Source of the DNA: a virus
Length of the DNA stretch: 28,305 bases
Direction: 5' to 3' (one strand)
Virus record (IMG/VR): IMGVR_UViG_3300022851_000086
Location: 1-28,305 of that record
Under the pieces are notes generated by a model. It was not told where the DNA came from and did no database searches. It saw only the letters and a program-made list of their open reading frames with translations. How positions within the stretch are numbered: the stretch's first letter is position 1; each line of letters begins with the position of its first letter. The position numbers and the translations under genes are program-made. Shown here one piece after another: positions 1 through 28,305 of this stretch.

Positions 1-1129
1 GGCCCGTCATTTCGCCCGCTATGATCGTGGTGCCGCTGCCAGAGAACGGTTCATAGACCGCTTGGCCGGGGCTGCTGTTGTTCTCGATGGGCCGCTTCAT
101 GCATTCAACCGGCTTTTGTGTGCTGTGGCCGGTTTCTGACTTCTGCGGCTTGGGAATTTGCCAGAGAGTGCTTTGCTTTCGGTCGCCACCCCAATGGCCC
201 GTTGCCCCTTTGCGCACCGCATACCAGCACGGCTCATGGTGCGGATGGTAATGCCCACGACCAATGACGAATTGATGCTTTGCCCATATGATCTGCGAAC
301 GGATTTCAAAACCACTTGCTTCGATGCTTTCTGCGACTGTGTGAGCCTTGTTTCCAGCGTGCCAAATATAAGCAACATCACCGGGGAACAGCGCCCAAGC
401 CTCTCGCCAGTCTGCCTGATTGTCGTTCAAAACCTTGCCGTGCATCCCGCCTGTTTTTCCAGGGTTCGTCAGCGGCAGCGCGTCTTTGCGCCACGATGCG
501 TCATATTCCACCCCATAGGGCGGGTCAGTCACCATCAGGTGAGGCTTCGCACCCGCCAGCAGAAGGGCCACTGTCTCCGCGTCAGTCGAGCTGCCGCAGG
601 TGATCCGGTGGTCGCCTAGCAGCCACACGTCGCCCAGAACCGTCACGGGCACGGCAGGCGCGTCAGGCACCGCGTCGGGATCGGTCAGGCCCTCGGTGAC
701 GTCCAGTGTCAGCGCGGCTATCTCCCCCAAGTCAAACCCCGTCAGCGTCAGGTCAAAGCCGGCTGCGTCCAGATCCTCAAATTCCAGCTTCAACAGGTCA
801 ATGTCCCACTCGGCAAACTCTGACACCTTGTTGACGCTCAGGCGGAACGCCTTGATCTGCGCGTCGGTCAGATCGTCGGCCAGGATCACCGGCACCTCGG
901 TCAGGCCCAGCTTGGCGGCGGCCTTGAGCCTCAGATGCCCGTCCACCACCGTGCCGTCCGACTTGGCGACGATTGGCACGCGAAACCCAAACTCTCGGAT
1001 CGCAGACGCCACCTTGTCAACGGCATGATCATTCTTGCGCGGGTTCCGGGCGTAGCCGATGCAGCGCTCTATCGGCCACGTTTCAAATATTAGCGACTTA
1101 TATTGGGGAAATTTCGGTGCAGGCATCAT
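1..1129 (-). CDS. ParB-like domain fused to N4/N6 DNA methylase (C-terminus cut by window edge)
   Basis: The protein joins a ParB/Srx-like N-terminal domain (about residues 28-87, with RNPRKN and GTVVDGHLRLKAA) to a beta-class DNA methyltransferase. DPPY (about 202-205, motif IV) comes before FSGSGTT (motif I) close to the window edge, the order expected of N4-cytosine/N6-adenine methylases of the beta class. It should transfer a methyl group from S-adenosylmethionine to DNA. The ParB-like domain is usual in phage methylases of this type and probably helps DNA contact. The start is ATGATG; its ATGA overlaps the stop of the upstream small gene, and an in-frame ATG one codon later is an alternative. 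Only a few C-terminal residues after motif I are missing. It is the last visible gene of the minus-strand modification operon. The family is clear; the target base and site cannot be read from sequence. Confidence 0.9.
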   Translation of the reverse strand, partial: MMPAPKFPQYKSLIFETWPIERCIGYARNPRKNDHAVDKVASAIREFGFRVPIVAKSDGTVVDGHLRLKAAAKLGLTEVPVILADDLTDAQIKAFRLSVNKVSEFAEWDIDLLKLEFEDLDAAGFDLTLTGFDLGEIAALTLDVTEGLTDPDAVPDAPAVPVTVLGDVWLLGDHRITCGSSTDAETVALLLAGAKPHLMVTDPPYGVEYDASWRKDALPLTNPGKTGGMHGKVLNDNQADWREAWALFPGDVAYIWHAGNKAHTVAESIEASGFEIRSQIIWAKHQFVIGRGHYHPHHEPCWYAVRKGATGHWGGDRKQSTLWQIPKPQKSETGHSTQKPVECMKRPIENNSSPGQAVYEPFSGSGTTIIAGEMTG

Positions 1130-1410
1130 AGCCCGTCCTCCTTTTTGCGCGGCGTTGTGGTTGGCACACCCTTGACCGCGAATGCCACCATGCAGTCAGT
1201 AACACGCCTGTCGGGGTTGATACCAGCCAGGCTAAACACTTTCCGACCCTCCCGTGAGTTTGCCCACAGTGTCAGGGTTTTTAGCGCCCGACCTTTGTGT
1301 TTTTTGGACTCTGTTGCGGTATGGCGAATTGCATCATTGAGTGATGTTAATACCACCGCGGACCACATGGCCCGAATGCGTGCAGCTTGTTCTGCGTTAT
1401 CGGTCATCAC
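1126..1410 (-). CDS. Hypothetical protein, 94 aa
   Basis: I do not recognise this family. The product is a basic, soluble-looking protein of 94 residues, with no membrane segment or signal peptide and a charged tail (TPRKKEDGL). The first half looks helical; GINPDRRVTDCM is a conserved-looking stretch near the middle. The first possible start is GTG at 1410, directly followed by ATG at 1407; both are coupled to the stop of the upstream gene (GTGATG). Its stop overlaps the ATG of the ParB-methylase fusion, so the two are surely co-translated. By position it may be an accessory of the modification module, but nothing in its own sequence shows that. Confidence 0.7.
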   Translation of the reverse strand: MMTDNAEQAARIRAMWSAVVLTSLNDAIRHTATESKKHKGRALKTLTLWANSREGRKVFSLAGINPDRRVTDCMVAFAVKGVPTTTPRKKEDGL

Positions 1411-1685
1411 CGGCCCCCCGCCAGAACGGCCCGCACACGGTCCATATCCAGGTCAGGCTGCAGCAGCAGCCGGACGGCCTCTGACAGGGCGTCACGCTGC
1501 TCTGTGAGCGCGTCCCGCTCGTCCAGCGCGGCCTCATGGTCCTCATCCTGCCAGCGTCGCAACTCGTCCAGTTCGTCCCAGACCCACGCCAGAGACGGCC
1601 AGCGTTCCCGGTGCTGTGACGTGCTGTCCGTGTTCAGGCGGGCCACTGCGGCCAGGCTGTCAAATCCGTTACGGGGCATCTGCAT
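1407..1685 (-). CDS. Hypothetical coiled-coil protein, 92 aa
   Basis: A longer reading frame opens at 1739, but the ATG at 1685 is preceded by a strong GGAGGA ribosome-binding site about six bases upstream and sits in a TAATG junction with the stop of the HNH gene, so I place the start there. The middle and C-terminal part (WDELDELRRWQDEDHEA then LDERDALTEQRDALSEA) is a run of heptad-like charged and leucine residues typical of a short coiled coil, so it probably forms dimers or binds a partner. I do not recognise the family. It lies between an HNH endonuclease and a methylase gene and shares their operon. Confidence 0.65.
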   Translation of the reverse strand: MQMPRNGFDSLAAVARLNTDSTSQHRERWPSLAWVWDELDELRRWQDEDHEAALDERDALTEQRDALSEAVRLLLQPDLDMDRVRAVLAGGR

Positions 1686-2296
1686 TACGTTCCTCCGGTT
1701 GTGCAGTTTACGAAATCTAGCGGGTCGTGCCAGTAACATCCAACACAGGTTCCTCTATAGTCAGTAGACCCTTTTGAAACAGGGACATGAAACCCGAGTT
1801 GTGTCGCATCAAATCTGATGTTTGTGCTTTTGCACCGATTGCAATGCGTTCTTTTAGCGTCGTTCACTGCCTTGGACAGAGGTTGAAATTCGTCACAATT
1901 CTCCACGGGTTTGAAGTTGTGCTTTCTCCCGTCCTTATGATCCATTTCCAAGTTGTTGCTTATCGCCAAAACGACGCAAAGTTTGTTCTTGTGATAATCG
2001 TAGACTTCGGGGGCAATGGTTCCATCAAAAGACAGTTCAGCCCAGCCTGCGGTCGCTACAGAAATGATACTTCCTTGCGGCCCCTTTCGTTTTACCAGTT
2101 TGTATTTTTTTGCCAATGACCCATCGTCTCGCGCCCAAGCGCTGCCGTTTCCGAAAGAAGGGAGTCCGTGCAGATGAAATTCCGAAACATTCAACGGGTC
2201 ACTGTGCCCATGCTTGTCTGGTTGAACTGTTTTTTCAAACCTGTCGGCGTGACTACCTGTCTTGAATGTTATAGCCTTTGGGTTTTTATGAGCCAT
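1685..2296 (-). CDS. HNH (beta-beta-alpha metal) endonuclease with zinc-binding cysteines
   Basis: This is a 203-residue protein with a clear HNH nuclease core: NNLEMDHKDGRKHN (D119-H120) followed by PLSKAVNDAKRTH (N145, K148, H151). Two CxxC pairs, at C152/C155 and C184/C187 (CVGC), probably bind a structural zinc. The first 110 residues do not look like a common homing-endonuclease DNA-binding domain. The layout, with an N-terminal part, HNH and a C-terminal zinc ribbon, recalls HNH-type type II restriction enzymes; that comparison is from memory. Its start overlaps the 3' end of the methylase-fold gene by 11 bases, so the two are coupled, which supports but does not prove a restriction-modification-like pair. 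A free-standing phage HNH nuclease is the main alternative. The base composition is more AT-rich than in the neighbouring genes, a sign of transfer. Confidence 0.8.
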   Translation of the reverse strand: MAHKNPKAITFKTGSHADRFEKTVQPDKHGHSDPLNVSEFHLHGLPSFGNGSAWARDDGSLAKKYKLVKRKGPQGSIISVATAGWAELSFDGTIAPEVYDYHKNKLCVVLAISNNLEMDHKDGRKHNFKPVENCDEFQPLSKAVNDAKRTHCNRCKSTNIRFDATQLGFHVPVSKGSTDYRGTCVGCYWHDPLDFVNCTTGGT

Positions 2297-3266
2297 AACC
2301 GTATCCCTTCAAAGAGTCGAACATTATCTGCTGATCCAGAACGTCCACGCAGAAGTAACTAGAGCTGAACGTGATCTTGTTTTCGCTGTTGTCCTGGTTC
2401 ATGAATTTCATCCGTTCTTCGAACATCAAGAGTTGGAGGGGGATGTTTCGGAACACCTGTTTTGGTGCAGCGTCGTTCAGCCATGTGTTACTCATTATGA
2501 GCGCGAAAGGTTTGCCCAACTCGATGGCGCGTTCAAAGATGCCGCGTTTGTTTGTAAACGGGGGGTTTGATACCATCACATCCCAATCCAGAGGGGCGTG
2601 CGTGTAGAAGTCTTGCCCCTCGTTGATATGTGAACGAACTACGTTGAAACCCTCAGACTCCAACACTTTGACAAAATTACTGGTTGCCTCATCAAACGGA
2701 CACCATATCGTCTTTCCCTTGAATTTTTCCAAATGTGGCACCAACGCCCTCACGGCATATTCCGGCGTGTAGCATTCGTCGTTGTCACCGGCGTTGTAGA
2801 GCACCCCTGCATTGGCGCTGGATAGTTTGGCCCGGTCAGGTGGGATGATCTCAGGCACCACCGTAGGGTTGGACTTGTAGGCCCGCACAGCATCCTCGAC
2901 CTTTTGCATTGTGGGGCGCTCGTGCTGTTCCGTCACCTGCCCCCAGACGTGCACGGCTTCGGCGTCGGAAAGCCGGGTCAGAGGTCTGATTTGAGCCTCA
3001 TTCGATGGGAGGATTTTGTCCACAAAAGATCCGTTTTTGTGGACATTTTGTATTGCCTGAAAACGCTCTGCCGCTTCAATCATTTGGTAGGCACGAGACT
3101 TTTTCCAGCCCCATCGCTGATCTGCGTATTCCTCAAACGTGCCATATTTTTTCTTGTATAGCTTGTCGTCGCGTATCTCGCGCAGCAACAAACCGTTGTC
3201 ATACCACGCTTTGAGGACGTTGGTTTCGATCTGTTCTTCCACCTTGTTAAGGCTTCTCTTGGCCAT
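2286..3266 (-). CDS. Methyltransferase-fold protein with phage DNA-binding N-terminal domain
   Basis: Counted from the ATG at 3266 the protein has 326 residues. A TTG start at 3293 is possible, but the ATG has a good GGAAGGA site about six bases upstream. Residues 1-130 resemble a domain common in phage and plasmid proteins: GLLLREIRDDKLYKKKYGTF, then ILPSNEAQIRPLTRL. The C-terminal domain carries YTPEY (166-170), IWCPFD (187-192, in place of the usual motif I) and SNPPF (233-237, the NPPF motif of N6-adenine methylases). Proteins with this IWCPFD/SNPPF pattern are often annotated as DNA methylases or sugar-phosphate nucleotidyltransferases; the NPPF motif favours methylation of adenine in DNA. 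It opens the operon and overlaps the HNH endonuclease gene. The reading frame is AT-richer than most of the window. Confidence 0.75.
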   Translation of the reverse strand: MAKRSLNKVEEQIETNVLKAWYDNGLLLREIRDDKLYKKKYGTFEEYADQRWGWKKSRAYQMIEAAERFQAIQNVHKNGSFVDKILPSNEAQIRPLTRLSDAEAVHVWGQVTEQHERPTMQKVEDAVRAYKSNPTVVPEIIPPDRAKLSSANAGVLYNAGDNDECYTPEYAVRALVPHLEKFKGKTIWCPFDEATSNFVKVLESEGFNVVRSHINEGQDFYTHAPLDWDVMVSNPPFTNKRGIFERAIELGKPFALIMSNTWLNDAAPKQVFRNIPLQLLMFEERMKFMNQDNSENKITFSSSYFCVDVLDQQIMFDSLKGYGYGS

Positions 3267-3300
3267 TTCGTATCCTTCCAATGTTAACCGCAATGCTTAC

Positions 3301-3329
3301 ATTGTATGGTGCGGGTGTGCAAGCAAAAA
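3301..3329 (-). promoter_or_regulatory. Weak candidate promoter for the modification operon
   Basis: On the minus strand a good -10 box (TACAAT, 3306-3301) lies 17 bases after a poor -35 (TTTTTG, 3329-3324). It sits about 35 bases before the ATG at 3266. Only the -10 is convincing. Confidence 0.3.
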
Positions 3330-3653
3330 GCTGCTGCCCAGATAAACAACATATCTAAAAAGTCCGTCACACCTCATAAACCATTGATAAACTTAAACCT
3401 TTTTCAGTATTATCCGTTTTCTGCCCGGACCGTGACGCTTCCAAACCTGTGGCTATAGCGGGAAAGAGTCATCGTCTATAATTTACAGTATTTATAAAAC
3501 CTTACATTTCTTGCACGTAATGAAACACTTCAATATACCGTCACAGTTTGGGTACAACAGAATATATGTATATAAACCAAACACTTAACAGGTGTGACGC
3601 TTGAATTTTCATCCGGGCACAAGCCCAGACTATCCGGGCAGAGCCATAAAAAA
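3330..3653. other. AT-rich non-coding region with short repeats (origin or control region?)
   Basis: No believable gene lies here on either strand. The stretch is clearly AT-richer than the rest of the window, with runs such as AATATATGTATATAAACC near 3561. It carries several short repeats. CGTCACACCT (3365-3374) has a perfect inverted copy, AGGTGTGACG, at 3590-3599. TCCGGGCA occurs twice in direct orientation (within 3611-3619 and 3632-3640) and once inverted (within 3420-3428). TGACGCTT occurs near 3432 and again near 3595. It separates the modification operon from the primase-helicase gene. Repeats plus AT-rich DNA beside a primase gene fit a replication origin or a multi-operator control region; this is an inference. 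Confidence 0.5.
3611..3640. repeat. Direct repeat ATCCGGGCA, two copies 21 bp apart
   Basis: ATCCGGGCA is at 3611-3619 and again at 3632-3640, a 21-bp period (two helical turns), with AGCCCAGA between. TCCGGGCAG also appears inverted at 3420-3428 as CTGCCCGGA. The same-face spacing suits protein binding sites. Confidence 0.5.
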
Positions 3654-3681
3654 GCCCCGCCACAATTTAATGAGGCGGGGC
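3648..3681 (-). terminator. Rho-independent terminator of the primase-helicase unit
   Basis: On the minus strand GCCCCGCC (3681-3674) pairs perfectly with GGCGGGGC (3661-3654) around a 12-base loop, followed at once by six T residues (3653-3648). It starts five bases after the stop of the primase-helicase gene. Confidence 0.85.
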
Positions 3682-3686
3682 GTTAT

Positions 3687-6299
3687 TTATAGACCTGGCA
3701 TTTTAATTACTGTTGACCGCACCGGCCCGCCGTCACCCAGTCGTTGCGCTGCGTCATACAGCGCCATGATGCTTGCGGGGTCGGTGCCCGTATAGTCTGC
3801 GATATGATATAGGCGGCATCTGTTCGGTGCTTTGGGGAAGGTATTAAGCTCTGAACGCGACGTGTTGCACCGCGTAGTGTGCCTGTAGCCTATCTGTTCA
3901 AGCTGCCGTGCCAGATACGGGCCGCCTGGCACTTTGAGGTCTTCAGACTCCAGCAGGTCACGAACCGCATTGAGCGACACCCACCCGCCCCTGAAGCCTA
4001 CAGCCCCTTCCGTCACAGCCGACCGGATCAGCCCCGCCGCCGCCCCGTCACCCGCGTGCATCGCCTCAGCGGTGCTGGACGTCACAGGCGCGCGGGACGG
4101 CGCCACATCAAGCGCCAGGTGGCCCAGATAGCCCCGCACCGCCTCGGCCCCACCTGCACCCCACCAGTCGTAGTAGGATCCCCACCAGTCGCCCGTGCCG
4201 CCTGTCCACCATTCAGGATAGAACGCCCGCGCGGCCTCGTCCTCGGTTTGTAGGGCTGAGATGAAATGTGCGTAGCGGCGTTCGCCCGGCGTGGCCAGCA
4301 TGCAATGCAGGTGGTTCGTGGTGAAGATCCAGTTGGTGAAATTCTGCGCGTCGTAGGAGCCTTTCCCTTTGCCGTGAATGTGCGCGGCATCGTCGGTGAT
4401 CCACGGCTTGATCTTTTCGGCCAGCACCGACAATTCGCGCTTGCTGTGGTCGCCTATCTCGTTCACCACGATCAGCGTCTTGCGGTCCATATAGCCATTG
4501 AAGTCTGTGGCTATCACGTCAGGTGATGGGTGCGCCACATTCTTGCGCCCGTGACAATACGCGACGGCTTGGGAAATTGTTCCCTTACCGCACCCCGGCG
4601 TGCCCTGCATCACCGGAGACCAGCGCAACATGACGCCGGGCCGCTGCACCAGATGCGCCAGAATTTGCAACAGCGTGTGCTGGTCGGCAGCGTCCGGGAA
4701 GTTTGACCGGATGACGTGCAGGAACGGATCAACCGCATCAGGCCCCACAGGCGCTGCGGGCGCGGTATGCCCTGGCTCGTAGACGTTCCGGATCTTGCGC
4801 CCCTTGTCGTCATAAAGATCAACGCCTGCCAGCGGGTCATAGCCTGTCGCGTGGTAACTGAGCGTGTCAGGATGCTCCCACCAGTAATCCGCCGCCAGCT
4901 TGGCCCGCGCGTTGCCTGATGACGGGTCCATAATCATGATCGGCGGCAGTTGCGCCATGGCGTCTCTGAATTGTGTGCGGGCCTGAGGCTGCATCCCACC
5001 CCTCGCATCCACCGCCACGGCCTGCCCGGCTTCATTTCGGACAATGAAATAATAATTCAACTCCGCGTATTCCGGCGTCTGTAACGCAATGGCACCCTTG
5101 GCCGCCAGAAAAGCCGTGACAGCACGCTTCACCGCCGCCTGCATCTTGGCTTTGCCCAGACCTGGATAGAGTTTACATTCTTCGAACACCTTTTCTCTAT
5201 CAGTAGGCGACAAGCGCGCCACTTCATCGGCCAGCAATTCCACTGCTGTCAGTGGGTTGTCTTTAATCCGCGCACATATCAGATCGACCACGCTTGCCGC
5301 GCGCGGCGCACTGGGCATCCCCTGCCCCGGCGCGGTCGGCATCATACCGGCTGGAACGTGAGACGGGCCCGGCATATTCAGCAGGCGGTGTCGCGCTCCA
5401 ATGCCCGCCACGTCCGCCCCGGCCTGCTTGGCGTGGTAGCCTATCGACCCCATGCCCGATCCACCATTTTTTCCGGGCGTGAAAGACGCAAACCGCTTGC
5501 TCAACTCTTTGGGGTCGTAATGCCTGCTACGGCTCGACCACGCATCTGCAACTTGTAACCCTTCGTCACTGCCCCCTGACACGTCTACGATGGCCGCAAT
5601 GATGGTGTGCCAGTGCTTGTCACCCCCTTTATGATCCGATTCCAGATCAGGGCTGATATACGTGAGCAATTCCTCCACCTCAGCCAAACTGGACGGCGTG
5701 TCCCGGCGCGGCGCTGGCATCACAGGCGCTTCGACCGTCAGGCGCTTATAAAAATCACCTGCCCCGTCGGTTGATGTGTGAACCACACGGGACATATGCG
5801 TCGCGCTTCCTGGCTTCAGGTGCCAGAACCCCGGCAAGCGCATCACGCGCGGCAAGTCTTTGACGGCTGGATCACCGTCGAATTTCTTGATCAGCGCGTC
5901 CTGCAGCGGTGTGAATTGTTCAAGCGTCACGTCATTGACGAGCCAGTAAGCGTGCCATTTGCCCGGCGAACTTTCAACTTCGATGTGAGGCGTTTGCCAT
6001 TCCCGGACAGGCTCAATCGGTGCGCCGTCAAGATCCAGCCAAAGCGCACGAACCCGTGTGATATTCTCAGCTTTGCGGCCCGTGCCGTCCGTTGCATTGA
6101 TGGTGATAAACACACCAGCGCCACGGCTTTGCAGATCGGTCAGACTGTCGGCATGATCCGCAAGCGTGCCGTGAAACACCCGCGCCAGTCGGTTATCTTT
6201 CCGGGCCGAGTCGTCGTCAAACGTCTGGAATGTGAATGATGTTGCATCAGGATCAAGTAACCGCAGGAATGATTCGGCCTGCGCCAGATCTGGCGTCAC
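3687..6299 (-). CDS. Primase-helicase (RepB/AEP-like primase, PriCT-2-like linker, D5-like SF3 helicase)
   Basis: This 870-residue protein should prime and unwind DNA at the phage fork. The N-terminal part looks like a RepB-type archaeo-eukaryotic primase: ALWLDLDG (85-92), HIEVESSPGKWHAYWLV (105-121) and RVMRLPGFWHLK (151-162). A PriCT-2-like helical domain follows (about 205-275). The C-terminal ATPase has Walker A GTPGCGKGT (566-574), Walker B TLIVVNEI (608-615), a sensor NWIFTTNH (656-663) and GERR (672-675), as in D5/DUF5906 superfamily 3 helicases. An Ala/Pro/Met-rich stretch (about 308-335) links the halves. The start is GTG at 6299: an in-frame stop lies two codons upstream, and GTGA overlaps the stop of a 20-codon leader. 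A strong terminator follows the gene. Confidence 0.92.
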   Translation of the reverse strand: MTPDLAQAESFLRLLDPDATSFTFQTFDDDSARKDNRLARVFHGTLADHADSLTDLQSRGAGVFITINATDGTGRKAENITRVRALWLDLDGAPIEPVREWQTPHIEVESSPGKWHAYWLVNDVTLEQFTPLQDALIKKFDGDPAVKDLPRVMRLPGFWHLKPGSATHMSRVVHTSTDGAGDFYKRLTVEAPVMPAPRRDTPSSLAEVEELLTYISPDLESDHKGGDKHWHTIIAAIVDVSGGSDEGLQVADAWSSRSRHYDPKELSKRFASFTPGKNGGSGMGSIGYHAKQAGADVAGIGARHRLLNMPGPSHVPAGMMPTAPGQGMPSAPRAASVVDLICARIKDNPLTAVELLADEVARLSPTDREKVFEECKLYPGLGKAKMQAAVKRAVTAFLAAKGAIALQTPEYAELNYYFIVRNEAGQAVAVDARGGMQPQARTQFRDAMAQLPPIMIMDPSSGNARAKLAADYWWEHPDTLSYHATGYDPLAGVDLYDDKGRKIRNVYEPGHTAPAAPVGPDAVDPFLHVIRSNFPDAADQHTLLQILAHLVQRPGVMLRWSPVMQGTPGCGKGTISQAVAYCHGRKNVAHPSPDVIATDFNGYMDRKTLIVVNEIGDHSKRELSVLAEKIKPWITDDAAHIHGKGKGSYDAQNFTNWIFTTNHLHCMLATPGERRYAHFISALQTEDEAARAFYPEWWTGGTGDWWGSYYDWWGAGGAEAVRGYLGHLALDVAPSRAPVTSSTAEAMHAGDGAAAGLIRSAVTEGAVGFRGGWVSLNAVRDLLESEDLKVPGGPYLARQLEQIGYRHTTRCNTSRSELNTFPKAPNRCRLYHIADYTGTDPASIMALYDAAQRLGDGGPVRSTVIKMPGL

Positions 6300-6358
6300 G
6301 GCGTCTCACCATGCTCAAAGCGGGCGGATCGTGTTTCGATTGCTTTGAAATTGGTCAT
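6296..6358 (-). CDS. Possible 20-aa leader peptide coupled to the primase-helicase
   Basis: The short frame reads MTNFKAIETRSARFEHGETP and ends in GTGA, shared with the GTG start of the primase-helicase. AAGG lies at a normal distance before its ATG (AAGGGCTTTCCATG). It could couple translation to the GTG start. A competing 29-codon frame in another phase (6404 to 6315, beginning MTRDAAQGLAHIRAF) overlaps it but has no clear ribosome-binding site. Neither is long enough to be certain. Confidence 0.4.
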   Translation of the reverse strand: MTNFKAIETRSARFEHGETP

Positions 6359-6462
6359 GGAAAGCCCTTATGTGGGCCAAGCCTTGCGCTGCATCGCGCG
6401 TCATGGTATCTAAGGCTCAGCGTTGTGACAGATGCACCCTACCGCCTTGCACCTCGCATGGC

Positions 6463-6492
6463 AAGCCCCGTCCCTTAAACCGGACGGGGCTT
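6463..6492 (-). terminator. Strong hairpin after the HTH gene, terminator-like
   Basis: AAGCCCCGTCC (6463-6473) pairs with GGACGGGGCTT (6482-6492), an 11-bp perfect stem with an 8-base loop. It starts at the stop codon of the HTH gene. The T-run behind it on the minus strand is short (TTGCC), so it may attenuate rather than stop transcription into the primase gene. Confidence 0.6.
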
Positions 6493-6704
6493 TACTTATC
6501 CAGCAGCGCCCGCACAGCCGCCCGCAGATCAGGCATCAGGAAATAATGCTTCACCGTCTCGGGGCTTGTTGGCGGCACGCACTTGCTGGCCACGTCCTGC
6601 CGCGACCATGAGTCCAGACATCCATCGGCTTTGCGCGTCAGGGAAACTGCGGCCCGGAGGATCACCTCGCGCCGACCTTCCGGCGACATTCTTACTCGTT
6701 TCAT
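6492..6704 (-). CDS. Small HTH protein, TetR N-terminal-like, 70 aa
   Basis: The protein has 70 residues. RREVILRAAVSLTRKADG, then SWSRQDVASKC, then SPETVKHYF and MPDLRAAV follow the pattern of a TetR-family DNA-binding domain (helix, helix-turn-helix, HYF-type recognition helix), but the ligand-binding domain is absent. It is probably a small phage transcription regulator; this rests on pattern resemblance only. The ATG at 6704 has an AAGGAG site eight bases upstream. A well-formed promoter lies in the end of the upstream methylase gene (6726-6754), so this gene has its own transcript start. A hairpin sits at its stop codon. An alternative is a small phage protein that happens to contain similar helices. 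Confidence 0.65.
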   Translation of the reverse strand: MKRVRMSPEGRREVILRAAVSLTRKADGCLDSWSRQDVASKCVPPTSPETVKHYFLMPDLRAAVRALLDK

Positions 6705-6725
6705 CTGTCAGACTCCTTTGCATTA

Positions 6726-6754
6726 CTATTGCCAGTTATTGACCGTCTTGTCAA
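6726..6754 (-). promoter_or_regulatory. Promoter of the HTH gene, member of the repeated promoter box family
   Basis: TTGACA (6754-6749), a 17-base spacer ending AATAACTGG, then CAATAG (6731-6726) and TAATGCA. The spacer end and the downstream TGCA match the boxes at 16089 and 17352. The start of transcription would be near 6719, just before AAGGAG. The box lies inside the last codons of the C5 methylase gene. Confidence 0.7.
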
Positions 6755-7760
6755 ACGCCTTGATAAACAGCGCAGCGGCTTGTGGCACGATTGCATTGCC
6801 ATACCCACGCAGCCGCATCACGCGTCGGGCTTCTTTGGTGCTTTGCGCAAGCGGGCTGGAAGCTGGCACGAAATCGCAGCCTTGCACCACGCCTCCGGGA
6901 AGCCTTGGAGCCACGCGCTGAACGCTGGATTTAACTGGCCGCCACTTTCCATCCCGGCAGAACAGCCAGTCAACATCGTCCCATCCGCCGTGATCCGTGC
7001 CGCTTGGGGATTGGCTGACAGCCACGCCACTCTGCCCAACAGCGCGTTCAACGGGACGTTGGTGCATTCCCTGCCGTCCTTGTGGTCCCTGGTCGTCGGC
7101 GTCGGCCAGCCGCTCAGATTGTAGCGTATCTGATCCTCCAGATTCCGAATGTCGTTTGTCTTCCACCTGTTCCCCCCAGCATCGCCCCGAGCCCTCGGAG
7201 TCATCCAGCCGGACGGCACCAAAGAATGTTCGTTGTCGGATGTGCGGCGCGCCGACGCCCGCAGCCGGTATATCTGACGCCCCAACGGCGTAACGTGCGG
7301 CTTCCAAACGGTGGAATAGATCGTCGAGCCAGGTCCATTCAGGTTCGCCTCCAACGCGCTTTGCAGACTTTCCGAACACAGCCGCGCTTGCGACCTGTTC
7401 GCCAAACAGCACAGGGGGGCGGCAAGCCCTGACCAGACTGATAAAATGGGGGGCAAGGTGTCGCGCATCGTCTTTTCCTTCCAATTTTCCGGCCGCGCTG
7501 AACGGCTGACAAGGCGGCGACCCGGTCCAGACCGGGCGCGTTGAGGGCCATCCCGCCAGCTTGAGCGCATAGGCCCACCCGGCAATCCCGCAAAAGAAAT
7601 GGCATTGCGTGAAGCCTTCCAGATCAGCTGGCTGCACATCAAGGATCGACCGGGAGTCGACCACGCCGTAGGGGATCAGCCCGTCAAACATCAACTGCCG
7701 GATCCACGCGCAGACCTGAGGGTCATTATCGTTGTAGTAAATGCTGGGCCGGGGCATCAT
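6726..7760 (-). CDS. dcm: DNA (cytosine-5)-methyltransferase
   Basis: The 344-residue protein methylates carbon 5 of cytosine in DNA using S-adenosylmethionine. Motif I is the variant FFCGIAGWAYAL (about 55-66). Motif IV with the catalytic cysteine is TGSPPCQPFS (PCQ at 83-85). The motif VI glutamate is in GEQV (120-123). APHIRQRTFF (171-180) is motif VIII, and GYGNAIVPQAAALF near the C-terminus is motif X. About 110 residues between motifs VIII and X form the target-recognition region, which sets the unknown site. The N-terminal 50 residues (IYYNDNDPQVCAWIRQLM) are the usual phage-type extension. Start ATGATG at 7760 overlaps the stop of the HD gene. The 3' end carries the promoter of the next gene. 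Confidence 0.93.
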   Translation of the reverse strand: MMPRPSIYYNDNDPQVCAWIRQLMFDGLIPYGVVDSRSILDVQPADLEGFTQCHFFCGIAGWAYALKLAGWPSTRPVWTGSPPCQPFSAAGKLEGKDDARHLAPHFISLVRACRPPVLFGEQVASAAVFGKSAKRVGGEPEWTWLDDLFHRLEAARYAVGASDIPAAGVGAPHIRQRTFFGAVRLDDSEGSGRCWGEQVEDKRHSESGGSDTLQSERLADADDQGPQGRQGMHQRPVERAVGQSGVAVSQSPSGTDHGGWDDVDWLFCRDGKWRPVKSSVQRVAPRLPGGVVQGCDFVPASSPLAQSTKEARRVMRLRGYGNAIVPQAAALFIKAFDKTVNNWQ

Positions 7761-8203
7761 AGCGTCACCACCACGCCCAGTGCCTCAGCCCGCACAAACA
7801 ACCATCGACGACACTCAGGCCAGCCGTCACTGTCCAGCGTATGCGGTGCGTGATGTTTGGCCCACATCCAGGCATCAAGCCTGTCGGCAAAGCGCAGACG
7901 CTCATATTCGTCCGGCGTCAATTCGGGCAGCCTCGGCCAAATCCGATCCAGCGCGGCCCGCTCTTGCTCGTGGATAACCGTTGCGCCCTTTGCCGGGGCT
8001 GGCACATCCCCGACCACGGATTCCCCGTCATCATGCACCAGCGCCCAGTGCAGCAGGGCCACGCTGGAGTCGGGCCACAGCTTGAGGATGATGCGCGCCA
8101 CCCGCCCGCCGTGTCCCGCCAGCGTGTCAACGGTCTGCGCCAGATCGGGGTTGGTATGCCAGCGTCGGACAAAGCTGGCCCGGAATTGTGTGTTGAGTGT
8201 CAT
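7757..8203 (-). CDS. HD-domain nucleotidase-like protein (YfbR-like)
   Basis: This 148-residue protein has the HD phosphohydrolase signature: RRWHTN (13-18), H31 in LAGHGGRVARI, H57-D58 with E61 in LVHDDGESVVGD, D66 in GDVPAPAK, and D107 in RFADRLDAW. The spacing and the GDxPxPxK-like stretch match YfbR-type 5'-deoxynucleotidases, which remove phosphate from deoxynucleoside monophosphates. Some phages use a related HD enzyme (DatZ) to deplete dATP when they replace adenine by 2-aminoadenine, but no PurZ-like gene is in this window. The gene sits between two DNA methylase genes and overlaps both, which suggests a role in the nucleotide pool. HD fold: confident. Exact substrate: unknown. Confidence 0.82.
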   Translation of the reverse strand: MTLNTQFRASFVRRWHTNPDLAQTVDTLAGHGGRVARIILKLWPDSSVALLHWALVHDDGESVVGDVPAPAKGATVIHEQERAALDRIWPRLPELTPDEYERLRFADRLDAWMWAKHHAPHTLDSDGWPECRRWLFVRAEALGVVVTL

Positions 8204-8982
8204 TGTGTCGCCTCTCTCATTTTGTTGGTTATTGCATCGGCCTGTGCTGTCCTAATGCGGGCTTGTGCGATGGTGAAATAATAGGGGTCGCGCTCAATTC
8301 CGATAAAGCGCCGCCCGGTGTTGGCCGCTGCAACGCCGGTTGTGCCTGATCCCATTGTGAAGTCTAGCACGACCTCGCCCGGATTGGTGTAGGTGCGGAT
8401 CAGGTATTCCATCAGCGCGACAGGTTTTTGGGTGGGGTGGACCTGAGTGTTAGCGTGGTGGACGTAACCCTCCAAAATCTGGCGCGGATACGCTGAACCT
8501 TTTCCCATTTCAACAGGTTTTCTAGACTTCCTGTCGGGGCTCACGTCACTGGATTTTGCGTAGGACTGAGGGCGAACGCGCAATTTACCTTCTTGAACGC
8601 CTTGAGGAAAATAAGGCATGTTTGCTTTTGCGCCGTTTGCGGTACTTCCTTCGCTGAAAACCGAAATTACCTCAATGTCTTTTAATGGCTTTAAACGCGC
8701 ATTTGTAAAACCTGACGGCTTGTTCTTTCGCCAGTAGAAATCATACTTGAACATTTCTAGCGCACTGCATCTTAGAATGCTTGAAAAAGGCTCTTGCCCA
8801 AAAATAGCAATCGCCCCGTTCTGCTTCACGATCCGCTTTAGCTGCTCCCACATAGGCTCAAACGGGATGACCGAATCCCACTTGCAAGCCGTCGTTCCGA
8901 ATGGTGGGTCGCAGATAACGGCATCAACCGACCCATCCGGTATGTCCCGCATCACGTCCAAGCAATCACCCAAGTGCAACAT
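8200..8982 (-). CDS. Site-specific DNA methyltransferase, beta-class N4/N6
   Basis: The 260-residue protein has the beta-class order of methylase motifs: ICDPPFGT with DPPF at 25-28 (motif IV, catalytic), then TQKPVAL (184-190), then LDFTMGSGTTGVAAA (motif I, about 206-220) and FIGIERD (motif II). It methylates the exocyclic amino group of adenine or cytosine in DNA; DPPF does not by itself separate the two. It lacks the ParB-like domain of the methylase at 1-1129. The start at 8982 lies 17 bases inside the 3' end of the SF2 helicase gene, and its stop overlaps the HD gene. The central part (about 80-180) should be the target recognition domain. Confidence 0.92.
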   Translation of the reverse strand: MLHLGDCLDVMRDIPDGSVDAVICDPPFGTTACKWDSVIPFEPMWEQLKRIVKQNGAIAIFGQEPFSSILRCSALEMFKYDFYWRKNKPSGFTNARLKPLKDIEVISVFSEGSTANGAKANMPYFPQGVQEGKLRVRPQSYAKSSDVSPDRKSRKPVEMGKGSAYPRQILEGYVHHANTQVHPTQKPVALMEYLIRTYTNPGEVVLDFTMGSGTTGVAAANTGRRFIGIERDPYYFTIAQARIRTAQADAITNKMREATQ

Positions 8983-10591
8983 TTATTTCATCCCTCAATT
9001 CCAGCGCCGCCCGCTCGGACAACCCCTGTGCGCTCATAACATCCGTCCCAAACCGATACAGGAACCGAGCCTGCATGGCCGTGTCATCATCACCCGCCGC
9101 CAGCCGCATTCCGCCCCATCGCTGCATCGCATCGGACAGGGAAGCCTGGGCCGCTTGGTTCCGCCTGTGCCGGGCCCGGATGCCCGCCGCCACAATCTCG
9201 GACGCGCCGTAAGGTATAGCAGGCTCGGCGGCTTGTATCTTGGCCGCCCCGGCGCGCAACGTCGCCAGCAGTTCCAGCGACATTTCCGACAGCACCCCGT
9301 CCACCTGATCCGGCGATGACCGCCCTGCCGGGACGTGTGCTTTTTTACAATGGGGACATTTTAATTCCACCGCTTCATATGTCAGCAGGCATTCCGTGCA
9401 GACCCTGACCGGCACCGCGTCGGGATTGCCATTGGCTTTGCGCGTCTCGTCTTGCCAGAGCGTCCAGGTGCGCGGCGTATCGGGCAGGCCGTGCTTGGCC
9501 GCCATGCGGACCACGTTGCCCACGTGGTCGATGACGATACCGTGGGTCTTGCCCGGAGCGGGTGTCAGGCATCGTGCAAACTGCTGGCAAAACAATCCGA
9601 AGCTGGCAGTCGGGCGGGCCATGATCACAACATCACAAGACGGCACATCGACCCCCTCGGCGAAAAGATTGACGTTGGTAAGGACTTGCAACTCGCCTGC
9701 TGCAAACTGATCGAATTGCGACTGGCGCAGGCTGTCATTGCTGGTGGCGTCCAGTGATGCGGCACGGATGCCCTCCGCCACAAACCGATCTGCAATGTCC
9801 CGCGCGTCCTGCACATCGACGGCAAAGACGATGGCTTGCCTGCCCGGAACGTGGCGCTGGTATGTCTCAACCACATCGCCGATTATTTCCGACTTGCGGG
9901 CGGCCTTGGTGGACGCGGGTGTGAAATCGCCAGTCGATCCGATCCGCAACAGCGCCTCGTCAATCCCGGTCTGTGACGCGATGACCCGATATTCGCAGAC
10001 CATACCGATGTCGATCAGATCGCGCATGCCCGGCCCTTGCACCATCGCGTGAAAAACCCCGTGCTGATCGGCGTGTAATGACTTCTTGTCGGCCCTGATC
10101 GGCGTGGCAGTAACCCCCAGCCCTTTGGCGTTAGGGAACAGTGCAACGGCTTTGCCCCACTTGTTTTCCTGCAACAGATGCGCCGCCTCGTCGGTGGTCC
10201 AGCGCCGGATCGAGTTGCACCACGCATCGCCAGGCTTGAACCGGCGGATAAGGGTATCAACACCGGCCACGCTGACTGAGGCGCGCGGATCGTAAAAATT
10301 GCGTCCCGTTGTTTTGACGTGCTGCGATATGCAGTAATTTATGACCGGCTGAGGCGCGATGATGTTGTGGTAAATGCCGGTCAGCGCATAGGTGCGGCTG
10401 ATCTGTCCGACCAGTTCCTGCCGATGGACAATGGTGCAAGACCGCTCCCCATCGGCGTTCAGCGCGGCAAATGTCACGGTCTTACCGCTGCGTGTCGGCA
10501 TCACGGCCAGCACGTTTTGCGCCCCGTTATCCCACTTGGCGCGGATGTCGTCGATCAGTTGCGTCTGGTATGGTCTGAGTGTGATTGTCAT
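8966..10591 (-). CDS. Superfamily 2 DNA helicase/ATPase with C-terminal zinc ribbon
   Basis: The 541-residue protein has the motifs of a DEAD/DEAH SF2 helicase: LRPYQTQL at the N-terminus, Walker A MPTRSGKTV (PTRSGKT at 32-38), TTDEAAHLL (motif II, 134-138), GVTATPIRAD (motif III, about 159-168) and QQFARCLTPAPGKT (motif VI). Near residue 400, CTECLLTYEAVELKCPHC holds two CxxC pairs, a probable zinc ribbon. Phage helicases of this type travel with DUF2800, DUF2815 and VRR-NUC genes, all of which are on the opposite strand here. It likely acts in replication or recombination. It is the first gene of the left minus-strand unit. No good ribosome-binding site is seen, and the promoter -10 is so close that the message may be leaderless. 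Confidence 0.9.
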   Translation of the reverse strand: MTITLRPYQTQLIDDIRAKWDNGAQNVLAVMPTRSGKTVTFAALNADGERSCTIVHRQELVGQISRTYALTGIYHNIIAPQPVINYCISQHVKTTGRNFYDPRASVSVAGVDTLIRRFKPGDAWCNSIRRWTTDEAAHLLQENKWGKAVALFPNAKGLGVTATPIRADKKSLHADQHGVFHAMVQGPGMRDLIDIGMVCEYRVIASQTGIDEALLRIGSTGDFTPASTKAARKSEIIGDVVETYQRHVPGRQAIVFAVDVQDARDIADRFVAEGIRAASLDATSNDSLRQSQFDQFAAGELQVLTNVNLFAEGVDVPSCDVVIMARPTASFGLFCQQFARCLTPAPGKTHGIVIDHVGNVVRMAAKHGLPDTPRTWTLWQDETRKANGNPDAVPVRVCTECLLTYEAVELKCPHCKKAHVPAGRSSPDQVDGVLSEMSLELLATLRAGAAKIQAAEPAIPYGASEIVAAGIRARHRRNQAAQASLSDAMQRWGGMRLAAGDDDTAMQARFLYRFGTDVMSAQGLSERAALELRDEINVALG

Positions 10592-10597
10592 GCGCTA

Positions 10598-10626
10598 TTA
10601 CTATCCAGCCCGCCCCGGCCCGTCAA
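10598..10626 (-). promoter_or_regulatory. Promoter of the left (helicase-to-primase) unit
   Basis: TTGACG (10626-10621), a 17-base spacer ending CTGGA, and TAGTAA (10603-10598). Only six bases separate the -10 from the ATG at 10591, so transcription should begin at or next to the start codon. Confidence 0.6.
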
Positions 10627-10640
10627 GGTAATAATAGGTA

Positions 10641-10669
10641 TTTACAACCCCGCCCGCATCGGTTAGTAG
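10641..10669 (+). promoter_or_regulatory. Promoter of the middle (replication) unit
   Basis: TTTACA (10641-10646), 17 bases, TAGTAG (10664-10669). It faces away from the promoter at 10598-10626 and leads to the gene at 10703. Upstream AAGGTAATAATAGGT (10625-10639) resembles the spacer region of the repeated promoter boxes. Confidence 0.5.
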
Positions 10670-10702
10670 AGGGTAATACCAAACCAAACAGGAGACTACC
10701 TA

Positions 10703-11344
10703 ATGCAGATCACCTTTGACCCCCACAACGTCCAGGAATGCGCCACGATTGCCCGCTTGCTTGGCACCGCCGCCCCGGCACCTGCACAGCCCGACACGGC
10801 ACCTGCACAGCCCGACACGGCACCTGCACAGCCCGAGACGGCACCTGCACAGCCCGAGACGGCACCTGCACAGCCCGACACGGCACCTGCACAGCCCGAG
10901 ACAGACTGTCACGGCATGACCCACGACGACGCAATCCACAGCACGCCGCCCAGCTTTAACGCTGACGGATCCTGGCGGGCCAAGCGCGGCGCAAAAGAAG
11001 CCTATGAAGCTGCGGTCGCCGCCGCTACGGCACCCGCACCAGCACCCGCACCAGCACCCGCACCGCAAGGGATGCCTGTGCCGCAACCGGCCAGCGCGGC
11101 CCCGGCAACACCGCCCGCCCCGATTGATTACAAGACAATGGCGCAGCGGTTCATGGCAAAAATGGCTGACCCTGACGGGCTGCCCGCAGAATATGAGGCA
11201 ATCTATGCCGCCCTGTCCATCGGTTATGACGATCTGGAAACTAACCAGACCAGCATCGCCCGGCTCTCAGATTATATGGACGCGGTAGACAACGGCGACG
11301 ACCACGACGGATGCGTCCGCCATGCCATGAGCGCCGACCAATGA
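10703..11344 (+). CDS. Proline/alanine-rich phage protein with 7-residue repeats, 213 aa
   Basis: First gene of the replication unit; ATG preceded by AGGAG at a normal distance. An N-terminal segment (QITFDPHNVQECATIARLL) is followed by six tandem heptapeptides APAQP(D/E)T (about residues 26-67), a conserved core, HDDAIHSTPPSFNADGSW then RAKRGAKEAYEAA, a second low-complexity run of AP dipeptides, and a C-terminal helical domain (from about 145). The core resembles a short motif (IHASxKxKNADGTWRKKRG) that I know from phage proteins of unknown function near recombination genes. The repeats are probably flexible linkers joining small domains. The exact function is unknown. The number of 21-bp repeat units is likely to vary between relatives. 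Confidence 0.82.
   Translation: MQITFDPHNVQECATIARLLGTAAPAPAQPDTAPAQPDTAPAQPETAPAQPETAPAQPDTAPAQPETDCHGMTHDDAIHSTPPSFNADGSWRAKRGAKEAYEAAVAAATAPAPAPAPAPAPQGMPVPQPASAAPATPPAPIDYKTMAQRFMAKMADPDGLPAEYEAIYAALSIGYDDLETNQTSIARLSDYMDAVDNGDDHDGCVRHAMSADQ
10778..10903 (+). repeat. Six tandem 21-bp repeats inside the proline-rich gene
   Basis: Six units of 21 bp run from 10778 to 10903 without gaps and differ only at single bases (GAC/GAG, and the last base). They keep the reading frame and encode APAQP(D/E)T. The lack of spacers rules out a CRISPR array. Confidence 0.95.
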
Positions 11345-11351
11345 CGCACCG

Positions 11352-11376
11352 GGCGGGCTGTTGCGGCCCGCCTTTT
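11352..11376 (+). terminator. Hairpin with T-run, probable partial terminator
   Basis: GGCGGGC (11352-11358) pairs with GCCCGCC (11366-11372) around a 7-base loop, followed by TTTT. It lies eight bases after the stop of the proline-rich gene and before the DUF2800 gene, so it may reduce read-through or protect the upstream message. Confidence 0.6.
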
Positions 11377-11402
11377 ACACCATAGATGGGAGACACACAC
11401 CA

Positions 11403-12473
11403 ATGACGATTGAAACCCGCCCCAGCGCCGCCCACCGCTGGACGAAATGTTCCGCCGCGCCATTGTTTGCCAGCCGCGCCGGACCGCAACCGACCAGTGA
11501 CGCCGCGCGGGAAGGCACCTGCGCGGCATGGGTGGCTGAGTTGATGCTGACTGACAAGCCTGTCGCGGTCGGCATGACCCACGAAAACGGCTGGGAAGTT
11601 GACGCCGACATGATCGACCACATGCAGGACTATGCAGACATCTGCCGCGCGGATGGCGGCAAAATGTGGGTTGAGCAGCATGTAGGATTATCGGAAAAAA
11701 TATACGGGACGCCCGATTGCGCAACGCTGGCTGACGGCGTGCTGACCGTCCGGGATCTGAAATATGGCTTCAGACTTGTATCGCCAGACAGCCCGCAATT
11801 GATCATCTATGCGGCTGCGATATTGCTTGCACCGCCCGGCCCGGTCCGCACGATCCGCACCGAGATTTACCAGCCGCGCGGCTTTCACCAAGACGGCCCG
11901 CGCCGTTGGATCGACTGGACTACGGGTGAAATCCGCGCCAAAGCGGCATGGATCATCCAGCGCGCTGAAGAATGTTACAAGCCAGATCCTATCGCCACGC
12001 CCGGCGACCATTGCCTGTATTGTGACGGCGCGGTCGGCTGCGTGGCGCTGCAACAGACAACCGCCACGGCGCTGGCCATTGCCGAGATGACCGGCCACCG
12101 CGACCGGACACCGTTTGAAATGTCTCAGGCATTGCATTTTTACCGGAACGCGTTGGAAATTATCAGCGCAGCGGCAAAGGCCACCGAGGTGGAAGCCGAA
12201 GCGCGGGCCAAGCGCGGCGAGCGCCTGCCTGGGTGGGGGCTTCTGCCTCGTCTGGGTAACACGCGCGTCAAAGCATCGCCCGCAGCCATCAAGGCGCTGA
12301 CCGGAAAGGACGCCACAAAAATTGTGCCGATGAATGTTGGCGACCTCAAACTCGCAGGCTTGACCGAGGCGCAATTATCGCTTATTACCGAACGACCAAC
12401 CATCGGCCACAAGCTGACCACGCTGGATCAGGACGCCCTGACACGGCAACTCAACAGGAGCAACACGACATGA
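11403..12473 (+). CDS. DUF2800 RecB/Cas4-like nuclease
   Basis: The 356-residue protein belongs to the phage DUF2800 group of PD-(D/E)XK nucleases. The N-terminal PSAAHRWTKCSAAP with C16, and a C-terminal cluster CLYCDGAVGC, form the four-cysteine pattern that holds an iron-sulphur cluster in Cas4/AddB-type nucleases. TVRDLKYGFRLV carries the D-x-K pair of the active site, followed by the helix with Q and Y (PQLIIYAAAILL). It probably resects DNA ends during recombination or replication. The frame is open from 11361, but the ATG at 11403 has a GGGAG site and fits the family start. It overlaps the GapR-like gene by ATGA and is followed by the ssDNA-binding gene, the usual phage order. Confidence 0.9.
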   Translation: MTIETRPSAAHRWTKCSAAPLFASRAGPQPTSDAAREGTCAAWVAELMLTDKPVAVGMTHENGWEVDADMIDHMQDYADICRADGGKMWVEQHVGLSEKIYGTPDCATLADGVLTVRDLKYGFRLVSPDSPQLIIYAAAILLAPPGPVRTIRTEIYQPRGFHQDGPRRWIDWTTGEIRAKAAWIIQRAEECYKPDPIATPGDHCLYCDGAVGCVALQQTTATALAIAEMTGHRDRTPFEMSQALHFYRNALEIISAAAKATEVEAEARAKRGERLPGWGLLPRLGNTRVKASPAAIKALTGKDATKIVPMNVGDLKLAGLTEAQLSLITERPTIGHKLTTLDQDALTRQLNRSNTT

Positions 12474-12757
12474 GCGGACCCGGACACAACTCAGTTGCAG
12501 GCGAGGAACTTCTGCAATTTATTGAACGGTGGGAGCAGTTGAACATCGAAAAACGCGAGATTGCGATGGTTCAAAACGAAGTCATGGCCGAAGCCAAAGG
12601 GCGCGGATATGACACCAAGCTGATCCGCAAGCTGATTGCCGAACGCAAGCGCAAGCCTGACGATATAGCCGAAGAAGAAGCCGTGCTAGAAATGTATCGG
12701 GAGGCGATAAAGATGCCGACCGGACCTCGCAACCAACCAACCAATGGAGACCAATAA
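12470..12757 (+). CDS. gapR: GapR/DUF2312 family DNA-binding protein
   Basis: The 95-residue protein matches the DUF2312 family: a helix ERWEQLNIEKREIAMVQNEV, then MAEAKGRGYDTKLIRKLI, then the acidic EEEAVLEMYREAI. In Caulobacter GapR binds overtwisted AT-rich DNA ahead of forks and helps topoisomerases. A phage copy may support phage replication, or compete with or mimic the host protein. The N-terminal SGPGHNS stretch is typical of alphaproteobacterial members, which supports the host assignment. It sits between the nuclease gene and the ssDNA-binding gene, with ATGA coupling to the former. A short tail (PTGPRNQPTNGDQ) follows the conserved part. Confidence 0.9.
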   Translation: MSGPGHNSVAGEELLQFIERWEQLNIEKREIAMVQNEVMAEAKGRGYDTKLIRKLIAERKRKPDDIAEEEAVLEMYREAIKMPTGPRNQPTNGDQ

Positions 12758-12758
12758 T

Positions 12759-13610
12759 ATGTCACGCCACACCGAATACGGAAACAGCCCAGTCGGACGC
12801 CTCATCTCGGGCGACCCGTGGGTGAAGCAGACCACAGACGCTAACAACCGGGAAATCCCGCCAGAAAAGCAATCGTTCTGGTTTGCCGTGGCGATTGAAA
12901 AGAACGCCCCCGGCATGAATGAGATGCTTGGCCTGATGTTCAAAGCCGCGCAGGCTGGATACGGACAGGCCCCGCACATCATGGCGCAGATCAACATGGG
13001 GCTGGCGGCCACGGCGTTTAGCTGGAAAATTGCGGACGGCGACGAAATGCGCGCCAATCCGACAACCGGCGCGCAGGAGCCACGCTGGAAGCACGGCAAG
13101 GGCTGCTGGATCGCAAAGTTTTCGACCACGCTGCAAATCGCATCGGCCAAATACAACGGCGCCGTGCCGGCATATTGCGACCCGAGCGAAATCAAGCGCG
13201 GATATTATGTCACCGTGCCATTCTCCACATCTGCCAATGGGAACATGGACCACACGGCAGGCGTCTATCTGAACCCCCAGACCGTTTGCCTCGTCGGGTT
13301 CGGCCCGGAGATTGTCGGCGGCCCATCGCTGGAACAGCAGCTTGGCGCAGGACCGGGCGCGTATATGCCCGCAGGCATGACCCAGACCCCGCAACTGCCA
13401 AGCGGTGCGCCACAGGCTGCGCCGGCCCCGTCAGGCATGCCCGCACCCGCCCCTGCACCATCGGGTATGCCCGGCCCCCAGCCGCAGACCTCTGGTATGC
13501 CGACGCCTGCCGCCAGTGGGATGCCTACGGCGACTGGATCAGGTGGTAATCCGCCCGCATACAGCGGTTATATGGCACCTGCAACGGGCGGCGGTATGCC
13601 CGGCGCGTAA
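12759..13610 (+). CDS. DUF2815-like single-stranded DNA-binding protein
   Basis: Taken from the ATG at 12759 (GGAG nine bases upstream; an in-frame ATG at 12744 is less likely), the protein has 283 residues. Residues 1-200 look like the phage DUF2815/T7 gp2.5-type ssDNA-binding fold, with the conserved patch RGYYVTVPFSTSANGN and GVYLNPQTVCLVGFGPEI. Its place just after DUF2800 is typical of this family and strengthens the call. The last 85 residues are a low-complexity tail of Pro, Ala, Gly and five copies of a (S/P)(A/S)GM(P/T)-type unit (SGMP repeats), ending GGGMPGA. Usual SSB tails are acidic; this one is not. It should coat single strands during replication and recombination. Confidence 0.8.
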   Translation: MSRHTEYGNSPVGRLISGDPWVKQTTDANNREIPPEKQSFWFAVAIEKNAPGMNEMLGLMFKAAQAGYGQAPHIMAQINMGLAATAFSWKIADGDEMRANPTTGAQEPRWKHGKGCWIAKFSTTLQIASAKYNGAVPAYCDPSEIKRGYYVTVPFSTSANGNMDHTAGVYLNPQTVCLVGFGPEIVGGPSLEQQLGAGPGAYMPAGMTQTPQLPSGAPQAAPAPSGMPAPAPAPSGMPGPQPQTSGMPTPAASGMPTATGSGGNPPAYSGYMAPATGGGMPGA

Positions 13611-13619
13611 CGGATCATA

Positions 13620-13642
13620 GGGCGGGCTGTCATGGCCCGCCC
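13620..13642 (+). terminator. GC-rich intercistronic hairpin
   Basis: GGGCGGGC (13620-13627) pairs with GCCCGCCC (13635-13642) around a 7-base loop. No T-run follows, so it may stabilise the message end rather than terminate. It has nearly the same stem as the hairpin at 11352. Confidence 0.5.
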
Positions 13643-13669
13643 GTCACACGCAACAGGGAGACACACGCT

Positions 13670-13864
13670 ATGAAATCTAACATCATCGACATTGACGTTG
13701 AGGTTGTCCACAAAACTGCAATGGCGGTTTTAGTCCATACTGGCGACAAGGAAAACGCTGTATGGCTGCCCCTGTCTCAGATTGACGTTGAATACTCGCG
13801 TTTAGGTGGGATCAGTAATGTCACGCTGCCTGAATGGCTCGCACTGGAAAAGGGTCTTATTTAA
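13670..13864 (+). CDS. Hypothetical protein, 64 aa
   Basis: I do not recognise this protein. It is a short acidic product (MKSNIIDIDVEVVHKTAMAV onwards) with alternating hydrophobic residues that suggest beta strands: VEVVHKTAMAVLVHTG, then AVWLPLSQIDVEY. It has no membrane segment. A GGGAG site lies before the ATG. Its stop overlaps the next start as TAATG. The strand-rich form and the WLPLSQI stretch resemble small phage proteins of unknown function that often lie in replication modules. The position between the ssDNA-binding and polymerase genes suggests a replication accessory, without proof. Confidence 0.75.
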   Translation: MKSNIIDIDVEVVHKTAMAVLVHTGDKENAVWLPLSQIDVEYSRLGGISNVTLPEWLALEKGLI

Positions 13865-14070
13865 TGACACAATTCAAACCCGGCGACCGCGTGACCCACA
13901 ATCCGACCGGCGAGGAATGGACGGTGGACAGAGCCTATGGGTCTTATGTGGTCCCGGCAGGCTGGCCTGAGTCGCACGCCCTTGCCGCTGATTGCACGTT
14001 GATTTGCGGCTGCACCACGTCAGACGAGCGGGAAGCCTGCACCAGAGCGTGCGACACGGTGGTGATGTGA
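13864..14070 (+). CDS. Hypothetical small SH3-like protein, 68 aa
   Basis: The ATG at 13864 shares its A with the upstream stop (TAATG), so I take it over the longer frame that opens at 13834. FKPGDRVTHNPTGEEWTVDRA looks like the start of a small beta-barrel (KOW/SH3-like) domain; four cysteines (CTLICGCTTSDEREACTRAC) in the C-terminal part could bind a metal. The family is not known to me. It is coupled by GTGA overlap to the DNA polymerase gene, so it is made together with the polymerase and might be a partner of it. Confidence 0.75.
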   Translation: MTQFKPGDRVTHNPTGEEWTVDRAYGSYVVPAGWPESHALAADCTLICGCTTSDEREACTRACDTVVM

Positions 14071-16007
14071 CAGAGTGGAATGACTTTCCCTACGACCTGG
14101 AATCTTATCCGAACGTATTCAGCGCGGTAATTGTTCACGCGGCCAGCGGCACGGAATGGATTTTCGAGGTATCCGACCGGGTGAACCAATCCCGCCAGTT
14201 GCTCAACTTCATTCACGCCCTCAGCCAGCATCCCGGCAATCGTATGGTGGGCTATAATAACGTCGGATACGACTATCCGTTGCTGCACGCCCTGTTGCGG
14301 TTTGACTTGTTTACCGCTGCCGATGCCTATCAGATATCCATGGGCATCATCGAGACGCCGTGGGACGACAGGTTCCGCAATACCGTCTGGGCGTCTGACA
14401 TGATCGTGCCGCAAGTCGATCTGTTCAAGATCCACCACTTCGACAACCAAGCGCGGCTGACCAGCCTGAAGCAGATCGAGATTGCCCTACAGTTGCCGCA
14501 CGTTGCGGACCTGCCATTTCCGCCCGGCACGGTCCTGACGCCCGACCAGATCCCGCAGTTGCTCGGATACAACCGGCACGACGTGGCCGCCACCCTGCAA
14601 TTCTACCGGCAGTCCGCGCCTGCGCTGGCGTTTCGGGATGAGATGTCGGCCGCACTAGACGCGGACCTGACCAACGCCAGCGACAGCAGCATTGGCTCGA
14701 AAGTTTTCATCTCGCGCCTCAACGCGGCCCAGCCCGGCATCTGCGGCAAGTCTGGATCGTGGCGGCAAACGCCCCGCGCGCGCATCCAGCTGGCCGATTG
14801 CATTTTTCCGTATGTCCGGTTTGAGACGCCCGAGTTCAACACCGTCTTGGACTATCTGCGCGGCAAGACAATCACCAAGACCAAGGGCGCGTTCGATGAC
14901 CTGACGGCCACCTGCCACGGCCTGACGTTTGTGTTCGGCACCGGCGGCATCCACGGCGCACAGGACGGCACGACATGGCGCAGCACGCCTGACAGGGTGG
15001 TACAGGGCCGGGACGTGCGCAGCTATTATCCCAATCTTGCCATTGCAAACCGCGTTTATCCGGCGCACCTGTCTGATGTGTTCTGCGACATTTACAAAGA
15101 CATCTACGAGCAACGCATCAGCCTGCCAAAAAGCGATCCGCGCAATAAAGCTCTAAAGCTGGCACTGAACGGCACATATGGTAATTCAAACAGCCAATAC
15201 AGCCCATTTTACGATCCGCTCTACACCATGACGATCACGATCAACGGACAGCTTTTGTTGTGCATGCTGGCCGAACGACTGGCGACCATCCCGTCGCTGG
15301 AATTGATCCAAGTCAACACCGATGGAATTGAATACATTGTCGACCGGGACAGGGTAGGCGAGTGCGACGCGGTGTCGGCGGAATGGGAAAAACTGACCGG
15401 GCTAGAATTGGAGTCGGATGACTACCAGAGTTTCCACCAACGCGATGTAAATTCATACCTGGCGATTGACGCGCACGGCAAAGTTAAATGCAAGGGCGCG
15501 TTTGAGTATCAGCACGGGCTAGGCTACGGCGACGGCTGGCATAAAAACCAATCGTGCAAAATCATTGCCATTGCCGCCGAGGCGTATCTGGTGCGCGGCG
15601 TGCCGGTGGCCGATACCGTGGCGGCCTGCGACAACGCGTTTCACTTTATGCACACCCTGAAGGCCCAGCGCAAGGACCGGGTGATGCTGGGCGGCGATCT
15701 GTCTGACTACGACTGCCAATGGACGCCACCAGACGCCAAGGGGCGGCCCGTGAACCGCAAGATGCACAGCGGCGGTGTGGCACAGCAGCGGACGGGGCGG
15801 TTCTACGTCACCCGCACGGGCGGCGCGCAGTTGTGGAAGATCATGCCGCCGCTGCCCAAGCTGCCATCGCACGACCGGCCCCAGGCGATCCTGAAGGGTG
15901 AGACGGTGCTGATGTGCAATGATCTGCACGACTTCGACTGGGCGTTGCTGGACCGGGATTATTATGCGCGGGCCGCTTGGGACCTGGTTCTCAGCACCGG
16001 CGGGTGA
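14067..16007 (+). CDS. Family B DNA polymerase with 3'-5' exonuclease
   Basis: Starting from GTG at 14067 (GTGA overlap with the upstream stop) the protein has 646 residues. The frame is open further upstream but only over the previous gene. Exonuclease motifs: Exo I YDLES (D10, E12), Exo II NNVGYD (64-69) and Exo III YNRHD (168-172). FVFGTGGIHG (288-297) is the link between exonuclease and polymerase. Polymerase motif A is DVRSYYP (316-322), motif B is KLALNGTYG (364-372) and motif C is NTDG (417-420). Motif C lacks the first aspartate of the usual DTD; the second, thought to be the metal ligand, is kept. It copies phage DNA with proofreading. The protein is short for the family. A strong hairpin overlaps the stop. 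Confidence 0.92.
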   Translation: MTEWNDFPYDLESYPNVFSAVIVHAASGTEWIFEVSDRVNQSRQLLNFIHALSQHPGNRMVGYNNVGYDYPLLHALLRFDLFTAADAYQISMGIIETPWDDRFRNTVWASDMIVPQVDLFKIHHFDNQARLTSLKQIEIALQLPHVADLPFPPGTVLTPDQIPQLLGYNRHDVAATLQFYRQSAPALAFRDEMSAALDADLTNASDSSIGSKVFISRLNAAQPGICGKSGSWRQTPRARIQLADCIFPYVRFETPEFNTVLDYLRGKTITKTKGAFDDLTATCHGLTFVFGTGGIHGAQDGTTWRSTPDRVVQGRDVRSYYPNLAIANRVYPAHLSDVFCDIYKDIYEQRISLPKSDPRNKALKLALNGTYGNSNSQYSPFYDPLYTMTITINGQLLLCMLAERLATIPSLELIQVNTDGIEYIVDRDRVGECDAVSAEWEKLTGLELESDDYQSFHQRDVNSYLAIDAHGKVKCKGAFEYQHGLGYGDGWHKNQSCKIIAIAAEAYLVRGVPVADTVAACDNAFHFMHTLKAQRKDRVMLGGDLSDYDCQWTPPDAKGRPVNRKMHSGGVAQQRTGRFYVTRTGGAQLWKIMPPLPKLPSHDRPQAILKGETVLMCNDLHDFDWALLDRDYYARAAWDLVLSTGG

Positions 16008-16026
16008 CGAGAGGAACACCCGCCGG
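15997..16026 (+). terminator. Strong hairpin at the end of the polymerase gene
   Basis: CCGGCGGGTG (15997-16006) pairs with CACCCGCCGG (16017-16026) around a 10-base loop and covers the polymerase stop codon. There is no T-run. The next promoter follows 60 bases later, so this probably marks a transcript end. Confidence 0.5.
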
Positions 16027-16088
16027 GCTTGGAGACACCACACAACACGGACACTGTGCATTATTTTCGGCAGCTGCGCAATGGGGTG

Positions 16089-16117
16089 TTGACACGGTAG
16101 GTAATAGGTGGCAATAA
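16089..16117 (+). promoter_or_regulatory. Promoter box copy 1 of the small-gene cluster
   Basis: TTGACA (16089-16094), 17 bases ending AATAGGTGG, CAATAA (16112-16117), then GGATGCA. It matches the box at 17352-17380 through spacer and downstream bases, with only a few differences over about 35 bp. A start near 16124 would give a short leader to the ATG at 16143. Confidence 0.8.
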
Positions 16118-16142
16118 GGATGCAACAGAGGGAGACACCACC

Positions 16143-16457
16143 ATGAAACGCATCAATGGACGTCACTACACTAAACCTGAGAATGTCAGTCTTTGGTCCT
16201 ACATCAAAAGCAAGATGCCCTACCTCAACGGAGAGGACATTGCTAACATAGCGGCTATTGTACTACTTACTGCAACACTGGTGTTCACGATTATGGGAAT
16301 GGTCATGGCTAGAGCTAGAAATCTGGACACCCACAGTGAAAACCTTTTACCACTCGCACATTGCATCTACGGGCCGATTGACTATCGACCCAGCGCATTC
16401 CACCACTACAGTCACACGCCGACGGTGCCGCGTTGCAGGCAGGAGCGGAGCACATGA
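16143..16457 (+). CDS. Small membrane protein, 104 aa
   Basis: The ATG has a GGGAG site and sits just behind a strong promoter box. The product has a basic N-terminus (KRINGRHYTK), one clear membrane helix at about residues 33-56 (ANIAAIVLLTATLVFTIMGM), then a polar tail of about 45 residues rich in His, Pro and Arg. With the basic side inside, the tail would face the periplasm, although a basic ARAR just after the helix makes the orientation uncertain. I do not recognise the family. Being the first gene of a separately promoted cluster of tiny genes suggests an early host-interaction role such as membrane takeover or superinfection exclusion; this is an inference. Base composition is less GC-rich in the first half. 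Confidence 0.65.
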   Translation: MKRINGRHYTKPENVSLWSYIKSKMPYLNGEDIANIAAIVLLTATLVFTIMGMVMARARNLDTHSENLLPLAHCIYGPIDYRPSAFHHYSHTPTVPRCRQERST

Positions 16458-16651
16458 CCCACCACACCGAACGCCCCTGCGCCGCCGTCGGGCTGACATC
16501 CTACCGCTACGGTCATATCATGATCGGCGCGACCAGCACGCAGGATGCCTTGAACGAAGCGAACCGGTCCCTGACACACGGCACAGTCACGGTTGACCGG
16601 CTGGAAATATGGAACGCCCTGACCGGGCTTTATGAGAAGGTGACGCCATGA
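16454..16651 (+). CDS. Hypothetical protein, 65 aa
   Basis: The ATG at 16454 overlaps the upstream stop as ATGA and has AGGAG nine bases before it; this is preferred over an ATG at 16433. The product is small and soluble, with SYRYGHIMIGATSTQDALNE in the middle and a C-terminal RLEIWNALTGLYEKV, a mix of strand and helix. The pattern (a polar side chain run, a DALNEA helix, an EIWN strand) looks like a compact domain that reads an input value. I do not know the family. It is translationally coupled on both sides (ATGA also to the next gene). Confidence 0.72.
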   Translation: MTHHTERPCAAVGLTSYRYGHIMIGATSTQDALNEANRSLTHGTVTVDRLEIWNALTGLYEKVTP

Positions 16652-16818
16652 CTGATATTTACACAGACAACGGATATACTGACCGCGCCGAATACCTTGA
16701 CAGCCTTGCCGAGGAATACGGAATGGACATCATCGTGGTTCTGAACCTTGCTGAGTTGCTTGGCCCGAATGAAGATTTTGACGGGCTGGTGACGACGTTG
16801 CAGGATTACTCGGAATGA
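16648..16818 (+). CDS. Hypothetical acidic protein, 56 aa
   Basis: A 56-residue acidic product (MTDIYTDNGYTDRAEYLDSL onwards) with two likely helices, RAEYLDSLAEEYG and IIVVLNLAELLG, and a C-terminal DGLVTTLQDYSE. It starts inside the upstream stop (ATGA) and ends inside the next start (ATGA). High acidity and small size recall phage DNA-mimic or inhibitor proteins, but no specific match is seen. Confidence 0.7.
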   Translation: MTDIYTDNGYTDRAEYLDSLAEEYGMDIIVVLNLAELLGPNEDFDGLVTTLQDYSE

Positions 16819-16961
16819 CCCTCAGCCAGTTCCGCAGCAAACTCTACGCGCTGGCCAAGATCCTCGGGGATGTGCAGGCTGTAACGCACAAGAAACCCGG
16901 CACGGCCATTCCCAAGCGCATCGCCCGCATTATGGGCGCTATATTTCCGCCAACCAGATAG
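16815..16961 (+). CDS. Hypothetical basic protein, 48 aa
   Basis: A 48-residue very basic product (MTLSQFRSKLYALAKILGDV, then a linker VTHKKPGTAIPK and RIARIMGAIFPPTR). It begins in ATGA overlap with the previous gene. The layout, two short amphipathic helices around a Lys/Pro hinge, is seen in small phage proteins that bind nucleic acid or a host protein; RxARxMGxIF also resembles a repeated domain in plasmid/phage MobC-like tails. No firm assignment. Confidence 0.68.
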   Translation: MTLSQFRSKLYALAKILGDVQAVTHKKPGTAIPKRIARIMGAIFPPTR

Positions 16962-16973
16962 GAGACTGACGCC

Positions 16974-17168
16974 ATGAAACTTGAAATTGACAGATACGAT
17001 TTTGAACGCATCATTATGCTGCTGGACGCAGCGGACAATGCGCTGACCGTTGCCGCCAATCTGGAAAAGCGCCAAGAGGCAGGCAAGCCATTGCGTCAGA
17101 TCACGGCGCAGGAACGCGCAAAAGGAACGCGCGAAACTGTGGCCGAAATGATTGCTAAATATCTATGA
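16974..17168 (+). CDS. Hypothetical helical protein, 64 aa
   Basis: The ATG is preceded by GGAG at a good distance. The product is all-helical in appearance: YDFERIIMLLDAADNALTVA, then a turn and QITAQERAKGTRETVAEMIA. It has no membrane segment. The family is unknown. Its stop overlaps an ATG at 17165, so at least one more small gene may be coupled to it. Confidence 0.72.
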   Translation: MKLEIDRYDFERIIMLLDAADNALTVAANLEKRQEAGKPLRQITAQERAKGTRETVAEMIAKYL

Positions 17169-17311
17169 CACACCTTTACCAGATATGCCACAACGCGCGC
17201 CGGATGGACCGGCACAGTGGAGGCGGAATTGTGGGCACGGTTCAAAGCGGTCAGGCCCCAGGACGCTTGCGCTGTCACACCGGCCCGCCCTGCACTGCAT
17301 CCGATACCTGA
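17165..17311 (+). CDS. Possible small gene, 48 aa, frame uncertain
   Basis: The ATG overlaps the stop of the previous gene (ATGA), as for every other gene in this cluster, and the frame begins MTHLYQICHNARRM. After about residue 14 the sequence turns into Gly/Ser/Pro/Cys-rich text that looks less like a natural protein, while another frame (see 17217-17363) becomes protein-like at the same place. The gene may be real as written, or it may carry a frameshift near 17203-17204. Confidence 0.4.
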   Translation: MTHLYQICHNARRMDRHSGGGIVGTVQSGQAPGRLRCHTGPPCTASDT

Positions 17312-17363
17312 ACAAATCGACGCGGCTCTTGAATGGGCGCGCGAATACCTGTTGACAAGGTAG
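17217..17363 (+). CDS. Protein-like frame, possible second half of a frameshifted small gene
   Basis: Read from a GTG at 17217 the frame gives VEAELWARFKAVRPQDA and, at the end, PEQIDAALEWAREYLLTR. This has a natural amino-acid mix and ends in the promoter box at 17352. In the same frame the text stays open upstream to 17167. A single-base shift near 17203-17204 would join MTHLYQICHNARR to WTGTVEAELWARF as one protein of about 65 residues. No clear ribosome-binding site lies before the GTG. Confidence 0.4.
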   Translation: MEAELWARFKAVRPQDACAVTPARPALHPIPEQIDAALEWAREYLLTR

Positions 17364-17380
17364 ACAATAGGTGGCAATAA
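17352..17380 (+). promoter_or_regulatory. Promoter box copy 2
   Basis: TTGACA (17352-17357), 17 bases ending AATAGGTGG, CAATAA (17375-17380), then GGGTGCA. It is almost the same as the box at 16089-16117. It overlaps the end of the previous small frame and leads to the gene at 17417 and the clamp-like gene. Confidence 0.8.
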
Positions 17381-17416
17381 GGGTGCAGAGAAACACACCG
17401 GCAAGGAGCCAAGACA

Positions 17417-17566
17417 ATGAACAGCCAGAGCATCAACCAGATCACCGCCCGCGCAGCACAAGAAGTTGCAGAATTTATCGGTGTCACTGCACAGGTTGCC
17501 ATGCGCGACCACGCCGACGCGGTTTTCAAAATGACCTGCGCAATCATGGCCGCCCGCGCCGCCTGA
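17417..17566 (+). CDS. Hypothetical protein, 49 aa
   Basis: A 49-residue alanine-rich helical product (MNSQSINQITARAAQEVAEF, then IGVTAQVAMRDHADAVF and KMTCAIMAARAA). AAGGAG lies 9-10 bases before the ATG, directly behind promoter box 2. No membrane or signal segment is clear. Function unknown. It is followed by a GC-rich hairpin and then the clamp-like gene. Confidence 0.65.
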   Translation: MNSQSINQITARAAQEVAEFIGVTAQVAMRDHADAVFKMTCAIMAARAA

Positions 17567-17575
17567 CACACACAC

Positions 17576-17600
17576 GGGCGGGCGCGTAACAGCCCCGCCC
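17576..17600 (+). terminator. GC-rich intercistronic hairpin
   Basis: GGGCGGG (17576-17582) pairs with CCCGCCC (17594-17600) around an 11-base loop. There is no T-run. It is of the same kind as the hairpins at 11352 and 13620. Confidence 0.4.
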
Positions 17601-17627
17601 ACCACCAACCAAACCGGAGCAAACCAA

Positions 17628-18299
17628 ATGAAAACCATCACACCCACACCGACCCCGACAACGTTTTTCCTGCCCGCCGACGACCTGCGCGCGGCGTTCC
17701 AGTGTATCAGCACCGAACAGACCCGTTACTATTTGTGCGGCGTGCTGATCGAGGCGGACAAGTTGGTCGCTCTGGACGGCCACCAGATGCTGACGATTGA
17801 ATTGCCGGACGGCTGCCACGTCGGCACGGAATGTTTCACGCAAGGCATGGACGCGCCACGGATGCCCGGAGCCACCGGCACGCCAGCAGGCGCGGGGTTT
17901 ATCCTGTCTTGTGACGCAACCGACAAGGCGTTCAAAGCCAAGGGGTTTGGCGGCGATCTATGGGTTTATGGTGACATTGAAACCGGGATCCTACAGTTTG
18001 TGATCAACCACGGCAAGGGCGGCGAGATGTCTCGTGTCGGCGTGCTGGAATTTACCGTGATCGACGGCACCTATCCCGACTGGCGGCGCGTAATGGCCAA
18101 GGGCGACGGCGGAACGTCCAGCATGTGCTACGATCCTGCCGTGCTGGCGCGTCTCATCAAATCTGCTGACGTGATTGAAAAGGGCCGCCCGATCCGGCTA
18201 ACCGGCGGCGCTACGCCGGGCGACTCAATTAAGGTAGAGTTCAAAGGGCTTGATCGGTTGCACGGCACGATCACGCCGGTGCGGTGGGACAAGGCATGA
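17628..18299 (+). CDS. DnaN-like sliding-clamp homologue, short (223 aa)
   Basis: Three stretches match conserved parts of the bacterial beta clamp: RYYLCGVLIE (33-42, compare RYYLNGxLxE of DnaN domain 2), LVALDGH (46-52, compare TVATDGHRL), and FTVIDGTYPDWRRVM (142-156, compare LVDGRFPDYRRVLP at the end of domain 2). The rest (about 165-223) would correspond to domain 3, ending GTITPVRW where DnaN ends YVVMPMRL. A domain 1 equivalent is absent, so the protein is about 60 percent of the usual 370 residues. It likely holds the phage polymerase on DNA, or binds host clamp partners. A ring would need three two-domain subunits, as in PCNA. It starts at an ATG with GGAG and overlaps the VRR-NUC gene by ATGA. 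Confidence 0.72.
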   Translation: MKTITPTPTPTTFFLPADDLRAAFQCISTEQTRYYLCGVLIEADKLVALDGHQMLTIELPDGCHVGTECFTQGMDAPRMPGATGTPAGAGFILSCDATDKAFKAKGFGGDLWVYGDIETGILQFVINHGKGGEMSRVGVLEFTVIDGTYPDWRRVMAKGDGGTSSMCYDPAVLARLIKSADVIEKGRPIRLTGGATPGDSIKVEFKGLDRLHGTITPVRWDKA

Positions 18300-18814
18300 C
18301 CCTAGCAAAATGGCAGGCCCGGTGGGGCCACCACATCCCCGCACAGGCGCTTGCCGAGTTGACGGCTATCCTGAGTCCCGTAATGCCATCGCCCGCCCCC
18401 TCGGCCCGTCACAGTGAGGCGGCGGGGGCGGCACAGATACGCCTTGCAGCGGGCCGGGCTGGCGTGCCGATCTGGCGTAACAATCAGGGCGGCTGCACCG
18501 ACCAGACAGGCCGCCTGATCCGGTTCGGGCTGGGCAACGAATCGCCCGCCCTGAACGCGCGCTGGAAATCGTCCGATCTGATCGGGATGCTGCCCGTGGT
18601 GGTCCAGCAGTCACACGTCGGCAAAACGCTGGGGGTGTTCTTGGCGGTCGAAACCAAAAAACCAGGCTGGCACCTGACGCCAGGAGACAAGCGCGGCCAG
18701 GCGCAGGCGGCTTTCCTGCAATCCGTTCGCGGGTTCGGCGGTGTCGGTGGGTTCTGTTGCACATCCGACGATTTTGCAAAATTATTGCTTGACGCGGGCG
18801 GCAATAGCTGGTAA
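18296..18814 (+). CDS. VRR-NUC domain nuclease
   Basis: The ATG at 18296 overlaps the stop of the clamp-like gene (ATGA) and gives 172 residues. The C-terminal 130 residues match the VRR-NUC (PD-(D/E)XK) fold: SEAAGAAQIRL with E41, a strand IWRNNQGG, SSDLIG with D94, VETKKPG with E119 and K121, and QAAFLQSV with Q137. VRR-NUC enzymes cut branched or flapped DNA; phage copies often lie beside the SF2 helicase, polymerase and DUF2800 genes. It is probably used to resolve structures at forks or during recombination. The first 35 residues (KWQARWGHHIPAQALAEL) are a helical extension. Its last codons overlap a promoter box (18789-18817). Confidence 0.88.
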   Translation: MTLAKWQARWGHHIPAQALAELTAILSPVMPSPAPSARHSEAAGAAQIRLAAGRAGVPIWRNNQGGCTDQTGRLIRFGLGNESPALNARWKSSDLIGMLPVVVQQSHVGKTLGVFLAVETKKPGWHLTPGDKRGQAQAAFLQSVRGFGGVGGFCCTSDDFAKLLLDAGGNSW

Positions 18815-18817
18815 TTG
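18789..18817 (+). promoter_or_regulatory. Diverged promoter box at the end of the VRR-NUC gene
   Basis: TTGACG (18789-18794), 17 bases ending AATAGCTGG, TAATTG (18812-18817). It keeps the AATAGnTGG spacer end of the other boxes but not the downstream TGCA. It leads to the gene at 18852. Confidence 0.55.
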
Positions 18818-18851
18818 TAGGTTATAGAAACACCAACCGGAGAAACCGACC

Positions 18852-19079
18852 ATGACCGAGCAAGAATATGAAATGAACGCCGCTGCAATCGCCACCGCCA
18901 TCTGGGAAATCAGCACGGGCAACGGGCGCGACCTGGACGAGGAATTGCACGATAGTCACATGCAGAACTGCCACGACGCTGCAGCTAACACATACATCGA
19001 CGACATCACCATTGATGAATGGCAGGCGGATGCGCTGGCTCAGGTCCAGTCCGCAGCTATCGCGCGCGGGTGCATCTGA
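18852..19079 (+). CDS. Hypothetical acidic protein, 75 aa
   Basis: The ATG has GGAG nine bases upstream and lies behind a promoter box. The product is acidic and helical (EYEMNAAAIATAIWEISTGN onwards), with a C-terminal DDITIDEWQADALAQVQ. It has no membrane segment. The family is unknown. It is followed by TGATG, joining it to the next gene. Confidence 0.72.
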   Translation: MTEQEYEMNAAAIATAIWEISTGNGRDLDEELHDSHMQNCHDAAANTYIDDITIDEWQADALAQVQSAAIARGCI

Positions 19080-19327
19080 TGGCATACGGAACAGCAAACC
19101 ACAACGGCGAGGATGTGGAGGTGGTGTTTATTGCCACCGGCGTTGTCACCGACTATGGCGTGGACCGCTCACCCACTTGGATCGAGTGGGATAATGTGGA
19201 GATCAACGATCTGACGATACTGGGGGTTGCGGTCGATGTGTCAAAGCTGCCGGTTGATCTGCAAGAGGCGATCTATGCGCTGGCCGACAATCTCGAATTT
19301 GAACAGGAGGATCCCGACTATGACTGA
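19079..19327 (+). CDS. Hypothetical acidic protein, 82 aa
   Basis: The ATG at 19079 shares one base with the upstream stop (TGATG). The product is acidic, with strand-like text in the first half (EDVEVVFIATGVVTDYG then TWIEWDNVEINDLTILG) and a C-terminal helix ending in EFEQEDPDYD. The second half, VDVSKLPVDLQEAIYALADN, looks like a short helical cap. The pattern fits a small mixed alpha/beta domain, unknown to me. Its last codons hold the AGGAGG site of the following membrane-protein gene. Confidence 0.72.
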   Translation: MAYGTANHNGEDVEVVFIATGVVTDYGVDRSPTWIEWDNVEINDLTILGVAVDVSKLPVDLQEAIYALADNLEFEQEDPDYD

Positions 19328-19463
19328 CAACAAACACCCTCGCTTTGCCAACCTGCGCACCGGAGGCAACATGCCCCGCAAACGCCCAGGCTTGATCCGC
19401 GACGTCATCAGTCTGTTACTCATCATCGCCATGTGTGTGGCGTTTTATGTGGTGACACCGTAA
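19320..19463 (+). CDS. Small membrane protein, 47 aa
   Basis: The ATG at 19320 has a strong AGGAGG site inside the previous gene and overlaps its end by 8 bases. The 47-residue product has a basic N-terminal part (PRKRPGLIR) and one membrane helix (about 27-45, VISLLLIIAMCVAFYVV), so the N-terminus should stay in the cytoplasm. It is the last gene of the plus-strand unit, 30 bases before the convergent spanin genes. It may be a lysis or lysis-timing accessory or a host-membrane factor; the sequence does not decide. No terminator hairpin is visible between the two units. Confidence 0.68.
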   Translation: MTDNKHPRFANLRTGGNMPRKRPGLIRDVISLLLIIAMCVAFYVVTP

Positions 19464-19493
19464 ACCGACCATCCTGCCCGTCGTGCTGTATGC

Positions 19494-19694
19494 TCATAGC
19501 GCACCATCCAAGATAACCAATATCGGCAGGCAAAGCGCACGGGCGGCAGGCAGATCATCGCCAGCCAATGCACCGGCACACGGTCCAACAAACGGAGCGC
19601 TGGCGTCAATTACCGCCGCCGCGCTGCCGGTCTGCAATGTCGTGCAACCGCTTAATCCTGCCAGCATCACTGGCACCAATCCCCAGGTCTTCAA
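19494..19694 (-). CDS. Rz1: Rz1-like outer-membrane spanin lipoprotein, 66 aa
   Basis: The frame starts with TTG at 19694, seven bases after AAGGAG. A TTG at 19700 is too close to that site. The product begins MKTWGLVPVMLAGLSGC, a lipoprotein signal with a lipobox LSGC (cysteine 17), so it would be lipid-anchored in the outer membrane. The mature part is about 50 residues. The first 89 bases overlap the 3' part of the Rz-like gene in another phase, the classical arrangement of Rz/Rz1. Together the two link the inner and outer membranes and fuse them at the end of infection. The start codon is unusual but the signal peptide and overlap support the call. Confidence 0.8.
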   Translation of the reverse strand: MKTWGLVPVMLAGLSGCTTLQTGSAAAVIDASAPFVGPCAGALAGDDLPAARALCLPILVILDGAL

Positions 19695-19872
19695 TGTCAA
19701 TCTCCTTGCGCTTAGCGATGTAGCTTCGGGCCTCAGCGTTTTCCGCTTGTGTTATGGCGTCACGGGTGGCGTCTCTGCGCGCGGCCATGATGATGCCCAG
19801 AAAGGCAAGGACCGCCACCCACGCGCCTAGAATCCACCGCACGGGGCGGCTGGAAAGGATTGCGGCGATCAT
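19606..19872 (-). CDS. Rz: Rz-like inner-membrane spanin, 88 aa
   Basis: The ATG at 19872 overlaps the stop of the upstream gene (ATGA); a GTG at 19881 is possible but less likely. The product has one N-terminal membrane helix (about 12-30, WILGAWVAVLAFLGIIMA) followed by a charged, helix-forming periplasmic part (RRDATRDAITQAENAEARSY onwards), as expected of an i-spanin. The Rz1-like lipoprotein gene starts inside it. It is short for Rz proteins, but many phage members are of this size. The place at the end of the lysis cassette after an amidase agrees. Confidence 0.82.
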   Translation of the reverse strand: MIAAILSSRPVRWILGAWVAVLAFLGIIMAARRDATRDAITQAENAEARSYIAKRKEIDIEDLGIGASDAGRIKRLHDIADRQRGGGN

Positions 19873-20051
19873 GTCGCCCACCCATACCGCTTGGCCATCG
19901 CATAGACGCCCTCAACCGCCGCACCCATGCCCAAAGACAGCACCAGCACAGCGTCGGGATCCATTGCCAGCATCTCACCTGCCTCTGATCCGGCCAGGTA
20001 TCCAATGCCGTAGCGCAGGATGATCCGCGCGAAGGGGCCAAAGTCCATCAT
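19869..20051 (-). CDS. Small hydrophobic protein, holin candidate, 60 aa
   Basis: The 60-residue product has two moderately hydrophobic stretches, PFARIILRYGIGYLAG (about 6-21) and DAVLVLSLGMGAAVEGVYAM (about 33-52), with a short acidic loop between and a basic end (KRYGWAT). It lies between the amidase and spanin genes, where a holin is often found, so it may form or regulate the lysis pore. Two weak helices are below the usual standard, so the call rests largely on position. Start ATGATG at 20051; ATGA overlap on both sides. Confidence 0.6.
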   Translation of the reverse strand: MMDFGPFARIILRYGIGYLAGSEAGEMLAMDPDAVLVLSLGMGAAVEGVYAMAKRYGWAT

Positions 20052-20602
20052 GTGCGGTTTCCTTTAATAAGGGATGCCAGCAATTCAAGGATACGCGACC
20101 ATAGGCTTGTGACCGGCGCAGATGTGTCATGGGGCGCAATAGGTGCAGGACTGACCACACCGTCCCACCACGCGCGTGCGTCGAAGCCGGGGCATTGCGT
20201 GGCCGCTCCGGGCATGTCGCGGTGGCCTTGAACCTTGGCGTTAGGAAAGCGCCCTAGCAATTCACGGATCAGCGCGATTTGTGCCTTGATCTGGGCCGGG
20301 GTCCGATTGTCTACACCGATGTTTGGTGCATCTAGGGTCACGCCACCCTCAACGCAGATGCCTACAGATGCGCTGTTTTCGCCTTGGGAATGCGCGCCCG
20401 TTTCAAATCGCCCCGGTTGCGACAGGTCACGGCCAGTCTCAACCATCCCATTTTTGCGTATGAAGTAGTGATAACCGATTTCGCGAAACCCGCGCGCCCG
20501 GTGCATCGCGTCAATATCAGCGGCGGTGAAGTCGCGCTCAATAGGCGTCGCGCTGTAGTGCTGCACGATCCAGAGAACCTTGCTGTCTGGCTGATAAGTC
20601 AT
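20048..20602 (-). CDS. N-acetylmuramoyl-L-alanine amidase (endolysin, amidase_2/PGRP type)
   Basis: The 184-residue protein cuts the bond between N-acetylmuramic acid and L-alanine in peptidoglycan. VQHYSAT holds the first zinc ligand (H15), GYHYF the conserved tyrosine (Y44), and GHRDMPGAATQCPGFDA the other ligands (H127 and C137), in the T7 lysozyme order. Two residues before the cysteine, where T7 lysozyme has its active-site lysine, there is a threonine (T135). There is no signal peptide, so export needs a holin. The last 25 residues (SLWSRILELLASLIKG) form an amphipathic helix that may bind membrane. The gene is coupled by ATGA on both sides in the lysis cassette. Confidence 0.93.
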   Translation of the reverse strand: MTYQPDSKVLWIVQHYSATPIERDFTAADIDAMHRARGFREIGYHYFIRKNGMVETGRDLSQPGRFETGAHSQGENSASVGICVEGGVTLDAPNIGVDNRTPAQIKAQIALIRELLGRFPNAKVQGHRDMPGAATQCPGFDARAWWDGVVSPAPIAPHDTSAPVTSLWSRILELLASLIKGNRT

Positions 20603-20829
20603 TTTCCCATCCCCCTCAATAGCGTCTTTATGTCTGACCCGATTTCGTCAAGCCTGCGATCCACGCGGTCTCGACTGTCTTTCGCGGCTTCCATGTCCTC
20701 TTTGCGTTGAGACCACAGCCGTTTAATATCGGCAGCGTTTGCAATCCCCCGCGATTCCAGCCTGATAAACCAAACAATCACGCCGATAGCAGCAGCGATA
20801 ATTGCCCAAAAGTCGCGCACTAATTCCAT
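20599..20829 (-). CDS. Small membrane protein with coiled coil, 76 aa
   Basis: Started from the ATG at 20829 (AGGA just upstream; a GTG at 20832 is one codon longer). One N-terminal membrane helix (about 5-22, RDFWAIIAAAIGVIVWFI) is followed by a charged helix with heptad-like pattern (RLWSQRKEDMEAAKDSRDRV). This form resembles the XhlA-like or holin-accessory proteins found next to phage lysins, which place or regulate the lysis complex. The gene stop overlaps the amidase start by ATGA. No sequence-level match to a known holin class is seen. Confidence 0.7.
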   Translation of the reverse strand: MELVRDFWAIIAAAIGVIVWFIRLESRGIANAADIKRLWSQRKEDMEAAKDSRDRVDRRLDEIGSDIKTLLRGMGK

Positions 20830-20842
20830 CACATTCCTGCCT

Positions 20843-21019
20843 TTAATAATGCCCCGGGTCTTGGCTGTCTAAAAACCGCCCATCGCCCCAGCCGTTGCGC
20901 TTCAGCAGATAACCAAGACTGTAGAGGGAAAACACGGGCAGGATAACAAAGCCGAGGGATAGGAACAAAAATGTACGGACAAACCCGATCACGCTCGTTT
21001 GTGCGTATTTGCTTTCCAT
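20843..21019 (-). CDS. Small membrane protein, 58 aa, holin candidate
   Basis: Not on a long frame, but the start ATG (21019) shares one base with the upstream stop (TGATG), and a stop follows after 58 residues. The product has one long hydrophobic stretch (about 11-38: IGFVRTFLFLSLGFVILPVF then SLYSLGYLL), enough for one or two membrane helices, and a polar C-terminal tail (KRNGWGDGRF). First gene of the lysis cassette after the tail-fibre genes. It could be the holin or an antiholin. Confidence 0.65.
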   Translation of the reverse strand: MESKYAQTSVIGFVRTFLFLSLGFVILPVFSLYSLGYLLKRNGWGDGRFLDSQDPGHY

Positions 21020-21429
21020 CAGATTTTCACCTGCGCCGCATAAACAAAAATATCGTCAATCTGTTCCGGCGTGAAACCATCGCTGCCAAGCGCGTCAATT
21101 AGACCGTTTGTGCGCCGGATTTCCGTTGCATATTCCCAAGCGATAGCCGCTTTGGGGTCAGCATCCGCAATGGCCTGCACCGTGCCAATAAGGTCAAGTT
21201 GCCACAAGGTGACGCGGATTTGCGCGGGGCTGGCAACCATTGTCTCCCGTTTGGCGGCAAGGGCTTCGGCTTTGGTCGGGACGGGTGGCACGGTCAATTC
21301 CATGCCGCCAGCAATCGCCAACTGCACCCGCTGGTAGTCCTCATTTGCCGGGTCATTCGGCACGGACATAACCTGCCCACCGATTGTGACCTGATAACCG
21401 TTTGCGGTCTGTGTGATTTGCTCAATCAT
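21019..21429 (-). CDS. Tail-fibre-associated small protein, 136 aa (chaperone-like)
   Basis: The ATG at 21429 overlaps the stop of the tail-fibre gene (ATGA); a longer frame upstream runs through that gene and is rejected. The first half, MIEQITQTANGYQVTIGG and following, is strand-like. The second half (MVASPAQIRVTLWQLDLIG and following, to FTPEQIDDIFVYAAQVKI) is a helical domain shared with the protein at 22483-22767: both keep MVxSPxQ, an aromatic helix, a Trp-containing middle and a TxxQxDxxFxxAAQV end. Such proteins follow tail-fibre genes in many phages and may help assembly. The function is inferred only from context and from this pairing. Confidence 0.75.
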   Translation of the reverse strand: MIEQITQTANGYQVTIGGQVMSVPNDPANEDYQRVQLAIAGGMELTVPPVPTKAEALAAKRETMVASPAQIRVTLWQLDLIGTVQAIADADPKAAIAWEYATEIRRTNGLIDALGSDGFTPEQIDDIFVYAAQVKI

Positions 21430-22400
21430 GCTGTCAACTCCGATGTGGCTGAAAGAATGGCCGACTTCGATCTGGTAATAATACTCGTTCCGCTGGTCCA
21501 TTCCCAAATTGCATGGATACCGTTTGCAGGTTTCGCCGTTACAGAAGCTATGGCCGCGGCGTTCACAGAGGATTCCAATAGAACTGCAACGGTTGGGGCT
21601 GCCCTCATTGCAACGGGTAAAAACCAAGTGTGCCCAACGCTCGATGAACCCCCTAACACCCCATCGTGCCTAAATTCCGCATTGCAAATTTGGTAATACC
21701 TCTGGCATTTTATAAGTTCTGCGCCATAATCCATCCGCTCAAACGCAGTCGCAATAGTTCCCAATTCAATTTGCGCATCAGTATAAGTGCCACCCGTAAA
21801 CCGTACAGTAGCATTAGTGCTTGCGGTCAGGGTGAATGTCGCACCTTTTGCGCGCGAAACCCCGTTAACTGTAGCCGTTGCCGTGCCTGTCCAGTTGATA
21901 ACGTAGGTTCCGCCAACGATGTTTGCGCCCTCAATCACCTGCGAAACACCACCAGCCGGGGCAGTCATTGTGCGGCCCGCGTCATTACCTGAAAACGTCA
22001 GGTTTTGGCCGCTGGTGACGACAAACCAACGGTCAAGGGTGAATTGGTTTGCAACAGCCGTTGCAGTACCGCTGACGTAGGCCCGCTCATTGACGCGGCC
22101 CGATCCGTTGATGATTAGGTTGCGGCCTGAAAGTGGGGCAAATGCAACGGCAGTTCCTAAATAATTGACAATTAAAGATTTTCCACTTTGCGCCGAAATA
22201 TCCGGCAACGTGCCAGACAATGCCGTTGCTGCGACCTCCTCTAGCCGCGCCTGCACCCACGGCAAGGCAATTTGCAATTCAGAAACATTCGTCCCGCTTA
22301 GCCATGAAAGATAGGCGTCAACATTGTTGTTAAAGTCCGTATCCGATTGCCCCTTTGCAGGAAACGGCAGCGGAAAATCTGTTATAACTGGCGTGGTCAT
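21426..22400 (-). CDS. Tail fibre / receptor-binding protein 2, 324 aa
   Basis: The N-terminus (TTPVITDFPLPFPAKGQ, then FNNNVDAYLSWL) is related to that of the fibre at 22990-23898, probably the part that attaches to the tail. The middle and C-terminus are different: LIINGSGRVNERAYVSGT, a jelly-roll-like stretch with GGTYVINWTGTATATV (a carbohydrate-binding form), and FERMDYGAELIKCQRYYQIC, a motif I know from phage tail fibre proteins. The end is strand-rich. It should bind the host surface. It is coupled by ATGA to the 29-codon remnant before it and to the assembly-type protein after it. Confidence 0.82.
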   Translation of the reverse strand: MTTPVITDFPLPFPAKGQSDTDFNNNVDAYLSWLSGTNVSELQIALPWVQARLEEVAATALSGTLPDISAQSGKSLIVNYLGTAVAFAPLSGRNLIINGSGRVNERAYVSGTATAVANQFTLDRWFVVTSGQNLTFSGNDAGRTMTAPAGGVSQVIEGANIVGGTYVINWTGTATATVNGVSRAKGATFTLTASTNATVRFTGGTYTDAQIELGTIATAFERMDYGAELIKCQRYYQICNAEFRHDGVLGGSSSVGHTWFLPVAMRAAPTVAVLLESSVNAAAIASVTAKPANGIHAIWEWTSGTSIITRSKSAILSATSELTA

Positions 22401-22486
22401 AGGCTCTCAACCTCCAAAATTACGCTTGAAATGCCGCGCACGTCGGCGGTTGTTTGTGCGGGCTTGTTTTTGCTGCCGGGGTTCAT
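22397..22486 (-). pseudogene. Remnant (29 codons) of the C-terminus of the distal tail protein
   Basis: The frame reads MNPGSKNKPAQTTADVRGIS and SVILEVESL. Its second half aligns with the end of the protein at 23898-24803: QTTADVRGISSVILEVESL against QTVSEVRGMTKVQLEVETL. It keeps the same position, immediately before a tail fibre gene. The start is in ATGA overlap with the gene before it and the stop in ATGA overlap with the fibre gene, so it may still be translated as a coupling peptide. Confidence 0.7.
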
Positions 22487-22767
22487 GCCGTGACCTGAGC
22501 CGCCGCGATGAATAGCGCGTCCATCTGTGCATCTGTATACCCCAGCAGATACCCGAAGAACGCGATGTTTTGACTGTTGCGCTGCCAATCTTGGGCGCTG
22601 TCAATTATGACCTTTTCAGCCCAAGTTGCGGTGTCACGATAGGCCAGAACCTTGCCCCATTCGGTTTCGCCAAGGGTTAGGATGCCCTGCAATGGGGATA
22701 TGACCATGGCCGCGCGGGATTGAGCCAGTGCGATTGCGGGGTCAGGTTGTCTAATCTTGATAATCAT
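22483..22767 (-). CDS. Tail-fibre-associated small protein, 94 aa (paralogue)
   Basis: A 94-residue product whose central and C-terminal part (MVISPLQGILTLGETEWGKV, then WQRNSQNIAFFGYLLGYTDA and QMDALFIAAAQVTA) is related to the C-terminal half of the protein at 21019-21429. Like it, this gene belongs to a tail-fibre module. It lacks the strand-rich first half of the other copy; the gene before it (22764-22979) may play that part. ATGA overlap on both sides. Confidence 0.78.
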   Translation of the reverse strand: MIIKIRQPDPAIALAQSRAAMVISPLQGILTLGETEWGKVLAYRDTATWAEKVIIDSAQDWQRNSQNIAFFGYLLGYTDAQMDALFIAAAQVTA

Positions 22768-22979
22768 GCGCCCACCCCATCGGTTAAATCAGCCTCGTCA
22801 ACAGTCCATTCATTGCGCCATTCGCGGTCTGTTGGAATGTCAGCCACGTCTACAATCTTGTAGGGCTTGCCCGTTGGCACGTCCTTTGCGGCAATTTCCT
22901 CAATCGTTAAACCGCAGTCGGCCGGTATAATAATTGCCACGCCGCCTTCGTCATTCTGGTAGATGATACGTTGGTCCAT
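22764..22979 (-). CDS. Phage protein of unknown function, 71 aa, tail-fibre module
   Basis: The ATG at 22979 has AGGAG at a good distance. The product (MDQRIIYQNDEGGVAIIIPA, then CGLTIEEIAAKDVPTGKPYK, then IVDVADIPTDREWRNEW) belongs to a small family that I remember as hypothetical proteins next to tail genes in several phages. The text is strand-rich with a short helix. Function not known; it may assist fibre folding. ATGA overlap with the next gene. Confidence 0.8.
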   Translation of the reverse strand: MDQRIIYQNDEGGVAIIIPADCGLTIEEIAAKDVPTGKPYKIVDVADIPTDREWRNEWTVDEADLTDGVGA

Positions 22980-22989
22980 TGTCTTGCTC

Positions 22990-23898
22990 CTATCTAAAAA
23001 ACGACAGTGTAACTCTAGTGCTATCTACCGCACTTGCCGACCCGTTCTTGACATAAATCCGGGCAGCGGATGAAGTAGGTGCGGTGGCGATATTAAATCC
23101 GGCAATCACCGGCTTATTATCATTATCATCATCTCCAACATCTGATATGTTTGCCGCCCCCTGAACCATTGCGTAATTCGCATCCTGCATTGCAGTCGTA
23201 AAGTTTACCGTGTAATCGCCCAACCCGTTATCCGTGATACTTGACACGTTCCCGCTTGCTCGAATTGCAACCGCTCCAATGCCGTTAAAATTCACCCACG
23301 CGCGGCAGGCGTAGAGGGGGGCCGAACCTGCGGCGTTCAGCACGTCAGGAATAGCCGTTCGCGTGTAAGCAGTCGTTGCAAGCAGCGTTGAGTTGTTTCC
23401 TGCGGTTTGCGTGGGTGCTCTGGGCGTGCCAGTGAACGTGGGGCTGGCAAGGTTGGCCTTGAGATTATTGGCAGTTGTCACAAACGAAGTCGTTGCAAGC
23501 AGCGTTGAGTTGTTTCCTGCGGTTTGCGTGGGTGCTCTGGGCGTGCCAGTGAACGTGGGGCTGGCAATCGGAGGCACGCCCAAAGTCACCCGCTGCGCCG
23601 TCGCATTCGCATCGTCCAGCAACGCCCAGCCCGCCGCGGTCACGTTTGCAAACTCAACCCCGTTAGCCGCTGCGTTTACCCGCACCGCGTCCAAATTTCT
23701 ACCGGCCAAGGATGGTAGGTTTGCCGCCACCAGTGCAGCCGCCGTGTCGTCAGCGAACACACCGAATGCCACAAGGTCCGGCGCAAATTGCAGCGCCTGC
23801 CAGTCAAGAAATGCATCCACATTCGTATCAAAAGCGGTCTGCGCCTGTCCCTTGTCCGGGATGGTTCCTACGAATTGTCTGATTACTGGCGCGGTCAT
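22990..23898 (-). CDS. Tail fibre / receptor-binding protein 1, 302 aa
   Basis: The N-terminus (TAPVIRQFVGTIPDKGQ, then FDTNVDAFLDW) is related to the fibre at 21426-22400. The middle has two copies of SPTFTGTPRAPTQTAGNNST with their flanks, a type of repeat common in trimeric phage fibre stalks. The C-terminal domain (ACRAWVNFNGIGAVAIRASG onwards, with GDYTVNFTTAMQDANYA) is a known phage fibre-tip domain. It probably contacts the host. The two fibres differ in their tips, so the phage may recognise two receptors. It begins one base inside the stop of the distal tail gene (TAATG). Confidence 0.87.
   Translation of the reverse strand: MTAPVIRQFVGTIPDKGQAQTAFDTNVDAFLDWQALQFAPDLVAFGVFADDTAAALVAANLPSLAGRNLDAVRVNAAANGVEFANVTAAGWALLDDANATAQRVTLGVPPIASPTFTGTPRAPTQTAGNNSTLLATTSFVTTANNLKANLASPTFTGTPRAPTQTAGNNSTLLATTAYTRTAIPDVLNAAGSAPLYACRAWVNFNGIGAVAIRASGNVSSITDNGLGDYTVNFTTAMQDANYAMVQGAANISDVGDDDNDNKPVIAGFNIATAPTSSAARIYVKNGSASAVDSTRVTLSFFR
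23371..23567 (-). repeat. 80-bp perfect direct repeat within fibre 1
   Basis: Positions 23371-23450 and 23488-23567 are identical over 80 bp and lie 117 bp apart (39 codons, in frame). They encode the SPTFTGTPRAPTQTAGNNST stalk unit with flanking residues. Perfect identity suggests a recent duplication or gene conversion. Confidence 0.93.
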
Positions 23899-24803
23899 TA
23901 GAGCGTTTCCACTTCAAGTTGAACTTTTGTCATTCCGCGAACTTCGCTAACCGTTTGGCACGAACTAACAAAACCATAAGCTAAAAATTCGGGATTGTCA
24001 TCAGGTCCGGCAAACACCGCCGCCACCCCGTCCAGATCGTCAATGGTACGCCAGAACGGCGCGGCGGTATAGTCGTTAAGGTGGACTATATACCCAACCC
24101 GTGAAGCTGGTGTCCGGCGCAACAGAGACGTAAGCGTGCCCTCGGTTTTCTTCACGGACCGGCTGCGCAGCCCGCGCGTGGATTGCGTCTCAACGGTCCC
24201 GTACTCGTCGGCAATCCCCATAGCAATCGTGCTGACCGCTGCATCGGAACCCGTGTTAGTGATCGTCACAGTCACCGTCGCCCCGATTGGAATGTTCAAA
24301 TCAAACGTTGCATACGTCCGCTCAAGAGATTGTGGCACAAAGAACCATCGCCAGAATGACCCCAGATAAGGCGTGCTATCCTGCAAATTATAAGTCACAT
24401 CCGCCACGTCGCCCGCAGTGTTCAGTGTGCCAACAATTGTGATCTGCGTCCCTAGCAGGCCAAAGAACGCCATCGCAGAAAGCCGTAGCAGTCCGGTCAG
24501 CGTGTAAGTGATGCTGTCAGCGCGACTCGTGACCGTTTCAATAACGCGGTATTGATCTGCCCCGAATTGCAGATCAAACGCCGCATAACGATTGGCGGGG
24601 CCAGCGTCGAACCACTCGGTGCTGGCTGCCAGCCCCGGCTCTTGCGTGGTGCTGGCAGCTGATACCTCGAACAACCGCTCACCCACCCGTCGCACGTCGC
24701 CAAGCGTGTATGTGCCAGCTGTCCAAGCCGTTTCAAGCACCACGTTTGTGCTGTCGATGTTGCCCTCGGTGATGGCAAAAGGTTCAATGATCCGCAAGGT
24801 CAT
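23898..24803 (-). CDS. Distal tail structural protein, 301 aa
   Basis: A 301-residue protein with two strand-rich parts. The first (WTAGTYTLGDVRRVGERLFE to about residue 75) resembles a carbohydrate-binding-type module seen in tail proteins. The second (about 76-200, ANRYAAFDLQFGADQ and following) looks like a beta-sandwich. The C-terminal part contains RGLRSRSVKKTEGTL and ends EVRGMTKVQLEVETL. It lies between the tape measure and the first fibre, where distal tail or hub-associated proteins are usual. I call it by form and place; no catalytic motif is visible. Its last 20 residues are echoed in the remnant at 22397-22486. Confidence 0.75.
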   Translation of the reverse strand: MTLRIIEPFAITEGNIDSTNVVLETAWTAGTYTLGDVRRVGERLFEVSAASTTQEPGLAASTEWFDAGPANRYAAFDLQFGADQYRVIETVTSRADSITYTLTGLLRLSAMAFFGLLGTQITIVGTLNTAGDVADVTYNLQDSTPYLGSFWRWFFVPQSLERTYATFDLNIPIGATVTVTITNTGSDAAVSTIAMGIADEYGTVETQSTRGLRSRSVKKTEGTLTSLLRRTPASRVGYIVHLNDYTAAPFWRTIDDLDGVAAVFAGPDDNPEFLAYGFVSSCQTVSEVRGMTKVQLEVETL

Positions 24804-27800
24804 AGCGTTTGCTCCAACTGGAATGCCAGCGTGTCGTCTGCCGCGTCGGCCCCGCGTCCCGTGTTGCCCGCCGTGATTTCCGACGTGGACACAAGCCGTT
24901 CCATACTTACGTTAAGCGCCCGCAACTCGGCGCGCAACTCAGCATCCGATTGCTGGGGCGTAAACAACTGGCTGTTGCTGGACCGCGACAAGCCCCTGAC
25001 ATAATCCTGCCCCGTTGCAAACAGGTCTTCATTCACCAAAGACCGCAAGCTGTCGCCCAGCGCGTCGGCCCCGGCGCTGATTTCTGCAAAGGCGGGCGAC
25101 AGCTGCATCAGGGACGCCACCAGCCCGCTATCGCCCAGCGCGTCGGCCTCATCCACCAGCGCCCGGAACGCGGCCCGCGTGGCAGGCAGGGTATCAATCC
25201 CAAGCGCCAGCATTTCAATGGAAAGCAATTCCGTTGCCCGAGCGATACGTTCCGCGTCGGTGAAGAAATTCTGATAATAGGACTGTGACACCGCTTGGGT
25301 CAACCCCGCAAGATCATCAACCGCTTGGGTCAACCCCGCAAATGCCGGGGAAAGCATGATCAGCCCCGCCGCCAAGTCGATATTGCCCGCAAGCTGTGCG
25401 CTGTCCACAAGACCCCGAAACGCTGCCCGGTCCTGTGGAATTGCACTGACGCCCAATGCGGCCAAAGAAGCCGCAAGCCGTGACGTTGCATCAGCCCGCT
25501 TTTCCTCGCCCGTATAGAACGCATCATAATAAGCCGCCGTGGATGCCGCGAAATTATCAAGAGAACCGAACAGGCTTGCAAACGTATCAGCCGCTGCCGC
25601 CCCTGCCAATGAAACGCCATATGCCGAAAAGCCCAGGCTTTGGAACACGTCGTTTACAACGGTAAGCGACTGCGCCAGCCGCGATATAGCAACCATTGCG
25701 CCCTCGCCGTCTTTTTGCAGCGCCTGCAACCCGGGGATCATGCCCGCAAAGGCATCACCCAGCCCTACAAATGCGTCCGTGACGGCCTTTTGCGCGTCCG
25801 CATCAGACATGCCCTTAGTCGACACATTGATTGTGTGGGCAAAGTTGTCAAAGGTGGATCCGGCAATGCCCAGCAAAGCCGCCGCGTCAACGATGCCGCC
25901 CTGAATTTCCCCAACTGCCTTAATCAGCGGGTTTGCGATTTCATCGCTGGCGTTTTGGAAGCTGGTTCGCACCTTTTTGGACAAGCCCCAAAACCGCTTG
26001 GTTTCGATGGTTTTGAAAGTCTGCACCAGCGTGCCCATGCCGTCGACTGTCAATTTCAAGCCTGCGTCAAGTTCCTTGGTTTTCTTTTTGAAGAACGAAA
26101 CCACCACGATAACCGCAAGCAATGGCGCTGCAATAGCCCCAATCGCCGTGGATATGCCCGCCAATCCGCCAACCGACAGCCCGCCCGATACAGCGCCCGT
26201 AAGCCCGCCCAGGCCCCCGTAAACGCTTGTCATGAACCCTGCGCCAAAGTTTGAGCCGATGGTGCCCAGAACGCCGCCAATGCCGCCCAGCATCCCGCCG
26301 CCGCTGCCCAAGCTGCCAAGCATCCCCAATGGCCCGCCACCGCCGGCCGCGCCCGCAAGAGCCTGCGTTGCCCCTCCAACACCGCCGCCACCAATACCCA
26401 AAGACAGCATGACGCGGTTCTTCAGGTAAAACGCGATGATCTGTTTCAGCGTGTCCTTGGCGATGTTCAGCAACCCCTTGAAGCCACCCTTGAACCCGTC
26501 AACCATCCAATCAACCGCGCGCCCGATCCCGCTGACAACCATACCCTCGATTGCGTCTGCATATGCTTTCACGGCCTTTTCGGCTTCGGTCATTTCAATG
26601 TTAAATGCCTCAGCCTCGGTCGCAACCTTTTTGATTTCCTTTGCGGCCTTGCCCGCCGCCCCGCCGGATCCAGCGCCGCCGCCCGTTTCACCAAGGGAAT
26701 TGTTTAGCTGATCTGCCGCCACAGCAGCGCCTTCAGTTTCAATAGCGCTTTGGGTCATTGCATCGCGCAGCGCTTGGATTGATTCCATGGGGGCGGAAAA
26801 CCCGTCTTTTGCCGCAGTTGCCGCGGATGTTGCCGCTGACGCTAAATCTTCGGCGGCAACCTGTGCTTTGCCTAATTCTTGAGTAATGACTGCGCTGGCC
26901 CCTTGTAGGTTGGAACCAAACAGCGCATTCAAGCCGTCCGCAACCACCCAAGTCAAATCAACAAAGGCACCAGCCATCACTTTAATTGCACTCAGGAAAA
27001 ATGCCTGTATGTTGGCAGACATTGCCGCAACCGACTGTCCAATAAACTCCACACCCAAGCCGATGCGCTGCCACGCATCGACCGCTACATCTGCCACAAG
27101 GCGCATCGCTTCGCCAAACCCACCAGCCGCTTTGACCAGCCGCCCGAACATTGCGACCAGATACCCCGCCCCGACAATCAACGCGCCGACGCCTGTGGTG
27201 ATCAGCGCCGTCTTGAGTATTCCCAGCGCGCCGGTCAGAGAGAACGTTGCAATCACCGCTGCGCCCATTGCCGCAACATATGGCCCCGCAAAAACCGCAG
27301 CAGCAATGCCCGAGCTGTATGCAATGACGTCGATGTTTTCGACCACGGCTGTAATAACTGGCAACAGCATGGTCAGCGCGTTTATGCCCATCTCAGCCGC
27401 CGCAAATAGCCCCGTGCCGATAGCCTGAACCGCCGCAAAGAAAGCCGGATCGGAAACCACCTTAGTCAGGCTTTCAATGGCATCGCGCAATCCCTTTGCG
27501 CCCGGCCCGGACAATTCAAAAAGGTCTCCAAAAGCATTGCGCAAGGATGCCAGCGCACCGCCAAGAGTGTTGCGTGCAGCCTCTGCCGACCCGCCGAATT
27601 GCTTTTCCAACTCTGCCAGAATGATTGTCTGCGCGCCGATTGTATCGTTGGCCGCGACCATCCCTTTAACCATTTCCTTTTGCGCTTCGGTGAACTGGAT
27701 GCCCGACCGGGAAAGCGCAGTCATACCCAAGACCGGATCATTCAGCGCCTTGCCGACTTGCAGCGCCGCCGAGTTCAGGTCAGTGCCCATCGCCGTTGCC

Positions 27801-28258
27801 AAGTCCAGCGTGGCTTTGGTTGCCGCGTCAAACTGGTCGCCCCGCACCTGCGTGAATGTCAACAGCAAACCTTGCATTGAGTTGATCGCTTCATCGCCAA
27901 AATTTGTGACCTTTTGCAGCGCCGCCGCGTGCCTGTTCAAGTCATCCACGCTTTTGCCAGCCGCTCCGCCTGTCGATGCAAGGGCCGCGCCAAGCTGCGC
28001 CTGCACCTTTTCTGCCTCGACCGTAGCGTCGATAAAGCGGTTAAACTGCGCACTCAGTGCGACAATACTGACCGCCGCCGCCACTGCACTTGCCGCCGCT
28101 ACGGCCAAGCCCTTACCCATACCGGCAAATGCGCCCTCCGCGCGGCCCGCGGATCCACCGGCCCGATCACCAGCGCCTGCAAACTTGTCCAGATCATCGC
28201 TGGCCGTCCGCACGGGTCGGCTGTCAACCTGTAGTCCGACCGATGCCATGTCATCCAT
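24800..28258 (-). CDS. Tail tape measure protein, 1152 aa
   Basis: A very long protein, the size ruler of the phage tail. The N-terminal part (about 1-260) matches tape measure proteins of the lambda type: SVGLQVDSRPVRTASDDLDK, then NSMQGLLLTFTQVRGDQFDA and NTLGGALASLRNAFGDLFEL. Hydrophobic stretches (GVGALIVGAGYLVAMF; IAAPLLAVIVVVSFF) and a Gly-rich part (GGGMLGGIGGVLGTIG) fit a protein that passes into the host membrane. The C-terminal part has two related blocks of about 75 residues with AAFR(G/A)LVD and MLSPAFA-type motifs. The ATG at 28258 has GGGAG upstream. It overlaps the distal tail gene by ATGA. Its length predicts a siphovirus-type tail in the 150-190 nm range if the usual 1.5 angstrom per residue rule holds. 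Confidence 0.92.
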   Translation of the reverse strand: MDDMASVGLQVDSRPVRTASDDLDKFAGAGDRAGGSAGRAEGAFAGMGKGLAVAAASAVAAAVSIVALSAQFNRFIDATVEAEKVQAQLGAALASTGGAAGKSVDDLNRHAAALQKVTNFGDEAINSMQGLLLTFTQVRGDQFDAATKATLDLATAMGTDLNSAALQVGKALNDPVLGMTALSRSGIQFTEAQKEMVKGMVAANDTIGAQTIILAELEKQFGGSAEAARNTLGGALASLRNAFGDLFELSGPGAKGLRDAIESLTKVVSDPAFFAAVQAIGTGLFAAAEMGINALTMLLPVITAVVENIDVIAYSSGIAAAVFAGPYVAAMGAAVIATFSLTGALGILKTALITTGVGALIVGAGYLVAMFGRLVKAAGGFGEAMRLVADVAVDAWQRIGLGVEFIGQSVAAMSANIQAFFLSAIKVMAGAFVDLTWVVADGLNALFGSNLQGASAVITQELGKAQVAAEDLASAATSAATAAKDGFSAPMESIQALRDAMTQSAIETEGAAVAADQLNNSLGETGGGAGSGGAAGKAAKEIKKVATEAEAFNIEMTEAEKAVKAYADAIEGMVVSGIGRAVDWMVDGFKGGFKGLLNIAKDTLKQIIAFYLKNRVMLSLGIGGGGVGGATQALAGAAGGGGPLGMLGSLGSGGGMLGGIGGVLGTIGSNFGAGFMTSVYGGLGGLTGAVSGGLSVGGLAGISTAIGAIAAPLLAVIVVVSFFKKKTKELDAGLKLTVDGMGTLVQTFKTIETKRFWGLSKKVRTSFQNASDEIANPLIKAVGEIQGGIVDAAALLGIAGSTFDNFAHTINVSTKGMSDADAQKAVTDAFVGLGDAFAGMIPGLQALQKDGEGAMVAISRLAQSLTVVNDVFQSLGFSAYGVSLAGAAAADTFASLFGSLDNFAASTAAYYDAFYTGEEKRADATSRLAASLAALGVSAIPQDRAAFRGLVDSAQLAGNIDLAAGLIMLSPAFAGLTQAVDDLAGLTQAVSQSYYQNFFTDAERIARATELLSIEMLALGIDTLPATRAAFRALVDEADALGDSGLVASLMQLSPAFAEISAGADALGDSLRSLVNEDLFATGQDYVRGLSRSSNSQLFTPQQSDAELRAELRALNVSMERLVSTSEITAGNTGRGADAADDTLAFQLEQTL
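25290..25341 (-). repeat. 22-bp direct repeat in the tape measure gene
   Basis: The 22 bases at 25290-25311 recur at 25320-25341, a period of 30 bp. In the protein this gives AGLTQAVDDLAGLTQAV. It lies between the two related C-terminal blocks of the tape measure. Confidence 0.85.
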
Positions 28259-28263
28259 GCGGC

Positions 28264-28305
28264 TTACTCCCGGAACGGCTGTGGCGTGTTTTTGCCATTC
28301 GACTC
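28264..28305 (-). CDS. End of an upstream tail gene (partial)
   Basis: An open frame enters the window on the minus strand and ends in TAA six bases before the tape measure ATG; the last residues read ESNGKNTPQPFRE. Its stop lies within the GGGAG-TAA stretch that also carries the tape measure ribosome-binding site. A tail assembly chaperone gene usually stands here, but only 13 codons are visible. Confidence 0.4.
   Translation of the reverse strand, partial: ESNGKNTPQPFRE

What the first reader, a model, noticed from the sequence alone, without database searches (positions are those of the whole stretch)
1685..3266. HNH endonuclease and IWCPFD methylase as a possible phage restriction-modification pair
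An HNH protein with two CxxC zinc pairs overlaps by 11 bases a methylase-fold gene with NPPF, and both are AT-richer than neighbours, as if acquired together. The methylase carries a phage DNA-binding N-terminal domain and an unusual motif I (IWCPFD). A phage-borne pair could attack the host chromosome or rival phages while protecting its own DNA.
Basis: partly seen in the sequence, partly recalled or inferred. Interest (0 to 1): 0.55.

Follow-up and report, generated by a model that had tools for sequence, protein, structure and literature searches.

The report
Phage-borne restriction-modification cassette, swappable nuclease
This lake virus of bacteria carries a two-gene kit, a DNA-cutting enzyme and a DNA-marking enzyme, that moves between related viruses as a unit and probably lets the virus destroy unmarked DNA in the cell while sparing its own.

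Summary
The 'HNH' gene (1685-2296, -) belongs to the IceA family (PF05315, E=1.1e-30), which includes IceA1, an NlaIII isoschizomer. Its relatives lie within 1.5 kb of a DNA methyltransferase in 27 of 29 bacterial loci and directly beside one in 16 of 16 other viral loci. The partner (2286-3266, -) is an adenine-methyltransferase catalytic domain (M.TaqI-like fold, PHROG 799) with a fused helical N-terminus. In related phages both genes are present or both absent: 22 contigs show the site without the pair, 3 contigs and the window with it. One contig has the cassette at a shifted site between identical 54-bp repeats. Both genes are under purifying selection. Independently, in two other phages an IceA nuclease sits directly upstream of a solo IWCPFD methyltransferase, in a slot held by a PvuII-like nuclease in 48 of the 76 IWCPFD loci examined. 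So this phage methyltransferase family, usually annotated alone, often forms two-gene restriction-modification cassettes with exchangeable nucleases. Cutting, methylation, target sequence and biological target (rival phage or host DNA) are untested. New variant of a known kind.

The parts
1685..2296 (-). R: IceA/NlaIII-family HNH nuclease, 203 aa; N-terminal winged-helix-like part (about 6-89), C-terminal HNH (E117/D119/H120, N145, K148/R149) with four-Cys zinc site C152, C155, C184, C187
   Evidence: PF05315 E=1.1e-30; alignment of 26 rows; model pLDDT 89.2, weak HNH and winged-helix fold matches; dN/dS 0.06-0.18
2286..2816 (-). M, catalytic domain (residues 151-326): IWCPFD...SNPPF adenine methyltransferase domain, apparently without a target-recognition domain
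   Evidence: PHROG 799 E=7.7e-36; model matches M.TaqI catalytic domain 2ih5 Z 13.1, rmsd 2.7, 147 aligned; PF13651 below cut-off, E=2e-4
2817..3266 (-). M, N-terminal helical domain (residues 1-150), probable DNA-binding regulator (inferred); the variable part of the protein
   Evidence: all-helical, low confidence at residues 1-40; 14 of 16, 18 of 20 and 23 of 26 substitutions against L059, L017 and L018 fall here, most of them in 55-98; weak matches to PHROGs of unknown function and cyanobacterial plasmid proteins
2286..2296 (-). 11-base overlap of the two genes (ATGGCTCATAA)
3291..3304 (-). palindrome CAATGTAAGCATTG just upstream of the methyltransferase, overlapping a promoter-like stretch: candidate operator (inferred)
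   Evidence: identical in 7 of 9 cassettes compared (window and 8 contigs); L017 and L011 have CGATG for CAATG; similar AATGTATCGCATTG at the same place in L060
3318..3324 (-). upstream edge of the cassette (GCTTGCA)
   Evidence: present in the window and the 8 close cassette-bearing contigs compared (not in L060) and in the empty-site phages L094 and L101; beyond it the contigs fall into about six different contexts
1689..1701 (-). downstream edge of the cassette (CAACCGGAGGAAC = ribosome-binding region of the next gene; also encodes the last HNH codons)
   Evidence: exact in 15 of 21 printed empty-site sequences, one base off in L094 and L107, diverged in L097, L110 and L108, absent in L125; present in the five close cassettes printed

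Best explanation
A phage-borne type II restriction-modification cassette. The methyltransferase, made first because it is the upstream gene, methylates adenine in the target of the IceA-family nuclease on replicating phage DNA (inferred). The nuclease, translated from a start inside the end of the methyltransferase gene, then cuts unmethylated DNA carrying the site (inferred from the IceA1/NlaIII precedent). The fused N-terminal domain probably represses the cassette's own promoter so that modification precedes restriction (inferred). The most likely use is against co-infecting phages that lack the cassette; repair of the breaks by recombination would also copy the cassette into them, giving homing-like spread. 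Degrading host DNA is the second use. Shown here: family membership, pairing, joint presence and absence, purifying selection, repeated pairing and nuclease exchange. Not shown: any enzymatic activity, the target site or the biological target.
For: Nuclease in PF05315; IceA1 is a functional NlaIII isoschizomer (PMC2816704, passages). A methyltransferase lies within 1.5 kb in 27 of 29 bacterial IceA loci and directly beside 16 of 16 non-window-like viral ones (13 by motif, L072 by Pfam, L073 and L075 by having the same ORFs as L072). Pair kept at 62% identity in both genes in a different phage context, L060. Both genes present in 12 of 12 contigs that could show both. Empty sites: 22 contigs without the pair, 3 contigs plus the window with it. 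L059 has the cassette after a copy of the start of the next gene, between identical 54-bp repeats, with the original junction still upstream. Pair 91-98% identical to the window while the adjacent gene is 67-73% in six contigs. dN/dS 0.06-0.18 (HNH, 8 comparisons), 0.13-0.38 (methyltransferase, 5 comparisons); two further contigs were identical to the window. Methyltransferase fold: M.TaqI Z 13.1. IceA directly upstream of solo IWCPFD methyltransferases in L154 and L207, a separate IceA branch (100/99). L154 against L163: matching DNA before (87%, 85%) and after (80%) the nuclease gene, but unrelated nucleases. PvuII-like nuclease directly upstream in 48 of 76 loci, profile match to PvuII E=7.2e-8 (3ksk) and 3.5e-4 (2pvi).
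Against: No activity, target site or methylome is known. The methyltransferase family also occurs alone: P-SSM2 has no annotated nuclease beside it, and 24 of the 76 IWCPFD loci have neither nuclease in the fetched stretch (two of them, L141 and L177, hold under 450 bp upstream). CATG, the NlaIII site (recalled), is only mildly low in cassette-bearing phages (295 observed, 359 expected) against cassette-free ones (873 against 903), so the target is not shown. The fold match of the HNH model is weak: no Foldseek hit at E<=0.001, best Z 5.2. One contig (L067) has a premature stop in the nuclease with the methyltransferase intact: tolerated loss, as in R-M decay, but also compatible with a dispensable nuclease. 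The PvuII assignment of the other nuclease is below the Pfam cut-off in 2 of the 5 members scanned and absent in 3; it rests on the profile search.
Confidence: 0.78

Rival explanations
1. Not a pair: the methyltransferase is an orphan that shields phage DNA from host restriction, and the HNH is a free-standing homing-type endonuclease that happens to sit next to it.
For: In Javan472, FNU3, phiYS40, CAM-P21, morran9-1 and P-SSM2 no neighbour of the IWCPFD gene is annotated as a nuclease. The cassette behaves like a homing element: empty sites, shifted insertion, conserved edges.
Against: The HNH is in a restriction family with methyltransferases nearby in 27 of 29 bacterial and 16 of 16 viral loci. 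The two genes are present or absent together. The same two families meet again in L154 and L207 in reversed order.
Confidence: 0.1
2. Right system, wrong partner: the cognate methyltransferase is another of the window's methyltransferases, the PF01555 gene at 8200-8982 or the ParB-methyltransferase at 2-1129, since IceA partners elsewhere are often PF01555.
For: 8200-8982 matches DPPY/SPPY methyltransferases of other IceA loci at 21-42% identity.
Against: Such matches are expected between PF01555 members. The cassette-bearing relative L017 has only a 44% identical ParB-methyltransferase and L059 a 59% identical CcrM-like one while the HNH is 96-97% identical. Of the window's methyltransferases only the IWCPFD gene keeps pace with the HNH.
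Confidence: 0.06
3. The nuclease is methylation-dependent (type IV-like), as in winged-helix-HNH enzymes that cut G6mATC DNA, and attacks modified host or phage DNA.
For: The HNH model has a winged-helix-like N-terminal part (RepE and others, Z about 4 to 4.8); [quoted passage not shown]
Against: Such a nuclease beside an active adenine methyltransferase would endanger its own genome. NlaIII is a modification-blocked type II enzyme (recalled; that IceA1 is its isoschizomer). Winged helices are common and Z below 8 is weak by the tool's own note.
Confidence: 0.05
4. A true R-M pair whose main job is to degrade host DNA early in infection, as may be so for the virion-packaged enzymes of chloroviruses, rather than to exclude rival phages. 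(This rival concerns the use, not the kind of system, and overlaps the best explanation.)
For: [quoted passage not shown] their use on host DNA is recalled.
Against: Patchy presence among otherwise similar phages, one cassette-free contig (L125) bearing the same sample code as cassette-bearing L057 and L059, and several phage backgrounds point to phage-phage conflict more than to a core host-takeover function.
Confidence: 0.28

Closest known systems
NlaIII/IceA1 type II R-M systems (CATG)
   Same: nuclease in the Pfam family named after IceA (PF05315), with a methyltransferase beside it
   Different: 25-37% identity to the bacterial and viral IceA proteins compared, outside L060 (NlaIII itself not compared); methyltransferase from another family; phage location; target unknown
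Chlorovirus CviAII R-M system (CATG, PBCV-1)
   Same: a virus-encoded R-M system with an m6A methyltransferase (PMC7248222, passages)
   Different: algal giant virus; homology of R.CviAII to this protein not tested; here a mobile cassette in a tailed bacteriophage
PHROG 799 / EcoRI-methylase-like phage methyltransferases (often labelled sugar-phosphate nucleotidyltransferase)
   Same: catalytic domain with the CPFD...NPPF signature
   Different: those aligned outside L060 are about 167-207 aa without the N-domain; here fused to a 150-aa helical N-domain and paired with a nuclease; PF13651 score 21.3 against cut-off 26.4
PvuII restriction endonuclease
   Same: closest solved relative of the other nuclease found beside IWCPFD methyltransferases; D...ExK kept
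   Different: not in the window; PHROG label is unknown function (phrog_35715); partner differs from M.PvuII (recalled)
M.SsoII-type methyltransferases with an N-terminal regulatory domain
   Same: extra N-terminal domain on the methyltransferase and a palindrome at the promoter (PMC3978073, passages)
   Different: M.SsoII is a C5 enzyme; DNA binding and regulation here are inferred only

Membership tests
IceA (PF05315) restriction-endonuclease family | score over the curated cut-off across most of the profile | tested here: met
   107.2 bits against 24, profile 6-197 of 218
IceA (PF05315) restriction-endonuclease family | HNH core and four zinc cysteines intact | tested here: met
   D119, H120, N145, K148, R149, C152, C155, C184, C187 invariant in 26 rows
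IceA (PF05315) restriction-endonuclease family | cuts CATG | not testable with these tools
   site counts not decisive
Type II restriction-modification system | nuclease and methyltransferase encoded side by side and kept together | tested here: met
   12 of 12 contigs that could show both, plus the window; 22 contigs lack both
Type II restriction-modification system | methylation by M blocks cleavage by R at the same site | not testable with these tools
   needs enzyme assay
gamma-class (M.TaqI-type) N6-adenine methyltransferase | M.TaqI-like catalytic fold with (N/D)PP(Y/F) motif | tested here: met
   2ih5 Z 13.1 over 147 residues; NPPF at 234-237. RNA adenine methyltransferases (KsgA, Erm) score nearly as high (12.9 and less), so the substrate is not decided by fold
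gamma-class (M.TaqI-type) N6-adenine methyltransferase | separate target-recognition domain | tested here: inconclusive
   the match ends with the catalytic domain of M.TaqI (chain 21-227) and no C-terminal domain is left; the N-domain was not searched alone
EcoRI methylase family (PF13651) | score over the curated cut-off | tested here: not met
   21.3 bits against 26.4, 44 residues only
Free-standing HNH homing endonuclease | moves alone into empty sites | tested here: not met
   in every cassette-bearing contig that could show both, the methyltransferase gene is there too
wH-HNH m6A-dependent (type IV) nuclease | cuts only m6A DNA | not testable with these tools
   winged-helix-like part present, weak match; activity untested
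PvuII family (upstream gene of other IWCPFD loci) | profile similarity to PvuII and D...ExK | tested here: met
   3ksk E=7.2e-8, monomers 3.5e-4 to 1.1e-3; D57, E66, K68 invariant in 23 of 23 aligned; Pfam single-sequence scans below the cut-off in 2 of 5 and no match in 3

The most novel reading that the evidence does not exclude
One shield, exchangeable swords: the IWCPFD methyltransferase has no target-recognition domain and methylates adenine loosely enough to protect phage DNA from several unrelated nucleases. Phages can therefore swap the cutting enzyme (PvuII-like, IceA-like) against a fixed methyltransferase, and the cassette spreads by cutting cassette-free competitors and being copied into them. 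This would be a common, unrecognised phage-against-phage weapon hidden behind the label 'orphan methyltransferase'.
Probability: 0.3. Interest if true: 0.82.

Novelty: new variant of a known kind. Interest (0 to 1): 0.62.

Why it matters
A large family of phage methyltransferases, annotated as lone DNA methyltransferases or even as sugar-phosphate nucleotidyltransferases, turns out in many phages to sit in a two-gene cassette with a PvuII-like or IceA-like nuclease. That would make restriction a weapon carried by phages, not only a defence of bacteria. The nuclease swap (L154 against L163) poses a direct question: how does one small methyltransferase protect against two unrelated nucleases? 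The empty and filled sites in similar lake phages make cassette spread testable in environmental time series.

Tried and rejected
Target site from composition: GTAC is strongly depleted (9 against 40 expected in the window) but equally in cassette-bearing and cassette-free relatives (0.26 in both), so it is a lineage trait; CATG shows only a weak difference. AT-richness as proof of acquisition: rejected as weak; the empty sites are the real evidence. N-domain as specificity determinant: disfavoured, because it varies while HNH and catalytic domain are nearly fixed. Genes beside the FNU3 (L087) methyltransferase as IceA relatives: no match; the gene beside the P-TIM68 one (L085) is not IceA but the PvuII-like protein. 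A generic HNH near L138 scored only E=0.11 to the IceA profile. Solved structures by sequence: no credible hit for HNH or methyltransferase. PADLOC and NCBIfam gave nothing for the HNH above noise. A stricter motif script reported 31 of 45 IceA loci with a methyltransferase; it missed several seen by motif or by Pfam, which the counts given here combine. L027 has a C5 methyltransferase only about 2.6 kb away, and L055 begins inside the nuclease gene; these are the two bacterial exceptions. Foldseek gave no HNH match at E<=0.001, so the evidence for the nuclease rests on family membership. Tree: 11 rows were dropped beforehand as fragments or copies or near-copies of others (L050, L052, L054, L055, L073, L075, L076, L077, L079, L081, L084); several branches are long, so placements are unsure. 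Literature: ten searches; none of the listed papers (lists capped at 10 to 20) showed by title or abstract start an IceA or PvuII-like nuclease paired with this phage methyltransferase. Only listings were seen, and passages of PMC2816704, PMC7248222, PMC12707154, PMC3978073, PMC11037411 and PMC4081073; subscription journals are mostly not held.

Full report
What is there. On the minus strand, an ATG at 3266 opens a 326-aa gene that ends at 2286; an ATG at 2296 opens a 203-aa gene that ends at 1685. They overlap by 11 bases, and the nuclease stop overlaps the start of the next gene (TAATG). The window is one virus record of 28,305 bases with primase, helicase, DNA polymerase, exonuclease, endolysin and tail genes, so a tailed phage; it carries three further methyltransferases.

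The nuclease. It is a member of PF05315 (IceA; 107.2 bits, cut-off 24). IceA1 is described as a functional isoschizomer of NlaIII (PMC2816704, passages); that NlaIII cuts CATG is recalled. tblastn found no relative in 50,697 phage records at E<=0.01 and one in plasmids. Pattern scans with an alignment found 29 loci in bacterial genomes and 29 in virus contigs (13 of these are the window's close kin or L060). HNH residues and four cysteines are invariant in the 26 aligned rows. The model is confident (pLDDT 89.2); its fold matches (winged helix, HNH) are weak.

IceA genes are restriction genes. A methyltransferase lies within 1.5 kb in 27 of 29 bacterial loci: 24 by the strict script, L028 and L030 by motif, L039 by Pfam; L027 has one only about 2.6 kb away and L055 starts inside the gene. 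In the 16 other viral loci one lies directly beside the nuclease: 13 by motif, L072 by Pfam, and L073 and L075 show the same ORFs as L072 (not scanned separately). Nine of the 29 bacterial loci have a C5 methyltransferase among their partners, and the C5 enzyme of L027 carries an N-terminal helix-turn-helix domain (Pfam HTH_17), a parallel to the fused N-domain here.

The methyltransferase. Residues 70-314 match PHROG 799, and residues from about 150 on match phage proteins from Prochlorococcus, Thermus, Streptococcus, Fusobacterium and Campylobacter phages, among others. The model's catalytic domain superposes best on M.TaqI (Z 13.1, rmsd 2.7, 147 residues), with RNA adenine methyltransferases close behind. 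So it is an N6-adenine-type catalytic domain, and no domain equivalent to the M.TaqI recognition domain remains behind it. The all-helical N-terminal 150 residues resemble proteins of unknown function; that part of the model is less confident.

The two genes are one cassette. Of 40 loci carrying a relative of the window's primase, 22 contigs that span the primase end and the following gene lack both genes (gap 396-450 bp in 20, 645 in L125, 1012 in L104), and 3 have both (L003, L056 = L095, L059), as does the window. Of the other 15, L119, L120 and L121 have the following gene but no pair and no match at the primase end; seven end too early, L099 among them with the first 23 methyltransferase codons; five (L126-L130) are distant primases without the following gene. 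Twenty-one of the 22 empty-site sequences form 16 clusters at 97%. Twelve contigs that could show both genes show both; L013 and L099 are cut at the contig edge. The cassette runs from GCTTGCA to CAACCGGAGGAAC. Upstream of it the window and eight cassette-bearing contigs fall into about six contexts (window, L003 and L056 alike; L067 and L017 similar; L059, L018, L011 and L099 each different). In L059 the cassette follows a copy of the start of the next gene, an identical 54-bp stretch lies on both sides, and the original junction is still visible upstream. In six contigs the pair is 91-98% identical to the window's while the adjacent gene is only 67-73%. L125, which lacks the pair, has the same sample code (3300022856) as the cassette-bearing L057 and L059. 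In L060 the pair is kept at 62% in both genes between other neighbours. Selection is purifying on both; L067 has a premature stop in the nuclease and keeps the methyltransferase; intact copies exist in the other contigs.

The pairing recurs, and nucleases are exchanged. A scan with the catalytic domain kept the best 80 of at least 385 relatives; 4 are the window's kin. Of the other 76, two (L154, L207) have an IceA gene directly upstream, in reversed order and with a solo methyltransferase; their nucleases form a separate branch (100/99), although branches are long. In 48 of the 76, and in P-TIM68, the same slot holds a 163-204-aa protein (recount). Two more, L165 and L168, have it about 1 kb upstream. 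It is phrog_35715, unknown function, in the four scanned. A profile of 23 of the 48 finds PvuII in the PDB (3ksk, a single-chain dimer, E=7.2e-8; monomers 3.5e-4 to 1.1e-3) and keeps the D...ExK pattern. L154 and L163 share DNA before the nuclease gene (87% over 1332 bases, 85% over the last 88) and after it (80% over 1173 bases, methyltransferase included; proteins 88% identical), but one has IceA and the other the PvuII-like nuclease, opening with the same eight codons of MMESNKSQ. The exchange is not the only difference: L154 has about 200 extra bases upstream, and they part again further downstream. The remaining 24 loci have neither nuclease in the fetched stretch, and P-SSM2 has no annotated one, so orphan forms exist. 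The fraction is not a population estimate, because the scan kept the closest relatives only.

How it probably works. Methyltransferase first, nuclease second, in one overlapping unit; methylated phage genomes are spared and unmethylated ones cut (inferred). The N-domain varies most, chiefly at residues 55-98, while nuclease and catalytic domain stay nearly fixed, which argues against it setting the methylation site and for a regulator acting on the promoter palindrome, as the N-domain of M.SsoII does (PMC3978073, passages). Presence and absence in similar lake phages, several backgrounds and a shifted insertion favour phage-phage conflict with homing-like spread; host-DNA degradation, a possible parallel to chlorovirus virion-packaged nucleases (PMC7248222, passages), is the main alternative. 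The target site is unknown: CATG is only slightly low, and GTAC depletion is shared with cassette-free kin.

Verdict. It is a new variant of a known kind, with a wider consequence: a phage methyltransferase family that is usually annotated alone often sits in two-gene restriction-modification cassettes. The corrections made on checking changed counts, not the balance, so the odds stand.

Noticed in passing
L140, L163 and 46 other IWCPFD loci; P-TIM68 gp050 (L085:1957-2502): PHROG 35715 (unknown function) looks like a PvuII-type restriction endonuclease and lies directly upstream of IWCPFD methyltransferases.
   Followed up: partly
L154:2284-3510 against L163:2413-3516: Nuclease exchange (IceA against PvuII-like) beside an 88% identical methyltransferase in otherwise similar phage DNA.
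   Followed up: partly
L059:6300-6560: Cassette placed after a copy of the start of the next gene, with an identical 54-bp stretch on both sides and the original junction intact: a snapshot of insertion.
   Followed up: partly
L104:4384-4899 and L125:815-1084: Other small ORFs occupy the slot between primase and the next gene in cassette-free relatives; by eye L104's resembles the primase C-terminus. A variable site.
   Followed up: no
window 1-28305: GTAC is depleted about fourfold in the window and equally in cassette-bearing and cassette-free relatives; cause unknown (host restriction?).
   Followed up: partly
window 2-1129, 6726-7760, 8200-8982: Three further methyltransferases (ParB-fused, C5, CcrM-like) and an HD-domain protein (7757-8203) in the same phage.
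   Followed up: no
L027:980-2213: Two IceA genes in tandem in one bacterial locus, the first matching only the C-terminal half of the profile; an HTH-fused C5 methyltransferase lies at 4783-6087.
   Followed up: no
L067:2237-2848: Nuclease gene broken by a premature stop while the methyltransferase stays intact; intact copies exist in other contigs.
   Followed up: no
L165 and L168: PvuII-like nuclease about 1 kb upstream of the methyltransferase with a 337-aa gene between, so the two need not be adjacent.
   Followed up: no
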